Shown one piece after another: positions 1 to 64,000 of a stretch of 64,000 bases of DNA. The DNA is from Pseudomonadota bacterium (GTDB lineage Bacteria > Pseudomonadota > Alphaproteobacteria > Micropepsales > Micropepsaceae): NCBI GenBank assembly GCA_016201105.1, contig JACQDN010000057.1, positions 1 to 64,000 on the forward strand, read 5' to 3'. Position numbers and translations under genes: made by a program. Under the pieces are notes generated by a model that was given only the letters and a program-made list of their open reading frames with translations, ran no database searches and was not told the origin of the DNA. Each line of letters opens with the position of its first letter. The first letter of the stretch is position 1.

Positions 1-66
1 TGCACGAGTCCTCGCGTCGGCGAACGCCCCAATCCCTACAAATCCTATGTTAGCGCCTATGCCCTT

Positions 67-209
67 GTGGGGAGGTCGAAATTTGCGGAGCAAATTTCGG
101 GCGGGGGGAAGTGTTGAAGAATAGAGCGCAATGCCGGCCACTTCCCCCCCCACCCGAAAAATCCTTCGCTGCGCTACGGATTTTTCGACCTCCCCGCGAG
201 GGGGAGGTG
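67..209. repeat. GC-rich palindromic intergenic repeat, type A
   Basis: Two inverted half-elements face each other. The left half carries GGGGAGGTCG followed by a small hairpin around AAATTTGCGGAGCAAATTT. The right half carries a hairpin around AAAAATCC...GGATTTTT and ends in CGACCTCCCC with a GAGGGGGAGGTG tail. The same design recurs at 5198-5329 and 31273-31440. The first 66 bases of the window show no convincing coding sequence on either strand. The element lies just beyond the 3' end of the M3 peptidase gene and could act as its terminator. Confidence 0.6.
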
Positions 210-222
210 ACAGACGTACTAT

Positions 223-2253
223 TCAGGCCGCCTTCAGACCGCGGCCCTCCAACATGGCCTCGACGTCCGGATCGCGGCCGCGGAACAGGCGGAAAGCTTC
301 GGCATAGTCACGTGTGCCGCCCGCGGAATAGACGAAGTCGTGCAGTTTCTTTGCGGTGGCGGGATCGAAAGCGTCGCCTTTTTCCTGGAACGCCTTGAAG
401 CCGTCGGCGTCCAGCACTTCCGACCACAGATAGCTGTAATAGCCCGCGGAATAACCGTCGCCCGTGAAGATATGCAGGAAATGCGCGCTGGCGTGGCGCA
501 TCGCAATTTCTTGCGGCATGCCGATCTTCGCCAAGGTTGCGCGCTGGAACTGCTCGGGATCGACGGTGCTGGCATCTTCGAGCGCGTGAAAATCCATGTC
601 GACAAAGGCGGAGGCGAGAAATTCCACTGTCGCAAAACCCTGATTGAAGTTGCGCGCCGCGATGAGCTTTTCCAGCAGCGCCTTGGGCATCGACTTGCCC
701 GTTTGATGGTGGACGGCGAAGCGTTCGACGACTGCCGGCTCCTCGAGCCAATGTTCGAAGATCTGCGACGGCAGTTCGACGAAATCGGTGGCCACACTGG
801 TTCCCGCCAGACGCGGGAAACGCACATTGGACAGAAGTCCGTGCAGTGCATGGCCGAATTCGTGGAACAAGGTCTTGGCTTCGTCGAAGCTCAGCAGCGC
901 CGGATTGGCTTTGGGAAAATTGCAGACATTGACGATCAGCGGCGTGACCGCGCGGCCGAGATTTTCCTGCTCGCGGAACGAACTCATCCAGGCTCCGCCG
1001 CGCTTTGAAGCGCGCGCGAAATAGTCGCCGAAGAACAGGCCAAGATGCTTGCCGTCGCGCGAGATGTCCCAGGCGCGAACATCGGGATGATAGATGGGAA
1101 TGTCCTTGCGCTCGGCGAAGGAAAGCCCGAACAGCCGCCTCGCCGTGTAAAACGCGGCTTCGACCATTTTGTCGAGCTGGAAATAGGGGCGGATTTCCGC
1201 CTCATCGAGATCGTAGCGGGCCTTGCGCAATTTCTCGGCGTAGTAGCGCCAATCCCAGGCCGCGAGCTTGAAGTTGGCGCCTTCCTCGGCCACCAGCGCC
1301 TGCAGCGCATCGCGTTCTTCCAACGCGCGCTTTCGCGCCGGTTGCCACACGCGGTCGAGCAGCGCGCGGGCAGCGGCTGGGGTTTTCGCCATGCTGTCGG
1401 CGAGCTTGTAATCGGCGAAGGTCTTGTAGCCGAGCAGTTTTGCCCGTTCGGCGCGCAGCTTCACGGTTTCGGCGATCGCCGCGGTATTGTCGTGCGCATT
1501 GCCGTTGCCGCCGCGAGCCATCCAGGCCCTGAACAGTTTTTCCCGCAAATCGCGGCGCGTCGAAAATTGCAGGAAAGGTTCGACACTGGAGCGCGAGGTG
1601 GTTACGGCATAGGGCTTGTCCGTCTGGCGCGCTTTTGCGGTTTCTGCCGCCGCGGCGATGGCGTCTTGCGGCAGTCCCGCCAGATCTTCTTTGTTCAGCG
1701 CGAGCACATAGTCCTGCTCGTCGGCCAGAACGTTCTGCCCGAACTCGGTGCCCAGCAGCGCGAGCCGCTCGGTGATTTGGGCGAGGCGCTCTTTCTTGGC
1801 GGGATCGAGTTTGGCGCCCGCGCGCACGAAGTCGAGGTGATAGCGTTCGAGCACGCGCAACTCTTCGGACGCGAGAGCGAGTTCCGCCTTGCGGGCGAAC
1901 AGATTGTCGACGCGCGCGAACAGTTCCGCGTCGAGATGAATTTCGTTCCAATGTTTCGCCAACACCGGCGCCATGTCCCGTTCGATATCCTGCAGCGCAT
2001 CGCTGGTGTCGGCGGACGCCAAATTCGAGAATACGCCCTCGACGCGGCGCAACAGCTGCCCGCTTTCTTCCAGTGCCACGATGGAATTCGCGAAACTCGG
2101 CGCGTCTTTGTCTTGGCGGATCCGCGCGACTTCCTGTTTGTGCGCCGAAAGCGCGCGCTCATAGGCCGGGGGAAAATGTTCCGGTTTGATCCGCCCGAAC
2201 GGCGGCGCGGCGAAAGGCGTGGACCATTCTTCAAAAAAAGGATTTTTGGGCAT
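223..2253 (-). CDS. M3 family metallopeptidase (oligopeptidase A / Dcp type)
   Basis: A zinc oligopeptidase of about 676 residues, the usual length for the cytoplasmic OpdA/Dcp branch of family M3, which cleaves short peptides from protein turnover. The zinc motif is visible as FHEFGHALH, with H464, E465 and H468. The C-terminal GYSAGYYSYLWSEV block is typical of the family. The frame stays open to 2478, but those extra 75 residues are low-complexity and arginine-rich and resemble no M3 N-terminus. The ATG at 2253 (MPKNPFFEEW) is therefore preferred. No signal peptide is seen. The gene is followed by a palindromic repeat. Whether it is a carboxydipeptidase (Dcp) or an endopeptidase (OpdA) cannot be decided from the sequence. 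Confidence 0.93.
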   Translation of the reverse strand: MPKNPFFEEWSTPFAAPPFGRIKPEHFPPAYERALSAHKQEVARIRQDKDAPSFANSIVALEESGQLLRRVEGVFSNLASADTSDALQDIERDMAPVLAKHWNEIHLDAELFARVDNLFARKAELALASEELRVLERYHLDFVRAGAKLDPAKKERLAQITERLALLGTEFGQNVLADEQDYVLALNKEDLAGLPQDAIAAAAETAKARQTDKPYAVTTSRSSVEPFLQFSTRRDLREKLFRAWMARGGNGNAHDNTAAIAETVKLRAERAKLLGYKTFADYKLADSMAKTPAAARALLDRVWQPARKRALEERDALQALVAEEGANFKLAAWDWRYYAEKLRKARYDLDEAEIRPYFQLDKMVEAAFYTARRLFGLSFAERKDIPIYHPDVRAWDISRDGKHLGLFFGDYFARASKRGGAWMSSFREQENLGRAVTPLIVNVCNFPKANPALLSFDEAKTLFHEFGHALHGLLSNVRFPRLAGTSVATDFVELPSQIFEHWLEEPAVVERFAVHHQTGKSMPKALLEKLIAARNFNQGFATVEFLASAFVDMDFHALEDASTVDPEQFQRATLAKIGMPQEIAMRHASAHFLHIFTGDGYSAGYYSYLWSEVLDADGFKAFQEKGDAFDPATAKKLHDFVYSAGGTRDYAEAFRLFRGRDPDVEAMLEGRGLKAA

Positions 2254-2386
2254 CGCGCTTTCGTCAAATCCCTGCTGGCTGAGGACTGTTCGCACCAAGC
2301 CGGATCGGTGCGTTGCCGGCGATGTTAGCGGGCCACGTCGCTGCGGAGCAATCTGTGAGTGAAGAACCGAAGGTGGGAACCGGAAC

Positions 2387-3214
2387 CTAGTCGGCAAGAC
2401 CGAGAAACAGGATCGCGATTGCGAACGTGTCGATGAGGCCGTGCGCCAGCACCGCGACCCAGAGATTGCGCCTGGCAAGCAGATAGGCCGTGCCGATCAT
2501 GAACCCGTCGCAGGCCGTGGTGAATATTCCCGCCGGCCCTTGATAGAAATGGCCGAAGCCGAACAGGACGGAAACCGCGACAAGCGCCAGGGTGTAGGCG
2601 ATGGGCGAACGGTTGCCGATATCCGCCGCGCGGCCGATCAAATAGCGGCGATAGCCGATCTCTTCGCCGAACGCGGCGAAGGTCCACACCAGCCCCAGAT
2701 ATTCCGCGGCTACCCAAATGTCGCCCTTGATGGAGCCGAATTCCTTCTTCACGGCGTGCGTCGCTTCAAGGCCCAGTGTCTTGGCGAGGGGATCGGTGAC
2801 GAATTGGCCCACCGCAATGACGATGGCCGCGGTCACGACGGCAATCAGGATCGTCAGCCACCAGGATTTGGGACGGCCCAAGCCGAGGGCGCGAAAACTC
2901 CCCTCGCGCAAGCGGATGGAGACAATGCCCAACACGAACAGAATCGGTACTTCGTTCGGCACGACATGAAAGACGTTATGTCCTATGACGATAGCGCCGC
3001 CGATCAGGAATTCGATCAGCGAGATCGCGCGCAAGCCCGCAGTGAGACAAGCCACCGGAGCAGAGGGTGCAGGGGCGTCATCGATCATGGCGAGATACTG
3101 AAGCGTTTCGCCCAGCGGAGACGATTGCCAATCAGGTATGGAAGCCCTGCGTCCCAGCGGCTCGCGCAATGCCGGCGGCTTGGTGTGCATCGCAGCACGT
3201 ACGCGATTCAACAT
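2387..3214 (-). CDS. CPBP family intramembrane glutamic protease
   Basis: A multi-pass membrane protein of up to 275 residues with the CPBP/Abi (CAAX-protease-like) signature. The EEIGYRRYLIGR stretch supplies the EExxxR motif, and the later FGFGHFYQG supplies the FxxxH-type histidine. Hydrophobic segments surround both. Family members cleave within membranes or process peptides, but the substrate here cannot be inferred. The start could be the ATG at 3214 or an internal ATG at 3088 (MIDDAPAP), which would drop a polar leader. It lies 133 bases upstream of, and in the same direction as, the M3 peptidase gene, and diverges from the secreted M3 peptidase at 3298. Confidence 0.88.
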   Translation of the reverse strand: MLNRVRAAMHTKPPALREPLGRRASIPDWQSSPLGETLQYLAMIDDAPAPSAPVACLTAGLRAISLIEFLIGGAIVIGHNVFHVVPNEVPILFVLGIVSIRLREGSFRALGLGRPKSWWLTILIAVVTAAIVIAVGQFVTDPLAKTLGLEATHAVKKEFGSIKGDIWVAAEYLGLVWTFAAFGEEIGYRRYLIGRAADIGNRSPIAYTLALVAVSVLFGFGHFYQGPAGIFTTACDGFMIGTAYLLARRNLWVAVLAHGLIDTFAIAILFLGLAD

Positions 3215-3297
3215 CTCTCACGCGGCCGTGATATGACGCCACCGCCACGGGCGGTTAAGCCCGGTCGAGCATTGGGGAGCCCTCAGGGGGGAACTGC

Positions 3298-5193
3298 ATG
3301 AAAAATATCCTGTTCGCGGCAAGCGCCTTTGTTGCTCTGGCATTCAACGGTCTTGCCTATGATGGCGCGCATGCGGCGCCCGCGGCGCCCGCCAAGACAG
3401 ACACCGCGCCCAGTTGGCATCTGAGCGATCTCTATGCATCGCCCGAAGCGTGGAGTGCCGAGCACGACCAGATCAAGGCCGAAGCCGAGAAGCTCGACCA
3501 GTACAAGGGCACGCTTGGCAAGAGCGCCAAAGACATGCTGATCGCGCTCGATGCGGTCAGCCATGTGAACAAGGAAACGAATCGGCTTTCCGTTTACGCA
3601 TCGCTCAAAGGCGATGAAGATGTGCGCGTTGCCGCCAACCAGGAACGTGTGCAATCGGCCGGCGCGCTGGCGACCCTGATCGGCGAGAAGACGGCCTGGA
3701 TCACGCCGGAAATCCTAGCCGTCGGCGCCGACAAAGTGCGCAAGTTCGAGCAGCAGTCGCCCGAACTGGCCAAGCGCTTCGCCTTCTATCTCGATAACAC
3801 GCTGCGCTCCGCGTCTCACACATTGAGCGCGGAATCCGAAGGTGTCATCGCGGCCGCCGGCAACGTGCTGGCGCAGCCCAACAACATCTATCAGGTGCTT
3901 GCGAGCGGCGAGCTTCCCTTCGAGACCATTACAATCGACGGCAAGAAGGTGCGCCTCGACCAGGCCGCCTACACCAAATATCGACAATCTCCCGATCGCG
4001 CCACGCGCAAGAAGGTGTTCGACACGATCTGGAGTTCTTTCAAGAAATATGAAGGCACGCTCGGCCAGAATTTGACGACGCAGGTGCAGGGCGAGGAATT
4101 CACTTCCAAAGTGAGAAATTTCCCCACCGCGCTCTCGGCGGCGCTGTTTACGGACAACATGCCCGACGCCGTCTATCGCCAGCTCGTAGCGCAGGCCAAT
4201 GCGAGCCTTCCCACGATGTATCGCTATCTGAAGATGCGCAAACAGCTGCTCGGCATCAAAGACGATCTGCGCTACTACGATATCTATCCGGCGATGTTCA
4301 AACTCGATCATCCGCTTACTTTCACGGTCGCGGATTCCGAACGCATCGGCTTGGAGGTCACCGCGGCCTATGGTCCCGACTACACGAAGCTTTTGAAGAA
4401 GGGCTTCGACGGCAACTGGATGGATGTCTATCCCCGCCAGGGCAAGACGCCGGGGGCCTATATGAACGGCTCAGCCTATGATGTGCATCCCTTTCTGCAC
4501 CTCAACCACAACGACGACTATTCATCGCTGACGACGTTCGTTCACGAATGGGGCCATGCGGTGCACACGCTGCTCACCATGGCGAACCAGCCCTACGAAA
4601 CGTCGAACTATTCGACCTTCACCGCGGAGACCGCATCGATCTCCAACGAAATGCTGCTGAACGACTACATGGTCGCCCACGCCGCCAACGACAACGAAAA
4701 GCTCTATTATCTCGGCGAGGGCCTGGAGTTGATCCGCGGCACCTTCTTCCGCCAGACCATGTTTGCCGAATTCCAGCTTGCCATTCACGAGGAGATCGAG
4801 AAGGGCAAGACGCTGTCCGGCGCGCGCATGACGGAACTCTACTGCGATCTGCTGAAAAAATATCACGGCGATGCGCAAGGCGTGATGAAGATCGATCCGG
4901 CCTATTGCGTGGAATGGGCTTACATCCCGCACTTCTACTATGGCTTCTACGTCTGGCAGTACTCGACCTCGATGGCAGGCGCGGCGGCCTTCGCCGATGC
5001 CATCGAGCACGAAGGCGCACCGGCGCGCGATCGTTTCATCACCATGCTGAAAGCAGGCGGCTCGGACTACCCTTACGAACTCTATAAGAAGGCCGGTCTC
5101 GATATGGCAACGCCGGCCCCCTATCAGGCGTTGATCGCGCGCATGAACAAAATCATGGACGAAATCGACCGGATCGAAGCGAAGAAGAAATAA
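3298..5193 (+). CDS. pepF: Secreted oligoendopeptidase F (M3B family)
   Basis: A 631-residue M3B peptidase. The zinc site is HEWGHAVH (H416, E417, H420), with the ETASISNE helix downstream supplying the third ligand. The N-terminus (MKNILFAASAFVALAF, then an AHA-AP region) is a typical Sec signal peptide, so the enzyme probably works in the periplasm or outside the cell, unlike the usual cytoplasmic PepF. A GGGGGGAA Shine-Dalgarno lies just before the ATG. This is the second M3 peptidase within 3 kb. A palindromic repeat follows its stop codon. Confidence 0.93.
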   Translation: MKNILFAASAFVALAFNGLAYDGAHAAPAAPAKTDTAPSWHLSDLYASPEAWSAEHDQIKAEAEKLDQYKGTLGKSAKDMLIALDAVSHVNKETNRLSVYASLKGDEDVRVAANQERVQSAGALATLIGEKTAWITPEILAVGADKVRKFEQQSPELAKRFAFYLDNTLRSASHTLSAESEGVIAAAGNVLAQPNNIYQVLASGELPFETITIDGKKVRLDQAAYTKYRQSPDRATRKKVFDTIWSSFKKYEGTLGQNLTTQVQGEEFTSKVRNFPTALSAALFTDNMPDAVYRQLVAQANASLPTMYRYLKMRKQLLGIKDDLRYYDIYPAMFKLDHPLTFTVADSERIGLEVTAAYGPDYTKLLKKGFDGNWMDVYPRQGKTPGAYMNGSAYDVHPFLHLNHNDDYSSLTTFVHEWGHAVHTLLTMANQPYETSNYSTFTAETASISNEMLLNDYMVAHAANDNEKLYYLGEGLELIRGTFFRQTMFAEFQLAIHEEIEKGKTLSGARMTELYCDLLKKYHGDAQGVMKIDPAYCVEWAYIPHFYYGFYVWQYSTSMAGAAAFADAIEHEGAPARDRFITMLKAGGSDYPYELYKKAGLDMATPAPYQALIARMNKIMDEIDRIEAKKK

Positions 5194-5197
5194 TAAC

Positions 5198-5329
5198 GAC
5201 CCTCCCTTGGGAGGGTCGAAGCGCGAAGCGCTTCGGGGAGGATGCGGAAAGGAGATTGTCCTTCCTGATCCTCCCCGAAGAATTCTCGCTACGCTCGAAT
5301 TCTTCGACCCTCCCGAGGGAGGGTCGAAG
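5198..5329. repeat. GC-rich palindromic intergenic repeat, type A
   Basis: This begins with the hairpin GACCCTCCCTTGGGAGGGTC and a GAAGCGC/GCGCTTC stem, and ends with AAGAATTC/GAATTCTT and CCCTCCCGAGGGAGGG stems. The two half-elements are in inverted orientation and separated by about 25 bases. It fills the space between the convergent pepF and SIMPL genes and probably serves as a bidirectional terminator, whatever its origin. It belongs to the same family as the copies at 67-209 and 31273-31440. Confidence 0.65.
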
Positions 5330-5331
5330 CT

Positions 5332-6078
5332 TCACTTGATCTGCCAACTGATCGTCACGCTGGCAGACACCGATTCTTCTCCAGGCGCCACGGGCGTGGA
5401 ATCCGCACCCTGTTTCATGGCCATCGCATAGACCGGCCGCGGCGGAGGTTCGGCGCCGCCTTCCTGGATCGAGACGATCGGTCCAAGCGTGATGCCCGCG
5501 GCGTGCGCATAGGTCTGCGCCCGCTCGATCGCGTCCTTCACGGCGTCCTCGCGCGCCTGTGCAAGCAGCGGCTTGGGGTTCTTGATCGAGAATGCGACGC
5601 CGCCAAGTTGGTTCGATCCCGCCGCCACCAGCGCATCCAACGAAGGGCCGAGCTTCTTCAGATCGTCCACTCGCACATTCACGGTGTTGGAAACCTGATA
5701 ACCGACAATACGCGGTGGCTGGGTTCGGTTGGCGTCATAGGGCTCATATTGCGGTTGGACGCTAAAGTTGGAGGTCTGGATCGCGTGATCGGGAATGCCG
5801 AGCTTCTTGAGCGTCGCGAACACTTCGTTCATCGCCCGCGCGTTTGACGCAAGTGCGTCGGCTGCGGTTTTCTCCTGCGTCACCACGCCGGCCGACAGCG
5901 TCGCCTGATCGGGCGTCGCTTTCACGTCGCCTTCGCCCGATACGGTCACGAGCCGCGGCGTGGCCGCGGCGCCGGCATCGGCTTTGAGCGCTATGGGGGC
6001 TGCGAAGAGGGCAAGCAAAATGGCCGGCGCGGCAAGCGCCGCTCCGCCGCGCAGGAACGTCGAAAGGCGAGTGCTCAT
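5332..6078 (-). CDS. SIMPL domain (DUF541) periplasmic protein
   Basis: A 248-residue protein with a long signal peptide (hydrophobic stretch AALAAPAILLALFAAPIAL) followed by a SIMPL/DUF541 domain. The domain shows VSGEGDVKATPDQATLSAGV at its start and the TSNFSVQPQYEPY region typical of YggE-like proteins. E. coli YggE reduces oxidative stress by an unclear mechanism, and no enzymatic motif is visible here. It ends just beside the palindromic repeat and is convergent with pepF. The family call is firm, but the biological role is unknown. Confidence 0.9.
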   Translation of the reverse strand: MSTRLSTFLRGGAALAAPAILLALFAAPIALKADAGAAATPRLVTVSGEGDVKATPDQATLSAGVVTQEKTAADALASNARAMNEVFATLKKLGIPDHAIQTSNFSVQPQYEPYDANRTQPPRIVGYQVSNTVNVRVDDLKKLGPSLDALVAAGSNQLGGVAFSIKNPKPLLAQAREDAVKDAIERAQTYAHAAGITLGPIVSIQEGGAEPPPRPVYAMAMKQGADSTPVAPGEESVSASVTISWQIK

Positions 6079-6272
6079 TGGGTGGTCTCCCCGGTTGCTA
6101 GTGATAGATGGAAGCGCCGCGCGGCAAAAAAGCGGCTGGCGCGCGGCGAATGATGGACCAAGCCATCATAGCCGTTCACACATCCGCGAGACACGTCGCG
6201 GATTGTCGTGGATTTTGAGGGCCCGCTTGGGTTTTTGCCTTCGAAGAAATCCTGCTAGGAACGCCCACGGTG

Positions 6273-6349
6273 GGGCCTGTAGCTCAGCTGGTTAGAGCTG
6301 GCCGCTCATAACGGTCTGGTCCCAGGTTCGAGTCCTGGCAGGCCCACCA
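6273..6349 (+). tRNA. tRNA with CAT anticodon (probable tRNA-Ile2, possibly tRNA-Met)
   Basis: A complete 77-base cloverleaf. The acceptor stem is GGGCCTG/CAGGCCC, the D-arm GCTC...GAGC, the anticodon stem GGCCG/CGGTC with loop CTCATAA, and the T-arm CCAGG TTCGAGT CCTGG. The CCA end is encoded. The anticodon CAT sits at 6307-6309. The C4-G69 and C5-G68 pairs in the acceptor stem are features used by TilS to select tRNA-Ile2 for lysidine modification in E. coli, so the isoleucine AUA identity is preferred over elongator Met. An initiator tRNA is unlikely because position 1 pairs with position 72. Confidence 0.93.
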
Positions 6350-6551
6350 ATCTCCGCTGCACGGCAGCGGAGACAGCCGCGGCGTAGTTCGCGTAGCGAA
6401 TGAAGCCGGGCCTCCGACCGCGCAGCTCCGCCTTGGCAAGCCACTGGCGTTGGAGTCAACGAAGGGTATCCGCCGAAGCCTTGGCGTAGGGGAACTGTCA
6501 AAGGTTGGCACGAGTGAACTAAAGCCGAGGCACCTAAAATCGGGGCATCCG

Positions 6552-6972
6552 ATGTCGGCCGGCCCGTTGCGAACGATTTTTCTCGCACCACTGTTCGTGC
6601 AGCTGGTTGTCGGTTGCTCGCACGATCTGCTGGATATTTCGGGCTGGACGCAAGGCCGCCAGGTGCGGGCCGTTATCGGAACGCGAAAGCCATGGCTCGC
6701 CACGTTGGCCAATAGCGTTTTCCCCGGTGTCGCGTTTGGTTTGGTTGTATTTCCGAAACGGCCCCGCACCACTATTGGCGAGAGGTTATTGGCTGGCCTA
6801 TTGCGGAATCGCGGTGCTGTCGGCGATTACGATGTGGTACTTGTACGCCAGCACTTATCAATTGTTGCCCGCTTGCGGCGACAATCCGAGGCCCAACCTT
6901 TTCCATATTGTCATTCATGTGCAGTTCGTGACGACGCTGATTTTGGCGGTTCTAATTGGGAACGGCGGATGA
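6552..6972 (+). pseudogene. Small membrane protein gene broken by a frameshift
   Basis: Two consecutive reading frames each look like half of one membrane protein. From the ATG at 6552 the first frame encodes MSAGPLRTIFLAPLFVQLVV and continues to about LANSVFPGVAFGLVVFPKR near 6760, after which it becomes arginine-rich and non-natural. From about 6785 to the stop at 6972 the +1 frame encodes YWLAYCGIAVLSAITMWYLY, ending in VTTLILAVLIGNGG. A single-base indel between about 6745 and 6790 would join them into a protein of about 140 residues with three or four membrane segments. This could be a true pseudogene or a sequencing error. I recognise no family. Confidence 0.55.
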
Positions 6973-7045
6973 GCGAAAACGCAAAAACGACTCACTTGTC
7001 GTGATGAGATTGCGCACCTCCATAACTCTCCGCGATGTCAAGCTG

Positions 7046-7438
7046 TCACGACGCCTTGCGAAGCAGCGGCATGAGAGCGAACAAAATCTGCCCGGCAAGG
7101 CCGAGAGCGCCTGCAAGTGTGGTCAGGTTCGCGACGAATTCGTTCGCTCCGCGCTGGAAAATGAACGTCGAGACGGCGAATTCCGCGATCATCAAAAGCG
7201 CAAAGGCGACGACGCCCATGACGAGGCGCGCTTCATACGCAGCCGAAACGGTGAAGCGTTTGATGAGTGCGCCGCAGATCGCAAACGATGCGGCAATCAT
7301 GACCGGCAGTTCGATCGACACGCCGCCAAGTTCTCCCAGGCGCGGTATCAAGACCGTTACTCTCAAAGTGCCCAGCGCGAAGCCCAGCGCGAATACAATC
7401 GCAAAGTACGCTACGCCGGCGCGTGCTGCTGCGGGCAT
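7046..7438 (-). CDS. Hypothetical four-helix membrane protein
   Basis: A 130-residue protein almost entirely made of hydrophobic helices: about 10-30 (VAYFAIVFALGFALGTL), 40-60, 75-95 (VMGVVAFALLMIAEFAV) and 105-125 (LAGALGLAGQILFALM). No family-specific motif was recognised. Its ATG overlaps the stop codon of the tiny upstream reading frame (7438-7581) in a TGATG arrangement, which suggests translational coupling. Confidence 0.75.
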   Translation of the reverse strand: MPAAARAGVAYFAIVFALGFALGTLRVTVLIPRLGELGGVSIELPVMIAASFAICGALIKRFTVSAAYEARLVMGVVAFALLMIAEFAVSTFIFQRGANEFVANLTTLAGALGLAGQILFALMPLLRKAS

Positions 7439-7581
7439 CAGACGTTGACGAGATCGGTGTGTCCGAAATCTTTGGTGCGGTCGAGTACCGAATCATGAGC
7501 GGCGATTGTCATGTCGTCGGCTTCATCGAGGATTTTGACGATTTCGGTTCTTGAAGGCGCGCTCACGGCTGAACTTTCCAT
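7438..7581 (-). CDS. 47-residue reading frame upstream of a membrane protein
   Basis: An ATG at 7581 opens a 47-codon frame ending in TGA at 7438-7440, where the stop overlaps the next ATG. The protein begins MESSAVSAPSRTEIVKILDE and continues ADDMTIAAHDSVLDRTKDFG. The EIVKILDEADDMTIA stretch resembles the N-terminus of small pyridoxamine-5'-phosphate-oxidase-like proteins, so this may be a remnant of such a gene or a real short coupled leader protein. The composition is protein-like (acidic and amphipathic), but no ribosome-binding site stands out. Confidence 0.4.
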   Translation of the reverse strand: MESSAVSAPSRTEIVKILDEADDMTIAAHDSVLDRTKDFGHTDLVNV

Positions 7582-7632
7582 CGGTTACCGGGAGACGATC
7601 ATTCCAGCGATGCGGTCGGTCGTTGAGCGCCG

Positions 7633-8958
7633 TCAATGATCTGCAAGTTTGTTCCGAAAGGGCGGATTGGATCTGCTCGTGGCGAGGGTGAGCGGAAAAC
7701 TCGGCACCTCTTCCAATCCCGTATAGTGCCCCATGCCGAGAAAGGCGCCGGTGCCGAAGCGCACGCCATACTGGCTGGCGATGTCCAGGAGTTCGTCGGT
7801 ATCGAGCCGATCGAGGAATGTGAAGAGCTTTTGGCCAGCGATTTGGCGTGCGAGTCTTTCGACGACTTTTGCGGCACTTTCCAGATCGATGCCTGGGGTC
7901 AGCGCGCCGCCCACTCCGATGGCGCCCAAGCGGATATTGATCTGCGGGATGGCCGGGAGTGGCACGAATTCCGCTGTGAAGCGCACGTTTGGCGTCTTCA
8001 GCATGGCGACAAGCTCGGCGATACGCGCCAGTGGCACGCCTGAGGGAACTTGCTCAATCTTGAGCAGGATGGGAGACGACGACGGCGGTTTGATTTTTTG
8101 AAGCGCGGTGACGTATCGAATACGCGACTGAAAGCTGGATAATGTCTCGTAGCTTACGCCAACGCCGACGGCGCAAACTTTTTCGACGTCGCAGATACGC
8201 TCCGCATAAGCCGCCGCGGCGCCGAGCAGGGCGATTTCAATCTCACCGATCTGCTTTTCGCTCGCCGAATCGAGCGCACGTCGACCGCTGACCGTCACCT
8301 GGTTTGCCTTCCAGCGGAACGGGGCGAGGAACAGTGAGTTGCTTTCGCCCTTGTGCAGTTCCCAGACGGGAAAGAAGCCGAGTTTCAATCCCAGCGGCGA
8401 CACCAGCGCGTGGGCCTTTTCGATTTGTTTGAGCAAAGAAAGAGCCGGCTTGGGCACTTGGCCGGCGATGGCGATCACGGGTTCGATCGAGCCCGATTGC
8501 ACGCTTTGGGTCACGACTGTTTCCGTGCCGTGCTGCTCGATTATCTTGTCGATCATGTCGATTGCGTTTGCGTGCTCAACAAAAGCGGATTCTGCAATCG
8601 CCGCGACGATGCTGCGCACTGAGATTTCGTCGACTTGGTTTCCGAAGAGCAATTGACAGACTTCCCTGGCGACCGAAACGCACGCCAGATTAGTGGCCTC
8701 CAACGACAAATCGTGGAATGTCACCGCATAGGAAAGCTCGTTGAGCTTAAGAAAGTGATCCGACGGGCCCTGCACGCGCGCGATAGCAGTCTCGAAAAGC
8801 TTGTGTACCAGCCCAGAGAGACGATCCCACTTCGATCCCAGCTTTTCTTTCAACGGTGCAAGGCCGAGGACGTGAATCTTGGCGGCCGGAATCTTGGGAC
8901 GTGCCGTCGCCTGCCGGCTATCGGTAGCAAGCTCAAGGAGGTCCGAATCGTCTGTCAT
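7633..8958 (-). CDS. Degenerate EAL-domain protein (predicted non-catalytic)
   Basis: A protein of about 441 residues; the frame can be extended to a TTG at 9030. The C-terminal half aligns by eye with EAL phosphodiesterase domains. LGFFPVWELHKGESNSLFLA matches the position of the LxYQPIxxLxTGxxxGxEAL strand, ILLKIEQ matches the LxLEITE strand, and DTDELLDIASQYGVRFGTGA matches the final ETxEQLxxLxxLGCDYxQGY region. The EAL glutamate and the acidic residues of the second strand are missing, so cyclic-di-GMP hydrolysis is not expected. Binding or protein interaction is possible. The N-terminal half is helical and unrecognised. The gene is divergent from the MHYT histidine kinase at 9199. Confidence 0.6.
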   Translation of the reverse strand: MTDDSDLLELATDSRQATARPKIPAAKIHVLGLAPLKEKLGSKWDRLSGLVHKLFETAIARVQGPSDHFLKLNELSYAVTFHDLSLEATNLACVSVAREVCQLLFGNQVDEISVRSIVAAIAESAFVEHANAIDMIDKIIEQHGTETVVTQSVQSGSIEPVIAIAGQVPKPALSLLKQIEKAHALVSPLGLKLGFFPVWELHKGESNSLFLAPFRWKANQVTVSGRRALDSASEKQIGEIEIALLGAAAAYAERICDVEKVCAVGVGVSYETLSSFQSRIRYVTALQKIKPPSSSPILLKIEQVPSGVPLARIAELVAMLKTPNVRFTAEFVPLPAIPQINIRLGAIGVGGALTPGIDLESAAKVVERLARQIAGQKLFTFLDRLDTDELLDIASQYGVRFGTGAFLGMGHYTGLEEVPSFPLTLATSRSNPPFRNKLADH

Positions 8959-9198
8959 TCCCAGCTGGCCCCAGCCCGTTTCGCGTGCGCATCCTGTTGA
9001 CGGCACATGCAGAATTCGAATTTCCGACAATAGGGTCCGGACGATAACTACAGGTTAACTCAAACTTGCATTTTTCGAGCGGGTTTCCGTTCCGCGCGGC
9101 TTTCCCGCGCCTCCGGTTAGTGCCCCTGGTCCAAAACGTCCTTAGGAGTGCATTTGAATTGACGAGGAGTTAACCCGAGCCTCTGTAGATTTACCCCC

Positions 9199-12048
9199 AT
9201 GTTGCGGGTCCTCAGCTGCATCACCGAACAGCACGATCTGAAGCTGGTCGCGCTGGCGGGCCTTTTGTGTTTCTTCGCCTGCGCCACGGCGATGAGCATG
9301 ATCGGCCGCGCGCGGGTCGCGGAGGGTCGAACCAAACTGTTGTGGCTCGGCGCGGCCGGCGTCGTCGCTGGATGCGGAATCTGGGCGACCCATTTCGTCG
9401 CGATGCTGGCCTACGACGTGGGCTTGGCCATTGAATACAACGCCGAGCTCACGCTGCTTTCCGCCGCAATCGCCATTGTCATGAGCGCCTTTGGATATTG
9501 GATCGCGCTCAGCCGCCTCGGTCCGTTGGTGGGTGGAGCAGTGGCGGGCGCCGCGATCGGCGCGATGCACTATGTCGGCATGGCGGCCGTGCGTTTGCCG
9601 GCCGATGCGATGTGGAATTTCGAATATGTGGCGGCTTCCGTTATCGTCGGCATCGGTCTGATGGCGGTGGCGATGCGCATCGTCATTCGCAGCACGTCAT
9701 CGCGCGGCATGCTTGGCGGCGCCGGACTCTTCACCATCGCCATTGTCACCATGCATTTCACCGCGATGGCCGCCGTCGTCTATCGGCCCAATCCCACGAT
9801 TGCGGTGTCCAACGCGTTGCTTAATCCGGGCGCGATGGCGATTGCGATCGCCGCTGTTGCATTCCTGATTGTCGCGCTCGGACTGGTAGGATCGTTGGTC
9901 GACAACCATCTGGAACGCCTGGCGACGGGTGAAGCCGAGCGCCTGCGCCGTTACATCGACGAACTTGAAATGACAAAGCTGCAGCTCATGGCTGCCAAGG
10001 AACAGGCGGATGCCGGCAGCCGGGCGAAATCCGATTTCCTCGCCAATATGAGCCACGAGATCAGAACGCCCATGAACGGCGTTCTGGGTATGACAGGGCT
10101 GTTGTTGGATTCTCCGCTCAACGAGGAACAGCGCAAATGCGCCGAAGTCGTGCGCGAATCGGGCGAAGTGCTGCTGGCCATCGTCAACGATATTCTGGAC
10201 ATCTCCAAACTCGAATCCGGCAAGTTCGAGCTTGAGCACATCGATTTCGACCTGGTGAACACCGTCGAAAGCGCGATCTCGCTGATGGACGCGAAGGCGC
10301 GGGAAAAAGGCATCGATCTGGGCGTGTTCGTCGATCTGGCCGCTCGCGGCGTCTATCGCGGCGATCCCACGCGTCTTCGCCAAGTCATTCTCAATCTCAT
10401 CGGCAATGCGATCAAATTTACCGACAAAGGCGGCGTTGCGGTGCAAGTGGTCGTGCAACGCATCGAAGATCACGTGACCGGCATCTCGCATTTGCGTTTC
10501 GAAGTGAAGGACTCGGGCGTCGGTATCCCCGAAAAAGTCTGCGCGCGGCTGTTCCAGAAATTCAGCCAGGCCGACACGTCCGTCACCCGCCGTTACGGTG
10601 GCACCGGCCTCGGACTTGCCATCTGCAAACAGCTCGTCGAGTTGATGGGCGGCCAGATCGGGGTCACCAGCCGGGTCGGCGAAGGTTCCACTTTCTGGTT
10701 CGAGCTTTCGCTTGAGCGCTCGAGTGCGCGGGTGCCCGACATGCATACGCTGCCGGGCCATCTGAAGGATCTGAAGGTTCTCATCGTCGACGACGTCGCG
10801 ATCAATCTGGAAATCCTGGGACGCCAGCTTGATGCCTATGGCGTCAAGGTCACCGGCGTGGGCGACGGCTTCGAGGGCTTCGCCGAACTCGAACGCGCCT
10901 GGCACAAGGGCAAGCCCTACGACATCGTCTTTCTCGACCAGATGATGCCTGGCATGTCGGGCGAAGAACTTGCCGCCCGCATCCGGGCCCATTCTTCGCT
11001 CAGCGAAACGAAACTGGTTTTGGTGTCCTCGGCGGGCATACAAGGCGTCAAGAAATCCGCGCTGACACTTCTCGACGCGAAGGTGGACAAGCCGGTGCGC
11101 CAGCACGAGTTGCTGGACTGTCTCATCAGGGTCTACAGCGCCTCCGCCGAGGAAAAAGCTCCGCTTCATCAGGCCGCCAAACACACGGCGAAACAGAAGG
11201 CGGCAGCCCGTCCTTTGCGGATCCTTCTGGCGGAGGACAACAAGATCAATCAGAAGTTCGCCGTCGCCCTTCTGCAAAAGGCCGGTCATGCGGTTGAAGT
11301 GGTGGAAAACGGCCATCAGGCCGTCGATGCCGTCAAACGCAACAGGTATGACGTGGTGCTCATGGATGTGCAGATGCCGGAGCTCGATGGCGTCGGCGCC
11401 ACGGCCGAAATTCGCGCGCTGGTAAAACCGAAATGCGACATCCCCATCATCGCGATGACGGCGAATGCCATGGTGGGCGCCGAAAAGGAATATCTCGACG
11501 CCGGAATGAACGACTATGTGTCGAAGCCGGTCCAGGCGGAAATCCTGTTCGCGAAACTTTCCGAGGTGGCGAAAGAAATCGAGGACAAGCTACCAAAACC
11601 GGTTTCACTGCTCGAGACGCCGGACAATGTTCCCCCGTTAGCAGGCGCCAATCCCGATATCGGCACCTTGACGGCGTTGGATCGCGAGAAGCTGGCAACG
11701 CTGCAGGACGCTTTGCCGGTGGCGGCCGTGCGCGATCTCTTGCGGCTTTATCTGCTCGACACCGATAGCCACATCGCACGCATCCGCGAGCAGAACGCCA
11801 ATGGCGATCTCAACGGCATCGCGCGCAACGCGCACGAGATCATCAGCACGGCGGGAAATATCGGCGCGATGCAGGTCTGCGCCCTGGCGCAGAAACTGAA
11901 CAAAGCCTGCCACGACGACGACGCCGAAACCGTCAATCGCCTCGTAGAAGAGCTGATGGCGGCGAGCGTTGCGACGTCCGATGCAGTCCACGCCTGGCTC
12001 GAAGACACCGCACCCGATCGCGTGTTGCGCGCGAGCGCTGGCACTTAA
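9199..12048 (+). CDS. MHYT-domain hybrid sensor histidine kinase with two receivers and HPt
   Basis: A 949-residue phosphorelay protein. Residues about 10-235 form a seven-helix MHYT sensor with the repeated [16 protein letters not shown] and VTMHFTAM motifs thought to bind a metal and sense a diatomic gas. A HisKA domain follows with H near 288 ([11 protein letters not shown]), then an HATPase_c domain (about 395-510, DSGVGIP and [19 protein letters not shown]). Receiver 1 follows (FLDQMMPG, Asp near 580), then receiver 2 ([11 protein letters not shown], Asp near 723). A C-terminal HPt-like helix has its histidine near 878 in [13 protein letters not shown], a departure from the usual AHxLKG. 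No DNA-binding output is present, so phosphate probably passes to a separate regulator. The gene is divergent from the degenerate EAL gene. Confidence 0.93.
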
Positions 12049-12054
12049 CGCGCG

Positions 12055-12081
12055 CTAAGGCGCGCTGAGATATTCCACCAA
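12055..12081 (-). pseudogene. Displaced 3' end of the M28 peptidase gene
   Basis: On the minus strand this reads in frame as LVEYLSAP followed by TAG. The intact M28 gene at 14725-15645 ends LVEYLNTP followed by TGA. The shared core TA(T/C)TCCACCAAGG lies at 12071-12083 and again at 14741-14753. The interpretation is that the original end of the M28 gene was separated from it by the restriction-modification cassette, which brought or duplicated a replacement end. Confidence 0.5.
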
Positions 12082-12083
12082 GG
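12071..12083 (+). repeat. Direct repeat at the distal border of the R-M cassette
   Basis: TATTCCACCAAGG matches TACTCCACCAAGG at 14741-14753 in 12 of 13 bases and in the same orientation. The two copies enclose about 2.7 kb containing only the methyltransferase and the nuclease genes. It may be a target-site duplication or a pair of attachment-like sites, but no recombinase is encoded between the copies. Confidence 0.5.
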
Positions 12084-12179
12084 GGCCCCTAGGCCGAATT
12101 GAGCGCGGTGTGATCGTCACTGGTTATAGCGGGAGTGACAGGCTTGGCGGATTTCGCGGGTGCATTGCGGGCGCTGTCA

Positions 12180-13451
12180 TCACACTGTCGCCGCGGTACG
12201 GCTTGTGGCTCGACGCCCCTTGCCAGTTCCGGGATGCTCATCATCGTCCCCGACAAGTGAGCGATACTTATGGGGTAGTGGGTGAATCGCCTCAAGCTTG
12301 GGTGAATCGACACGCCGAGGTGGGATCAAAGTTAGAGGCTTTCCCATCGCGCACTTCCCAACTAGCTGAACGCTGATCTCCCGTGCGAGCAGCTCCCCTA
12401 GGGCTGACGGTACAGCATTTCCGATCAGCTTTTGAATCTCACTTCTGCGGCAGTCGTAAATGATGCCATCGGGAAAAGTTTGCAAGCGCCCAAGCTCTGG
12501 AGGCGAAAGCTTGCGATTGCGCCAATGAAACGGCCCGGTCGCCGGACCAGGTTGTGCTTGAATCGTCCATGACGGTAGGCGTTTTGAAAGCTTCAATAGA
12601 AAACTCCAGTAGCGCCGCCTCCAGCCGAATATTGGCTCACCGCCACCACGCTCTGTATGCCAAAGATAGTTTTGACCTTCGGGAATCGTTGGCAAGAGAT
12701 CCGCCCACTTTCCGCTCATGAGGAGTTCATCGTCTTGTGGTTCGGGATCAAGATCTCCTAGAGCGTCCCATGCCGTTCGATAGGGCTCGCCGATCTTTTG
12801 AGACACAAGGCGTTCGTGCGGGAAGTGTGTAGGGTCTGGATATCGAAAGTTCACTCCATCTCGGGAGCCAATCACAAATATGCGCTCGCGAAGTTGAGGA
12901 ACCCCATACTCGGCCGCGTTGAGTGAACGAACACTAAGAGCGTACTCAGTTCCAGTACTAGCATTGATAGCTGCAACGCCGCGTTGAATCGCTTCAATAC
13001 CCTCGCTCTTGCCTCGGTAAGCGAGTCCCGCAACGTTCTCCAGCAAGAACGCTTTTGGCAGTGTGTCGCGCAGAACGCGAAGATAGTGAGTCAGCGTGTC
13101 GGCTCGCGGATCATCAAGACGCTTTGCATCGCCTGTCGCCCAATATCCCGATTTGGAAAACGGCTGACATGGAGGGCCACCGATGAGGACGTCGGTTTCG
13201 CCCGGCCGCAGATTACCGGCATCCAAAATCTGCTTTGAGTCGATGCTGCCGAGGTCTGCTTCGATAACAGGCCATGATCGATTTAAGCGAAGCGTTCGAC
13301 AGGCTACCGGATCCATGTCGAGCGCGACTCTCGTATCGAAGCCTGCTGTCTCAAAACCAAAATCTAGCCCGCCCACGCCGGTGAACAGCGAGATTACCTT
13401 TAGCCCCAAGCTATCCTCCCCATTTCGCAGTTCCTTGGCCGTCAAGAACAT
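12180..13451 (-). CDS. DNA (cytosine-5)-methyltransferase of a type II R-M system
   Basis: A 423-residue m5C methyltransferase. Motif I is FTGVGGLDFGFETAGF at about residue 23. Motif IV is GGPPCQPFSKSG with catalytic C95. Motif VI is LLENVAGL, motif VIII QLRERIFVIG and motif X LIGNAVPSALGELLAREI. The recognition domain lies between motifs VIII and IX, and its target sequence cannot be read. The last 50 or so residues after motif X are polar and unlike the family. The ATG at 13451 overlaps the end of the upstream nuclease gene by 10 bases, so the two are translationally coupled. The region looks clearly less GC-rich than its neighbours, suggesting transfer. Confidence 0.93.
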   Translation of the reverse strand: MFLTAKELRNGEDSLGLKVISLFTGVGGLDFGFETAGFDTRVALDMDPVACRTLRLNRSWPVIEADLGSIDSKQILDAGNLRPGETDVLIGGPPCQPFSKSGYWATGDAKRLDDPRADTLTHYLRVLRDTLPKAFLLENVAGLAYRGKSEGIEAIQRGVAAINASTGTEYALSVRSLNAAEYGVPQLRERIFVIGSRDGVNFRYPDPTHFPHERLVSQKIGEPYRTAWDALGDLDPEPQDDELLMSGKWADLLPTIPEGQNYLWHTERGGGEPIFGWRRRYWSFLLKLSKRLPSWTIQAQPGPATGPFHWRNRKLSPPELGRLQTFPDGIIYDCRRSEIQKLIGNAVPSALGELLAREISVQLVGKCAMGKPLTLIPPRRVDSPKLEAIHPLPHKYRSLVGDDDEHPGTGKGRRATSRTAATV

Positions 13452-14653
13452 TTAGTGAACACTATCTCGGGGCGCTCTGTAAAGACTGGTTCTGATACCC
13501 CGATACTATTGGTGATTCGCCCCTGACAGGTCTTGTGTGGAGGTAGTTCGGCTGTAAGTGCAAAGCGAAATTCCCATTTCTCGGTGATTGGATGCAGGCA
13601 GGCAGCCAACACAGGAAAATCGCCAGCCTTGTAGTAGCGCGAGCAGGCGTTGCCTTTTGCAGCCCTCGTGCGCTGAAAATCGACCTTTGGACGGCCATCG
13701 GCATAGGTCTCTCGAAGGGTGTTTTTGCATTCGACGAGAATTGGTGGCCCTCCCTTCCAACGAAGCGAGATGTCGGGACGGCCGTCACCCTCTAAGCGTT
13801 TGCAGTCTGTAATACCCGGAATTTTCGCAAGTACTTCGGCAAGATGTCTCTCGGCTACCCATCCACGTACCGCCATCTTGAGACGACTCGCGCCGTCAAT
13901 TAGATCAAGCAACGCTCTCGACTCGATACCGAGTTCATCAAGCAGCGGATGTGAGTCTCCAAGTCTCGGCAAACGCTTTGGGAGCTTGCTTAGCTTGTCT
14001 GCCACAAGATGACGCTCGCCTGGGTCAAGGCCGCTCGCAGCGCGCTCGAGCAAAATGAGATCAAGAATTCGATCCTGCCGGCCACCTACCAGGGTTTCGG
14101 TTCTCAAATCTTCATTCAGCTTTGCCGATGGTCGACTCTTTGTCTTGGGCGCGTGACGCTCGCGCTCCCAGGCCGTCCAACCCGCCGAAACTATCTGATC
14201 GACATGATTGGCTTTGAACTCTATAGAGCGAGACATCGGTGCAGGTGCGTTCATCAGCGGATCGGCAGCTACAAAGACACTGCGTTTTGTATCGATTCCA
14301 AGAAATATCGTCGTGATCAACGAGCGGGGATCAACAGCGACCTCAAGCACTCCTTTGAGATTACCGCCGTACTTGATTTGAAATCTGTGTTCGTCTCTGG
14401 GTCGGTTCTTTGTGGGTTTGGAGTTGGCAAAGAACGCGTAGGCCAGGAGACCGTGACGATTTCCGTCGGGCGTCTCAAACACAACGTAGAACGGCGCTCG
14501 ATTCGGTTCGCTTGCAAAAACAATGGAGCAGCTTCGCATTCTGAGTGCATCAAGAATAAAACGCAGCAGCGGCTCTTTGCCCGAGCGGTTCACAAAATAA
14601 GTCTGCCAAGTCAGGGCGCTGTACAAAACGGCTGAAGACTCCGAGGGAATCAC
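13442..14653 (-). CDS. Probable type II restriction endonuclease, PD-(D/E)XK fold
   Basis: A 403-residue protein with no family I can name. A nuclease core is visible near the C-terminus: D294 in GRPDISL, followed by E308 and K310 in ILVECKN, giving the PD...ExK pattern. Before it is a helix with a conserved-looking glutamate (WVAERHLAEVLAKI). Its position directly before, and overlapping, a cytosine methyltransferase gene makes it the cognate nuclease. The first codon is GTG at 14653, which lies inside a perfect inverted repeat (14649-14661). No separate controller (C) protein gene is present. Confidence 0.75.
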   Translation of the reverse strand: MIPSESSAVLYSALTWQTYFVNRSGKEPLLRFILDALRMRSCSIVFASEPNRAPFYVVFETPDGNRHGLLAYAFFANSKPTKNRPRDEHRFQIKYGGNLKGVLEVAVDPRSLITTIFLGIDTKRSVFVAADPLMNAPAPMSRSIEFKANHVDQIVSAGWTAWERERHAPKTKSRPSAKLNEDLRTETLVGGRQDRILDLILLERAASGLDPGERHLVADKLSKLPKRLPRLGDSHPLLDELGIESRALLDLIDGASRLKMAVRGWVAERHLAEVLAKIPGITDCKRLEGDGRPDISLRWKGGPPILVECKNTLRETYADGRPKVDFQRTRAAKGNACSRYYKAGDFPVLAACLHPITEKWEFRFALTAELPPHKTCQGRITNSIGVSEPVFTERPEIVFTKCS

Positions 14654-14661
14654 AGTGTGAT
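14649..14661. promoter_or_regulatory. Inverted repeat ATCACA-G-TGTGAT over the nuclease start
   Basis: A perfect 6-base inverted repeat with one central base spans the proposed GTG start of the nuclease gene. A second, looser ATCAC lies about 30 bases upstream (GGTATCACC on the plus strand). It could be an operator limiting nuclease expression or chance symmetry. No C-protein gene is present to bind it, so self-control by the methyltransferase would be the simplest model. Confidence 0.3.
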
Positions 14662-14724
14662 ATTATTTCAGATTTCGCTGCTGTGGTATCACCCCCGTGT
14701 TGATCTGATTGAGCCGTGCCTTTC

Positions 14725-15645
14725 TCAAGGCGTATTCAAATACTCCACCAAGGTCCGCCCCACGCCGGAGAGCGTCTCGGCGGAACATTTGTCGAGCGTG
14801 TCTTTGGTTGTGTTGAACCATGGTTCGTATTCGAACCCGATCACCAGAAAGCTCGGAATAGCGGATTGGTTGAGCGCCATTTGGTCGTCGCCGATAGCCA
14901 TTCGCGTCTGTTTGCTGGTGAAAATGGCGGGCGCCCGGCGCGCGCCGATCTTCCAGAATTTCGCCACTTCGTCCGGTGCGTATGCGAGCGACATCGGTTC
15001 CTGCTTCAGCTTCAACTTTCTGTAGCAGACCATGTCGAAGACGACGGCGCGCTTGGGCCGATTGCCCGGATAGATCTCGGACAAATGTTGCGCAAAGTAG
15101 GGTGAGCCCAATGCAAACCAACGGGCATCGCCCGCGCCCAGCGCGTTCTGACCTTCTTCGCCGTCAAAGAAAACAAAATCGACGCCGATGTCGGGAGACG
15201 TCGATCCCGCCATGACCCGCAACGTCTCCAAAAGAAGCGCCACGCCGGAGGCCGAATTGTTCGCGCCCGGCATCTTGGCGAAGGGCGTTTTCGGATCGCG
15301 ATAGGCGCGCACGATGCTGTCGTAATGGGTGGCGACGATGGTTCGCTCGGCAGCCGCAGGGTTGAGCCGCACCACGATATTCGTCAGTGGCAGCGTCTCG
15401 CCGCTGTCGTTGGCAAAGCTCCAGCTCTGCTTGCGAATCTCCAGTTTGGGCAATCCGGCCGCCACGTCCTCGATGTAGCGCACGGTTTCTGCGTGACCCG
15501 GTTTGCCCGGTGAGCGGGGCGTGAATTCCAGCAGGCGCGCGATATCGCCCATCGCACGCTCACCGTTCCAGGCAAGCGCTTCGCCGCGCACCCCAGTGAA
15601 AGCGAGGCAGGCGCCGGCGAGAACCAAAGCAAAGAGGCGCTTCAT
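14725..15645 (-). CDS. M28 / glutaminyl-cyclase-like protein lacking zinc ligands
   Basis: A 306-residue secreted protein (signal peptide MKRLFALVLAGACLAFT) with the M28 fold and closest resemblance to glutaminyl-peptide cyclotransferases: SPGKPGH, TNIVVRLNP, ATHYDS (H107) and FFDGEE (E163/E164). The zinc-ligand aspartate of GA(D/T)D is N130 here (GANNSASG), and the C-terminal DDH ligand is Q255 (GDDQMALN). Two metal ligands are thus changed and the protein is probably catalytically impaired. The start at 15645 overlaps the upstream gene by four bases (ATGA). The open frame to 15855 is rejected because it overlaps that gene and lacks a signal peptide. Its 3' end borders the R-M cassette. Confidence 0.85.
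   Translation of the reverse strand: MKRLFALVLAGACLAFTGVRGEALAWNGERAMGDIARLLEFTPRSPGKPGHAETVRYIEDVAAGLPKLEIRKQSWSFANDSGETLPLTNIVVRLNPAAAERTIVATHYDSIVRAYRDPKTPFAKMPGANNSASGVALLLETLRVMAGSTSPDIGVDFVFFDGEEGQNALGAGDARWFALGSPYFAQHLSEIYPGNRPKRAVVFDMVCYRKLKLKQEPMSLAYAPDEVAKFWKIGARRAPAIFTSKQTRMAIGDDQMALNQSAIPSFLVIGFEYEPWFNTTKDTLDKCSAETLSGVGRTLVEYLNTP
14741..14753 (+). repeat. Direct repeat at the proximal border of the R-M cassette
   Basis: TACTCCACCAAGG lies within the last codons of the M28 gene and pairs with the copy at 12071-12083. Both copies sit at the same place relative to a reading frame encoding LVEYL..P and a stop codon, which is hard to explain by chance. Confidence 0.5.
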
Positions 15646-16259
15646 GGCCGTTGTCGCGAGACCGCAAACAGGCTGAGCGCGCAAACGATCAGCACGCCGC
15701 AAAAGACATAGGTGATTGCTCGCGATCCGATCCAGGGAATCAAGGTGAAGGTGGTGAAGAGCGTGCCGAACACGTTGCCGATGGTCGAAATGCCGTAGAT
15801 CAGACCCGATGTGCGCCCGGTTTGCTCGGTCGAGCGGATCAACAGCCGCACGCAAACCGGCGACAGCATTCCAAGGAGCGAGACGGGCACCAGGATGAGG
15901 GCCGCCGCGGCGGCCAATATCGCATAGGGTCCGTCACCCATGGAGTTGAGGATGCTCATCATCAATCCATCGGCCGTGGCCGGAACGACGGCAAGATAGA
16001 GCGCGGCAATACCCGTCGCGACTGCGATAACGAGGGCGGACGGATAGCGGTCCACGATGTTGCCGCCCGCGAAATATCCGATTGTCAGCGCCACCAGCAC
16101 CATCGAGATCAATCCCGCCCAGGTGCCGATGCCGCCGCCGAAATAGGGATATAGATAGCGGCTGCCAAGCATCTCGAAGCCCATCAGCACGGCGCCGATC
16201 AAAAACGCGCTGATATAGATGACGGCGCGCGTCAGGCTTCCGATCACTGCCCGGTCCAT
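15642..16259 (-). CDS. Membrane domain of a split spermidine-synthase-like system
   Basis: A 205-residue integral membrane protein with about six helices. It matches the membrane half of the fused MFS/spermidine-synthase-like proteins: SAFLIGAVLMGFEMLGSRYL, then PYFGGGIGTWAGLIS, and later LLGMLSPVCVRLLI and GLIYGISTIGNVFGTLFTTF. In many bacteria this domain is fused to the synthase-like domain, whereas here the synthase-like part is a separate upstream gene overlapping by 16 bases. The stop overlaps the M28-like gene start. The function of the family is not established. Confidence 0.85.
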   Translation of the reverse strand: MDRAVIGSLTRAVIYISAFLIGAVLMGFEMLGSRYLYPYFGGGIGTWAGLISMVLVALTIGYFAGGNIVDRYPSALVIAVATGIAALYLAVVPATADGLMMSILNSMGDGPYAILAAAAALILVPVSLLGMLSPVCVRLLIRSTEQTGRTSGLIYGISTIGNVFGTLFTTFTLIPWIGSRAITYVFCGVLIVCALSLFAVSRQRP

Positions 16260-17176
16260 TTGCGATTGTGCTGCTCGATGGCGCGCAGCGATTCCACGGG
16301 CGCGAAATCGTCCGTCAGCACTTTGGCGTTGCCGTCTATCGCGGTGGAATTCGAAGCGTACGGCCGGCGACTGTCCAACATCGGCGCAAGCGCATAGCGC
16401 AGGGTATATTGCGCTTGCCGCGCTTTGGCGAGTGTCTGCAACTCGCCGATGCTGCGTTTCGGTCCGTCATATGCGACCGTCACCACGTTGCCTTCGGCCA
16501 GATAGAAATCGAGGTTGGGAAACACCGAACCGATCGTCTTGACCGCGGAATCGAACAGCATGGTGCTTGGCTCGACGTTCTGAACCACCACGCCGCCGTC
16601 GGCCAGATGCGCCTTTACGATGCCGTAGAATTCCTTCGTCAGCAGATGAAACGGAACGAACGGCCCACGATAGGCGTCGATCAGGATGACGTCGTATTTG
16701 TCTTTGGATTCGGAGAGGAACAGCCGCCCGTCCCGGTTGGCGACATGGAATTTGGCTTCTTCGCGGATTCCGAAATATTTTTTGGCGAGCTCCATCACGG
16801 TGGGATCGAGTTCGACCGAGGTTACCTGCGCGTTCGGCAGGAAACGGTGGAGGTACCACGACGTGCGTCCGCCGCCGAAACCGATCTCCAGAATGGACCG
16901 GGCGTTCTTCGCATACATCAGTCCGCTCGTCATGAAACGCGTATAGGCGATCGGCAGCTCACGGTCGTCTTTGGTGTTGCAGGCGCTCTCGGTGTAGATG
17001 CGGCTGTTGTAGCCAAAGGTCATGCTCACATAGTTGCCGGACCGGTAGATGTAGATGTTGTTGTAGAGCGACTCCTTGTATTCGACGGGCTGGCGCATGT
17101 CCGACCAGCGCGCCTGCGAAGAGGATCCGCCCGCCAAGACCAAAAGCGCGGCGAGTAGGAAACGGACGATTTTCAT
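16244..17176 (-). CDS. Secreted spermidine-synthase-like protein
   Basis: A 310-residue Rossmann-fold protein with a signal peptide (MKIVRFLLAALLVLAGGSSS). The AdoMet-type nucleotide site reads LEIGFGGGRTSWYLHRF, followed by VTSVELDPTVMELAKKYFG and DVILIDAYRGPFVPFHLL. True spermidine synthases have GGGDG at the first site and act in the cytoplasm. The changed GGGRT and the export signal argue against ordinary polyamine synthesis. It is the first gene of a three-gene operon with its membrane partner and an M28-like protein. The substrate is unknown. Confidence 0.85.
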   Translation of the reverse strand: MKIVRFLLAALLVLAGGSSSQARWSDMRQPVEYKESLYNNIYIYRSGNYVSMTFGYNSRIYTESACNTKDDRELPIAYTRFMTSGLMYAKNARSILEIGFGGGRTSWYLHRFLPNAQVTSVELDPTVMELAKKYFGIREEAKFHVANRDGRLFLSESKDKYDVILIDAYRGPFVPFHLLTKEFYGIVKAHLADGGVVVQNVEPSTMLFDSAVKTIGSVFPNLDFYLAEGNVVTVAYDGPKRSIGELQTLAKARQAQYTLRYALAPMLDSRRPYASNSTAIDGNAKVLTDDFAPVESLRAIEQHNRKWTGQ

Positions 17177-17287
17177 GGGGCGTGGAGCGGGAAACTTGAA
17201 TGGCCGCCAACCCTAGTCAGGGGCGGCTTTCGGCGCAACCTTGCGAAAGTTAAGAGCCGGGTAACGTGCGCCCAGCATGATCGGCTT

Positions 17288-18346
17288 ATGGCTCCTATCG
17301 GTCAGTTGGCACGCGGTGTGGCGAGGCGGATTCCGCCTTTCCTGTTGCGCCACGCCGGTCGGCCGGCGGCCGTCTATTTTCACGGCGTCGAACGTTGCGT
17401 CACCGATCCGCTGGTGCGCATCAATCATCATGATCGCGATGCGTTTTACAAAATGGCGAAAGCCCTGAAGCAGACCTTCCAGGTGCTGCCGCTTGGCGCC
17501 GTCTGCGACGTGCTGAAGAATCCCGAGCGGCATGCGCGCACCGTCTTTTTGATGTCCGACGACGGTTACGCCAACACGCTTTCGACCGCAGCGGGCATTC
17601 TGGAGGAACTCGGCCTTCCTTGGACGTTGTTCGTGAGCACGCATCACATCGATACCGGCGCGCGCAATCCGATGTTTCTGCTGCGGCTGTTCTTCCGCTT
17701 CGCGCCGCCTGGCCGCTACGCCTTTCCAAACCTCGGCGCCTTGGAGCTCGCCGAGTCTTCGCGCGACGCGCTCAGCGATAGCATCGTCGCACGGTTGCGC
17801 GGGCGCGACGCTATGCTTGTCCAGCAGACCATCGATGCGATGATGCAGGTCTTCTCGTCCCAAGAGCGCGACGCCTTGTTGAGGCGTTTCCCCTCGGAAA
17901 TCTTTCTATCGTGGGATCAGGTGCGAGAGCTTGCGCACCGCGGCGTCGAAATCGGCGCCCATGCGCACAGACATTGGCCGATGAACGAGGCGCAGAGCAT
18001 CCAGACGCTGATTCAGCAGGCCAGCGCACCGCGCATCCGCATCATTGCGGAAGTCGGGCACTGCCGCTTGTTCGCGTATCCCTTCGGCAATGTCGGCGAC
18101 GTGTCCGCCGCCGCGTGGCAGGCGGTGCGCGAGGCCGGATACGACTACGCCTTTACCACGCTCTCCGGAACGCTGGACGCGAGCCGCAATCCGTTTTTGA
18201 TGCCGCGCTACGGCATCGGCCCCCACGACCGCGAGTTGGGCTCACTTGTGCCGCTGCTGCGCACTGCCAACCGCCGCCTCGTGCACTGGCAGGAACGCCT
18301 CGGTTCGCAACCGCTGCGTTTCGATACGAGACAAGCCGCCGAATAG
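17288..18346 (+). CDS. Polysaccharide deacetylase (NodB-like)
   Basis: A 352-residue NodB-homology protein. The metal-binding aspartate motif is FLMSDDGYANT, the histidine motif is GAHAHRHWPM, and a later AYPFGNVGD matches the third conserved motif. Family members remove N- or O-acetyl groups from sugar polymers. It is the first gene of the exopolysaccharide locus and runs with the genes after it. No clear signal peptide is present, so it may act on lipid-linked precursors on the cytoplasmic side. An in-frame start at 17288 is used; upstream in-frame alternatives are weak. Confidence 0.85.
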   Translation: MAPIGQLARGVARRIPPFLLRHAGRPAAVYFHGVERCVTDPLVRINHHDRDAFYKMAKALKQTFQVLPLGAVCDVLKNPERHARTVFLMSDDGYANTLSTAAGILEELGLPWTLFVSTHHIDTGARNPMFLLRLFFRFAPPGRYAFPNLGALELAESSRDALSDSIVARLRGRDAMLVQQTIDAMMQVFSSQERDALLRRFPSEIFLSWDQVRELAHRGVEIGAHAHRHWPMNEAQSIQTLIQQASAPRIRIIAEVGHCRLFAYPFGNVGDVSAAAWQAVREAGYDYAFTTLSGTLDASRNPFLMPRYGIGPHDRELGSLVPLLRTANRRLVHWQERLGSQPLRFDTRQAAE

Positions 18347-18474
18347 GCTTAACGGCAAACTCGAAATCGTCGCGAAACGAAGCGCTTTGTCCCTGAACGG
18401 GACGGGGATTTCACGCCCGATCTGGCGCAACCTCTGCAATTCCACGTCTGCACCTCAGTTCCAAAGGCGCAGCC

Positions 18475-19179
18475 GTGAGTGTTCAGGAGAGTATCGCACA
18501 GCTTGAATCGAGCGCCCCGCGCCAGGTCGCGGCGCGTGCATCGCTCGCGCTCGCTCACCCCTCTTTCGGCCTCACCATTCCCGGACGTGGACACGCAGCT
18601 CTCAAACGCACGCTGGATCTTCTGATCGCCTTTCCGCTGCTAGTGCTTTGTACGCCGTTTCTTCTCGTCATCGCCCTTTTCATTCAGGCGGATTCGCCGG
18701 GGCCGGTTCTGTTTCGCCAGACGCGCCTCGGCCGCCACGGCAAGCCCTTCGACATCGTGAAATTCCGCACCATGTGGGTGCTGGAAAACGGCGACGACGT
18801 GGTGCAGGCCGTCCGCAACGATCCGCGCATCACCCGCGTCGGCGATTGGCTGCGCAGAACCAGCCTCGACGAGCTTCCCCAGCTGTGGAACGTGATTTGC
18901 GGCGAGATGTCGCTGGTTGGTCCGCGCCCGCACGCCCGCGCGCACGATCAGCTCTACGCCATCCTGATCGAGAACTACGAGCTGCGTCAGCTGGTAAAGC
19001 CCGGCATCACGGGATGGGCGCAGGTGCACGGTCATCGCGGTGAAACCCCGACGCTGGAAGCCATGCGCCGCCGCGTAGAACTCGACATCTGGTACGCGCG
19101 CAATGCCAATCCCTGGACGGATCTCAGGATCCTGCTGCGCACGCCCCTCGAGGTGCTGCAGGGGCGGAATGCGTATTAA
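18475..19179 (+). CDS. Initiating sugar-phosphate transferase (short monotopic PGT)
   Basis: A 234-residue polyprenyl-phosphate glycosyl-1-phosphate transferase. A single membrane helix (LLIAFPLLVLCTPFLLVIAL) is followed by the catalytic domain with KFRTMW, TSLDELPQLWNV, MSLVGPRP and ITGWAQVHG. It loads the first sugar onto undecaprenyl phosphate for exopolysaccharide assembly. It lacks the long N-terminal multi-helix and Rossmann part of WcaJ-type enzymes. The start is a GTG at 18475. The stop overlaps the next start by one base (TAATG). Confidence 0.93.
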   Translation: MSVQESIAQLESSAPRQVAARASLALAHPSFGLTIPGRGHAALKRTLDLLIAFPLLVLCTPFLLVIALFIQADSPGPVLFRQTRLGRHGKPFDIVKFRTMWVLENGDDVVQAVRNDPRITRVGDWLRRTSLDELPQLWNVICGEMSLVGPRPHARAHDQLYAILIENYELRQLVKPGITGWAQVHGHRGETPTLEAMRRRVELDIWYARNANPWTDLRILLRTPLEVLQGRNAY

Positions 19180-20108
19180 TGCGCAATCCCAGCGATAATT
19201 CATCTTCCGGGCCGGTCGAGCGGCGCACGGGCGATCGCGTCTTTTCACGCGTCGTCGTCGGAGGACTGGAAACGGCTTGCGTGTCTCGCAAGCAGCTCGA
19301 AAAACTCATGGTCGGAGATTGTCTGGCCGCGCGCGGCGGCCGCCGGGCGCCGAAATTGATTTTTGCCGCCAACGGCCACGCCATCGCGCTCGCCGCCACC
19401 GACGCGGATTTTCGGGCGAAGTTCCGGCAGGCCGATCTCATCCACGCCGATGGCCAGCCGGCGGTGTTCGCCTCGAAACTGTTGACGCAATCGCCGATTC
19501 CGGAGCGCAGTGCCACCACCGATTTTTTCCTCGACGGAGCAGCGGCTGCGTCCGATCGCGGCCTCAGCTTCTTTCTTCTCGGCGCGGCCGAGGGGGTCAA
19601 CGTGCGCTGCGCGGAAAATTTGCGCGCGCTTTACCCGTCGCTGACGATCGCGGGCCGCCGCAACGGCTATTTTTCGCGCGAGGAGGAAGCAGCCCTCTGC
19701 GAACGAATTAATGCTTCGGGTGCCGACGTGCTCTGGGTCGGCCTCGGGGTTCCGCTCGAATACGATTTCTGCCTGCGCAACAAGCATCGCTTGCGCGTGG
19801 GCTGGATCGTCACTTGCGGCGGCTGCTTCAACTTTGCGGCCGGCGACTATGTCCGTGCTCCGGGCTGGATGCAGGCCACAGGGCTCGAATGGCTTTACCG
19901 TCTTTGGCGCGAGCCCAGGCGGCTGTTCTGGCGCTATGCGGTAACCAATCCGCTGGCGCTTTTCCTGCTTCTCACCCGCACGAAACCGGCACCGGTTGTG
20001 CATAGGCCTCTTCGCGCAGCCCCCGCGCGGACAACCAGAGAAGCGTTCTTGCATGCCCATGATCGCGGCAGCTCAGGCAGCCATTCCCGCCGGCCGGACG
20101 CAGCTTGA
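19179..20108 (+). CDS. WecG/TagA/CpsF family glycosyltransferase
   Basis: A 309-residue GT26 enzyme. Family blocks are visible as NGHAIALAATDADFR, ADLIHADGQPAV, FFLLGAAEGV, NGYFS, ADVLWVGLGVPLEY and RAPGWMQATGLEWLYRLWRE. It adds the second sugar to an undecaprenyl-pyrophosphate-linked residue, a natural step after the phosphoglycosyltransferase encoded just upstream. The last 40 residues are low-complexity and overlap the start of the flippase gene. Confidence 0.92.
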   Translation: MRNPSDNSSSGPVERRTGDRVFSRVVVGGLETACVSRKQLEKLMVGDCLAARGGRRAPKLIFAANGHAIALAATDADFRAKFRQADLIHADGQPAVFASKLLTQSPIPERSATTDFFLDGAAAASDRGLSFFLLGAAEGVNVRCAENLRALYPSLTIAGRRNGYFSREEEAALCERINASGADVLWVGLGVPLEYDFCLRNKHRLRVGWIVTCGGCFNFAAGDYVRAPGWMQATGLEWLYRLWREPRRLFWRYAVTNPLALFLLLTRTKPAPVVHRPLRAAPARTTREAFLHAHDRGSSGSHSRRPDAA

Positions 20109-21366
20109 ACGCTGGCTGGAAACCGGCGGCTTTGCCGGAACGGCAGCCCGTTATGGGATTTCCGCTCTCGGGCCGATCAGCATCTCCGGCGCGCATTTCT
20201 TTGCCTCCCTTGTTTTCCTGCATGAGTTGGCACCGGCAGAGTTCGGACTCTTCTCGTTTCTGCTGATTGTCGTGCCGTTCTGCATGAGCATGACGGGCGC
20301 GCTCCTGGGCGCGTCGATCACCTCGAGCTTGGCGTTGTGGGCGCGCGTGAACGGGCCCGAACTCTCGACCCATCTGAAAATCAGTCTGGTGCTGGGGCTG
20401 CTCGCCACCGCCGCTGTTACTGCCCTGATGTTCGCCAGCGGCGCACACGTCGTAGCCGCTTTGCTGCTGGGCTTCTTCGCCGGTCTCATGACTTTGCGCT
20501 GGTTTGCGCGCAGCTTCGCCTACGCTTTGCAATTGCCCGCGCGGGCCGCGCTCTCGGATGTGGCCTACAGTCTGCTGCTCGTCGGCGGACTGAGCGCCCT
20601 GTGGTTCATGCGCGCATTGAACGTCGAGACGGCGAGCATTGTGTTGCTCGCCTCCGCCGCGCTCGCGCTCAGCATGTTCGGAACGGATTACCTCAAGCGC
20701 CAGTTCGCGCCCGGAGAGGAAGGCTCGCTCGCCGCCTATGGGCCCATCTGGCGCGATCTCACGCGCTGGTCGCTGCTGGGCGTCGTGCTCACCGAACTGA
20801 CGGCCAACGCGCATGCCTACCTCGTCACGTTCATCTCCGGTCCCAAGGCGTTCGCGCTCTTGGCGGTGGGCTCGCTCGTCATGCGCCCGGTTTCGCTGGT
20901 GCTGAGCGCGCTCCCGGACCTGGAACGCCCGCGCATGGCGCGGGAAATCGCGGCCGGAAGGTTCGCCGCAGCGTTTAAGTGCGTTAAGGAATTCAGAACT
21001 GCCGCCGGGGCAATCTGGCTTGCTGCCGTAGGCCTCGCGGGCGTCATTCTGATGTGGTTTCCCCATGTCCTCTTGAAGAGGGGGTACGATGCGACGGACG
21101 TCGTGATCGCGGTCGGCGCATGGGCGCTGATCATGGCGCTGCGCGCGCTGCGCACCCCGGACTCCGTGCTGCTGCAGGCCGCGCGGGAATTTCAGCCGCT
21201 GGCCGGCGCGAGCAAACGTTCCAGCATCATCTCGGTCGTGGCGACGCTCTTGCTCTTGCTGGCGGCGGGTCCGCTTGCCTCTCTCGGCGGCATCGTCGCG
21301 GGCGAGCTTGCGATGCTCGCAAGCACGCTTTCGCTGGCGCGGCGCTGGAAACAAGCCCATGCCTGA
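20053..21366 (+). CDS. Oligosaccharide flippase / polysaccharide biosynthesis membrane protein (Wzx-like)
   Basis: A multi-helix membrane protein of about 437 residues in the MOP/Wzx style, proposed to move the lipid-linked repeat unit across the inner membrane. Hydrophobic helices are spread along the whole length, for example FFASLVFLHELAPAEFGLF, ATAAVTALMFASGAHVVAAL and LLLLAAGPLASLGGIVAG. The ATG at 20053 (MPMIAAAQAA) is preferred to the open frame starting at 19996. The gene overlaps the WecG-type gene by 56 bases and the next glycosyltransferase by 8. Confidence 0.82.
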   Translation: MPMIAAAQAAIPAGRTQLERWLETGGFAGTAARYGISALGPISISGAHFFASLVFLHELAPAEFGLFSFLLIVVPFCMSMTGALLGASITSSLALWARVNGPELSTHLKISLVLGLLATAAVTALMFASGAHVVAALLLGFFAGLMTLRWFARSFAYALQLPARAALSDVAYSLLLVGGLSALWFMRALNVETASIVLLASAALALSMFGTDYLKRQFAPGEEGSLAAYGPIWRDLTRWSLLGVVLTELTANAHAYLVTFISGPKAFALLAVGSLVMRPVSLVLSALPDLERPRMAREIAAGRFAAAFKCVKEFRTAAGAIWLAAVGLAGVILMWFPHVLLKRGYDATDVVIAVGAWALIMALRALRTPDSVLLQAAREFQPLAGASKRSSIISVVATLLLLLAAGPLASLGGIVAGELAMLASTLSLARRWKQAHA

Positions 21367-22300
21367 ATCCTTGCCGCTTGACGTCATTGTCGCGATCCCG
21401 ACGTTCCGCCGGCCCAAAATGTTGGAGCGGCTTCTGCTCGCGCTCGAGCGGGTGCAGACCAAAGCTTCGGTACGCGTGCTCGTCGCCGACAACGATGGCG
21501 AACGTCACGAAGGCTTCGATCTCAGCCTGCGCTTGATCCAGCGCGGTTACGCCTGGCCGCTTGAAACCTTCGTCGCGCACGATCGCGGCATCGCACAGGT
21601 GCGCAACGCTCTCGTGGAGCGTGCCATGACCAAGCCGTTCGATTTTCTGGCCATGCTCGACGATGACGAATGGCCCCAGCCGCAATGGCTTGAACAGTTT
21701 CTGCATGTCCAGAAAGAAACCGGTGCCGGTGCGCTGCACGGCGCGGTCCTGCGCGTTTATGAAACCACGCCCGGCTTTTTGGCGCGGCAATGCGACGGGG
21801 TTTGCCATCAGCGAGGGACAACCGGCCCCATCGATATGGTCGAAAGCACCGGCAATGTGCTCATCGCGCGCAAATGCATCGAAGAGCTGCCGCAGCCCTG
21901 GTTCGACAATGCTTTCGCGCTGACTGGCGGCGAAGACCGCGACTTCTTCGTGCGGCTGAAGGCGCGGGGCTGCGCGTTCGCCTGGGCGGACGAGGCGCTG
22001 GTGCATGCCTATGTGCCGGCCTCGCGTGCCAATCTCAAATGGGCGCTGACGCGGGCCTATCGCGTGGGCAATTCCGACATGCGCGTGTTCCTGAAGCAGC
22101 GCCCCAAGCTTCTGGCGCGGGCGGTCGAATTCGCCAAGATCGGCGGCGCGATCTTGTTGTTTCCCATTCTCTTCGTCACCTTTAGCGCGTTGCCGAATCG
22201 CACGGTCGAACCTTTGCGCAAGCTCTGCAGGGCCGCGGGCAAGATCGCCGCGATGTTCGGCAATTACTACAACGAGTATTCCGTGACCCATGGCGCATGA
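21359..22300 (+). CDS. Family 2 glycosyltransferase
   Basis: About 313 residues. The N-terminus DVIVAIPTFRRPKMLERLL is the GT-A nucleotide-sugar fold, FLAMLDDDEWPQPQWLEQFL supplies the DxD motif, and GGEDRDFFVRLKARG is the ED acceptor-site motif. A hydrophobic C-terminal segment (AILLFPILFVTFSAL) suggests membrane association. The start at 21359 (MPESLPLD) is used; the upstream open frame is a continuation through the previous gene. It presumably adds a sugar in the exopolysaccharide repeat unit. Confidence 0.9.
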   Translation: MPESLPLDVIVAIPTFRRPKMLERLLLALERVQTKASVRVLVADNDGERHEGFDLSLRLIQRGYAWPLETFVAHDRGIAQVRNALVERAMTKPFDFLAMLDDDEWPQPQWLEQFLHVQKETGAGALHGAVLRVYETTPGFLARQCDGVCHQRGTTGPIDMVESTGNVLIARKCIEELPQPWFDNAFALTGGEDRDFFVRLKARGCAFAWADEALVHAYVPASRANLKWALTRAYRVGNSDMRVFLKQRPKLLARAVEFAKIGGAILLFPILFVTFSALPNRTVEPLRKLCRAAGKIAAMFGNYYNEYSVTHGA

Positions 22301-23588
22301 GAGCCTCAGCATCTCGCGTCCACGCCTCGCGCTCGAACCCTGGTTTCTGGACGCAGCGTTCATAGCTCTGCTGCTCTTTTCCTTCGTCGGCTTCTCACCC
22401 TTCGCCGTGCGCGATCCGGCGCTGCTGGCGGCGGGAGGAACCGCCACCAGGTCTCCCGATATCGTCCGCCAGCTCTGCTACTTCGCGGTCTTCGCGATCA
22501 TTGTGACGATGGCGCTTCGGCGCAGCGGCCTGCGCGCCTTCGCCGCTCTCTCGCTGCCTCTCGTGCTGTTGCTGTTGTGGTGCGTCGCGACAGCGCTGTG
22601 GGCGGCCGAGCCGGGTGTAACGGTGCGCCGTGCCGGTCTTGCCTTCGTCGTTGTGATTTCGACCGTGATGAGCGTCAACACGCTGGGCCCGGATCGTGTG
22701 CTGAAGCTTTGGCGCTATGTGCTGATCGGCGTGCTGCTGGTCAATTTCGTCTCCATTGCCTTGATCGCGCAGGCCGTGCATCTGCCCGGCGAACTCGACC
22801 CCAAGCTCGTAGGCAATTGGCGCGGACTTTATTTCCATAAGAACATCGCGGGCGGAGAAGCGGCGATTTCGGCCATCGTATTCTTCTTTTTTTCGCTCCT
22901 GACGCGCCGCAAGCTCGACATGCTGCTCTGCGCGGCGTCCGTCGGCTTTTTGGCAATGACGCAATCGAAATCCTCGCTGGGGCTGCTGCCGGTCGCGATT
23001 GCCTTGGGACTCATTTATCGCGCTGCCTGGAACAGCAATTACAACCGCGCGCTCGTCGCTTTAGGCGTCGTCGCGGCAACCTTTCTCGTCGGCGTTCTGA
23101 TCGCGCTCAACTACGATGCCATTGCCTCGTTCCTCAACGACCCCACCGAACTGACCGGCCGCACTGCGATCTGGCAGGCGGAATTCAAATATATCGCCAG
23201 CCATCCGCTGCTCGGCTCCGGCTTCGGCAGCTTTGCCGATACCGGCGCCCGTTCGCCTCTGCATGCCTATATCAACAGCGCCTGGATCGAATCGGAGGCG
23301 CACGGCCATAGCGGTTATTTGCAATTGCTGGTGACCCTTGGCGGCGTTGGCTTTGTGCTGGCGATTGTCAGCCTCGTCGTTTTGCCGGCTCTGGAGTTTT
23401 GGCAGCGCGATCCTCAATCGTCGCAGCTTCGCGCGCTTCTCTTCGCGCTCTTTGTCTTCGCCGTCTTCCACAATCTTCTGGAATCCGATTTTCTCGAAGG
23501 CGACGGCGTGGTCTGGGTTTCGTTCCTCATGATGCTCGCCCTATTACGCTCGACCAGCGCGAGCGAAGCCTGGTGGAGGCGCGCATGA
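22290..23588 (+). CDS. O-antigen ligase / polymerase-like membrane protein
   Basis: A 432-residue protein with about ten to twelve membrane helices and the long periplasmic loop typical of the WaaL/Wzy superfamily. TGRTAIWQAEFKYIASHPLL is followed by GSGFGSFAD and HSGYLQLLVTLGGVGFVLA, which is the conserved H-containing ligase/polymerase region. In this locus it most likely polymerises exopolysaccharide repeat units. It overlaps both neighbouring glycosyltransferase genes by a few bases. Confidence 0.88.
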   Translation: MAHESLSISRPRLALEPWFLDAAFIALLLFSFVGFSPFAVRDPALLAAGGTATRSPDIVRQLCYFAVFAIIVTMALRRSGLRAFAALSLPLVLLLLWCVATALWAAEPGVTVRRAGLAFVVVISTVMSVNTLGPDRVLKLWRYVLIGVLLVNFVSIALIAQAVHLPGELDPKLVGNWRGLYFHKNIAGGEAAISAIVFFFFSLLTRRKLDMLLCAASVGFLAMTQSKSSLGLLPVAIALGLIYRAAWNSNYNRALVALGVVAATFLVGVLIALNYDAIASFLNDPTELTGRTAIWQAEFKYIASHPLLGSGFGSFADTGARSPLHAYINSAWIESEAHGHSGYLQLLVTLGGVGFVLAIVSLVVLPALEFWQRDPQSSQLRALLFALFVFAVFHNLLESDFLEGDGVVWVSFLMMLALLRSTSASEAWWRRA

Positions 23589-24583
23589 GCCCGTTCTTCA
23601 GTGTCGTCATTCCGGTTTATAACCGCGCGCATACGCTGCGGGCAGCGCTTGAATCCGTTTTGGCGCAGACGTTCCAGGATTTCGAAATCATCGTTTCCGA
23701 CGACGGTTCGACGGATGAACCGCAGCGCGTGGTCGACGTGCTGGGCGAGCCGCGCATCCGCTACGTGCGCCGGGAAAATCGCGGCGGCGGCGCCGCGCGC
23801 AACACCGGTATCGACATGGCCAAGGGCCGTTTCGTGGCCTTGCTCGATTCCGATGACGTGTTTTTGCCGCGCCATCTGGAAGCGCTGAAACCCTTGCTGG
23901 AAGGCACGACGGACACTGTCGCCTATGCCCGCATGGAAGTGGATCGCGGCGACGGCCGCGTGTTCCTGAAACCGCCGCGCGCCATCCGTCCGGGCGAAGA
24001 CATGGCGACCTATCTGTTCTGCGATCGCGGCTTCGTGCCGACGATCACGGTCGCGATGAACACGGCGATCGCGCGCAAGGTGCGCTACAGCGAGACCCTG
24101 CGCATCGCCGAGGACGCCGATTTCGCCGTTCGCCTTTATCTGGCCGGCTGCAAATTCGTGATGGCCGATGCGCCCGGCGCGGTATGGAAGGATATTTACG
24201 ATCCGGCCCGCACCTCGGCGGGGCGAAGGGCCGCCAAACTGGCGCAGTGGGCGCAAGAGATGCGTGGGCGAATTCCGGAGCGCGCCTACCACGGTTTGCG
24301 GGGCTGGGCTTACGCCAAACAGGTGGCGAAAACCGACAAGCGCGAAGCGCTGAGACTCTACCTCACCGCGCTCGGCCATCGCTGCTATTCGCCGCGATTG
24401 TCGGCCGTCGTGTTCCTGCAGATCGTCTTGCCGGAGCGCGTCTATCGCGGCCTCGCGGATGCGGCCATCAAATGGTTGCGCGTGGGCTTTCGCGGCGATA
24501 AACAGCAAACGGTCAAGCCGCTTGGCGCCTTTGTGACGCGCCCGCTCGGCGCATCAAATGGTTCGCCAGACGCGGGCTCGTAA
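23585..24583 (+). CDS. Family 2 glycosyltransferase
   Basis: About 332 residues. The GT-A start FSVVIPVYNRAHTLRAALES is followed by IIVSDDGSTDEP and FVALLDSDDVFLP (DxD motif), then EDADFAVRLYLAG near residue 180. The ATG at 23585 overlaps the previous stop. The 3' end overlaps the convergent oxidoreductase gene by 71 bases, so the final 24 codons are read on both strands. Confidence 0.9.
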   Translation: MSPFFSVVIPVYNRAHTLRAALESVLAQTFQDFEIIVSDDGSTDEPQRVVDVLGEPRIRYVRRENRGGGAARNTGIDMAKGRFVALLDSDDVFLPRHLEALKPLLEGTTDTVAYARMEVDRGDGRVFLKPPRAIRPGEDMATYLFCDRGFVPTITVAMNTAIARKVRYSETLRIAEDADFAVRLYLAGCKFVMADAPGAVWKDIYDPARTSAGRRAAKLAQWAQEMRGRIPERAYHGLRGWAYAKQVAKTDKREALRLYLTALGHRCYSPRLSAVVFLQIVLPERVYRGLADAAIKWLRVGFRGDKQQTVKPLGAFVTRPLGASNGSPDAGS

Positions 24584-25742
24584 ATTCCGCCCCCACCATG
24601 AAGCGCATCAGCGGGCCGAAGCTGTTGGCGGCCAGCGGTCCGACCGTATAAAGGCCGCGCAGCGAACTTTCGAACACGTCGGAAAGGATCGGGGTGTCCT
24701 CTAAGGCTTCCACCGTGTCGCGCAGCTGTGGTGCCAGAAACGGAAGTCTCTGCAACGCCGGATGATAGCCGGTCGCGCAGACCACGTGATCGCACGCGAT
24801 CGTCTCGGTCATGCCGTTCGCGTCGTGCAATTCGAGCACCGCGCGATCGCCCGCAACGTCCGCCTTCGCGATTTTGCGCCCCAGCAACATAGGGATGTGG
24901 CCCTCGACACGCTCGCGCATGAACCAGCCGGGTGCCGGGCCCAAATGGCGCTTAGTGGCGCGCAGGCGAAGATTCTCCGGCAGACGGTGGAACAGAAGCG
25001 GTGCGTTGGCACAGAAATAGGAACGCCAGCCCGGACCGATGCCGGAACTGGGCCGCTTGATCTGCTGCATCAAACCCGCGCCGTCCGGATCGGGCGCGGA
25101 ATGAAAGCGGATGTTTTGCGCGCGGGTGATGATGCGCACCGAAGCGCCCGCGCCGCGCAGTTCTGCGGCGGTGTCGATCGCCGAAGCGCCGGCGCCGATC
25201 ACACAGACCTCGCGGCCGTTCAAACCGTCGACGTCGCGCGCGCTAAAGCTGTGCGACACCGCCCAGCCGGGCAGGTGGCGCAGTGTGCCGGGCGTGTGGG
25301 CGAAGGACGTGATGCCGGTCGCGAGCACGACCTGGCGCGCGTGCAGGCGCTCGCCGTTGTCTGTTTCAAGGGCGAAGAATTCACCGTCCCGTGAAAGCGA
25401 CGTGACGAGCGTTTCCTCCAGATCGGGCACATAGCGTTCGCGAAACCAGCTCGCGTAAGCGTTGAAGAGCGTCAGCTGGACCGGCAGGCCCTCGTCGGCG
25501 AAAGCGATATTGCGCGCGTCGCAGTAGGATTTGAGCGTGCTGCCGGCATCGGGCGCCGAGAGGCTGGAGGCGAAGCCTTCGGATTTCAGCAACATGCCTC
25601 TGGGCATGTGATTGCGCCAGGTATCGAGCGCTTTGCCGAAGATTCTGAAGTTCACGCCGCGCGCGCGCAGATGCGCCGCAAGAGAGAGGCCGTAAGGTCC
25701 GGCGCCGATGATGGCGACATCACAGATCGGGGTCATCCGCAT
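24513..25742 (-). CDS. FAD-dependent oxidoreductase (flavin monooxygenase-like)
   Basis: About 409 residues with two dinucleotide folds. The N-terminal VAIIGAGPYGLSLAAHLRAR binds FAD and VCVIGAGASAIDTAAELRGA near residue 170 binds NAD(P)H. A later CATGYHP is the ATG-type motif of flavin monooxygenases and lysine/ornithine N-monooxygenase relatives. It is the only minus-strand gene in the exopolysaccharide cluster. It overlaps the preceding glycosyltransferase tail-to-tail and diverges from an ATP-grasp gene. The start is ATG 25742, with an alternative at 25736. The substrate is unknown. Confidence 0.85.
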   Translation of the reverse strand: MRMTPICDVAIIGAGPYGLSLAAHLRARGVNFRIFGKALDTWRNHMPRGMLLKSEGFASSLSAPDAGSTLKSYCDARNIAFADEGLPVQLTLFNAYASWFRERYVPDLEETLVTSLSRDGEFFALETDNGERLHARQVVLATGITSFAHTPGTLRHLPGWAVSHSFSARDVDGLNGREVCVIGAGASAIDTAAELRGAGASVRIITRAQNIRFHSAPDPDGAGLMQQIKRPSSGIGPGWRSYFCANAPLLFHRLPENLRLRATKRHLGPAPGWFMRERVEGHIPMLLGRKIAKADVAGDRAVLELHDANGMTETIACDHVVCATGYHPALQRLPFLAPQLRDTVEALEDTPILSDVFESSLRGLYTVGPLAANSFGPLMRFMVGAEFTSPRLANHLMRRAGASQRRQAA

Positions 25743-25755
25743 GTTCCAATTTGGC

Positions 25756-25778
25756 ACACGTCCCGAAGTGGAACGTGT
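25756..25778. promoter_or_regulatory. Inverted repeat between divergent oxidoreductase and ATP-grasp genes
   Basis: ACACGTCCC, a five-base spacer (GAAGT), then GGAACGTGT gives nine-base arms with one mismatch. It lies 14 bases upstream of the oxidoreductase ATG and about 100 bases upstream of the ATP-grasp gene, a good place for a shared operator. The binding protein is unknown. Confidence 0.4.
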
Positions 25779-25906
25779 TGGGGGGCTTTGAACTCGATTG
25801 ATCCATTTCCCATGCCATGGATTGGGGCCATGGATTGAGGCCTGTCTGCGGAGAGTGCCGGGTTCGTTCACCGATGATTGAGGCTGCGCGGCTAGTCTTC
25901 TTTCCG

Positions 25907-27139
25907 ATGCAGCCGAAAATTCTTCTCGCGACGACCGTGCGCTGGCTCGCCGGAGCCCGGCTCGCCGCCGGCTTCGCCAAGATCGGCTGCGAAGTGGATG
26001 CGTTCGCGCCAGACGGCGCGGCGATGCGTTTGAGCCGATATCTCTGTGCTCAATACCGCTACGACGTGTTTGCACCACGTTCTTCGCTCTCGACAGCCAT
26101 TGCCAAGTCCAAGCCCGATCTCATCGTGCCGTGCGACGATCGCGCGCTCTCGCAATTGCTGTCGCTTGCGGAACTGGATTCCGCAATCCGGCCGTTGATC
26201 GCGCACTCGCTGGGAAAGCTCGAAAGCTATCCGAAGCTGATCTCGCGCAGCGGCTTCATCGCCGCTGCCCGCGATCTTGGAATTCGCGCCGCCGAAAGTG
26301 TTTCCATCGAATCGCAACAGGACTTGTCCGCGGCTCTTGCGCGGTTCGGCTTGCCGGCCGTGCTCAAGACGGATGGAAGCTGGGGCGGCGACGGTGTGGC
26401 GCTGGTGCGTACGCAACAAGAAGCGTTTGACGTCTTTCGCCGGTTTTCCAGGCCGCCATCGCGCCTGCGCAGCTTCGCGCGCGCCATCAAGCGGCGAGAT
26501 GCGCATTTTGCGATGAATGTTCTGAAGCCCCGAAAATCCTCGCTCAGCGTGCAGCGCTTCATTGCGGGAACGCCCGCCAACAGCGCCTTTGCCTGCTGGC
26601 AGGGCAGGGTGCTCGCAGCCTTTCATGTCGACGTGATCCAGTCGCAGGAGGGCAACGGTCCGGCCTGCGTTGTCCGGCGCATCGAAGATGAAGACATGCA
26701 ACGCGCCGCAGAGCGCATCGCAGCGCGCTTTGAGCTTTCCGGGCTGCATGGAATCGATTTCATGCGTGATGCTTCAAGGCGCGCCCATGTGATCGAAAGC
26801 AATCCGCGCGCGACGCAAACCTCGATGCTGGTCGTGTGCGGCGGCCGCGATCTGCTTGCCGCGCTGATCGAGGCTGCGACGCAGAGCCGCCCGTCTCAAC
26901 GCCCCGCCGTGACCGAACGCGAGACGGTGGCGCTTTTCCCGCAGGAATGGACGCGCGATCCCGCCAGTCGCTGGCTCAGCGAGGCCTATCACGATGTGCC
27001 GTGGGACGACCCGGCCGTCCTGCGCGCCGGGCTAGCGGCACAGCCAAGGCCTGCCGTTTCCCTCGCGCACGCGTTGGGAGCCCGTTTGCGGCAGGGTCAT
27101 GCGTTCACCACTTGGAAACCATCGCGGCCTAGTTTCTAG
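25907..27139 (+). CDS. ATP-grasp domain protein
   Basis: About 410 residues; an earlier in-frame ATG exists at 25874. The pre-ATP-grasp domain begins MQPKILLATTVRWLAGARLA. The ATP-grasp part shows LPAVLKTDGSWGGDGVALV (lysine and glycine loop), and the metal-binding end reads GLHGIDFMRDASRR...VIESNPRATQT. ATP-grasp enzymes join a carboxylate to an amine or other nucleophile through an acyl phosphate. Beside a flavin oxidoreductase in an exopolysaccharide locus it could make an amide-linked substituent, but the substrate is not evident. Confidence 0.82.
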   Translation: MQPKILLATTVRWLAGARLAAGFAKIGCEVDAFAPDGAAMRLSRYLCAQYRYDVFAPRSSLSTAIAKSKPDLIVPCDDRALSQLLSLAELDSAIRPLIAHSLGKLESYPKLISRSGFIAAARDLGIRAAESVSIESQQDLSAALARFGLPAVLKTDGSWGGDGVALVRTQQEAFDVFRRFSRPPSRLRSFARAIKRRDAHFAMNVLKPRKSSLSVQRFIAGTPANSAFACWQGRVLAAFHVDVIQSQEGNGPACVVRRIEDEDMQRAAERIAARFELSGLHGIDFMRDASRRAHVIESNPRATQTSMLVVCGGRDLLAALIEAATQSRPSQRPAVTERETVALFPQEWTRDPASRWLSEAYHDVPWDDPAVLRAGLAAQPRPAVSLAHALGARLRQGHAFTTWKPSRPSF

Positions 27140-27181
27140 AGGGGCTCTTTGTGCCCAAAGGCGTCGCGTGAGAATCGCCGC

Positions 27182-28048
27182 ATGACCGCTCGCACTTTTT
27201 CGACGTTCGCGCTTGCCGTTGCGGCGGCTTTGCTCGCGACCGCGCCGTCGCTGGCTGGCGATCGGTATCCGCCGGTGCCTTCGAACGCAGCTGACAACAC
27301 GCAAGCCTATCCGTTCGATACGGTGCCGGTCGCCAATCCGCCGATCTTCAGGAATCAGGCCGATATTGCTGCGCCGCCGCCTGCTCCCCCGGTTTCCACG
27401 CCGCCGCCCGACAATCCGGTCACCGCACAACCCCTCATCGCACAAGCTGCCAACCAGCCGGTCGCAGATGCGCCGCCGCGTTCGTTGAACGCACGGAATT
27501 CCGACACGTCGCGTGAGCGCACGCTCGAGCTGCAGACCGCGGACGTGCAGCCGCGTCGGCTCGCGCCGCCGCGCCTCACGCCGAGCCTTCCCGACTACAA
27601 GCTCGGCACCGGCGACAAGATCCGCATCGTCGTCTACGGCGAAGACGATCTCGGCGGCGAATTCGAAGTCGACGGTTCGGGCTTTGTACGCCTGCCGCTG
27701 ATCGGACAGGTGCAGGCCGCAGGCTTCACCATCCGCGATTTGGAAACTCAGGTGACCGCGCAGCTTGCGGACGGCTACGTCAACAGTCCGCGCGTGAGCG
27801 CGGACATCGTCGCCTATCGCCCATTCTTCATCATCGGGGAAGTGAACCATCCCGGCCAATATCCCTACCAGAACGATATGAACCTGCTCACGGCCGTGGC
27901 TCTCGCCGGCGGGTACACCTATCGCGCCGACGATTCCGACATCTACATCCGGCGCAACGGCTCGATCGAGGAAAAGGAATATCCCGCCGACGCGACCACC
28001 AAGATTCAACCGGGCGACATCATCCGGATCAGCGAACGATTTTTCTGA
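27182..28048 (+). CDS. Polysaccharide export protein (Wza-like, SLBB)
   Basis: About 288 residues with a signal peptide (TFALAVAAALLATAPSLAG) and no lipobox cysteine, so it is probably periplasmic or a lipid-free outer-membrane exporter. After a proline-rich linker (about 60-130) comes the Poly_export domain: YKLGTGDKIRIVVYGEDDLG, GSGFVRLPLIGQV and VNSPRVSADIVAYRPFFIIG. A SLBB-like segment follows (GEVNHPGQYPY, then LTAVALAGGYTYRA). It carries polymer across the outer envelope and precedes the co-polymerase gene. Confidence 0.9.
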   Translation: MTARTFSTFALAVAAALLATAPSLAGDRYPPVPSNAADNTQAYPFDTVPVANPPIFRNQADIAAPPPAPPVSTPPPDNPVTAQPLIAQAANQPVADAPPRSLNARNSDTSRERTLELQTADVQPRRLAPPRLTPSLPDYKLGTGDKIRIVVYGEDDLGGEFEVDGSGFVRLPLIGQVQAAGFTIRDLETQVTAQLADGYVNSPRVSADIVAYRPFFIIGEVNHPGQYPYQNDMNLLTAVALAGGYTYRADDSDIYIRRNGSIEEKEYPADATTKIQPGDIIRISERFF

Positions 28049-28259
28049 GCCAGCGAGCCCCTTGAGTGTTAACGAGCGGTTAATTCTTCACCCTATGCTC
28101 GCCCGCAAGCCCGCATTCGGCTTAACGAAAATCGACACAAGCCCGCCGTGGAGAAGCAAAAGTTAACCATTCCCTAGGTGATGGGGCGGTACATCTCGAA
28201 GGCGCCAAAGGGCCGATTTTTCGCGCCGGTCCGGAGCTTTAGGGGCGAGCCCTTTCGTC

Positions 28260-30437
28260 ATGCCGCTCAGCCAGACAACGAGCTGGGTTCCACCCATGCC
28301 GGGTCAGACGACGACTGAGGCCGCCATGCCAAGTCTCGCCGACTTTCGCATGAGCGACTTCGTCGGCGTCGTTGCGCGGCGCAGGAAGACGATCCGGTTC
28401 ATTTCCATCCTGACGATCGCGGTCGCGTTCTTCGTGCTGATGATGCTGCCGACCCTCTACACGACGTCGGCCACGGTGATGATCGACCAGCGCAAGAACA
28501 ACGTCGCCGATCAGTCGTCGGTTCTCTCCGCGCTTCCCACCGATGCGGCCTCGTTGCAGAACCAGATTCAGATTTTGACTTCGCGCGATCTGGCGCGGCA
28601 TGTGATTGAGAAGCTCAATCTCTATCACGATCCCGAATTCAACGGCGGTTACGGCGCCTTGCCCGGTCTGCTCGCATGGCTTGGCCTGATTCCGCCGAGC
28701 GCTGGCTCCCGCTACAGCGCCGAGCTTTCTCAAGCGGAGAAAGATGCCGTCATCGACCGCTTCCTGGCCAAGGAATCCATCGATTCCGTGGGCCTTTCGA
28801 GCACTATCACCGTCAGCTTCACCGCGCGCGATCCCGAACAGGCGGCGCGCATCGCCAATGCGATCGCCGACGCCTATATCGCCTACCAGATCGGCATCAA
28901 GAACGATGTCGCGCGCGACACGACGCAGTGGCTGAACGACAAGATCAAACAGCTCGCCGGGCAGGTGCAAGACGCCGAAGCCGCGTCGCAGAAATACAAG
29001 GCCGACAACAATTTGAACGAATCGAGCGACGGCACGCCACTCTCCGATCAGCAGCTTTCGGCCATCGACACGCAGATCGTCACCGCCAGAACCGATCTGG
29101 CGCAGAAAGAAGCGACCTATGAACGCCTGAAGTCGCTCGTCGCCTCCGGCCATGCCGCAGATGTTTCGCAGGTCGTGGCTTCACCCCTGATCGTCCAGCT
29201 GCGCACACAACTGTCGACGCTGATCCAGCAGGAATCGGACATGGCGGTGCGCTATGGGCCGAAGAATCCCAAACTGATCGCCGTACGCCAGCAGCGCCAA
29301 GACCTCGAAAGCAAGATCGGGCAGGAAGTCGACCGTCTGGCGGGCACAATCGAGAATGATCTGGCAGTGTCGCGCGCCCAGCTGAAATCGCTGCAGGAGA
29401 GCATGCAGCAGGCGGAGAAAGGCGCCGCCGTACAAAATCTCGCGCGCGTGAAATTGAAGGCCTTGCAGGCGAACGCGACCTCCACGCGCACGATGTACGA
29501 AGCTTTCGTCACGCGGTTGCGCGAGACGCAGGATGCAATCCAGACCACGGATACGCGGGTGATTTCGCGCGCGCCCGTGCCTGACGCGCCAAGCTCGCCG
29601 CATCGCACGCTTGTTCTCTTGGCTTCGGTTCCGGCCGGTTTGCTGCTTGGGCTGCTTTACGCGCTCCTGGCGGAACGGTTCGCCGTTACGTCGATCCGTC
29701 GTGTCGAGCCGCAACCCTTGAACCCGATGATGGCTCGCACCGTCGAAGCCGCGCCCGCACAAGCCAATCCGTTCCGCGGCCTGCCGGTGCTCGCCGATAT
29801 TCCCGATGCCGTTCCGCAAAAGGCCGCGAACTATGTGCTCGATTGGCCGATGTCGGGTTATGCCTATGCCACCGCGCAATTGCTGCGTCACACGCTTTCG
29901 CCGGTCCATGCAAGCCGTCCCAAGGTCATCGCGGTGACGTCCGCACAGCCGGGTGAGGGCAAGACGACGATTGCCGTGAGCCTGGCGCGCACCGCGGCCC
30001 TTGCCGGCATGCGGGTCATCGTTCTTGACGGAAATCTGCAGAATCCCTCGACGGCGAAAACCATGGGCTTGAACGGTATTGCCGCGGGCATCGGTGAAGT
30101 GCTGTCCGGCACTGTGCAGCTCAGCCGCGCGCTGGTGCGCGATACACGTTCCAGCGCCCTATTGCTGGCCGCGGCGCGCCCGCTTGCCGATCCTTCGGTC
30201 GTTCTGAATTCGCCGCTGCTGCCTCAGTTGCTCGCGCATCTGAAGCAAGCCTGCGATCTCGTCATCCTCGATGCGGCGCCGGTGTTGACGGGCGGCGACG
30301 CGCGCGCGCTGCTGCATGGCGCCGATACGGTGATGATGGTGGTCCGCGACGGGCCGCCGCGCCAGGCCGTCACCTATGCGATCGACGGCCTCGCCAGCAT
30401 GGGCATTTCTTCTGCAGGAATCGTCCTGGCGCACTAA
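28260..30437 (+). CDS. Wzc-like polysaccharide co-polymerase with altered kinase motifs
   Basis: A 725-residue protein. The N-terminal Wzz domain has its first membrane helix near residue 45 (ISILTIAVAFFVLMMLPTLY), then a long coiled-coil region (about 230-420), a second helix near 460 (LVLLASVPAGLLLGLLYALL) and a C-terminal P-loop domain. Walker A is TSAQPGEGKTTIAVSLA and Walker B is CDLVILDAAPV. The Walker A' motif is VLDGNLQNP rather than DxDxR, and the C-terminus (SSAGIVLAH) has no tyrosine cluster, so classic BY-kinase autophosphorylation is doubtful. An in-frame ATG at 28326 is an alternative start. The 211 bases before it are AT-rich in part and hold no gene. Confidence 0.88.
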   Translation: MPLSQTTSWVPPMPGQTTTEAAMPSLADFRMSDFVGVVARRRKTIRFISILTIAVAFFVLMMLPTLYTTSATVMIDQRKNNVADQSSVLSALPTDAASLQNQIQILTSRDLARHVIEKLNLYHDPEFNGGYGALPGLLAWLGLIPPSAGSRYSAELSQAEKDAVIDRFLAKESIDSVGLSSTITVSFTARDPEQAARIANAIADAYIAYQIGIKNDVARDTTQWLNDKIKQLAGQVQDAEAASQKYKADNNLNESSDGTPLSDQQLSAIDTQIVTARTDLAQKEATYERLKSLVASGHAADVSQVVASPLIVQLRTQLSTLIQQESDMAVRYGPKNPKLIAVRQQRQDLESKIGQEVDRLAGTIENDLAVSRAQLKSLQESMQQAEKGAAVQNLARVKLKALQANATSTRTMYEAFVTRLRETQDAIQTTDTRVISRAPVPDAPSSPHRTLVLLASVPAGLLLGLLYALLAERFAVTSIRRVEPQPLNPMMARTVEAAPAQANPFRGLPVLADIPDAVPQKAANYVLDWPMSGYAYATAQLLRHTLSPVHASRPKVIAVTSAQPGEGKTTIAVSLARTAALAGMRVIVLDGNLQNPSTAKTMGLNGIAAGIGEVLSGTVQLSRALVRDTRSSALLLAAARPLADPSVVLNSPLLPQLLAHLKQACDLVILDAAPVLTGGDARALLHGADTVMMVVRDGPPRQAVTYAIDGLASMGISSAGIVLAH

Positions 30438-30546
30438 TCTACAACTCTCCCATGTACGTATATGGGATCGACGCGCCATCCGCGCGGTGTAACGATCCTG
30501 GGCATCGGGGCGAATTGTCCTCGAATGCCCTTCGATGGAGTTGCCG

Positions 30547-31242
30547 ATGAATGCCCTTCGTACCCCTGGCCTGATCGCCGTGCTGGCCCTGTCCGCGACG
30601 GTTGCTTTTGGCTGCAGCGCAAGCGCGTCTAACGGTTCCATTCCGGCGGCTGTATTGGATTCCAAAGCCGGTGAAACGGGTTTGCAAACTGCGGTGCTTT
30701 CCGGCGGCTGCTTCTGGGGCATGCAAGGCGTTTATCAGCATGTGAAGGGCGTGAAGCAGGTGCTGTCCGGTTATGCTGGCGGCGCCAAAGACACCGCCGA
30801 ATACGAGACCGTCTCCACCGGCACGACCGGTCACGCGGAATCGGTGAAGATCACCTTCGACCCCAAGGAGGTTTCCTACGGCCAGATCCTGCGCATCTTC
30901 TTTTCCGTCGCGCACGATCCCACGGAGCTGAACTATCAAGGTCCCGATTCAGGGACGCAGTACCGCTCGGAAATCTGGGTCGCCAATGCCGAGCAGGCCG
31001 CCATCGCGCGCGCTTACGTCGCGCAGCTCGACAAGGCGAGCGTGTATCCGGCCAAGATCGTCACGCGCGTCGATCCGCTGAAAGGCTTCTACGCGGCGGA
31101 GGGCTATCATCAGGATTATCTCTTCAATCATCCCGATCAGCCCTACATCGCCTATAACGACATTCCCAAAGTCGAAGCGCTGAAAAAAACTTATCCCACG
31201 CTCTGGCGCCAGAAGCCCGTCCTGGTGGCGAGCGCAAGCTGA
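30547..31242 (+). CDS. msrA: Exported peptide-methionine (S)-S-oxide reductase
   Basis: About 231 residues. The catalytic block is LSGGCFWGMQGVYQHVKGVK, with the GCFWG cysteine near residue 55. GYAGG, STGTTGHAESV and the YHQDYL C-terminal motif follow. It reduces methionine-S-sulfoxide in proteins. A signal sequence (MNALRTPGLIAVLALSATVA) ending in FGCS suggests export and possibly lipid attachment, although the lipobox is imperfect. The ATG at 30547 is preferred to one at 30535. Confidence 0.93.
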   Translation: MNALRTPGLIAVLALSATVAFGCSASASNGSIPAAVLDSKAGETGLQTAVLSGGCFWGMQGVYQHVKGVKQVLSGYAGGAKDTAEYETVSTGTTGHAESVKITFDPKEVSYGQILRIFFSVAHDPTELNYQGPDSGTQYRSEIWVANAEQAAIARAYVAQLDKASVYPAKIVTRVDPLKGFYAAEGYHQDYLFNHPDQPYIAYNDIPKVEALKKTYPTLWRQKPVLVASAS

Positions 31243-31272
31243 CTTTCGCTGTTGGAGAAGTGCGCGCGCTAC

Positions 31273-31440
31273 GACCTTCCCCTTGGGGGAGGGTCGAAAA
31301 ATTTGCGAGCGTCAGCGAGTGAATTTTTCGGGGAGGGGTCACGCCGAGACCTCTCCGCGCACGCGAGAAAGCGGAGTTCAAAGCTCGCACGACACGGCAT
31401 GCCCCCCTCCCCGAAGCGCTTTGCGCTTCGACCCTCCCTC
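31273..31440. repeat. GC-rich palindromic intergenic repeat, type A
   Basis: This starts with GACCTTCCCCTTGGGGGAGG and an AAAAATTTGCGAGC...GAATTTTT stem, and ends with CCCCGAAGCGC...GCGCTTCG and ACCCTCCCTC. The two half-elements are inverted around roughly 60 bases. It occupies most of the 423-base gap between msrA and the penicillin acylase gene. The rest of that gap (31441-31665) holds further CGCTTCGC-type short palindromes and the acylase promoter region, but no gene that I can support. Confidence 0.6.
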
Positions 31441-31665
31441 CCGCCTACGCTTCGCTTCGGCGCGGCGAGGAAATAGCTCAAGGCACGCCGTAGCTTTAGC
31501 GGAGGCGGCAAGGGGAGAGTGGAGATTTCATCCGCGGCTTCGCGTCTCCGCGTGAATCATTTCCTTTTGTTGCGGCACGCCTTCGCTAACGCTGACGCGT
31601 CTTGATGCAGCATTGTCAGACGCGCATTTCCCTATAACCTCTGCGGCACAAGAGGGTGGGGCATC

Positions 31666-33798
31666 ATGCGTTTCGTAAAGTGGAGTGTGGCGGCGCTGCT
31701 GGCGCTCGTTCTGGCGGCGGCGTTGGGCGATGCCGTGTACTACCGGGCGATCGAGCCCGCGGCGCCCGATCTCAAGCCGCTCCTGGCCAAGGCCGCGCAA
31801 TACGATGTGCGCATCCGGCGCGACAATTTCGGCGTGCCCCATGTGCTGGGCAAGACCGACGCCGACACCGCCTTCGGGCTCGGCTTCGCCCAATCCGAAG
31901 ACGATTTTCAAAACGTGCAGGACGTGGCGCTGGCCACACGCGGCACGCTTGCCCAGAGCAATGGGCTTGACGCCGCGATCACCGACTATCTCGTGCGCTT
32001 CTTCCGTGTCTGGGAAACGGTGAACGCGCGTTACCAAAAAGACATTCCCGCCGACGTGCGCCGCCTGGTGGAGGCCTATGCCGATGGCGTGAACTACTAC
32101 GCGGCCCTCCATCCGGAGAAAGTGAAGCCGGGGCTCTTGCCGCTCACTGGCAAGGACATCGTCGCGGGCTTCGTCTTCAAGACGCCGTTCTTCTACGGCC
32201 TCGACCACACGCTGAAGCAAATAAATGACCCGCCGGCGGACGACAACAAGCTGCCGGTGGGCTCGAACGGCCTTGCGGTAGCGCCGTCGCGCTCGGCCGA
32301 TGGCGCCACGCGTCTGCTGGTCAACTCGCATCAGCCTTACACGGGGCCCGTCGCCTGGTACGAAGTCGTCCTGCAAAGCGGCGAGGGCTGGCACGTCGCG
32401 GGCGGCGTGTTTCCCGGCTCGCCCGTCATGCTGCACGGCCACAACGAACATCTGGGCTGGGCGAACACGGTCAACAATCCCGATCTCGCCGACGTCTATC
32501 GCCTGGTACTCAACCCGGCGAACGACAATCAGTACAGGCTCGACGGCAAGTGGCGCGATTTCGAAAAGACCGATGCGGCGCTCACAGTGAAGCTGTGGGG
32601 ACCGTTCAAATGGACGGTGCATCGCGATGTGCTCTATTCCGCCCACGGGCCGGTTCTGAAAACCGATCACGGCACCTTCGCCATCCGCTATGCCGGCATG
32701 AACGAAGTACGCCATGTCGTGCAGTACTTCCGCCTTAACAAGGCGCGCAATCGCGACGAATGGATCGCGGCCATGAAGCTGCAGGCCTTGCCAAGCGTCA
32801 ATTACGTCTATGCCGACGAGAAGGGAAACATCGGTTACGTCTATAACGGCCAGTTCCCCGTGCGAAAGGAAGGCTTCGACTGGAAGCAGACGCTGCCGGG
32901 CGATCGCTCCGATCTGATTTGGCACGCTTACCGGCCGTTCGAAAAAATTCCGCAGATCTGGAATCCGAAAGCCGGCTTCGTCTTCAATTCCAACAACACG
33001 CCGTTCCGCGCTACCGCGCCGGAAGAGAACATGATTCCGGAAGCCTATTCGCTCACCATGGGCATCCAGACCAACATGACCAACCGCGCCTATCGCGCGG
33101 AGGAGACTTTCGGCTCCGATCCGTCCATCACGGCGGAGGACTTCAAGAAATACAAATTCGATCTGCACTACAGCGTGCGCTCGGAGCTGGCGAGCGAAGT
33201 CGCCGAAGTGCTGGCGGTCGATCCGGGCGGCGATACCGATCTGAAGGCGGCGCAGAAAATCCTGCGTGGCTGGAATCTCTCGACCGACCGTCACAATCGC
33301 GGCACGGCGCTCGCGGTGCTGATGGGCATGCGCGCGGCGCCGGAGGAAGCCGGTGGTCCGCGCCGGATGAAGCCGCTTGACGCGCTGCGCGAAGCCATCG
33401 CTGTGCTCAAGGAGCATTTTGGACGGCTCGATCCCGAATGGGGCGAACTCAACCGCATCCGCCGCGGCAAGCTGGATCTCGCCATCGACGGCGGCCCGGA
33501 CATCTACCGCGCGGTCTACGGCAAGCCGCAGGACGACGGTACGCTCACCGCCACCGGCGGCGACACGCTCATCATGTTCGTGACCTGGGACAAGAACGGA
33601 AAGCTCTCGTCGCAAAGCATCCATCCGTTCGGCTCGGCGACGACGGACGAGAACTCCAAACACTATGCCGACCAGACCCCGCTCTTCGATGCGATGAAGC
33701 TCAAGCCGGTTCTGTTCACTGAAGACCAACTGAAGGGTCACATCGAGGAAGACTATCGCCCGCAAGATCGGGCATCCCCGAGTCGCCCGATGCAGTGA
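31666..33798 (+). CDS. Penicillin acylase family (Ntn-hydrolase) protein
   Basis: A 710-residue S45-family hydrolase. A membrane or signal helix (VAALLALVLAAALGDAVYY) is followed by the alpha chain (ADTAFGLGFAQSEDDFQNVQ). The autocleavage site is G199-S200 in LPVGSNGLAVAPSRS, freeing Ser200 as N-terminal nucleophile. In the beta chain NSHQPYTGPVAWYEV and GHNEHLGWANTVNNPD match family blocks. Members hydrolyse penicillins, acyl-homoserine lactones or other amides, and the substrate here is unknown. The long minus-strand frame opposite is a codon-bias shadow. Confidence 0.92.
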   Translation: MRFVKWSVAALLALVLAAALGDAVYYRAIEPAAPDLKPLLAKAAQYDVRIRRDNFGVPHVLGKTDADTAFGLGFAQSEDDFQNVQDVALATRGTLAQSNGLDAAITDYLVRFFRVWETVNARYQKDIPADVRRLVEAYADGVNYYAALHPEKVKPGLLPLTGKDIVAGFVFKTPFFYGLDHTLKQINDPPADDNKLPVGSNGLAVAPSRSADGATRLLVNSHQPYTGPVAWYEVVLQSGEGWHVAGGVFPGSPVMLHGHNEHLGWANTVNNPDLADVYRLVLNPANDNQYRLDGKWRDFEKTDAALTVKLWGPFKWTVHRDVLYSAHGPVLKTDHGTFAIRYAGMNEVRHVVQYFRLNKARNRDEWIAAMKLQALPSVNYVYADEKGNIGYVYNGQFPVRKEGFDWKQTLPGDRSDLIWHAYRPFEKIPQIWNPKAGFVFNSNNTPFRATAPEENMIPEAYSLTMGIQTNMTNRAYRAEETFGSDPSITAEDFKKYKFDLHYSVRSELASEVAEVLAVDPGGDTDLKAAQKILRGWNLSTDRHNRGTALAVLMGMRAAPEEAGGPRRMKPLDALREAIAVLKEHFGRLDPEWGELNRIRRGKLDLAIDGGPDIYRAVYGKPQDDGTLTATGGDTLIMFVTWDKNGKLSSQSIHPFGSATTDENSKHYADQTPLFDAMKLKPVLFTEDQLKGHIEEDYRPQDRASPSRPMQ

Positions 33799-34016
33799 CG
33801 CTGCCGTCAGCAATTTCCGTCGCATAAATTTTGGTGCCTCCGCGCCCGCAAAATTGTTGACCTCGCGAAAATCCTGGAGTTTTCAAAGCTAAACTTTTGA
33901 ACTGACGAACTGTCAGAAGCCTGAGTTGCGTTAAGGACACAGGAGGGTACTGGTCCGTTATGTTAAATTTCCTTCACCAGTCAAAGAACTGGAATTGCTG
34001 AGGGAGCGCCATAACC

Positions 34017-36614
34017 ATGAGGAAAATTGCGCGCGGTCTCCTTTTGGGAGCCGTGGCCAGTGCATTTGCGGCCAGCGCCTACGCGGCCGAAATCGAAACC
34101 GTCACCGTAACTGCGCAAAAACGCGAGCAGGACATTCAGTCCGTGCCGATCGCCGTCAGCGCGTTCTCGGGCGAGACGCTGAAGGCGGCGGAAGTGCGCG
34201 ACATTCAAGATCTGCAACTCGTATCGCCGAGCTTGCTGATCTCGACGGGCTCAGGCGAAACCACTGGTTCATTGGCGCGTATCCGCGGCATCGGCACCAC
34301 CGGCAACAATATCGGTCTTGAAGGCGCAGTCGGCATTTTCATCGACGGCGTCTATCGCAATCGCACGGCAACGGCGATCAACGACCTGGTCGATATCGAG
34401 CGCGTCGAAGTGTTGCGCGGCCCGCAAGGCACTCTGTTCGGCAAGAACACGACAGCCGGCGCGATCTCGATCATCACCCGCAAGCCGACTTTTGACACGG
34501 AAATCGAAGGCTCCGCCTCGTATGGCAATTTGAACGGCTATCGCGTCACCGGCTTGATCTCGGGCGCGGTCGAAGACGACGTTCTCGCGATGAGCCTTGC
34601 CGGCTACTTCAACAAGCGCGACGGCTTCGTGAGAGACGTTGACACCGGTAGGAAATACAACGATCGCGACCGTTGGGGTCTCAAAGGCCAGGCGCTGTGG
34701 ACGCCGGCGAAGAATGTCAGCTTCCGGTTGATCGGGGACTACAGCGAGAAGAACGAGAACTGCTGCGTCGCGCCCTACATGATGTATGGCCGTCACCCCA
34801 CCTTGCCGCTATCGACAACCCAAATCGTCGATGACCTCGCGGCGCTCATCGGGCGCACGAATCCGGTTCCTTATACCGGCCCGCTGTTTCCGGCGAACGT
34901 GGCGACATTGTTGGCGATCCCGCCGAACGCCAACATCCAGAGCGCGCATTATCAGAAATATCTGACCTCGGTGAACAGCCCGCGGGTCTCCAACACGAGG
35001 GACTGGGGTGTTTCCGGACAATTGGACTGGATCATCGACGATACGACGAGTTTCACGTCGATTACGGCCTACCGGAAGTTCGATTCTCACGATGCAGCCG
35101 ACGTGGACTACGGTCCGGCCGATATCTTGGCATCCGCGCCAACGAGAATAGGGACCACGTTCTTCTCCCAGGAAGGGCAGCTCAAGGGCAATCTGGACAA
35201 GTGGCTAGATTGGCTGCTGGGCGCCTACTATTCGCACGAGACGATCGATCAAGTGAATTCGGTCACCTTTGGCACGCAGGCAACCGAATATTTCGCGCGC
35301 TTGCTCGCCCCTGCGGCAAGTGGACAGATATCCAAATGTATCAGGGGCCAGAACAACTTGTTCCCGGGCTGTAACACGGCCGGTGTCGCCAAGTACGGCG
35401 TGTTCTATTTGCCGGGCCAGGGATACACCAACCACTTCAGCCAGACCGGCAGTTCCTGGGCGTTATTCACGCACAACACGGCGCATCTGGGCGACCAACT
35501 CGCGCTGACCATCGGCATTCGCTACAACCACGAAAGCAAGCACGGCACATTCGATACGTTGTTCCAGTCGAATACGCTGGGTTCGTGTCCCAACACCGAC
35601 GGGTCGACCAACACGAATTTGCCGCTCAGCCTTCGTTTGCTGTGCCCGCGCGTTTCCTATGACCGCAAATTTGACGAAAGCGCGTGGACAGGCACCGTGA
35701 ACCTTGCCTACACCCCGACCGACAACGTCATGGCCTATATCAGCTACAGCCACGGCTACAAGGCCGGCGGCTTCAACCTGGATCGCGATGCGGGCACTGC
35801 CGGCGGCGTGCGTTGCACGCCTGCTTCCCACCCGCCTCCGTGCCCCGTAGGTCTGAATACAGAAGTCGTCAATCCGATTCGGTTCAGCGCGGAAACCGCC
35901 AGCAGTGAGGAAATTGGCGTCAGGACGACCTGGTTCGACAGCTCCGTGATCGCCAATCTGACGGGTTTCTACACCCAGTTCAGCAACTATCAGTTGAATA
36001 CGTTCGGGGGTCTCGGTTTCACCATCTCGAACATCGGCAGCGTTCATTCGGAAGGCTTCGAATTCGAATCGTACGCAGCGCCGTTCGATGGAATGCTGCT
36101 GAGCGCTGCGGCGACCTTTGCCGAATCGCAATATGGACAGGCGGTCATCACGCCTGGGTATTTGGCCGGAGCGTTGGGCCCCTCAGGACATTCTTGCGGC
36201 CTCACGCCGGCCGCGTTCGGCGGTGCCGTTCCGCCGGTCGGACCGCGGTGCCTGCAAGGCCGCACCATCACGCAGGCGCCGAAGTGGACGCTCACCGGTT
36301 CGGCAAACTATGAGACGCCGCTCGACACGATGGACTTGACGGCGTTCATCGGCGTCAATGCCAACTACCGCTCGCGCTACAATACCGGCTCCGATCTCGA
36401 TGTTCAGAAGATCCAGGGCGGCTTTATATTGGTGAACGGCCGTGTCGGCGTGCGCACCGACGACAATCATTGGGAGTTCGAAGTCTGGGGACGCAACATC
36501 CTGGACAAGCACTACAAGATCGTCGGCTTCGACAGCGTCGCGCAGGGAGGCACCTGGAATGTGTTCGTCGGTGAACCGGCGACTTATGGCGTAACACTCA
36601 CGGCGCATATGTAA
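34017..36614 (+). CDS. TonB-dependent outer-membrane receptor
   Basis: An 865-residue receptor. A signal peptide (LLLGAVASAFAASAYA) precedes a TonB-box-like ETVTVTAQKREQ, then the plug domain (VPIAVSAFSGETLKAAEVRD, VEVLRGPQGTLFGKNTTAGA) and a 22-strand type barrel ending in the C-terminal block. It resembles the large class of receptors with no assigned ligand. It follows the penicillin acylase gene after a 218-base gap that contains no coding sequence and probably holds its promoter. A strong terminator follows it. Confidence 0.94.
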   Translation: MRKIARGLLLGAVASAFAASAYAAEIETVTVTAQKREQDIQSVPIAVSAFSGETLKAAEVRDIQDLQLVSPSLLISTGSGETTGSLARIRGIGTTGNNIGLEGAVGIFIDGVYRNRTATAINDLVDIERVEVLRGPQGTLFGKNTTAGAISIITRKPTFDTEIEGSASYGNLNGYRVTGLISGAVEDDVLAMSLAGYFNKRDGFVRDVDTGRKYNDRDRWGLKGQALWTPAKNVSFRLIGDYSEKNENCCVAPYMMYGRHPTLPLSTTQIVDDLAALIGRTNPVPYTGPLFPANVATLLAIPPNANIQSAHYQKYLTSVNSPRVSNTRDWGVSGQLDWIIDDTTSFTSITAYRKFDSHDAADVDYGPADILASAPTRIGTTFFSQEGQLKGNLDKWLDWLLGAYYSHETIDQVNSVTFGTQATEYFARLLAPAASGQISKCIRGQNNLFPGCNTAGVAKYGVFYLPGQGYTNHFSQTGSSWALFTHNTAHLGDQLALTIGIRYNHESKHGTFDTLFQSNTLGSCPNTDGSTNTNLPLSLRLLCPRVSYDRKFDESAWTGTVNLAYTPTDNVMAYISYSHGYKAGGFNLDRDAGTAGGVRCTPASHPPPCPVGLNTEVVNPIRFSAETASSEEIGVRTTWFDSSVIANLTGFYTQFSNYQLNTFGGLGFTISNIGSVHSEGFEFESYAAPFDGMLLSAAATFAESQYGQAVITPGYLAGALGPSGHSCGLTPAAFGGAVPPVGPRCLQGRTITQAPKWTLTGSANYETPLDTMDLTAFIGVNANYRSRYNTGSDLDVQKIQGGFILVNGRVGVRTDDNHWEFEVWGRNILDKHYKIVGFDSVAQGGTWNVFVGEPATYGVTLTAHM

Positions 36615-36640
36615 GAGAGCGCCTATTTTCGCAATACCTT

Positions 36641-36673
36641 CGGCCGGGAAGCGACAGCTTCCCGGCCGTTTTG
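36641..36673 (+). terminator. Rho-independent terminator after the TonB receptor
   Basis: A perfect 12-base stem CGGCCGGGAAGC / GCTTCCCGGCCG with loop GACA is followed by TTTTGTT. It lies 26 bases after the receptor stop and directly before the Lgt-like gene, so that gene must have its own promoter or depend on read-through. Confidence 0.9.
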
Positions 36674-36676
36674 TTA

Positions 36677-37396
36677 ATGTCAAAATCCATGGCGATTCAC
36701 ACCATCTTCGATCTTGCAGCCTGGCTGAGCGGCGGGTTGCTCGGCTGGTGGATTGCGCGCATGGGCTGGCTCAAGGGCGCCTCATCGGCGCGCTCCTTGC
36801 GCAGCGACCCTTGGTACTTCGCGAGTCTGGGCGTCGGTGCGATCACCGGCGCGATTCTGTTCGGCAGCCTCAACATGGGCCTCGCCGGCCTTTTTCCGCT
36901 CGGCCATTCGATCGCAGGCGCCATCGCGGGCGGCATCGTCGCGGTGGAGCTCTACAAACTCGCGCGCGGCATTCGCGGCTCGACGGGGTTGCCGTTCGTG
37001 GCGCCGCTGGCGCTTGGCATCGCGGTCGGCCGCCTCGGCTGCTTCTTCGCGGGGCTCCCGGACTACACCTACGGCACGCCGAGCGCGCTGCCCTGGGCGG
37101 TGGATTTCGGCGACGGCATTCCGCGTCACCCCGTGCAGCTTTATGAATCGGCTGCGATGTTCTTGTTCCTGATCGTATTTCTGCGCGGCATCGCGAGCGG
37201 GTCGCCGCTCTTTCTTCGCCATGGATTCTACATATTCGTCGGCTTCTATGGGTTGCAGCGTTTTGTGTGGGAATTCCTCAAGCCCTATCCAACGCTCCTT
37301 GGTCCATTCAATATCTTTCATCTGATCTGCTTGGCCTTGCTGGCTTACGCCTTCTTCATGATGCGGAGAAACCATGAGCTTCGTGCGGCCGTCTAA
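36677..37396 (+). CDS. Lgt-like (prolipoprotein diacylglyceryl transferase family) membrane protein
   Basis: About 239 residues with seven membrane helices. The family signature appears as GIAVGRLGCFFAGLPDYTYG and later FGDGIPRHPVQLYES. In true Lgt the first motif reads GRxGNFxNGE, so this is a divergent paralogue class. Lgt transfers the diacylglyceryl group of phosphatidylglycerol to a cysteine of prolipoproteins. The next gene, a Tes-like radical SAM protein, overlaps this one by 23 bases, so the two are almost certainly made together and a lipid-related substrate is plausible. The ATG at 36677 is chosen over a TTG at 36671; 36689 is also possible. Confidence 0.82.
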   Translation: MSKSMAIHTIFDLAAWLSGGLLGWWIARMGWLKGASSARSLRSDPWYFASLGVGAITGAILFGSLNMGLAGLFPLGHSIAGAIAGGIVAVELYKLARGIRGSTGLPFVAPLALGIAVGRLGCFFAGLPDYTYGTPSALPWAVDFGDGIPRHPVQLYESAAMFLFLIVFLRGIASGSPLFLRHGFYIFVGFYGLQRFVWEFLKPYPTLLGPFNIFHLICLALLAYAFFMMRRNHELRAAV

Positions 37397-38783
37397 GGGC
37401 TACATCTTCTACGGACAGACGACGTCGCTGTGCGAAACCTGCATGAAGCTGGTTCCAGCCAAGATCGTGTTCGAAGACGACGATGTGTTCTTCTTGAAGC
37501 GTTGCCACGAGCACGGTGTGCAGAAAACGAAAGTCGCAAGCGACGTCGCCTATTACAAATCGCAGAAGGATTGGCTGAAGCCGGGCGATCGCCCGCTCGC
37601 CTTTCAGAGCCGCACGCATCTGGGCTGTCCTTACGATTGCGGCCTCTGTCCCGATCACGAGCAGCATTCCTGCCTCGCACTCATCGAAGTGAACGACGAA
37701 TGCAATCTCACTTGTCCGGTGTGCTTCGCCGATTCCTCGCCAAAGAAAACGCGAAGCCGCACGCTCGCCGAAATCGACGTCATGCTCGAAACCCTTGTGG
37801 AAAGCGAACGCGAACCGGATCTGGTTCAGTTCAGCGGCGGCGAACCCAGCATCCATCCCCAGATCATCGAAATCTTGAAGCTGGCAAAGACCAAGCCGAT
37901 CCGCCATATCATGCTCAACACCAACGGACTGCGCATCGCCCGCGACAAGGCCTTTGTTGCGGATCTGGCGAAGCTGACGCCCGGCTTCGAGGTCTATCTG
38001 CAGTTCGATTCCCGCCGCAAAGCCGCGCTCGAAAATCTGCGCGGCGCCGATTTGCGCCGCATTCGCGATTCCGCGCTCGCCAATCTGGAGGAAGCCGGCA
38101 TCTCCACGACGCTGGTCTGTGTGGTCAAGCGCGGCCAGAACGACGATGAGCTGGGCGAGATCGTGCGCCACGCGCTGACCTACAAATGCGTGCGCGGCGT
38201 CACCTTCCAGCCGGTGCAGGACGCAGGGCGCAACGAAAATTTCGACAAGAATCGCGACCGTTTCCTGCTCACCGATATCCGCCGCGAAATCGGTCTGAAT
38301 TCCGGCGTCTTCGACCTCGACGATGTGATCCCGCTGCCCTGCAATCCCGACGGGATCGCGATCGCTTACGGCCTGCGCGACGGCACCAACGTCACTCCGA
38401 TCACCAAACTGATCCCCAAAGAGCAATTGCTGGCAGCGGCGCCGAACACGATCTCGTTTGAAAAATATCCGGAGCTGCAGAAGCGCATCTTCAATCTGAT
38501 GTCGCTGTCGGCAACCGGCGAGGCGACCAAGACCGCGCTCGGCGATCTGCTCTGCTGTTTGCCGAAGGTCGAAGTGCCGGCCGATCTCGGCTATGACAAG
38601 ATATTCCGCATCGTCATCGTGCAGTTCATGGACCGCTACAATTTCTGTGTCGGCGCGGTGAAGCGCTCCTGCATCCACTTCGTGACACCGGATCGCAAGA
38701 TCTATCCTTTCGACACCTACAATCTCTTCTATCGCGACGGCATCAACCCGAAACTGCGGAACCCCGCTTATGTCCCAGCCTGA
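37374..38783 (+). CDS. Radical SAM protein of the tetraether-lipid-synthase (Tes, MJ0619) type
   Basis: A 469-residue protein. An N-terminal zinc-ribbon-like part has C20, C23 and C44 (CETC...RCHEHG). Next comes HLGCPYDCGLCPDHEQHSC, which holds a CxxxCxxC set (C85, C89, C92) plus C100. The radical SAM cluster motif is C110, C114, C117 (ECNLTCPVCF), followed by FSGGEPS near residue 155 and MLNTNGLRIA. A C-terminal part has further cysteines (LLCCLP, RSCIHF). The GCPYDCGLCPxH block followed closely by CNLxCPxCF is the hallmark of archaeal Tes, which joins lipid tails through carbon-carbon bonds. Bacterial homologues are little characterised. It sits between an Lgt-like gene and two small membrane proteins. 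Confidence 0.88.
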   Translation: MSFVRPSKGYIFYGQTTSLCETCMKLVPAKIVFEDDDVFFLKRCHEHGVQKTKVASDVAYYKSQKDWLKPGDRPLAFQSRTHLGCPYDCGLCPDHEQHSCLALIEVNDECNLTCPVCFADSSPKKTRSRTLAEIDVMLETLVESEREPDLVQFSGGEPSIHPQIIEILKLAKTKPIRHIMLNTNGLRIARDKAFVADLAKLTPGFEVYLQFDSRRKAALENLRGADLRRIRDSALANLEEAGISTTLVCVVKRGQNDDELGEIVRHALTYKCVRGVTFQPVQDAGRNENFDKNRDRFLLTDIRREIGLNSGVFDLDDVIPLPCNPDGIAIAYGLRDGTNVTPITKLIPKEQLLAAAPNTISFEKYPELQKRIFNLMSLSATGEATKTALGDLLCCLPKVEVPADLGYDKIFRIVIVQFMDRYNFCVGAVKRSCIHFVTPDRKIYPFDTYNLFYRDGINPKLRNPAYVPA

Positions 38784-39030
38784 AGGCCCGCTTCCTCCCG
38801 CCCGTCCGCATTGGACGGCGCTCAGCCTCGTCCTCTTCATCATCGGACTGCTCATTCTGGTGCCGTCCGGTCTTTGCACCGGCATCGGCGGCATCGTCGC
38901 ACTGTTTGGGAACGACAATGTCCAGGACGCGCTCGCCATGCTCTTGATGGTGCTGATCTACGGCGCCGTTCCCGTCGCCATCGGCGCCGTGCTTGTTTAC
39001 GCGGGGCTGAAGGCGAGAAAACGGGACTAG
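38770..39030 (+). CDS. Small two-helix membrane protein with VPSGLCTGIGG motif (copy 1)
   Basis: An 86-residue protein with helices at about 20-45 and 60-80. The segment LVLFIIGLLILVPSGLCTG is shared with the next gene. The ATG overlaps the end of the radical SAM gene by 14 bases. No known function was recognised, but the tight coupling suggests that it works with the radical SAM and Lgt-like proteins. Confidence 0.8.
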   Translation: MSQPEGPLPPARPHWTALSLVLFIIGLLILVPSGLCTGIGGIVALFGNDNVQDALAMLLMVLIYGAVPVAIGAVLVYAGLKARKRD

Positions 39031-39033
39031 GTC

Positions 39034-39291
39034 GTGGAACGTCCGTATCGGGCAAAGCCACGACCGCAGTGGGCACCTCTTGGCTTGGCCTTTATGATCA
39101 TCGGGCTCATGATATTTGTCCCATCGGGACTCTGCACGGGTATTGGCGGGGCAGCTCTACTCTACGAAGCTGTTAGCGGTGAAATTTCCGTCGGCAACCC
39201 ATTGTCGCTGCTTTGGTTGCTTTTGGTTCCAGGACTGGCGGGTATTGGATATGGCGTTTACCGCTTCGGCGTTTATCTGAGCGCGCGCTAA
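39034..39291 (+). CDS. Small two-helix membrane protein with VPSGLCTGIGG motif (copy 2)
   Basis: An 85-residue protein starting with GTG only three bases after the previous stop. The segment LAFMIIGLMIFVPSGLCTG closely matches copy 1, while the second helix (LLWLLLVPGLAGIGYGVYRF) has diverged. The pair probably arose by tandem duplication. The conserved cysteine in both copies is a candidate functional residue. No family name was recognised. Confidence 0.72.
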   Translation: MERPYRAKPRPQWAPLGLAFMIIGLMIFVPSGLCTGIGGAALLYEAVSGEISVGNPLSLLWLLLVPGLAGIGYGVYRFGVYLSAR

Positions 39292-39391
39292 TTCTCGTAG
39301 CGACAAGCTAGAAACAAAACGTACGTACCCCCCAAGCGATTGCGGCATGAACGGCACCGGGCCACTATGGCCCCCGGTTCGGGGAACTTGC

Positions 39392-40600
39392 ATGAAGATC
39401 GATCTCTATTCGCCGCAAAGCTACGCAAGCGGTCATCCCTTCGCGCAGTACAAATGGCTGCGCGAGAACGCGCCGGTGTTCTGGCAGGAAGAGCCGAACG
39501 GCAAGGGTTATTGGGCCGTCACGCGCTACAAGGATGTGTGGGACGTCGACCGCGGCTTTCAGGCCTATTCCTCCGAACCCACCATCATGATCCAGGACCC
39601 GGCGGCGAACGAGGCGCTCGGCTTCGGCGGCTACAAGATGATGCTGATGATGGATCCGCCGCAGCACACCGCCTACCGCAAGCTGATCCGCAGCGAATTC
39701 ACCCAGCCCTTGGCCGCCGGGCGCACGCCGCGGATGAATGTATTGGCGCGCCAGATTGTCGACGAAGTGATCGAAAGGGGCGAATGCGATTTCGTCAGCC
39801 AAATCGCCGGTGAAATGCCGTCCTATGTCATTGCCGAACTGCTCGGCATTCCGCTCGATGACGGACGCGAACTCTACAAACTCACCGAGATCATCCACAC
39901 CGCGCCGGAAGTGCAGGTCGCCAATGCCGGCGGCATGGCGGTGTTGAAAATGTTCGAATATGGCCGCGGCGTGATCGAGGAAAAGCGCGCCCGTCCCAAG
40001 GACGATCTCGCCACCAAGCTTCTGCAAGCCGAAGTCGACGGCAAGCGGCTGGACGACATCGAATTCCTTCTATTCTTTCTGCTGCTTATCGATGCGGGCG
40101 GCGATACCACGCGCAATCTGTTGTCGTCGGGATTGGTGGCGTTGTTGGGCAATCGCGATCAGCTGGCCTGGCTGAAGGCCGATATCGCGCACCGTTTGCC
40201 GTCCGCGCGCGAAGAGCTGCTGCGCTTCACGACGCCCGTCGTCTATATGCGCCGGACCGCGAAGCGCGACACGGTGCTTGCGGGCGAAGAGATCAAGGAA
40301 GGCGACAAGGTCGTGATGTATTTCGGCTCGGCCAATCGCGATCCGGAAAAGTTTGATCGTCCCGATCAACTCGACCTTTCACGCGCGCCCAATGAGCACA
40401 TCGCGTTCGGAACGGGGCCGCACGGCTGCCTCGGCCAGCACATCGCGCGCATCGAGATCGATGCCATTCTGCAGGAAGTGCTCATGCGCCTGCACGGATT
40501 GGAAATCGTCGGCGCGCCGGAATGGCTGGCCTCGAATTTCATCTCAGGGCCGAAGCAGATGAACGTTCGTTTCACGCCGGGAAGGCGTTCAGCAGCGTAG
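39392..40600 (+). CDS. Cytochrome P450
   Basis: A bacterial soluble P450 of about 402 residues. The I-helix oxygen-activation motif is DAGGDTTRN near residue 235, the K-helix ExxR is ELLRF, and the heme-binding loop is FGTGPHGCLG with C346 as the thiolate ligand. It needs ferredoxin and a reductase, which are not encoded nearby. A 100-base gap separates it from the Tes-like operon, so shared function is possible but unproven. The ATG at 39392 (MKIDLYSP) is preferred to the open frame from 39347. Confidence 0.94.
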   Translation: MKIDLYSPQSYASGHPFAQYKWLRENAPVFWQEEPNGKGYWAVTRYKDVWDVDRGFQAYSSEPTIMIQDPAANEALGFGGYKMMLMMDPPQHTAYRKLIRSEFTQPLAAGRTPRMNVLARQIVDEVIERGECDFVSQIAGEMPSYVIAELLGIPLDDGRELYKLTEIIHTAPEVQVANAGGMAVLKMFEYGRGVIEEKRARPKDDLATKLLQAEVDGKRLDDIEFLLFFLLLIDAGGDTTRNLLSSGLVALLGNRDQLAWLKADIAHRLPSAREELLRFTTPVVYMRRTAKRDTVLAGEEIKEGDKVVMYFGSANRDPEKFDRPDQLDLSRAPNEHIAFGTGPHGCLGQHIARIEIDAILQEVLMRLHGLEIVGAPEWLASNFISGPKQMNVRFTPGRRSAA

Positions 40601-40605
40601 TTCGC

Positions 40606-41241
40606 TCAATTGAAGACGCCGCTCGCGTGCAATCCGTCGAAGATGAACTGCATCGCCAGCGCCGCCAGCAGGATGCCCGACACGCGCGCGATGACATTGG
40701 CGCCGATCGTGCCGAGCAGGCGCATCAGCCGATCCGACAGCAACATGGAAAGGAATGTGATCAGGATAACCAGCGCCAATGCGGCCAGCACCAATGCGGC
40801 GTTCGTGGCGGTGTGCGCCTTGCCCATCAGGAGCACGATCGCCGTCATGCTGCCGGGGCCTGCGGTCAGCGGAATGGCGAGCGGAAAGATCGCGATGTCG
40901 GTCCGGTTCTGAGCCGCTTCGGCTTCTTTGCCGGTCAGTGAAGAAATCGCCGAGTGCTGACGCAGCAGTAGCTCCGCCGACATCATCAGCAGCAGAATGC
41001 CGCCGGCCGTGCGAAAGGCGGGCAGGCCGACGCCCAGCAGCGCAAGCAGCTGGAGTCCCCCGAGCGCAAAGGCGAGCAGCACGCCCGTCGCCGTCACCGC
41101 GGCAAGAACCGCCAGCTTGCGACGATGCGGCGGGTTCACATTTGTCGTAAGCGCGAGAAACATCGACGCCACTTCAACCGGGCCGACCGCGACGAATAAT
41201 GTGGCGAAGGCGGAAAGAAATATTTGAAACATGACTCGCAT
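40606..41241 (-). CDS. MarC family integral membrane protein
   Basis: About 211 residues with six helices. The blocks FLSAFATLFVAVGPVEVASM, GGILLLMMSAELL, FPLAIPLTAGPGSMTAIVLL and GANVIARVSGILLAALAMQF are typical of MarC/UPF0056. The function of the family is unknown, since an early antibiotic-resistance link was withdrawn. Starts at 41250 (GTG), 41241 and 41232 (ATG) are all possible. It is convergent with the P450 gene, with only 5 bases between the stops. Confidence 0.9.
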   Translation of the reverse strand: MRVMFQIFLSAFATLFVAVGPVEVASMFLALTTNVNPPHRRKLAVLAAVTATGVLLAFALGGLQLLALLGVGLPAFRTAGGILLLMMSAELLLRQHSAISSLTGKEAEAAQNRTDIAIFPLAIPLTAGPGSMTAIVLLMGKAHTATNAALVLAALALVILITFLSMLLSDRLMRLLGTIGANVIARVSGILLAALAMQFIFDGLHASGVFN

Positions 41242-41360
41242 GCTTAGCACGGGCGCCGTCTGACAAAAAATCAGAGCAAAGTCTTCAATCGATCGCTTTT
41301 ACCCGCCGCAAACTCCCCACAATTGGCGCCCACGCTTCCACCAACAGGGGAGGAGTCGTC

Positions 41361-41768
41361 ATGGCCATGAATTTAAAGACCCTCAACGGCGACGTGGCAC
41401 CCGACATGAACACCACGCCTTTGATCGACGTGATGCTGGTGCTGCTTGTCATGTTGATCGTCACGCTTCCCATTCAGACTCACGCGGTAAAGATCGATCT
41501 GCCGATCAATGCTCCACCTGCGCCGCCTGCTCCCATTGTCACGCTGGAAGTCGATTTCGACGGCACGACTTTGTGGGACGGCCGAATTGTCGATCCAAAG
41601 ACCTTGGACGCGTATTTCGCCGATGCTGCGCGACAAAATCCACAACCGGAAATCCACGTCGTTGCCAACCGGTTGGTGAAATACGATGCGGTTGCCAAGC
41701 TTCTGGCGAACGCGCAGCGTCACGGTGTTTCACGGATTGGCCTGGGGACGGAGGAATACGCGCAGTAG
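41361..41768 (+). CDS. exbD: ExbD/TolR family biopolymer transport protein
   Basis: A 135-residue protein with one N-terminal helix carrying the key aspartate (NTTPLIDVMLVLLVMLIV) and a periplasmic domain (KIDLPINAPP ... VNANRL-like VVANRLVKYDAVAKLL). ExbD acts with ExbB as a proton-driven motor that energises TonB. No exbB or tonB gene is adjacent, so it is a lone copy. It is convergent with the MBL-fold gene. Confidence 0.92.
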   Translation: MAMNLKTLNGDVAPDMNTTPLIDVMLVLLVMLIVTLPIQTHAVKIDLPINAPPAPPAPIVTLEVDFDGTTLWDGRIVDPKTLDAYFADAARQNPQPEIHVVANRLVKYDAVAKLLANAQRHGVSRIGLGTEEYAQ

Positions 41769-41785
41769 ACGGGCCAGAGCATACT

Positions 41786-42520
41786 TCAGATTTCGAGGAT
41801 TTTACCGTCCTCGGCAATATCCTCGGGGACGTTGCCGATTTTCGCCAGCATCTCCGGCCCCATATGCGTGAGGACAACGCGCTTGGCGCCGATCCGCGAC
41901 AGGTTCTGTTTCAGCGTTGCATAGTCCATGTGAAACTTGATCTTGCGCGTGTCTGAGAGAGCTTCGACAACAAAGACATCCGCCCCGCGCGCTGCTTCGA
42001 TCAGCGTGTCCGTCCATTCGCTATCGCCGCTATAGACGAGAACCTTTCCCTCGCAACGAAGGCGCAAAGCGAAAGGTGGCGCTCCGCAGGCGTGCTCTAC
42101 GATGAAGGGTTGCACCTGGATGCCGTTAATCTCGCGCGCTGCACCGGCCTCGATTTCGAGAATTTCGATGTCGAACTTCCGTTCGGTTCGCGACGAGCCG
42201 GGGAAGAAAACTTCCATCGCTTGGCTCAGTCGCTCGCGAAATCCCGGTGGACCCACAAGTGTCAGCGCGCCGCGCCGGCGGCTGTAAAACTGCGCATCGA
42301 GCAGAAAGAACGGCAACCCGCCGAAATGATCGCCGTGCAAATGACTGATGAAGATGGTCGCAATGCTGTTCGGCTCGACGCCGAATTTGCGCATCGCGAT
42401 CAGGCTCGATGCGCCGCAATCGATGAGGAAATTTCCTTCGGCGGCGGCGACGTGGAAGCAGGTGTTGAAACGTCCACCGCTTCCGAATGCGTCGCCGCTG
42501 CCGAGGAAGGTCAGCTGCAT
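41786..42520 (-). CDS. MBL-fold metallohydrolase (RNase Z-like)
   Basis: A 244-residue metallo-beta-lactamase-fold protein. It begins [20 protein letters not shown] with the RNase Z/PqqB-like LGSG(D/T)A start. The metal motif is SHLHGDHFGGLP, and later EHACGAPPFALRL, YSGDSEW and VLTHMGPEML supply the other ligands. The start overlaps the thiolase stop by one base. The large frame open upstream to 43351 is read-through of the thiolase region and is rejected. Its role in fatty-acid metabolism or RNA processing is open. Confidence 0.9.
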   Translation of the reverse strand: MQLTFLGSGDAFGSGGRFNTCFHVAAAEGNFLIDCGASSLIAMRKFGVEPNSIATIFISHLHGDHFGGLPFFLLDAQFYSRRRGALTLVGPPGFRERLSQAMEVFFPGSSRTERKFDIEILEIEAGAAREINGIQVQPFIVEHACGAPPFALRLRCEGKVLVYSGDSEWTDTLIEAARGADVFVVEALSDTRKIKFHMDYATLKQNLSRIGAKRVVLTHMGPEMLAKIGNVPEDIAEDGKILEI

Positions 42521-43680
42521 CAATAGACTTCGAACAAGCCCGCGCCGCCCATGCCGCCGCCGATACACATGGTGACGACCGCGTGCTTGGCTTTGCGGCG
42601 CTTGCCTTCCAGCAGAACATGGCCGGAGAGGCGCGCGCCGGTCATGCCGAAGGGATGGCCGATGGCGATCGAGCCGCCGTTCACGTTGTATTTCTCCGGA
42701 TTGATGCCGAGCGTGTCGCGGCTGTAGAGGCACTGGCTGGCGAACGCTTCGTTCAATTCCCACAGATCGATGTCGCTGACTTTGAGACCATGGCGCTGCA
42801 GAAGCCGCGGCACCGCGAAGACCGGTCCAATGCCCATCTCGTCCGGCTTGCAGCCAGCCACCGCCCAGCCTTTGAACGCGCCGAGCGGCTGAAGCCCGCG
42901 CTTCTCGGCTTCCTTCGCTTCCATGAGAACAACAGCCGCGGCGCCATCGGAAAGTTGCGACGCATTGCCGGCGGTGACGTATTTGCCAGGACCTTTGACG
43001 GGCTCGAGCTTGGCAAGGCCTTCCAGCGTCGTATCCGGGCGATTGCACTCGTCGCGGTTCACCACATAGTCGACGATCGTTTCTTCCTTCGTCTCCTTGT
43101 TGACCTGCTTCATCTTGGTCGCCATCGGGACGATTTCGTCCTTGTACTTGCCGGCCTGCTGCGCCGCCGCCATGCGGCGCTGCGATTCCAGCGAAAACTG
43201 GTCCTGATATTCGCGGGAAATCTTGTAGCGCTCGGCCACGATATCGGCGGTGTCGATCATCGGCATCCAGTAGTCGGGATACATCTCGACGATCTTGGGC
43301 TCCTTGCCGCCGCCGCCACCGCCCTGGAAGGTGATGGAGTCTACGCCGCAACCGACCATGACGTTCGCACCGTCATCCACGATGTAGCGCGCCGCCACCA
43401 TGATGGCGTTGAGGCCCGACGAGCAGGCGCGATTGATGGTGGCGCCCGAGGTCGTAATCGGTAGTCCCGCCATCAGCGCGGCACCGCGCGCGACGTTGCC
43501 GGAGGCCGCCACGCAACCGGCGACGACATCTTCGACTTCGGCCGGATCGACCTTGGAACGCTTCACCGCATGCTCGACCGCATGGGCGAGCATGGCCATG
43601 TTCGAGGTGTTGTTGAACCCGCCACGCCCCGCTTTGGCCAAGCCGGTGCGCGCATACGAAACGACGACTGCTTCACGCAT
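42520..43680 (-). CDS. Acetyl-CoA C-acyltransferase (thiolase)
   Basis: A 386-residue thiolase. The nucleophile C86 lies in [13 protein letters not shown], the histidine motif is [13 protein letters not shown] and the second active cysteine is in [11 protein letters not shown]. It performs the last step of beta-oxidation, splitting 3-ketoacyl-CoA. The hydratase/dehydrogenase that makes its substrate is encoded on the same strand beyond the S23-like gene. The MBL gene is coupled to its stop codon. Confidence 0.95.
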
Positions 43681-43716
43681 TGTTAGAGTTCCTCTTCGAG
43701 TTTCGATTGGAAAGGC

Positions 43717-43750
43717 GAGTAGTGAATAGTGAATAGTGAGTAGTGAATAG
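43717..43750 (+). repeat. Heptamer repeat block, left flank of the four-helix-bundle gene
   Basis: About five tandem copies of a seven-base unit (AATAGTG / AGTAGTG) lie six bases from the stop codon of the four-helix-bundle gene. The mirror image (CACTACT units) flanks the other side at 44155-44180. Together they form an inverted repeat bracketing the gene. Confidence 0.8.
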
Positions 43751-43756
43751 CGAAAA

Positions 43757-44131
43757 CTATGCCGACTTCTGTTGTAGCCGTCGGATGAGCGCGCGAAGCA
43801 TCTTTCCGAGTTCCTGACATTGCTCCAGAAGTTGATTGCATTTGTCGGTCGAGCCGATTTCCACGCGTCGCGCTAGAATCAAATGTGTTTCCAGTTCCTT
43901 CAGCGAACCTTGCGACATGCGAAGATATTGTACGAACATTCGTGTTTGTTCCCGCCCGAAACCTTCGGCGACGTTTGCTGCAATCGATGCCGCAGCGCGA
44001 CGGATTTGCGAGGTCAGTCCGAACATCTCCTCGCGGGGAAAGATTTTGGTATGGTGGTAGCAAGCTTCCGCTAAAGCCATCGCGCGCTGCCAGACTTTGA
44101 GGTCTTGGTAAGATTCGATCTTTTCGGCCAA
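43757..44131 (-). CDS. Four-helix-bundle (S23 / intervening-sequence-protein-like) protein
   Basis: A 124-residue all-helical protein. [20 protein letters not shown] starts the first helix, and [20 protein letters not shown] matches the strongly conserved block of S23/IVP proteins. The rest ([20 protein letters not shown]) is also typical. Relatives are encoded in intervening sequences of bacterial 23S rRNA and resemble the accessory protein of diversity-generating retroelements. Here the gene lies between two fatty-acid oxidation genes and is bracketed by inverted heptamer repeats, which suggests a small mobile or stem-forming element. Confidence 0.9.
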
Positions 44132-44154
44132 AGTTCATTCCTTGCTCGGCGCTC

Positions 44155-44180
44155 CCACTACTCACTACTCACTACTCACC
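44155..44180 (+). repeat. Heptamer repeat block, right flank of the four-helix-bundle gene
   Basis: Three copies of CACTACT are followed by CACCTACTT. On the opposite strand this reads AGTAGTG repeatedly, matching the left block in inverted orientation. It runs into the stop codon of the FadJ-like gene (44180-44182). Confidence 0.8.
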
Positions 44181-46261
44181 TACTTCAAGTCCTGGAATCT
44201 TTTTCCTTCGGCCACCATCTTCTCGAGCAGCGCACTGGGTTTGAAGGTGTCGCCCATCTGGGCGTGCCACTCCTTCATCTTGGCGAGGACCTTATCGAGG
44301 CCGACGGTGTCGCCGGTGAACATCGGGCCGCCGCGATAGACCGGCCAGCCATAGCCGTTGATCCAGACGATATCGATGTCGGAGGCGCGGATGGCTTTGC
44401 CTTCTTCGAGGATCTTCGCGCCCTCATTGATCATGGGATAGATGCAGCGCTCGACGATTTCCTCGTCGCTGATCTGCCGCGAGTTCACGCCGCTCTTCTT
44501 GCGGAAGTCCTCGATGATCTTTTCCGTGACGGCCGAAGGCTTGGCGTTGCGGTTCTCGTCATAGTCGTAATAACCCGCGCTCGTCTTTTGTCCGCGGCGG
44601 TCCATTTCGCACAGCACGTCGCGGATGGTTTCGCCTTTGGAGCGCTCCTTGTTCCAGCCGATGTCGAGGCCGGCCAGATCGCTCATCGCGAAAGGCCCCA
44701 TCGGGAAACCGAAATTGTAGAGCGCGCGGTCGATGTCCCACGGCATGGCCCCTTCCATGACCAGCTTCTGCGCCTCGCGCTGGCGTTGGAACAGCATGCG
44801 GTTGCCCACAAAGCCCGGGCAGACGCCGACAAGCGCGGCGACCTTGCCGATCTTCTTGGCCGTCGCCATCGAGGTTGCGATCACCGGCTTCGACGTTTTG
44901 TCGGCACGCACCACTTCGAGCAGTCGCATGACATTGGCCGGCGAGAAGAAGTGCAGGCCGATCACGGCGTCGGGGCGCTTGGTGACGCTGGCGATCTCAT
45001 CGATGTTCAAGGCCGAGGTGTTGGTCGCCAGAATCGCGCCCTGTTTGACAATGGAGTCGAGCTTTGTGAACACGTCCTTCTTTACGTCCATGTTCTCGAA
45101 CACGGCTTCGATGACGAGGTCGCAATCCTTGAGGTCTTCGAGATTGAGCGAACCTTTGAGCAGGCCCATGCGCTTTTCGACATCGTCCATCGTCAGACGT
45201 CCGCGCTTGGCGGTGTTCTCGTAATTCTTGCGGATAACGGTGAGGCCGCGGTCCAGCGCGTCCTGCTTGGTCTCCACCATGGTCACGGGAATTCCGGCAT
45301 TGGCGAAGTTCATGGAGATGCCGCCGCCAATGGTGCCGGCGCCGATCACGCCAACCTTGGCGATGGGAATCTGCGCCGTGTCGTCCGGCACGTCGGGAAT
45401 CTTCCACGCCTGGCGCTCGGCGAAGAACACATAGCGCTGCGCGGCGGACTGTGTGCCGGTGACAAGCTCCATGAACAGCTTGCGTTCGGTCTTCAGCCCG
45501 TCTTCGAAGGATTGATTCACGGCCGCTTCGATGCAGCGGATGTTGTATTCGGGCGCCAGGAAGCCGCGGAATTTGCGACCGTTCTCCTTGCGGAAATTCG
45601 CAAAAATCTCCGGCTTGCCGCGCGCGGCTTCCACTTTCGCGTTGTTCTCGCGCACTTTCTTGAGCGGACGTTTTTCCGCGAGCACCTTCTTGGCAAATGC
45701 GACGGCGCCTTGCTTCAACTGGCCTTCGGGCACGATCTCGTCGACCAGACCCATCTCTAGGCACTGTTTGGCGGGCACGTGTTGTCCGCTCGTCACCATC
45801 TCCAGCGCCTTCTCGACGCCAGCGATGCGCGGCAGGCGTTGCGTGCCGCCGGCGCCGGGAAGAAGACCGATATTCACTTCCGGCAAGCCGCAGCGCGCGC
45901 TCGGCACCGCCACGCGGTAGTGCGCACAGAGCGCCACTTCCAAGCCGCCGCCCAGCGCCGTGCCGTGGATCGCCGCGACGATGGGCTTGGGCGAATCTTC
46001 CATGGTGTTTTGCACGTCGAACAAGCTTGCGCCCTTGGGCGCCTTGCCGAATTCGCTGATGTCGGCGCCGGCGATGAAGGTCTTGCCTTCGCAGACAAGC
46101 ACGATCGCCTTCACGGACGGATCGGCGATAGCTTGTTTGAAGCCGTCGGCGAGCCCGTCGCGCACCGGCGCTGAGAGCGCGTTCACCGGCGGAGAATTGA
46201 GCGTGATCACGGCGATATCGCCGTCCTTAGACAGATCGGTGACCGGATTGATGGCGGCCAT
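44180..46261 (-). CDS. fadJ: Bifunctional enoyl-CoA hydratase / 3-hydroxyacyl-CoA dehydrogenase
   Basis: A 693-residue multifunctional beta-oxidation protein. Residues about 10-200 form a crotonase domain ([45 protein letters not shown]). From about 300 a Rossmann domain follows ([20 protein letters not shown]), and from about 490 the C-terminal 3HCDH domains ([27 protein letters not shown]). It converts enoyl-CoA to 3-ketoacyl-CoA for the thiolase encoded downstream. Assignment to FadJ rather than FadB is by size and general likeness. Confidence 0.93.
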
Positions 46262-46286
46262 GGCGTCTTCCTCACCCCATTAATAT

Positions 46287-46301
46287 TGTTGTGCCGCAAC
46301 A
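46287..46301. promoter_or_regulatory. Inverted repeat upstream of the beta-oxidation gene
   Basis: TGTTG-TGCCG-CAACA lies 26 bases upstream of the fadJ-like ATG. It is compatible with an operator for a fatty-acid or storage-polymer regulator, but no regulator is encoded nearby. The remaining bases up to 46500 hold no supported gene. Confidence 0.3.
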
Positions 46302-46500
46302 TGCGACGGCGGCTCGTTCGGAGTCCAGCAGGGCCCTTGCGCGACACAATCGACCGCCCGCTGCGCCGGTCGCGTTCGTCCCGGCAGGCTTAGGCCGTGC
46401 AACGGGTGATTTTGGCCCCCGGTGATGCAAGAAAGCACTGCAATGTAAGGGTTATTTGCATTTCGTAATGAGGTGATCGAGTGCTGCGAAATGAAAGATT

Positions 46501-46773
46501 CTAGATGGCGGCGCCGAGCGCGATAGCGGTTTCGCGGCTCTGGCTGACGGGCACGACTTCGAATTCCATCAGGTCCTGCCACTCAGCAATCCAGCGCTGA
46601 AAGTCGGTAGCGTCATCGGCTTCCATCAATTGAAAGCAGCGGCTCAAATCGGCGGCGACCCAACTGTTTATGAACTTCAGTCCGTCCGGCATCTGGCGGC
46701 CTTTTTCGCGTAGCCTTTCGTAGATGGCCTTGCCGTCTTGATTGCGGAATTTTTCGACCACCATGAAGATCAC
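46501..46773 (-). CDS. DUF3303 family protein
   Basis: A 90-residue protein starting with GTG at 46773 (read as MIFMVVEKFRNQDGKAIYER). The blocks KGRQMPDGLKFINSWVAADL, RCFQLMEADDATDFQRWIAE and WQDLMEFEVVPV are characteristic of DUF3303. The fold is a small dimeric alpha/beta barrel; no function is known. Further upstream open frame exists but is not natural. Confidence 0.85.
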   Translation of the reverse strand: MIFMVVEKFRNQDGKAIYERLREKGRQMPDGLKFINSWVAADLSRCFQLMEADDATDFQRWIAEWQDLMEFEVVPVSQSRETAIALGAAI

Positions 46774-46787
46774 GACTTGTCTCCGTT

Positions 46788-47453
46788 CTATGCGCGGCCC
46801 AGGGCCAGATCGCAGACGTAAGGATTGGTCTTGCGCTCCCAGCCGAAGGTGGACATCTGTCCATGCCCCGGCACGAAGCGCATATCGTCGCCGAGCGGCC
46901 ACAGGCGCTCCGTGATCGATTGAACGAGTTCGGCGTGATTGCCGCGCGGAAGATCGCTACGTCCCACTGATCCTGCGAACAACACATCGCCGACGAAGGC
47001 GATCTTCATCCCTTCGTGAAAGAACACGATGTGGCCTGGCGTGTGGCCGGGGCAATGCCGCACGCCGAGCGTCACATCGCCCACGGTCACGGTGTCTCCG
47101 TCGTTGAGCCAGCGGTTGGGCACGCAAGCTTCGCTGCCTTCAAAGCCGTAGCGCTTTGCCTGCTCGGCGAGGCCATTGAGCAGAAATGCGTCGTTCTCGT
47201 GCGGGCCCTCGATTTCGATTCCGAGTTCGCGGGCAAGCGCAGCGGCCCCACCGGCATGATCGAGATGGCCGTGCGTGAGCAACACCTTTTGGATCGTCAC
47301 GCCCTGTTTGGCGGAAGCGTCGCGAATTCGGGCCAAGTCGCCGCCGGGATCGATCACCGCGCCCTTCATCGTCTTGGTGCACCACACCAGCGAACAATTC
47401 TGCTGAAACGGGGTCACCGGAACGATAGCGGCTTTGATTGCGGGCTCGGACAT
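46788..47453 (-). CDS. MBL-fold metallohydrolase (glyoxalase II-like)
   Basis: A 221-residue metallo-beta-lactamase-fold protein. PFQQNCSLVWCTKTMKGAVI begins the family, and LLTHGHLDHAGGAAALAREL carries the HxHxDH metal motif. RHCPGHTPGHIVFF, FVGDVLFAGSVGRSDLP and FVPGHGQMSTFGWE follow. It is similar to the YcbL/GloB type that hydrolyses thioesters such as lactoylglutathione. The downstream DUF3303 gene lies 14 bases away and is probably co-transcribed. Confidence 0.93.
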   Translation of the reverse strand: MSEPAIKAAIVPVTPFQQNCSLVWCTKTMKGAVIDPGGDLARIRDASAKQGVTIQKVLLTHGHLDHAGGAAALARELGIEIEGPHENDAFLLNGLAEQAKRYGFEGSEACVPNRWLNDGDTVTVGDVTLGVRHCPGHTPGHIVFFHEGMKIAFVGDVLFAGSVGRSDLPRGNHAELVQSITERLWPLGDDMRFVPGHGQMSTFGWERKTNPYVCDLALGRA

Positions 47454-47754
47454 GGCTCCTTCGTAGGGGGCCCTGCTTGGGAAAGTCCATGGCCGACTCA
47501 GGCGTCGGTCGAGGTCCGGTTTTTTGGGTCTCGAGAAGGGTTCAGGGAGGTTGGATATGAAGTTCCCGTGACATGTGAAACTTTATTGCTTTCGGTCTCA
47601 ACGTTTTGAAGAGTTAACGGCAGGTTGTGGCCGCTGAGCCACAGAAAGGATTGAGGAATCCGTTGATCGAGGCCGGTCATCTGGTAAGGTTTCTGCGGAA
47701 AGTCGGGCCAAGCGGCCTGGCCAGTGCCGTGATATTTGGAAGCTAGGGGGATCT
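47454..47754. other. Intergenic region, no gene seen
   Basis: A 301-base region between the divergent MBL-fold and S8 peptidase genes. It is less GC-rich near 47570-47620, consistent with promoters for both genes. A GGGG ribosome-binding site lies just before the S8 start. I see no RNA gene or protein that I can support. Confidence 0.6.
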
Positions 47755-50289
47755 ATGCGCGTCCGGTCCGTTTTGACTGCCTCAGCCGCTCTCGCCGTTT
47801 TGCTGGGTGGCTCGTATGCACAAGCTGCCGTAAAGACCGAAACCACGCTTGATCAAGTTACCTTCAAGCTGGGCTCGTTCTTCCAGCCCACGCAGATCGA
47901 TGTCGATGGCAGGGTCTACGGCGTCGCCGGCAACGTTCACGGGACAGGTTCCAACACGGTCTTGCCGTTCATTTCCGTAGGTCCCAATCCCTCGCTGACC
48001 CCTGCCAGCTGCTCCGGTGGCTGGTGCGATACCGCCCATCACATCGCCGCCAACAATTACGGTTGGGATTTTCATGCGACGGGCGCGGGCGTGATCATCG
48101 GCATGATCGACACCGGCATCGACCTCAACCAGCCTGATTTCGCGGGCCGCGTCCTTGCGGGGCACTGCGTCGTCAGTTCGGTGAACTTGTGCACGACGCT
48201 CAACGATCAGCTCGGCGGCGACACCACGATCTTCCCCGGGCTTGATGCTACCCACGGCACGCACACCACGGGCATTGCGGCCGGTCTGCATACCGGTATC
48301 GCCATCGGCGCCGACATCCTTCCGGTAAAAGTCTGTTCCTCGACCGCGAATTCCTGCGCGGGCGTCGATGAAGGCATCGTTTGGGCGGCGGATCACGGCG
48401 CCAATGTCATCAGCGTGTCGATCGGCGGCCCGATCCTGACCAGCGACGATATCGCGGCGTTCCAGCATGCGGTCGCCGACGGCGCCTTGCTGGTCGTTGC
48501 GGCCGGCAATGGCGGCTTCAAGAACCCGACCGGCGGTTTCCTTGCCGGCGCCGCGTTGCAAGACGGTGTGCGCGGTTCGATGATCGTCGTCGGTGCGACA
48601 ACCAACACAGGATCGAGCAACGGTACGACCGTGACGCCTGGGCCGGACAGCGGCACGCTGGTGAGCTTCAGCCAGGTTCCCAGCACACGCTGCGAAGTCC
48701 ACGACACTCAGCGCTTCTGCATGCGCGACTACTTCGTGGTGGCGCCGGGCAACAAGATTTGGTCGACCGTGGGTAACGGTACGTCCAACGCGACGGCTTC
48801 GTACGGCTACCTCTCGGGCACCTCGATGGCCACACCGTTTGTCAGCGGCGTCGCCGCCGTCATTAAGGGCCAGTGGTCCTTCCTGTCGTCGAGCGACATC
48901 GCCAACATCATCTTCTCCACCGCAATCGACCTCGGCGCACCCGGCGTCGACCCGGTCTATGGCCGTGGCGCGGTCAACATCACCGCGGCGGTGAGCTTCG
49001 AGGACTCAAGCATCACGACGACGTCGTCGTCCTTCCATACCAACGGCGCGACGGTTGCGAGCGGACCGCTCGCCTTTGCCGTGCAGAACAGCACGTTGCT
49101 GAAGAACGCGATCGTGATGGACAAGTGGGGCCGTGATTTCCACGTCGACTTCGGCAAGTCGACGCTGAACCAGGGCTTCGATGTCGCCGGCTACATGATG
49201 TCGGGACAGTTCACGACCATCACGCCGTTTGGTTTCCAGACCGCAAGCCCGATCGGCAATCTGGTCGCCAGCGGTTACGCGGTCGACACCAATACGCCCG
49301 CGTTGCTCTCGGGCGAATTCCGCACCCAGGACCATCACAAGTACGATGTCCGCAATCTCGACATTGCAGCGCAAGTCGCTCCCGACGTCGAATTGAACCT
49401 CGGCTTCAAGACGCAGATGGCCGGCCGCTTCAACGAGTACGATGCGGGAACCAGCGTTGCGTATGACGGGCTGTTCATGCAGGCCTCGGCGGTGAACTCG
49501 CCCTATGCGAGCTTTGCCGACGGCGGCAACTATGTCGGCGCGACGGTGTCGCTGGCCGACGATCTGCATCTGCGCGTAGCCGAAGCTTCATTGACCCCGT
49601 ACAAGCAGGACTATGAAGTCCCGGTCTATTCTTATGTCCAGCAAACGTTGGGCAAGCCGCTGCAGTATGATCAGCGTACGGCTCAGGCGAGCGTGATCGC
49701 GTTGAACTGGGACTTCGCCTCTTGGGGCGGCCTCGGTCTGACGGCGACGCAGACGGACGAACAGAACGGTCTGCTCGGAGGCCTCACCTCCGGCGCCTTC
49801 TCGATGGCCAATGCCGCCAACACCACCGCCTTGGGCCTGTCGGCCCGCGTCGGCTTCGGCGATGGCTGGGTGACAACGGTTGCGTACAGCGAAGGCGTCA
49901 CGCAGCTCGACCTCAAGCAGGGCACGTTGTTCACCGGCGCCGATACGCTGCACAGCCGCTCCTACGGCGTGGCGATTTCCAAGCGCGGTCTGTTCGACGA
50001 CGCCGACTCGCTGGGCCTGGCGATCAGCCGCCCGGTGCAGATCTATGCCGGTAACCTCGATCTGACGGCGGCCACCAGCATCGACAAGAATCGCAATCTG
50101 ACGTTTGGCCACGAGACCCTGTCGCTCGCAAGTTCGACGCCGGAGACCGATCTCGAACTGGGCTATGTGACGACGTTCCTCGACGGTGCCTTGGCGCTGC
50201 AGGCGAACGCCGGTTACCAGATGAACGTCAACGGCCAGAACGGTTCGAACTCGTTGGCCGTCCTCTCGCGCGCCAAGATCAACTTCTGA
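47755..50289 (+). CDS. Secreted S8 (subtilisin) peptidase with barrel-like C-terminus
   Basis: An 844-residue protein with a signal peptide (LTASAALAVLLGGSYAQA). The catalytic triad is D119 (GMIDTGIDL), H167 (THGTHTTG) and S357 (SGTSMATPFVSG). The peptidase domain ends near residue 430. The remaining 410 residues are rich in alternating strands with many aromatic and glycine residues and end in RAKINF, a terminal aromatic typical of outer-membrane barrels. It probably works as a compact autotransporter-style protease. A strong terminator follows. Confidence 0.9.
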   Translation: MRVRSVLTASAALAVLLGGSYAQAAVKTETTLDQVTFKLGSFFQPTQIDVDGRVYGVAGNVHGTGSNTVLPFISVGPNPSLTPASCSGGWCDTAHHIAANNYGWDFHATGAGVIIGMIDTGIDLNQPDFAGRVLAGHCVVSSVNLCTTLNDQLGGDTTIFPGLDATHGTHTTGIAAGLHTGIAIGADILPVKVCSSTANSCAGVDEGIVWAADHGANVISVSIGGPILTSDDIAAFQHAVADGALLVVAAGNGGFKNPTGGFLAGAALQDGVRGSMIVVGATTNTGSSNGTTVTPGPDSGTLVSFSQVPSTRCEVHDTQRFCMRDYFVVAPGNKIWSTVGNGTSNATASYGYLSGTSMATPFVSGVAAVIKGQWSFLSSSDIANIIFSTAIDLGAPGVDPVYGRGAVNITAAVSFEDSSITTTSSSFHTNGATVASGPLAFAVQNSTLLKNAIVMDKWGRDFHVDFGKSTLNQGFDVAGYMMSGQFTTITPFGFQTASPIGNLVASGYAVDTNTPALLSGEFRTQDHHKYDVRNLDIAAQVAPDVELNLGFKTQMAGRFNEYDAGTSVAYDGLFMQASAVNSPYASFADGGNYVGATVSLADDLHLRVAEASLTPYKQDYEVPVYSYVQQTLGKPLQYDQRTAQASVIALNWDFASWGGLGLTATQTDEQNGLLGGLTSGAFSMANAANTTALGLSARVGFGDGWVTTVAYSEGVTQLDLKQGTLFTGADTLHSRSYGVAISKRGLFDDADSLGLAISRPVQIYAGNLDLTAATSIDKNRNLTFGHETLSLASSTPETDLELGYVTTFLDGALALQANAGYQMNVNGQNGSNSLAVLSRAKINF

Positions 50290-50312
50290 TCGGCGTTCGA
50301 ATATGAAATGCG

Positions 50313-50347
50313 AGAGGGCCGGATTTGCTCCGGCCCTCTTTGCTTTT
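50313..50347 (+). terminator. Rho-independent terminator after the S8 peptidase
   Basis: An 11-base perfect stem AGAGGGCCGGA / TCCGGCCCTCT with loop TTTGC is followed by TTGCTTTT. It begins 24 bases after the stop codon. Confidence 0.9.
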
Positions 50348-50378
50348 GTGCCCTTTTGCTTTTGGCGGTGATTTCGCC

Positions 50379-50621
50379 ATGCGCAGTGAAACCCGGATGA
50401 AACTTATTTTGCGGCTTGCACCGCTTGTGGCCTTGGCCGCGCTCGTTCCCGATTCCGCCCTTGCCTATGTCGGCCCCGGCGCGGGCCTTTCGGCCTTGGG
50501 TACGCTTGCAGCCTTTGCCTCTGCCCTGGTCCTCGCGGTCGTGGGTTTCGTCTGGTATCCGCTGAAGCGTCTCTTGGGCTTGTTCCGCAAGCGGGAAACA
50601 TCCGAGACCGCGGAGGAATGA
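50379..50621 (+). CDS. Small membrane protein with YVGPGAG motif
   Basis: About 80 residues. A signal-like helix (LILRLAPLVALAALVPDSAL) is followed by AYVGPGAGLSALGTLAAFAS and a second helix running into VWYPLKRLLGLF. Small proteins with AYVGPGAG are common in proteobacteria, but I know of no assigned function. The stop overlaps the next start in an ATGA arrangement, and a sulfotransferase-type gene follows in the same operon. Confidence 0.8.
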   Translation: MRSETRMKLILRLAPLVALAALVPDSALAYVGPGAGLSALGTLAAFASALVLAVVGFVWYPLKRLLGLFRKRETSETAEE

Positions 50622-50986
50622 CGTATCTGGCGGTTGCGTTGTCGCTGGTGGCGTTGGTCATCGGCCTCAAGCTGTCGCGCGCCGTCGAAGTCGCCAAGCG
50701 CGCGCTCGTCTCTTCGCGCGAAGGGTTGGCGGTGCTTTCCGACCGCTCGTTGTCGGATTCCGAGAAGGAACGCCTCGCGCGCCGGACGTCGCTTGCGCTT
50801 TTCGCGGCGGGCGGCCATGCGGCGCTGCGCCTGATCCTCGCTCTTGTCTTTCCCGCGGTGCTGCTTGGTCTGGCCGTCATCACCAAGCTCGTCGAGCCCG
50901 ACGCACTTTTTGCCGTGCTGGGGTCCTGGCCGGTGATGCTCGCGGGCTTGTTGGCGTTCGCGCTGGCGGTCATTCTCGAGCGATGA
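50618..50986 (+). CDS. Hypothetical membrane protein in the sulfotransferase operon
   Basis: A 122-residue protein with an N-terminal helix (YLAVALSLVALVIGLKLS), a charged amphipathic middle (about 25-60) and two C-terminal helices (LILALVFPAVLLGLAVI and VMLAGLLAFALAVIL). Both ends overlap neighbouring genes by four bases, so the three genes are translated as a unit. No family was recognised. Confidence 0.8.
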   Translation: MTYLAVALSLVALVIGLKLSRAVEVAKRALVSSREGLAVLSDRSLSDSEKERLARRTSLALFAAGGHAALRLILALVFPAVLLGLAVITKLVEPDALFAVLGSWPVMLAGLLAFALAVILER

Positions 50987-52071
50987 ACGTCGAGTTCAAC
51001 TATTCGCGCGCCGAGCGCTGGTTGCATCAGCTCGCTTTTTCCGGCGTCGAAGTGCAGAAGGCTCTCGCCGACATCGAAGACCGGATTTACGCCGACGCGC
51101 TGAAGAAAATCCCGCTCGTGTCGCCGATTTTCATCGCCGGCCTGCCGCGCTCGGGTACCACCATGCTGCTCGATGCGCTCGCCACGGTGCCCGGGCTTGC
51201 CAGCAACACCTACCGCGACATGCCCTTCGTGCTGTGTCCGCTGCTGTGGGACCAGGTTTCGCGCCCCTTTCGCAAATCCGCGCAGAGCCGCGAGCGCATG
51301 CACGGTGATGGCGTCGCCGTCAGCGAGGACAGTCCCGAAGCCTTCGAGGAAGTTGTCTGGCAGGCCTTTTGGCCGAAGAAGTACAAGGGCGAGATCGGCA
51401 TCTGGCGGGCGGGCGACAGGAGCCGCGAATTCGAGGATTTCCTGCGCAGCCATATGCGCAAGACGATCGCATTGCACAGTGATGCGCACGGGCCGCCGCG
51501 CCGCTACCTCTCCAAGAACAACGCCAATATCGCGCGGCTGACGCTGTTGCCCGCCTTGTTCGGCGATTGCAGAATCGTCGTGCCGTTCCGCAATCCGGCC
51601 GATCATTGCGCTTCGCTGCAGGCCCAGCACAAACGCTTTCTTGCCATCCAGCAGCAGCCCTTCGCCCGTGCCTATATGAAGTATCTGGGCCACTACGAAT
51701 TCGGCCATCTGCTGAAGCCCATCGCGTTTCCCGATACGCCCGACGATATTTCGACCGCCGAAGATCCCGATTTCTGGCTTGCCTATTGGGCGGCGGCCTA
51801 TCGCTCCATTCTTTCCGGCACGGGCGGCCAAGTGGTCCTTCTCGACTACGACGCGCTTTGCGCCAATCCGGCCGATCGTCTGAAACCCTTGCTCGCCGCG
51901 CTCGCGCTCGACCCGTCCGTTGCGCAATCTCTTTCCGCGCGTTTTCGCACGCCTTCCGAACATGCGGCATCGGCGGGCAGCAAGGCTCTGATCGAAGCAG
52001 CGAACGAGGTGCATCGCGCGCTCGTCGCCGCGGCCACACTTTCGGCGCCGCCTCAAGTCGCGAGCCGATAG
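50983..52071 (+). CDS. Sulfotransferase family protein
   Basis: A 362-residue PAPS-type sulfotransferase-fold protein. The 5'-phosphosulfate loop is FIAGLPRSGTTMLLDAL near residue 50. A 3'-phosphate-binding segment is plausible at RIVVPFRNPADHCASLQAQH near residue 198. It could sulfate a surface glycan or lipid, and the two coupled small membrane proteins may anchor it. The acceptor is unknown. Confidence 0.88.
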   Translation: MNVEFNYSRAERWLHQLAFSGVEVQKALADIEDRIYADALKKIPLVSPIFIAGLPRSGTTMLLDALATVPGLASNTYRDMPFVLCPLLWDQVSRPFRKSAQSRERMHGDGVAVSEDSPEAFEEVVWQAFWPKKYKGEIGIWRAGDRSREFEDFLRSHMRKTIALHSDAHGPPRRYLSKNNANIARLTLLPALFGDCRIVVPFRNPADHCASLQAQHKRFLAIQQQPFARAYMKYLGHYEFGHLLKPIAFPDTPDDISTAEDPDFWLAYWAAAYRSILSGTGGQVVLLDYDALCANPADRLKPLLAALALDPSVAQSLSARFRTPSEHAASAGSKALIEAANEVHRALVAAATLSAPPQVASR

Positions 52072-52143
52072 CCTCTTATTTGCGAAGTGACGGCCGCTTC
52101 GCTAAAACCCGCCGCTTCCAACTCCAAACCTCAAGGCACGCCC

Positions 52144-53802
<1,659 letters not shown>

Positions 53803-53805
53803 TCG

Positions 53806-53823
53806 ACCCTCCCGAGGGAGGGT
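53806..53823. terminator. Short palindrome between ettA and mlaC
   Basis: ACCCTCC-CGAG-GGAGGGT is a perfect seven-base stem four bases after the ettA stop, placed between convergent genes. It matches the outer stem of the type A repeats (CCCTCCCGAGGGAGGG), so it may be a trimmed copy. No U-tract follows, so termination is only likely. Confidence 0.5.
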
Positions 53824-53835
53824 GGTAACCCGCAC

Positions 53836-54513
53836 TCAATCTTTGCGCAGTTCGGTGGTCAACGTGTTGAGGTGCGCGATCAGCGCCTTCACGTCGTTGT
53901 TATGCTGGGCCAGGAAGGCGGTGAACTGGTCGCGCTCTTCGATGGCGAGCCACACGCCCACCACGCTGACATCGATAACGACCCATTTGCCGTTGTCCTG
54001 GACGACGCGGAAATCCACTTGCACCGGTTCGCCCTTGGCCGTCTTGTCGGGGTCGACCATGACGGTGCTGACGACGTAGTCGCCGGCGCTGCGCTCCACG
54101 GAACCGGTGATCTTCAGGGTCTGGCCGGAATATTTGGCCAGGCGCGATTCATAAACCGCGTCGGCATAATCGCGGAAGGCGACGACAAAGGCGTCGACGT
54201 CGCTGGACGGGGCCGTGCGCACCGTCGGACCGAGCGTGAAGACCGCAATGCGCCGGATGCTGGTAAGCGACTCCAGGAAGTTGCGGAACTTCTGCCGCAT
54301 CTGTTCCTTGGACTGGTTCTTGTCGCTCAGGATCGTCAGACCTCTTTGCACATTGGCTTGCACATAGGCCTCGGCCGGATTTGCGGCCTTGGCGGGCGAA
54401 CCGGAAAGGGAAAGCGCAAGCGCCGCTGTTAATGCGAGCGCTGTCGCGCCCAGTCGGCGCAGGAGGGACGTGTGCCCAAGCGCAAAACCGGTCTGCGTGG
54501 AAATCAGGCTCAT
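53836..54513 (-). CDS. mlaC: MlaC-like periplasmic phospholipid carrier
   Basis: A 225-residue MlaC/Ttg2D family protein. A signal peptide (LGATALALTAALALSLSG, then AKA-A) precedes the mature domain: QMRQKFRNFLESLTSIRRIA, FRDYADAVYESRLAKYSGQT, FRVVQDNGKWVVIDVSVVGV and the terminal helix. MlaC shuttles phospholipids between the MlaA complex and the inner-membrane MlaFEDB transporter to keep outer-membrane asymmetry. It lies 94 bases downstream of mlaA on the same strand. Confidence 0.92.
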   Translation of the reverse strand: MSLISTQTGFALGHTSLLRRLGATALALTAALALSLSGSPAKAANPAEAYVQANVQRGLTILSDKNQSKEQMRQKFRNFLESLTSIRRIAVFTLGPTVRTAPSSDVDAFVVAFRDYADAVYESRLAKYSGQTLKITGSVERSAGDYVVSTVMVDPDKTAKGEPVQVDFRVVQDNGKWVVIDVSVVGVWLAIEERDQFTAFLAQHNNDVKALIAHLNTLTTELRKD

Positions 54514-54607
54514 GGATTACTCCCTGAAGGAATTCGCCCCACATTCGCTCGGGAATGCTGACGACAGCTTGTGGCAAGTTCGTGGCGTCTATCCGCGTTT
54601 CAGTCCA

Positions 54608-55327
54608 TCAAAAGTTCGGGAGATCCTGGACGTTGGGCTTGCCATTGCGAATTTCATTGTCGCGCGCCTGCCGGTAGAGGCTGCGGACGGTGGCGTAGTA
54701 GTCCACAGACGTGCGCTCGATGCTCTCCATGGTGTCGATATTGCGGGAACGCAGATCCAGCACATTGGCACCTTGGCGCCCGACCGACCACCACAGATGC
54801 GAACGGATTGAGATGTAGGTGGTGGGATCCAGGAAGACATCGACGACCTGACCGGCGGCATCGCGCGGCGGATCGGGGCCCAGGAACGGCAGCACCATGT
54901 AAGGGCCTTCGCCCACGCCGTAGGTGCCCAGCGTCTGGCCGAAATCTTCGGAATGATAGGGCACGCCCCATTTGGTGGCGATGTCGAACAAGCCCGCGAT
55001 GCCGATGGTGGAGTTCACGCCGAAGCGCGTCACCGTTTCGCCGGCGCGCGAGAATTCGCCCTGCAGCACGTCGTTGGCGAATGTGATCGGCAAGTCGAGA
55101 TTGGTGAGCACATTGTGCACGCCGTCCCGCGCCGGCTTGGGCACCACTTCGACGTAGAACTTGGCGGTGGGCAGCAGCACCGCGCGGTCCACCTTCTGGT
55201 TCGAGTCGAAGATGGCCCGATTGGTCTGCTCGAACGGATCGTTCGTGCCCGTGCTGTCGGTGCTCGCGCAGCCCGAAAGAGCCAGCCCGGAGGCCAGCAC
55301 CACAACGGCACTCAATTCCCTCATCAT
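54608..55327 (-). CDS. mlaA: MlaA/VacJ family outer-membrane lipoprotein
   Basis: A 239-residue lipoprotein with the lipobox LALSGC (cysteine near residue 20). Family blocks are DPFEQTNRAIFDSNQKVD, VVPKPARDGVHNVLTNLDLP, GRFGVNST-like TRFGVNSTIGIAGLFDIATK and DFGQTLGTYGVGEGPYMVLP. MlaA removes phospholipids from the outer leaflet. It forms an operon with mlaC. Confidence 0.95.
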   Translation of the reverse strand: MMRELSAVVVLASGLALSGCASTDSTGTNDPFEQTNRAIFDSNQKVDRAVLLPTAKFYVEVVPKPARDGVHNVLTNLDLPITFANDVLQGEFSRAGETVTRFGVNSTIGIAGLFDIATKWGVPYHSEDFGQTLGTYGVGEGPYMVLPFLGPDPPRDAAGQVVDVFLDPTTYISIRSHLWWSVGRQGANVLDLRSRNIDTMESIERTSVDYYATVRSLYRQARDNEIRNGKPNVQDLPNF

Positions 55328-55525
55328 CAGAAGCTCTTATCCCACCCAATCAACGCACAAAAGCCTTAAGCGTTCGTGCGCCGCCTTCCCGGCGCGGATT
55401 CGCCGCGGAATCACACGAGTTCCCGCTCAGCTTACGGTTAGCATATAGGTATGCCCTCAGCATCTTACGCGTTGGCACCAAATTCGGTTTTCCCCGGGTC
55501 TGTGACCTTCCTACGATTGCATAAT

Positions 55526-55547
55526 CATATAAAGATATGTTTATATG
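55526..55547. promoter_or_regulatory. Palindromic operator upstream of the SahR-like regulator
   Basis: CATATAAA-GATATG-TTTATATG has perfect eight-base arms and an almost symmetrical centre. It ends 18 bases before the preferred ATG at 55566, and an earlier in-frame ATG (55545) actually lies inside it. Its length and AT-rich symmetry suit an ArsR-family dimer, so autoregulation of the regulator-metF operon is likely. Confidence 0.7.
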
Positions 55548-55565
55548 GTGTGGCAATTTGGGAAA

Positions 55566-56564
55566 ATGCACGTGGACAGGCTTTTGACCATGCTCCGGGC
55601 GGCGGGCGACCCGACGCGGCTGAGGCTCCTCTTGCTGCTGCGAGAGGCCGAGCTGACCGTCAGCGAGCTGATCCAGATCGTCGGCCAGAGCCAGCCCCGG
55701 GTCTCCCGGCACCTCAAGCTCCTCACCGAAGCCAGCCTGATCCAGCGCTTCAAGGAAGGAAGCTGGGTCTTCTACCGGGCCGCCGACAAAGGCGAGGGTG
55801 CCGAGCTCGGCACGACCCTGGCCGCGCTGGCGGCGCAGGATGCGCCGGCGTTCGACTCCGATCTGCGCCGTCTCGCGCAGGTGCGCGAAGCGCGCGCCGC
55901 CGCGGCTGCCGCGTTCTTCAAAGCCAATGCCGCCGAATGGGAGCGCCTGCGCTCGCTGCATGCGCCGGAGAAAGACGTGGAAACCGCGATCGTGCGGCTG
56001 CTGCAGAACGGCGCGCTCGACTCCGTGCTCGATGCCGGCACCGGAACCGGACGCATGCTCGAGCTGCTCGCGCCGCATATCAAGCGCGGTATCGGGGTCG
56101 ATACGAGTCCGGAAATGCTCGCCATCGCGCGCGACCGCCTGGAGCGCGCGCACGCCCAGCATTGCCAAGTGCGGCTGTCGGATGTCTATCGCCTGCCATT
56201 CGCAGACGGATCGGCGCAGCAGGGTTTCGACGCCGTGCTGTTTCATCAGGTGCTGCATTATCTGGACGATCCCGGCACCGCCGTCGCCGAAGCGGCTCGC
56301 GTGCTCAAGACCGGCGGGCGCATCCTGATTGCGGATTTCGCGCCGCACGAACTGGAATTCCTGCGCGCCGAACTTGCCCACCGCCGCCTGGGGTTCTCGG
56401 ATCGTGAAGTGCAGGGCTGGTTCGAAGCGGCGCATCTGAAATCGCTCGCCGCCGAAGCCATCGCGCCCGCCGGCGGCAATGCTCACGCCAAACTCACCGT
56501 GCGCATCTGGCTCGCCCAGAACACCGCCACGCGCGCGCCCAAGCGAGTTAAGGAGGCGGCATGA
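55566..56564 (+). CDS. sahR: ArsR-type regulator fused to a SAM-dependent methyltransferase domain (SahR-like)
   Basis: About 332 residues. The N-terminal winged helix spans residues 1-90 (AAGDPTRLRLLLLLREAELT, then QSQPRVSRHLKLLTEASLIQ). From about 130 comes a class I methyltransferase fold: VLDAGTGTGRMLELLAPH, GIGVDTSPEML, FDAVLFHQVLHYLDDPG and GGRILIADFAPHELEFL. ArsR proteins of this architecture control methionine genes by sensing S-adenosylhomocysteine in proteobacteria (SahR). The direct overlap with metF supports that role. No metal-binding cysteines are seen in the HTH part. Confidence 0.85.
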   Translation: MHVDRLLTMLRAAGDPTRLRLLLLLREAELTVSELIQIVGQSQPRVSRHLKLLTEASLIQRFKEGSWVFYRAADKGEGAELGTTLAALAAQDAPAFDSDLRRLAQVREARAAAAAAFFKANAAEWERLRSLHAPEKDVETAIVRLLQNGALDSVLDAGTGTGRMLELLAPHIKRGIGVDTSPEMLAIARDRLERAHAQHCQVRLSDVYRLPFADGSAQQGFDAVLFHQVLHYLDDPGTAVAEAARVLKTGGRILIADFAPHELEFLRAELAHRRLGFSDREVQGWFEAAHLKSLAAEAIAPAGGNAHAKLTVRIWLAQNTATRAPKRVKEAA

Positions 56565-57460
56565 GTTTGCGCCGGCTCGCCCGCGACACGCGTCCCCTCA
56601 AGGTCTCCTTCGAGTTTTCACCGCCGAAAACGCCGGAAGCCGAAGAGAATCTATGGCGTTGCATTCGCCGTCTTGAACCGCTGTCGCCGGCGTTTGTGTC
56701 CGTTACCTATGGCGCCGGCGGCTCGACCCGCGACCGCACCCACAACACCGTCAAACGCATCGTCGAGGAGACAACGCTTTCACCTGCCGCTCATCTCACA
56801 TGTGTGGCCCATACACGCGAAGAGATCGGCGGAATCGTGAAAGGCTATTGGCAGGCCGGGATCCGCCACGTCGTGGCGCTGCGCGGCGACATGCCGAACA
56901 TGAGCGGAGCTTATGTGCCGCATCCCGAGGGCTATGCCTCCACTCCCGATTTGATCGAAGGCATCCGCAAAATCGCGCCGTTCGAGATCAGCGTCTCGGC
57001 CTATCCCGAGCGCCATCCCGATTCCGCCTCCAGCGACAACGACCTGGAACTTTTGAAGGCGAAAATCGGCGCCGGTGCCAGCCGCGCGCTTACCCAATTC
57101 GGCTTCGACACAGAAGCCATCGCGCGCTTCCGCGATCGCGCGGTGCGCGCGGGTGTGAACGTACCGATCGTGCCGGGCCTTATTCCGACGACCAACATCA
57201 AAGGCGTCAAACGCATGGCGGCGCAGGCAGGCGCCAGCGTGCCCGATTGGCTGGCCTCGCTCTATGACGGGCTCGACAACGACGCCGACACGCGCAAATT
57301 GATCGCGGCCAGCGTGCTTGCCGAACAGGTCGAAGAATTGCGCGCCGAGGGCTTCGACGAGTTTCACTTCTACACCCTCAATCAGGCCGATCTGACTTTC
57401 GCGGCGTGCTGTCTGCTGGGAATGAAACCGAAGCGCGTGTCATCTGAGGCTCACTCATGA
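56561..57460 (+). CDS. metF: Methylenetetrahydrofolate reductase
   Basis: A 299-residue MetF. The start KVSFEFSPPKTPEAEENLWR, VTYGAGGSTRDRTHNTVKRI, RHVVALRGDM, ISVSAYPERHPDS and FQF-like ALTQFGFDTEAI identify it. The FAD enzyme makes 5-methyltetrahydrofolate, the methyl donor used by MetH downstream. The start overlaps the regulator gene by four bases (ATGA). Confidence 0.95.
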   Translation: MSLRRLARDTRPLKVSFEFSPPKTPEAEENLWRCIRRLEPLSPAFVSVTYGAGGSTRDRTHNTVKRIVEETTLSPAAHLTCVAHTREEIGGIVKGYWQAGIRHVVALRGDMPNMSGAYVPHPEGYASTPDLIEGIRKIAPFEISVSAYPERHPDSASSDNDLELLKAKIGAGASRALTQFGFDTEAIARFRDRAVRAGVNVPIVPGLIPTTNIKGVKRMAAQAGASVPDWLASLYDGLDNDADTRKLIAASVLAEQVEELRAEGFDEFHFYTLNQADLTFAACCLLGMKPKRVSSEAHS

Positions 57461-57478
57461 ATATTCTTCCAAGTTTCT

Positions 57479-57645
57479 CCCTCTCCCCCGCAGGGGGAGA
57501 GGGCGGGGTGAGGGGGCCTCGACGAGCCACTAATTTTGAAGTCACAAGCGCTTTGTATTCGCATCTCTCGCGATCGACCGAATTCAGTGTTCTGACTTCA
57601 GGCACCCCCTCACCCCACCCTCTCCCCCGCTTCGCGGGGGCGAGT
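57479..57645. repeat. GC-rich inverted repeat, type B, upstream of metH
   Basis: The left half-element is CCCTCTCCCCCGCAGGGGGA followed by GAGGGCGGGGTGAGGGGG. The right half is the reverse (CCCCCTCACCCCACCCTCTC, then CCCCGCTTCGCGGGGGCGAG). About 75 bases of unrelated sequence lie between. A second copy of the same design lies just after metH (61415-61574). It separates metF from metH. Confidence 0.7.
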
Positions 57646-57665
57646 GAGATTCTCGCGAGCATGTC

Positions 57666-61376
<3,711 letters not shown>

Positions 61377-61414
61377 TTTTCTTTCTCGAGCTGTGAAGCT
61401 CTCACTTAGACATT

Positions 61415-61574
61415 CCCTCTCCCCTATCGGGGGAGAGGGCAGGGTGAGGGGGCCTCTCCGCGCCGCGAATTTCGAAAGCGCTCACTGCAACAGTTCACCT
61501 ACAAAGAAGATTTCGGTAGCGACGTCGCCGCCCCCTCACCCCAACCCTCTCCCCCGCTGCGCGGGGGCGAGGGA
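61415..61574. repeat. GC-rich inverted repeat, type B, downstream of metH
   Basis: The left half is CCCTCTCCCCTATCGGGGGA followed by GAGGGCAGGGTGAGGGGGCC. The right half is CCCCCTCACCCCAACCCTCT followed by CCCCGCTGCGCGGGGGCGAG. Its outer parts match the copy at 57479-57645 closely, while the inner spacer differs. It makes up most of the gap after metH. Confidence 0.7.
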
Positions 61575-61587
61575 GAAGAAAAAGAAA

Positions 61588-61630
61588 AAGGCCGATGCTG
61601 TTCGCACCGGCCTTCGTTTCTCTTTTTCTT
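61588..61630. terminator. Terminator hairpin between metH and the microprotein gene
   Basis: AAGGCCG...CGGCCTT encloses a 13-base loop, with a TTTCTCTTTTTC tract on the plus strand and an A-rich tract on the other side (AGAAAAAGAAAAA). It can terminate transcription from both directions and suits the convergent metH and microprotein genes. Confidence 0.75.
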
Positions 61631-61648
61631 TTCCCCAACGCCTCGGGC

Positions 61649-61726
61649 TTACAGGAATCCGAAGACGATCGCCCCCAGAAAGACGAAGACGAGACTGACG
61701 GTCAGAAGCTGGACTTCACGCGCCAT
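61649..61726 (-). CDS. 25-residue membrane microprotein
   Basis: The frame MAREVQLLTVSLVFVFLGAI continues for five residues (VFGFL) and ends with TAA. A strong Shine-Dalgarno (GGAGGG) lies eight bases before the ATG at 61726, and a terminator follows the stop codon, which together argue for a real gene. It is one hydrophobic helix with a short charged N-terminus. No function is known. It resembles small single-helix proteins that attach to respiratory or transport complexes. Confidence 0.6.
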   Translation of the reverse strand: MAREVQLLTVSLVFVFLGAIVFGFL

Positions 61727-61900
61727 GGACGTCCCTCCGTTCTGGACGAGAGTGCGAGTCTGCACCCGGCACAAAAGATTCGAAAGGCCGACTCGGTTCC
61801 TCGGACCGGAAGAAAATTTCCGATTGACAAGTAAAATCCAGGCAATCCGTGCCGTGCAGGTGGCGGCTGTGGACAACTTTATGGATCCGCTGCCTGCGCC

Positions 61901-62593
61901 CTACCAGGGCAGCGTCACCCCCGTATAGTCGAAGAACGTGCCGCTATCGGACGGTGTCAGCTTCCCGATCAATTTGCGCATGCTGGCGATGGCTTCGGAG
62001 GGTTCCAGAGGCGCGCCGCGCCCGCCCATATCGGTCCTTACCCAGCCCGGATGCATCGGCACGACGATAATGCCGTCGCCGGCCCAGGCGCGGGAAAGCC
62101 CGCGCATCGCGCTGTTGAGCGCGGCTTTCGACGAGCGATAGGCGAAATAGTCTCCCGGATGCCGCTCGATGCTGCCCATGCGGCTGGTGATGGCGATGAA
62201 CTTCTTCCCGCCGCCTTTTTTGAGATGCGGATGAAAGGCCTGCGCCACACGCAGCGGCGCGATGGTGTTGACCGCGAAAGTTTCCGCCCAGCCGTCATAG
62301 TCCATGCGGTCGGCGTCCTGATGTTTCGGTCCATAGACGCCGGCATTGTTGATCAGGATGTCGATCGCCTCACCGCGCAGATCCGTAGCGAGTCGATCGA
62401 TCTGCTCCAGCTTCAGGACGTCCAGCGCGTGAACGGTGATTTTGCCGCCAGAGGCGCGCGCGAGGTTTTCCAATTCATCCGCTTTCGCCGGCGTGCGGCA
62501 GCAGGCGAAAACGCGCGCGCCCGCTTGCGCATATTGCTTCGCGAATTCAAGGCCGAGGCCCCGGTTCGTGCCGGTGATGAGGACGTTCGTCAT
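61901..62593 (-). CDS. Short-chain dehydrogenase/reductase
   Basis: A 230-residue SDR oxidoreductase. The coenzyme site is VLITGTNRGLGLEFAKQYAQ, then LINNAGVYGP. The catalytic serine is in AITSRMGSI, the Y-x3-K pair is in YFAYRSSKAALN and PMHPGWVRTDMGG closes the active site. The TGTNRGLG start is typical of the C-factor-like subgroup. The last residues overlap nothing. Its ATG overlaps the stop of the hydantoinase-like gene by four bases, so the two are co-transcribed. The substrate is unknown. Confidence 0.93.
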   Translation of the reverse strand: MTNVLITGTNRGLGLEFAKQYAQAGARVFACCRTPAKADELENLARASGGKITVHALDVLKLEQIDRLATDLRGEAIDILINNAGVYGPKHQDADRMDYDGWAETFAVNTIAPLRVAQAFHPHLKKGGGKKFIAITSRMGSIERHPGDYFAYRSSKAALNSAMRGLSRAWAGDGIIVVPMHPGWVRTDMGGRGAPLEPSEAIASMRKLIGKLTPSDSGTFFDYTGVTLPW

Positions 62594-64000
62594 GAACCTT
62601 TGCCAAATCCGCCGCCGCCGGGGGTGGCGATGATGATCTCGTCGCCTTCGTTCACCGCAATCTCGTCGCGGCCTTTAAGCGAAACGGTCTCACCGTCGGC
62701 GCGAATGAGCAGGTTCGAACCCGGCTGACCGGCTTCGCCACCTTCCAATCCAAAGGGCTCGGTTTCCCGTCGCATGGAAAGGATCGACGCCGTCATCGCT
62801 TCGCGGAAACGAATGCGCCGCAGAGTGCCGTCGCCACCGCGATGTTTGCCGCGTCCGCCCGATCCCTTGCGAATGGAGAATTCCTCCAGCAGCACCGGAA
62901 AGCGGGTTTCCAGCACTTCGGGATCGGTCAGCCGCGAATTGGTCATGTGAGTGTGCACCGCGGAGCGTCCGTCGAAGTCGCGCCCGGCGCCCGCGCCGCC
63001 GCAGATCGTCTCGTAATATTGGTGCTGCGCATTGCCGAAGGTGAGATTGTTCATGGTGCCCTGGCTCGCCGCGAGCACGCCGAGCGCACCGAACAAGGCG
63101 TCCACCACCGCCTGGCTCGTCTCCACATTGCCGCCCGCAACCGCTGCCGGATAGTCGGGATTGAGCATCGAGCGTTCCGGCACAACGATCTCGATCGGCT
63201 TCAAACATCCGGCATTCATCGGGATATCGGAATTCACCAGGCAGCGGAACACGTACAGCACCGCCGCCTTGGTGACGGAGCGTGGAGCGTTGAGGTTGCT
63301 CTCCTGCTGCACCGAGGTGCCGGTGAAATCCACCCGTGCCGAACGCTGCGTGCGATCCACCGAAACCTTCACGCGAATCTCGGCGCCGCCATCCATCGGC
63401 ATCGCAAAGGCGCCGTCTTTCAGCGCACCGATCACGCGGCGCACTTCTTCCTCGGCATTGTCTTGCACGTGGCGCATATAAGCGCCGACCGTCTCCGCGC
63501 CGTACTGCGCCACGGCGCGTTTCAATTCCTCGGCACCTTTGGTGCAGGCCGCGGCCTGGGCTTTGAGATCGGCCACGTTCTGGTCGGGGTTGCGCGCCGG
63601 CGTCGCATTGGCCGCCAGCACGGCGCGCACCGCGGTTTCGTCGAAGCGGCCGGCGCGGACCATCTGGATGCCGTCGAACAGCACGCCTTCTTCGTCGAGG
63701 TGGACTGAGAAGGGCGGCATCGAGCCCGGCGAGATGCCGCCGATATCGGCGTGATGGCCGCGGCTGGCGACGAAAAAGCGCCGCACGCCGTCGATGAAGA
63801 CCGGTGCCACCACGGTGATGTCGGGCAGATGCGTGCCGCCGTCATAGGGCGCGTTGGTCACGAACATGTCGCCGTCGCGCATCTCAGGATGCTTGGCCAT
63901 GACGGCGGTGACGCAGTCGCCCATCGATCCTAGATGCACCGGCATGTGCGGCGCGTTGGCGACGAGGCCACCTTCGGCATCGAAGATCGCGCAGGAGAAA
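62590..64000 (-). CDS. Hydantoinase B / oxoprolinase family protein (5' end beyond window)
   Basis: At least 470 residues of an HyuB-type subunit, with the N-terminus cut off by the window end. Blocks seen are [80 protein letters not shown] and [20 protein letters not shown]. Such proteins hydrolyse 5-oxoproline or hydantoins in an ATP-dependent complex with an HyuA subunit, expected upstream. The C-terminal [15 protein letters not shown] is complete. Confidence 0.92.

Follow-up and report, generated by a model that had tools for sequence, protein, structure and literature searches.

A widespread bacterial gene cassette of an Lgt-like protein, a Tes-like radical SAM enzyme and small cysteine-bearing membrane proteins suggests a route of membrane-protein modification

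In bacteria of several phyla, a compact cassette encodes a divergent Lgt-family protein together with a Tes-like radical SAM enzyme and small membrane proteins that share a conserved cysteine; the arrangement suggests that membrane proteins are modified in a manner yet to be described. In the window (the whole 64,000-nucleotide stretch of DNA analyzed here), the cassette spans positions 36677-39291 of the + strand, and all four of its genes are present as open reading frames that overlap or abut (Table 1): the Lgt-like and radical SAM genes overlap by 23 nt, the radical SAM gene and that of small membrane protein 1 overlap by 14 nt, and 3 nt separate the two small-protein genes. The open reading frames and Pfam together bear out the original prediction: four genes that overlap or nearly touch, of which one is for a divergent Lgt-family protein, one for a radical SAM protein and two for small membrane proteins. 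We give about an even chance to the reading that these genes form a three-part membrane-protein modification cassette, in which the small cysteine proteins would be clients of the Lgt-like and Tes-like enzymes. An Rfam scan of the window returned one tRNA and nothing else. Two neighbors were rejected as cassette parts: a downstream P450 gene (39347-40600), which besides the window is found only at L004 among L003-L010 (flanks of about 1.5 kb), and an upstream TonB receptor gene, which among L003-L010 is present only in the window's own loci.

Table 1. Genes of the cassette in the window.
Feature	Position	Strand	Basis
Lgt-like integral membrane enzyme, 239 aa, divergent PF01790 family	36677..37396	+	Pfam, fold, kept residues
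Tes-like radical SAM enzyme, 469 aa	37374..38783	+	Pfam, NCBIfam, closest solved structure, AF model
Small membrane protein 1, 86 aa, two likely transmembrane helices, C36 in VPSGLCTGIGG; proposed client	38770..39030	+	
Small membrane protein 2, 85 aa, GTG start, same VPSGLCTGIGG motif; proposed client	39034..39291	+	

The pairing of the two enzyme genes is not unique to the window's genome. Among the matches listed, the Lgt-like gene lies on the same strand as a radical SAM relative in 97 of 102 loci. In 398 genomes of the window's phylum (taken to be Pseudomonadota, as the nearest named records are), the radical SAM gene, scored at an E limit of 1e-40, and the Lgt-like subfamily are confined to one and the same set of 12 genomes; the Lgt-like scores there are 232-311 bits, and the next best score is 97. 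Chance adjacency was rejected on these counts. The two 398-genome searches were taken as the same draw, and their listed handles agree. Five of the 12 Lgt-like sequences were themselves rows of the profile, so that the informative part of this result is the absence of the subfamily from the other genomes. Four of the five listed loci lacking the Lgt-like gene end at a contig edge, and L010, counted as lacking it, had about 1.5 kb covered upstream. The 102 loci are not all independent, since L019/L050 and L020/L055 share small-protein sequences through repeated genomes, and 80 of them are the best 80 of 578 matching stretches, many from Bradyrhizobium, so that close relatives are over-represented. 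The distances of the two enzymes follow each other closely over 92 listed loci (r 0.92; highest of 1000 permutations 0.12). The three parts also stay together when gene order changes: the order is radical SAM, small, small, Lgt at L013 and L014, and Lgt, small, small, radical SAM in Mycobacterium branderi, where GLCTG and GVCTG stand near the C-termini of the small proteins. The commonest neighbor clusters after the two enzymes, c2 (30 loci; begins like a GTPase), c4 (21), c5 (20) and c6 (17) among the matches listed, are each limited to part of the loci and were rejected as cassette parts.

On its sequence, and by curated cut-offs, the Lgt-like protein is a divergent member of the Lgt family and not a standard Lgt. 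It matches Pfam PF01790 at superfamily level (E 1.8e-19, 70.5 bits, cut-off 24.9) and reaches neither NCBIfam equivalog, scoring 40.0 bits against NF000778, the best Lgt model (cut-off 334), and 26.5 against TIGR00544 (cut-off 118.9). A PDB search with one Lgt-like sequence gave no Lgt match, and the search with a profile matched Lgt. The AF model (pLDDT 93.6) superposes on E. coli Lgt (5azb) with Z 13.0 and rmsd 4.4 over 215 residues; R119, Y191, R195 and E199 are kept at the positions of R143, Y235, R239 and E243, and K202 at that of R246 is a conservative change. Residues were counted over 92 of the 102 loci; of the ten left out, four were partial and six had no refined Lgt reference. Among these listed matches the catalytic Arg143/Arg239 pair is retained, with Arg at the R119 position in 90/92 (Lys in L013 and L014) and at R195 in 92/92, while Arg246 is replaced by Lys in 90/92 and the signature Asn146 by Cys in 92/92. 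The His103 column holds Val (30), Glu (25), Ala (18), Met (14), Leu (3) and Ile (2), and His in none of the 92 listed sequences. Given that His103 of the HGGL motif is reported as essential in E. coli Lgt (PMC4728403), transferase activity itself may be lost. A second, canonical Lgt (228 bits) is encoded on another contig of this genome (G000:C66), and the Lgt-like gene was accordingly rejected as the housekeeping copy.

The closest characterized relative of the radical SAM protein is a lipid enzyme, as foreseen, namely GDGT-MAS/Tes (7tol, E 5.7e-62). Pfam assigns PF04055 (E 4.3e-20) and a PF23545 zinc ribbon (E 1.7e-17), and the AF model (pLDDT 84.2) aligns with GDGT-MAS 7tom at Z 48.7 and rmsd 2.5 over 409 residues, followed by MoaA (Z 20.5), SuiB (Z 20.4) and SkfB (Z 19.5). 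The predicted motif pair, GCPYDCGLCPDH and CNLTCPVCF, is present. The protein has the Tes/GDGT-MAS architecture: a zinc ribbon/rubredoxin-type site (C20, C23, C44, H47), an N-terminal auxiliary cluster (C85, C89, C92 and probably H95, the His ligand being read from an alignment), the CX3CX2C radical SAM cluster (C110, C114, C117) and a C-terminal domain with C323, C394, C395 and C433. The ligands of the first three sites are invariant in 92/92 listed loci. The likeness to Tes stands in architecture and fold overlay, and gives way in other respects. First, the protein is neither Tes nor TrsS by curated cut-offs, scoring 273.7 bits against NF045702 (Tes; cut-off 450) and 294.6, its best NCBIfam score, against NF045646 (TrsS; cut-off 490); the NF045702 cut-off was passed by three archaeal control genomes and 2 of 246 planctomycete-phylum genomes. 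Second, Met439 and Tyr459, which are reported as fully conserved among 1,000 archaeal Tes homologues (PMC9433317), are V416 and F436 here; among the matches listed, the first position is Met in 26/92 loci and otherwise V, L, S, I, K or T, and the second is F, I or V in 92/92, never Tyr. As the Y459F and M439A variants of Tes are reported to stay active (PMC9433317), these absences argue against Tes membership and not against activity. Third, the C-terminal cluster ligands look changed, two M. jannaschii Cys positions being Ser in 89/92 and Asp/Glu in 90/92 loci, and a Cys-Cys pair, new relative to the M. jannaschii protein, being found in 90/92 (all among the matches listed).

Membership in the wider family does not by itself imply lipid chemistry, because a sister type pairs the radical SAM relative with a methyltransferase and not with an Lgt-like gene. 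TrsS genes as a rule adjoin a DVU_1556-family methyltransferase gene. TrsS-like relatives in Mycolicibacterium vanbaalenii and Haloarcula, which score under the NF045646 cut-off, overlap or abut such a DVU_1556-like gene; the methyltransferase is present at L216 and L217. Quick trees place L181, L182, L211 and L217 on the same side as the main clade, and L202 inside it, all without an Lgt-like gene. The second tree was built from 24 main rows out of the 36 in the first, with eight planctomycete-phylum rows left out for long branches or contig edges, and has the methyltransferase-linked L217 on the Lgt side. With quick trees and SH-aLRT values of 94 and 91, the key split is not firm. In the planctomycete-phylum sample, 24 of 40 regions around Tes-family matches carry an Lgt-family gene; seven of these score 99-122 bits, three 165-180 and the other 14 224-252, and the weak matches may represent a different Lgt subfamily.

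The two small membrane proteins of the window are 41% identical. Pfam gave a best E of 0.054 for protein 1, under the cut-off, and no match for protein 2, and none of ten representative small proteins exceeded a gathering cut-off. Genes were called with our own codon-score script, without a trained gene finder, which cut some small-protein N-termini and missed other small proteins; transmembrane segments and orientation were assigned by simple hydropathy and charge rules, with control proteins from the same flanks. Among the matches listed, 100 loci were testable, having at least 350 bp downstream, and 96 of them have a small cysteine transmembrane protein; the automatic rule found 82 and inspection by eye the other 14, some of the latter in overlong frames (for example, L022, L025 and L089); none was found at L024, L045, L084 and L088. 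At L032 the small protein lies directly upstream of the Lgt-like gene and not downstream of the radical SAM gene. Among these listed matches, cysteine falls within a transmembrane segment in 111/115 cassette proteins vs. 29/80 controls and in a [GAS]xC context in 99/115 vs. 16/80. The choice of motif cysteine for the orientation count favors Gly, Ala or Ser two residues before; proteins with just one cysteine within a transmembrane segment needed no choice, and in these Gly stands at that position in 46/58 vs. 10/20 controls among the matches listed.

By the charge rule, and with N-termini extended, the cysteine-bearing helix runs in-to-out in 93 of the 115 listed proteins and the opposite way in 12, with eight ties and two lacking a usable Cys; counted per sequence cluster the figures are 29 vs. 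10 with seven ties, and the first count, made on the truncated N-termini, gave 66 vs. 27 with 15 ties of 108. The cysteine stands a median of 20 residues from the inner charge (IQR 17-21, matches listed). On sequence grounds, then, the small proteins have lipobox geometry without a lipobox: one cysteine stands at the outer end of a helix running in-to-out, most often preceded by Gly-x (SGLCTG in the window). The strict pattern [LVI][ASTVI][GAS]C occurs in 5/115 of the listed proteins, and the window motif SGLC does not fit it. This scarcity and the opposite orientation of 12 of 113 listed helices are points against the explanation that we favor.

Sequence turnover in the small proteins is high. 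Between the window and L004, identity is 81% for the radical SAM protein, 76% for the Lgt-like protein and 43% for the small protein, and G26, G34, C36 and G72 are the only invariant positions in 16 small-protein sequences. The automatic caller found one to three small proteins per locus, with two or three copies in 28 of 83 listed loci. Fast divergence, few invariant residues and multiple copies are as expected of substrates. From the comparative record, that is, the three genes, their conservation and co-occurrence, the predicted folds, the residues retained, the site of the cysteine and the direction predicted for its helix, we infer that the small proteins are probably the substrates and that their cysteine is probably lipidated, and we likewise assign a probable step order and radical SAM role. 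As clients, the small proteins would each present a single Cys at the point where an in-to-out helix ends on the outer side. The Lgt-like enzyme, facing the outer side, would most likely use a phospholipid as donor and load this Cys with a diacylglyceryl group or a related glyceryl lipid. On the cytosolic side, the Tes-like enzyme would most likely act on lipid tails, whether those of the donor phospholipid ahead of transfer or those of the lipid once attached. A kept donor-binding core (the R143, Y235, R239 and E243 equivalents) with loss of the acceptor-side His103 fits a non-lipobox client. With the Lgt-like protein on the outer face and a soluble radical SAM enzyme that should be cytosolic, the two have no obvious action on the same atom. 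The original prediction of a pathway acting on lipid tails holds in its option of a lipoprotein-like substrate and falls short in treating the small proteins as extras, for they are the most informative part: as they look like cysteine-bearing clients, the likely product becomes a small membrane protein bearing a modification, in place of a free lipid.

The small proteins could instead be structural subunits or adaptors that join the enzymes at the membrane, with the cysteine serving packing, metal binding or redox, while the enzyme pair acts on free phospholipids to yield, for example, a modified phosphatidylglycerol or an unusual glycerolipid. Tes is reported to bind free phospholipids (PMC9433317), and the Lgt-like protein keeps phospholipid-binding residues without the acceptor-side His103. 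In 61 related genomes, a small-protein profile matched in seven cassette genomes, always at the cassette, and in none of the other 54 (six of the seven had contributed rows), so that the window-type protein was found nowhere in this set but beside the enzymes. An invariant Cys would also be compatible with small conserved subunits of an enzyme complex. We nevertheless regard this alternative as unlikely, because loci have between one and three divergent small proteins, and these change much more quickly than the enzymes do and differ among phyla in length and in the place of the Cys helix while keeping the Cys.

Slightly less probable again is that the small protein is itself the target of the radical SAM enzyme, through thioether formation or C-methylation involving the Cys, for example, with the Lgt-like protein binding, flipping or capping the peptide. 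SuiB and SkfB are among the next structural neighbors after Tes and MoaA, and a radical SAM gene accompanied by several short, variable proteins has a precursor-like layout. However, among the 25 NCBIfam models listed no peptide-maturase model came near its cut-off, TrsS and Tes being best; the neighbor clusters, part of which are annotated, contain no protease or exporter common to the loci; and the Cys, predicted to face outward, would lie on the opposite side from a cytosolic enzyme. Many genera with radical SAM relatives are aerobic soil, plant or marine bacteria, which speaks against a bacterial tetraether/membrane-spanning lipid synthase with incidental neighbors, as do the conservation of those neighbors across phyla and the NF045702 score of 273.7 bits vs. 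450. Despite the fold match to GDGT-MAS and the proposal of bacterial Tes homologues as brGDGT enzymes (PMC8941075; PMC10087280), we hold that last reading to be very improbable.

A bolder form of the client reading, which we regard as possible though doubtful, is that the Lgt-like protein lipidates an internal non-lipobox Cys of the small proteins at the outer face and the Tes-like enzyme couples or macrocyclizes the acyl tails, yielding an uncleaved proteolipid whose radical-modified anchor may span the membrane, and that much of the catalogued bacterial Tes belongs here. Search listings over open-licence PMC papers gave no account linking Lgt-like and Tes-like genes in such a cassette, in keeping with the prediction that the pathway is undescribed. 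Bacterial Tes homologues have been candidate makers of brGDGTs, lipids that serve as a palaeoclimate proxy, since 2022, with their role in bacteria reported as still unconfirmed in 2025 (PMC8941075, PMC11868695). Many of these published homologues may belong to the cassette and not to tetraether lipid synthesis. If the Lgt-linked clade acts otherwise, surveys in which these genes are tallied as capacity for membrane-spanning lipids would need correcting, given the 24 of 40 planctomycete-phylum regions above. For a possible new lipid modification, the operons are compact and testable, combining two enzymes with one or two tiny candidate clients, and occur in the culturable, mutable genera Bradyrhizobium, Paenibacillus and Flavobacterium.

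Among known systems, Lgt (5azb; TIGR00544) shares with the Lgt-like protein its fold (Z 13.0, 215 residues) and the Arg143, Tyr235, Arg239 and Glu243 equivalents, whereas the window protein lies under the equivalog cut-offs, has changed His103, Arg246 and Asn146 equivalents and coexists with a separate canonical Lgt. GDGT-MAS/Tes (7tol, 7tom; NF045702) shares the 409-residue alignment at Z 48.7 and the first three ligand sites, but the window protein is under the cut-off and differs at Met439, Tyr459 and the C-terminal Cys positions; the Tes genes over the cut-off in this analysis had no linkage to Lgt-like or small Cys proteins, and the window-type family has both. The TrsS radical SAM (seleno)protein (NF045646) gave the best NCBIfam score, yet under its cut-off, and the window has an Lgt-like gene upstream and small proteins and a P450 downstream, without an adjacent DVU_1556-family methyltransferase. 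The bacterial membrane-spanning lipid synthase Mss, likened here by description only, is reported to have a catalytic architecture in common with Tes (PMC13274423). Finally, MYXO-CTERM/myxosortase sorting also involves an invariant Cys beside a transmembrane helix, and Lgt-like lipid transfer has been proposed there (PMC11980579), whereas the cassette described here, in which no CPBP protease was noticed, has small stand-alone proteins, an in-to-out helix before the Cys and a radical SAM partner.

The cassette is a run of four overlapping or nearly abutting genes, and each of its two enzymes is a diverged member of a known family. The radical SAM protein scored 294.6 bits against the NCBI curated model for TrsS (cut-off 490) and 273.7 bits against that for Tes, the archaeal tetraether lipid synthase GDGT-MAS (cut-off 450); because both scores fall below the cut-offs, it is neither TrsS nor Tes by the NCBI standard. 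Its predicted structure (46 sequences; pLDDT 84.2, below 50 at residues 356-364 and 373-394) aligned with GDGT-MAS (7tom) at Z 48.7 and rmsd 2.5 over 409 residues; second among families was MoaA at Z 20.5. The model of the Lgt-like protein (38 sequences; pLDDT 93.6) aligned with E. coli Lgt (5azb) at Z 13.0 and rmsd 4.4 over 215 residues, with the following row at Z 6.6. The two small proteins are 41% identical to each other. Neither flanking gene was accepted as a member of the unit: in flanks of about 1.5 kb at loci L003-L010, the upstream TonB receptor was common to no other genome and the downstream P450 to L004 only. The P450 gene lies directly 3' of the cassette, and its product is 79% identical to that of L004 over 403 residues.

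Coordinates of the cassette genes and of features at related loci (L, loci around radical SAM relatives)
Feature	Location	Strand	Remarks
Lgt-family protein, 239 residues	first of four genes, 36677-39291	+	PF01790, E 1.8e-19
Radical SAM protein, 469 residues	second of four genes, 36677-39291	+	top named families TrsS, Tes
Small protein, 86 residues	third of four genes, 36677-39291	+	no Pfam family; VPSGLCTGIGG
Small protein, 85 residues	fourth of four genes, 36677-39291	+	no Pfam family; VPSGLCTGIGG
Cytochrome P450	window 39347-40600	+	
Reordered distant cassette	L013:235-2796		small (1.2-1.5 Mb) genome, window's class
Reordered distant cassette	L014:1492-4174		small (1.2-1.5 Mb) genome, window's class
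Radical SAM relative with TAG	L016 (G426:C19:359616-360998)		
Transposase and TnpB genes	L220:4623-6268		Mycobacterium branderi plasmid
Pro/Gln-rich protein	L219:2018-3124		Nonomuraea
TrsS-like radical SAM beside DVU_1556-like methyltransferase	L216:4974-7177		haloarchaeal plasmid
TrsS-like radical SAM beside DVU_1556-like methyltransferase	L217:3971-6339		Mycolicibacterium plasmid

The cassette is conserved. In two sets of close relatives the Lgt-like gene lay near the radical SAM gene in 7/8 and 14/14 loci, the eighth locus of the first set, L010, being a distant relative (32% identity) at the end of its own contig. A scan of named genomes contributed 80 further loci, the best 80 of 578 matching stretches, whose titles place them in Alpha- and Gammaproteobacteria, Bacillota, Bacteroidota and Cyanobacteria/Melainabacteria, together with a Methylacidiphilales MAG and a single planctomycete MAG. 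Among the 102 loci that include these best 80 of 578, 97 carry a Lgt-like gene on the same strand; the other five are L010 and four (L044, L060, L078 and L093) with a contig edge about 150 bases or less upstream of the radical SAM gene. Where starts were refined (96 loci from the set including the best 80 of 578), the Lgt-like gene is upstream in 94, the genes overlap in 67 and they lie no more than 20 nt apart in 77. The evolutionary distances of the two proteins correlated at r 0.92 across 92 loci from that set, best 80 of 578 included, against a permutation maximum of 0.12. In 398 genomes of the window's phylum, the Lgt-like and radical SAM searches hit the identical 12 genomes, and scores dropped from 232 bits for the Lgt-like subfamily to 97 for the next best matches, 5 of the 12 having supplied rows to the Lgt profile. 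Within the window's genus the cassette is sporadic (6/37 genomes, the window's own counted). One radical SAM relative, L016, contains a single in-frame TAG, from either gene decay or an error in sequencing. On the M. branderi plasmid, IS200/IS605 transposase and TnpB genes lie directly 3' of the cassette, hinting at its mobility.

Counts of loci and small proteins in this paragraph are from the set that includes the best 80 of 578 matching stretches. One to three small TM-Cys proteins were present in or beside the gene run in 96 of the 100 loci with enough sequence (82 called by automatic rule, 14 by eye), and those called automatically fell into 47 similarity clusters, with differing lengths and key-helix positions. 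The position and orientation of the Cys are supported by simple rules. A Cys lies inside a TM helix or at its end in 111/115 small proteins, compared with 29/80 controls, which were other small TM proteins from the identical flanks. The residue two before the motif Cys is Gly in 79/113 and Ala or Ser in 21/113, under a picking rule that favours these three residues; among proteins with a single in-TM Cys, Gly occupies this position in 46/58, compared with 10/20 controls. The residue directly before is mostly Leu, Ile or Ala. The Cys helix runs in-to-out in 93 of 115 proteins (opposite 12, tie 8, no usable Cys 2) and in 29 of 46 clusters (opposite 10, tie 7). The median distance from the Cys to the inner-side charge is 20 residues, much like the spacing in a lipoprotein signal, but just 5/115 carry a strict lipobox.

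Among 61 related genomes, a profile of the window-type small protein had matches in 7; these are precisely the genomes with a complete cassette, every match lies at the cassette, and none was obtained in G019, a genome with a distant radical SAM gene. Because 6 of the 7 genomes had supplied profile rows and these proteins diverge fast, absence elsewhere holds for the window type only.

Distant cassettes retain all three parts in other orders: radical SAM-small-small-Lgt in L013/L014 (28-29% identity) and Lgt-small-small-radical SAM in M. branderi. Close to the C-terminus, the two hypothetical proteins of M. branderi have the sequences GGLCTGLNP and VGVCTGLNP. In Nonomuraea, a 368-residue Pro/Gln-rich protein, whose frame runs into the Lgt-like frame, ends in a TM segment with GICTGIN (AGICTGINPSLYG) and is possibly a large client. 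In the planctomycete-phylum regions L185, L186, L187 and L190, candidate small membrane proteins are fusions in which N-terminal CxxC pairs, resembling those of a zinc ribbon, precede a TM region bearing a C-terminal Cys.

Catalytic residues were counted in 92 loci from the set including the best 80 of 578. In the Lgt-like protein, the equivalents of E202, Y235 and R239 are invariant (92/92), that of R143 is Arg in 90, that of E243 is Glu in 81 and Asp in 11, and that of R246 is Lys in 90. Position 103 holds V, E, A, M, L or I in 92/92; His103 of E. coli Lgt is reported to be essential (PMC4728403). From the residues kept and lost, the phospholipid side therefore appears preserved and the acceptor side changed. 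In the radical SAM protein, ligands of three of the four GDGT-MAS metal sites are invariant (92/92). Where M. jannaschii has Cys at two positions of the C-terminal domain, these proteins have Ser (89/92) and Asp/Glu (90/92), and C323 and C433 (92/92) and C394 and C395 (90/92) are present, which suggests that other Cys residues may bind the last cluster. In L013 and L014, both M. jannaschii positions are Cys and the Cys-Cys pair is missing; their Lgt-like proteins are more diverged, with Lys at the R143 position.

In the mechanism that we propose, the small proteins would serve as clients, with the Lgt-like enzyme attaching a lipid to their Cys at the outer face; we consider this reading about evenly balanced. 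The Tes-like enzyme would act on lipid tails, and the exact radical step is put forward less confidently. It would act more easily before transfer, when the tails are still those of the donor phospholipid at the inner face, than once the protein is complete. Tail chemistry of this kind is plausible for a bacterial lipid, since PMC9433317 describes binding of bacterial phospholipids by GDGT-MAS and detection of a sulfur-bearing lipid intermediate.

How the family relates to Tes is indicated by the phylum of the planctomycete MAG, where 45 of a sample of 246 genomes had a Tes-family match, two above the cut-off. A Lgt-family gene occurred in 24 of 40 fetched Tes-family regions (14 matches at 224-252 bits, 3 at 165-180 and 7 at 99-122) and was not found in the two true Tes regions among the 40. 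In a tree of 76 sequences, 0/9 on the true-Tes side were Lgt-linked (SH-aLRT of the split 94), versus 59/67 on the other side (4 without, 4 undecided at contig edges); in a second tree of 60 sequences, the counts were 0/8 (SH-aLRT 91) and 45/52 (4 without, 3 not labelled, 2 of which were later found to have a Lgt-like gene). At L181 and L182, two tandem radical SAM genes of the superfamily form their own long branch in the first tree, and the fetched stretch had no Lgt-like gene.

Unlike the window's gene, the TrsS-like genes of Mycolicibacterium vanbaalenii and Haloarcula overlap or abut a DVU_1556-like methyltransferase gene, and this pair is a sister cassette. Both form long branches in the second tree, the former on the Lgt side and the latter on the Tes side. 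Haloarchaea are reported to make archaeol only (PMC8941075), yet the sister cassette occurs in Haloarcula. One radical SAM fold thus occurs with three or more sets of partners, and lipid chemistry is not to be presumed. Bacterial Tes homologues appear in the literature as candidates for brGDGT synthesis (PMC8941075; PMC10087280; PMC11868695), and we found no paper in the open-licence PMC literature tying either a Lgt-like gene or Cys-bearing small membrane proteins to them. Neither this combination nor the small-protein families had a precedent in the libraries searched.
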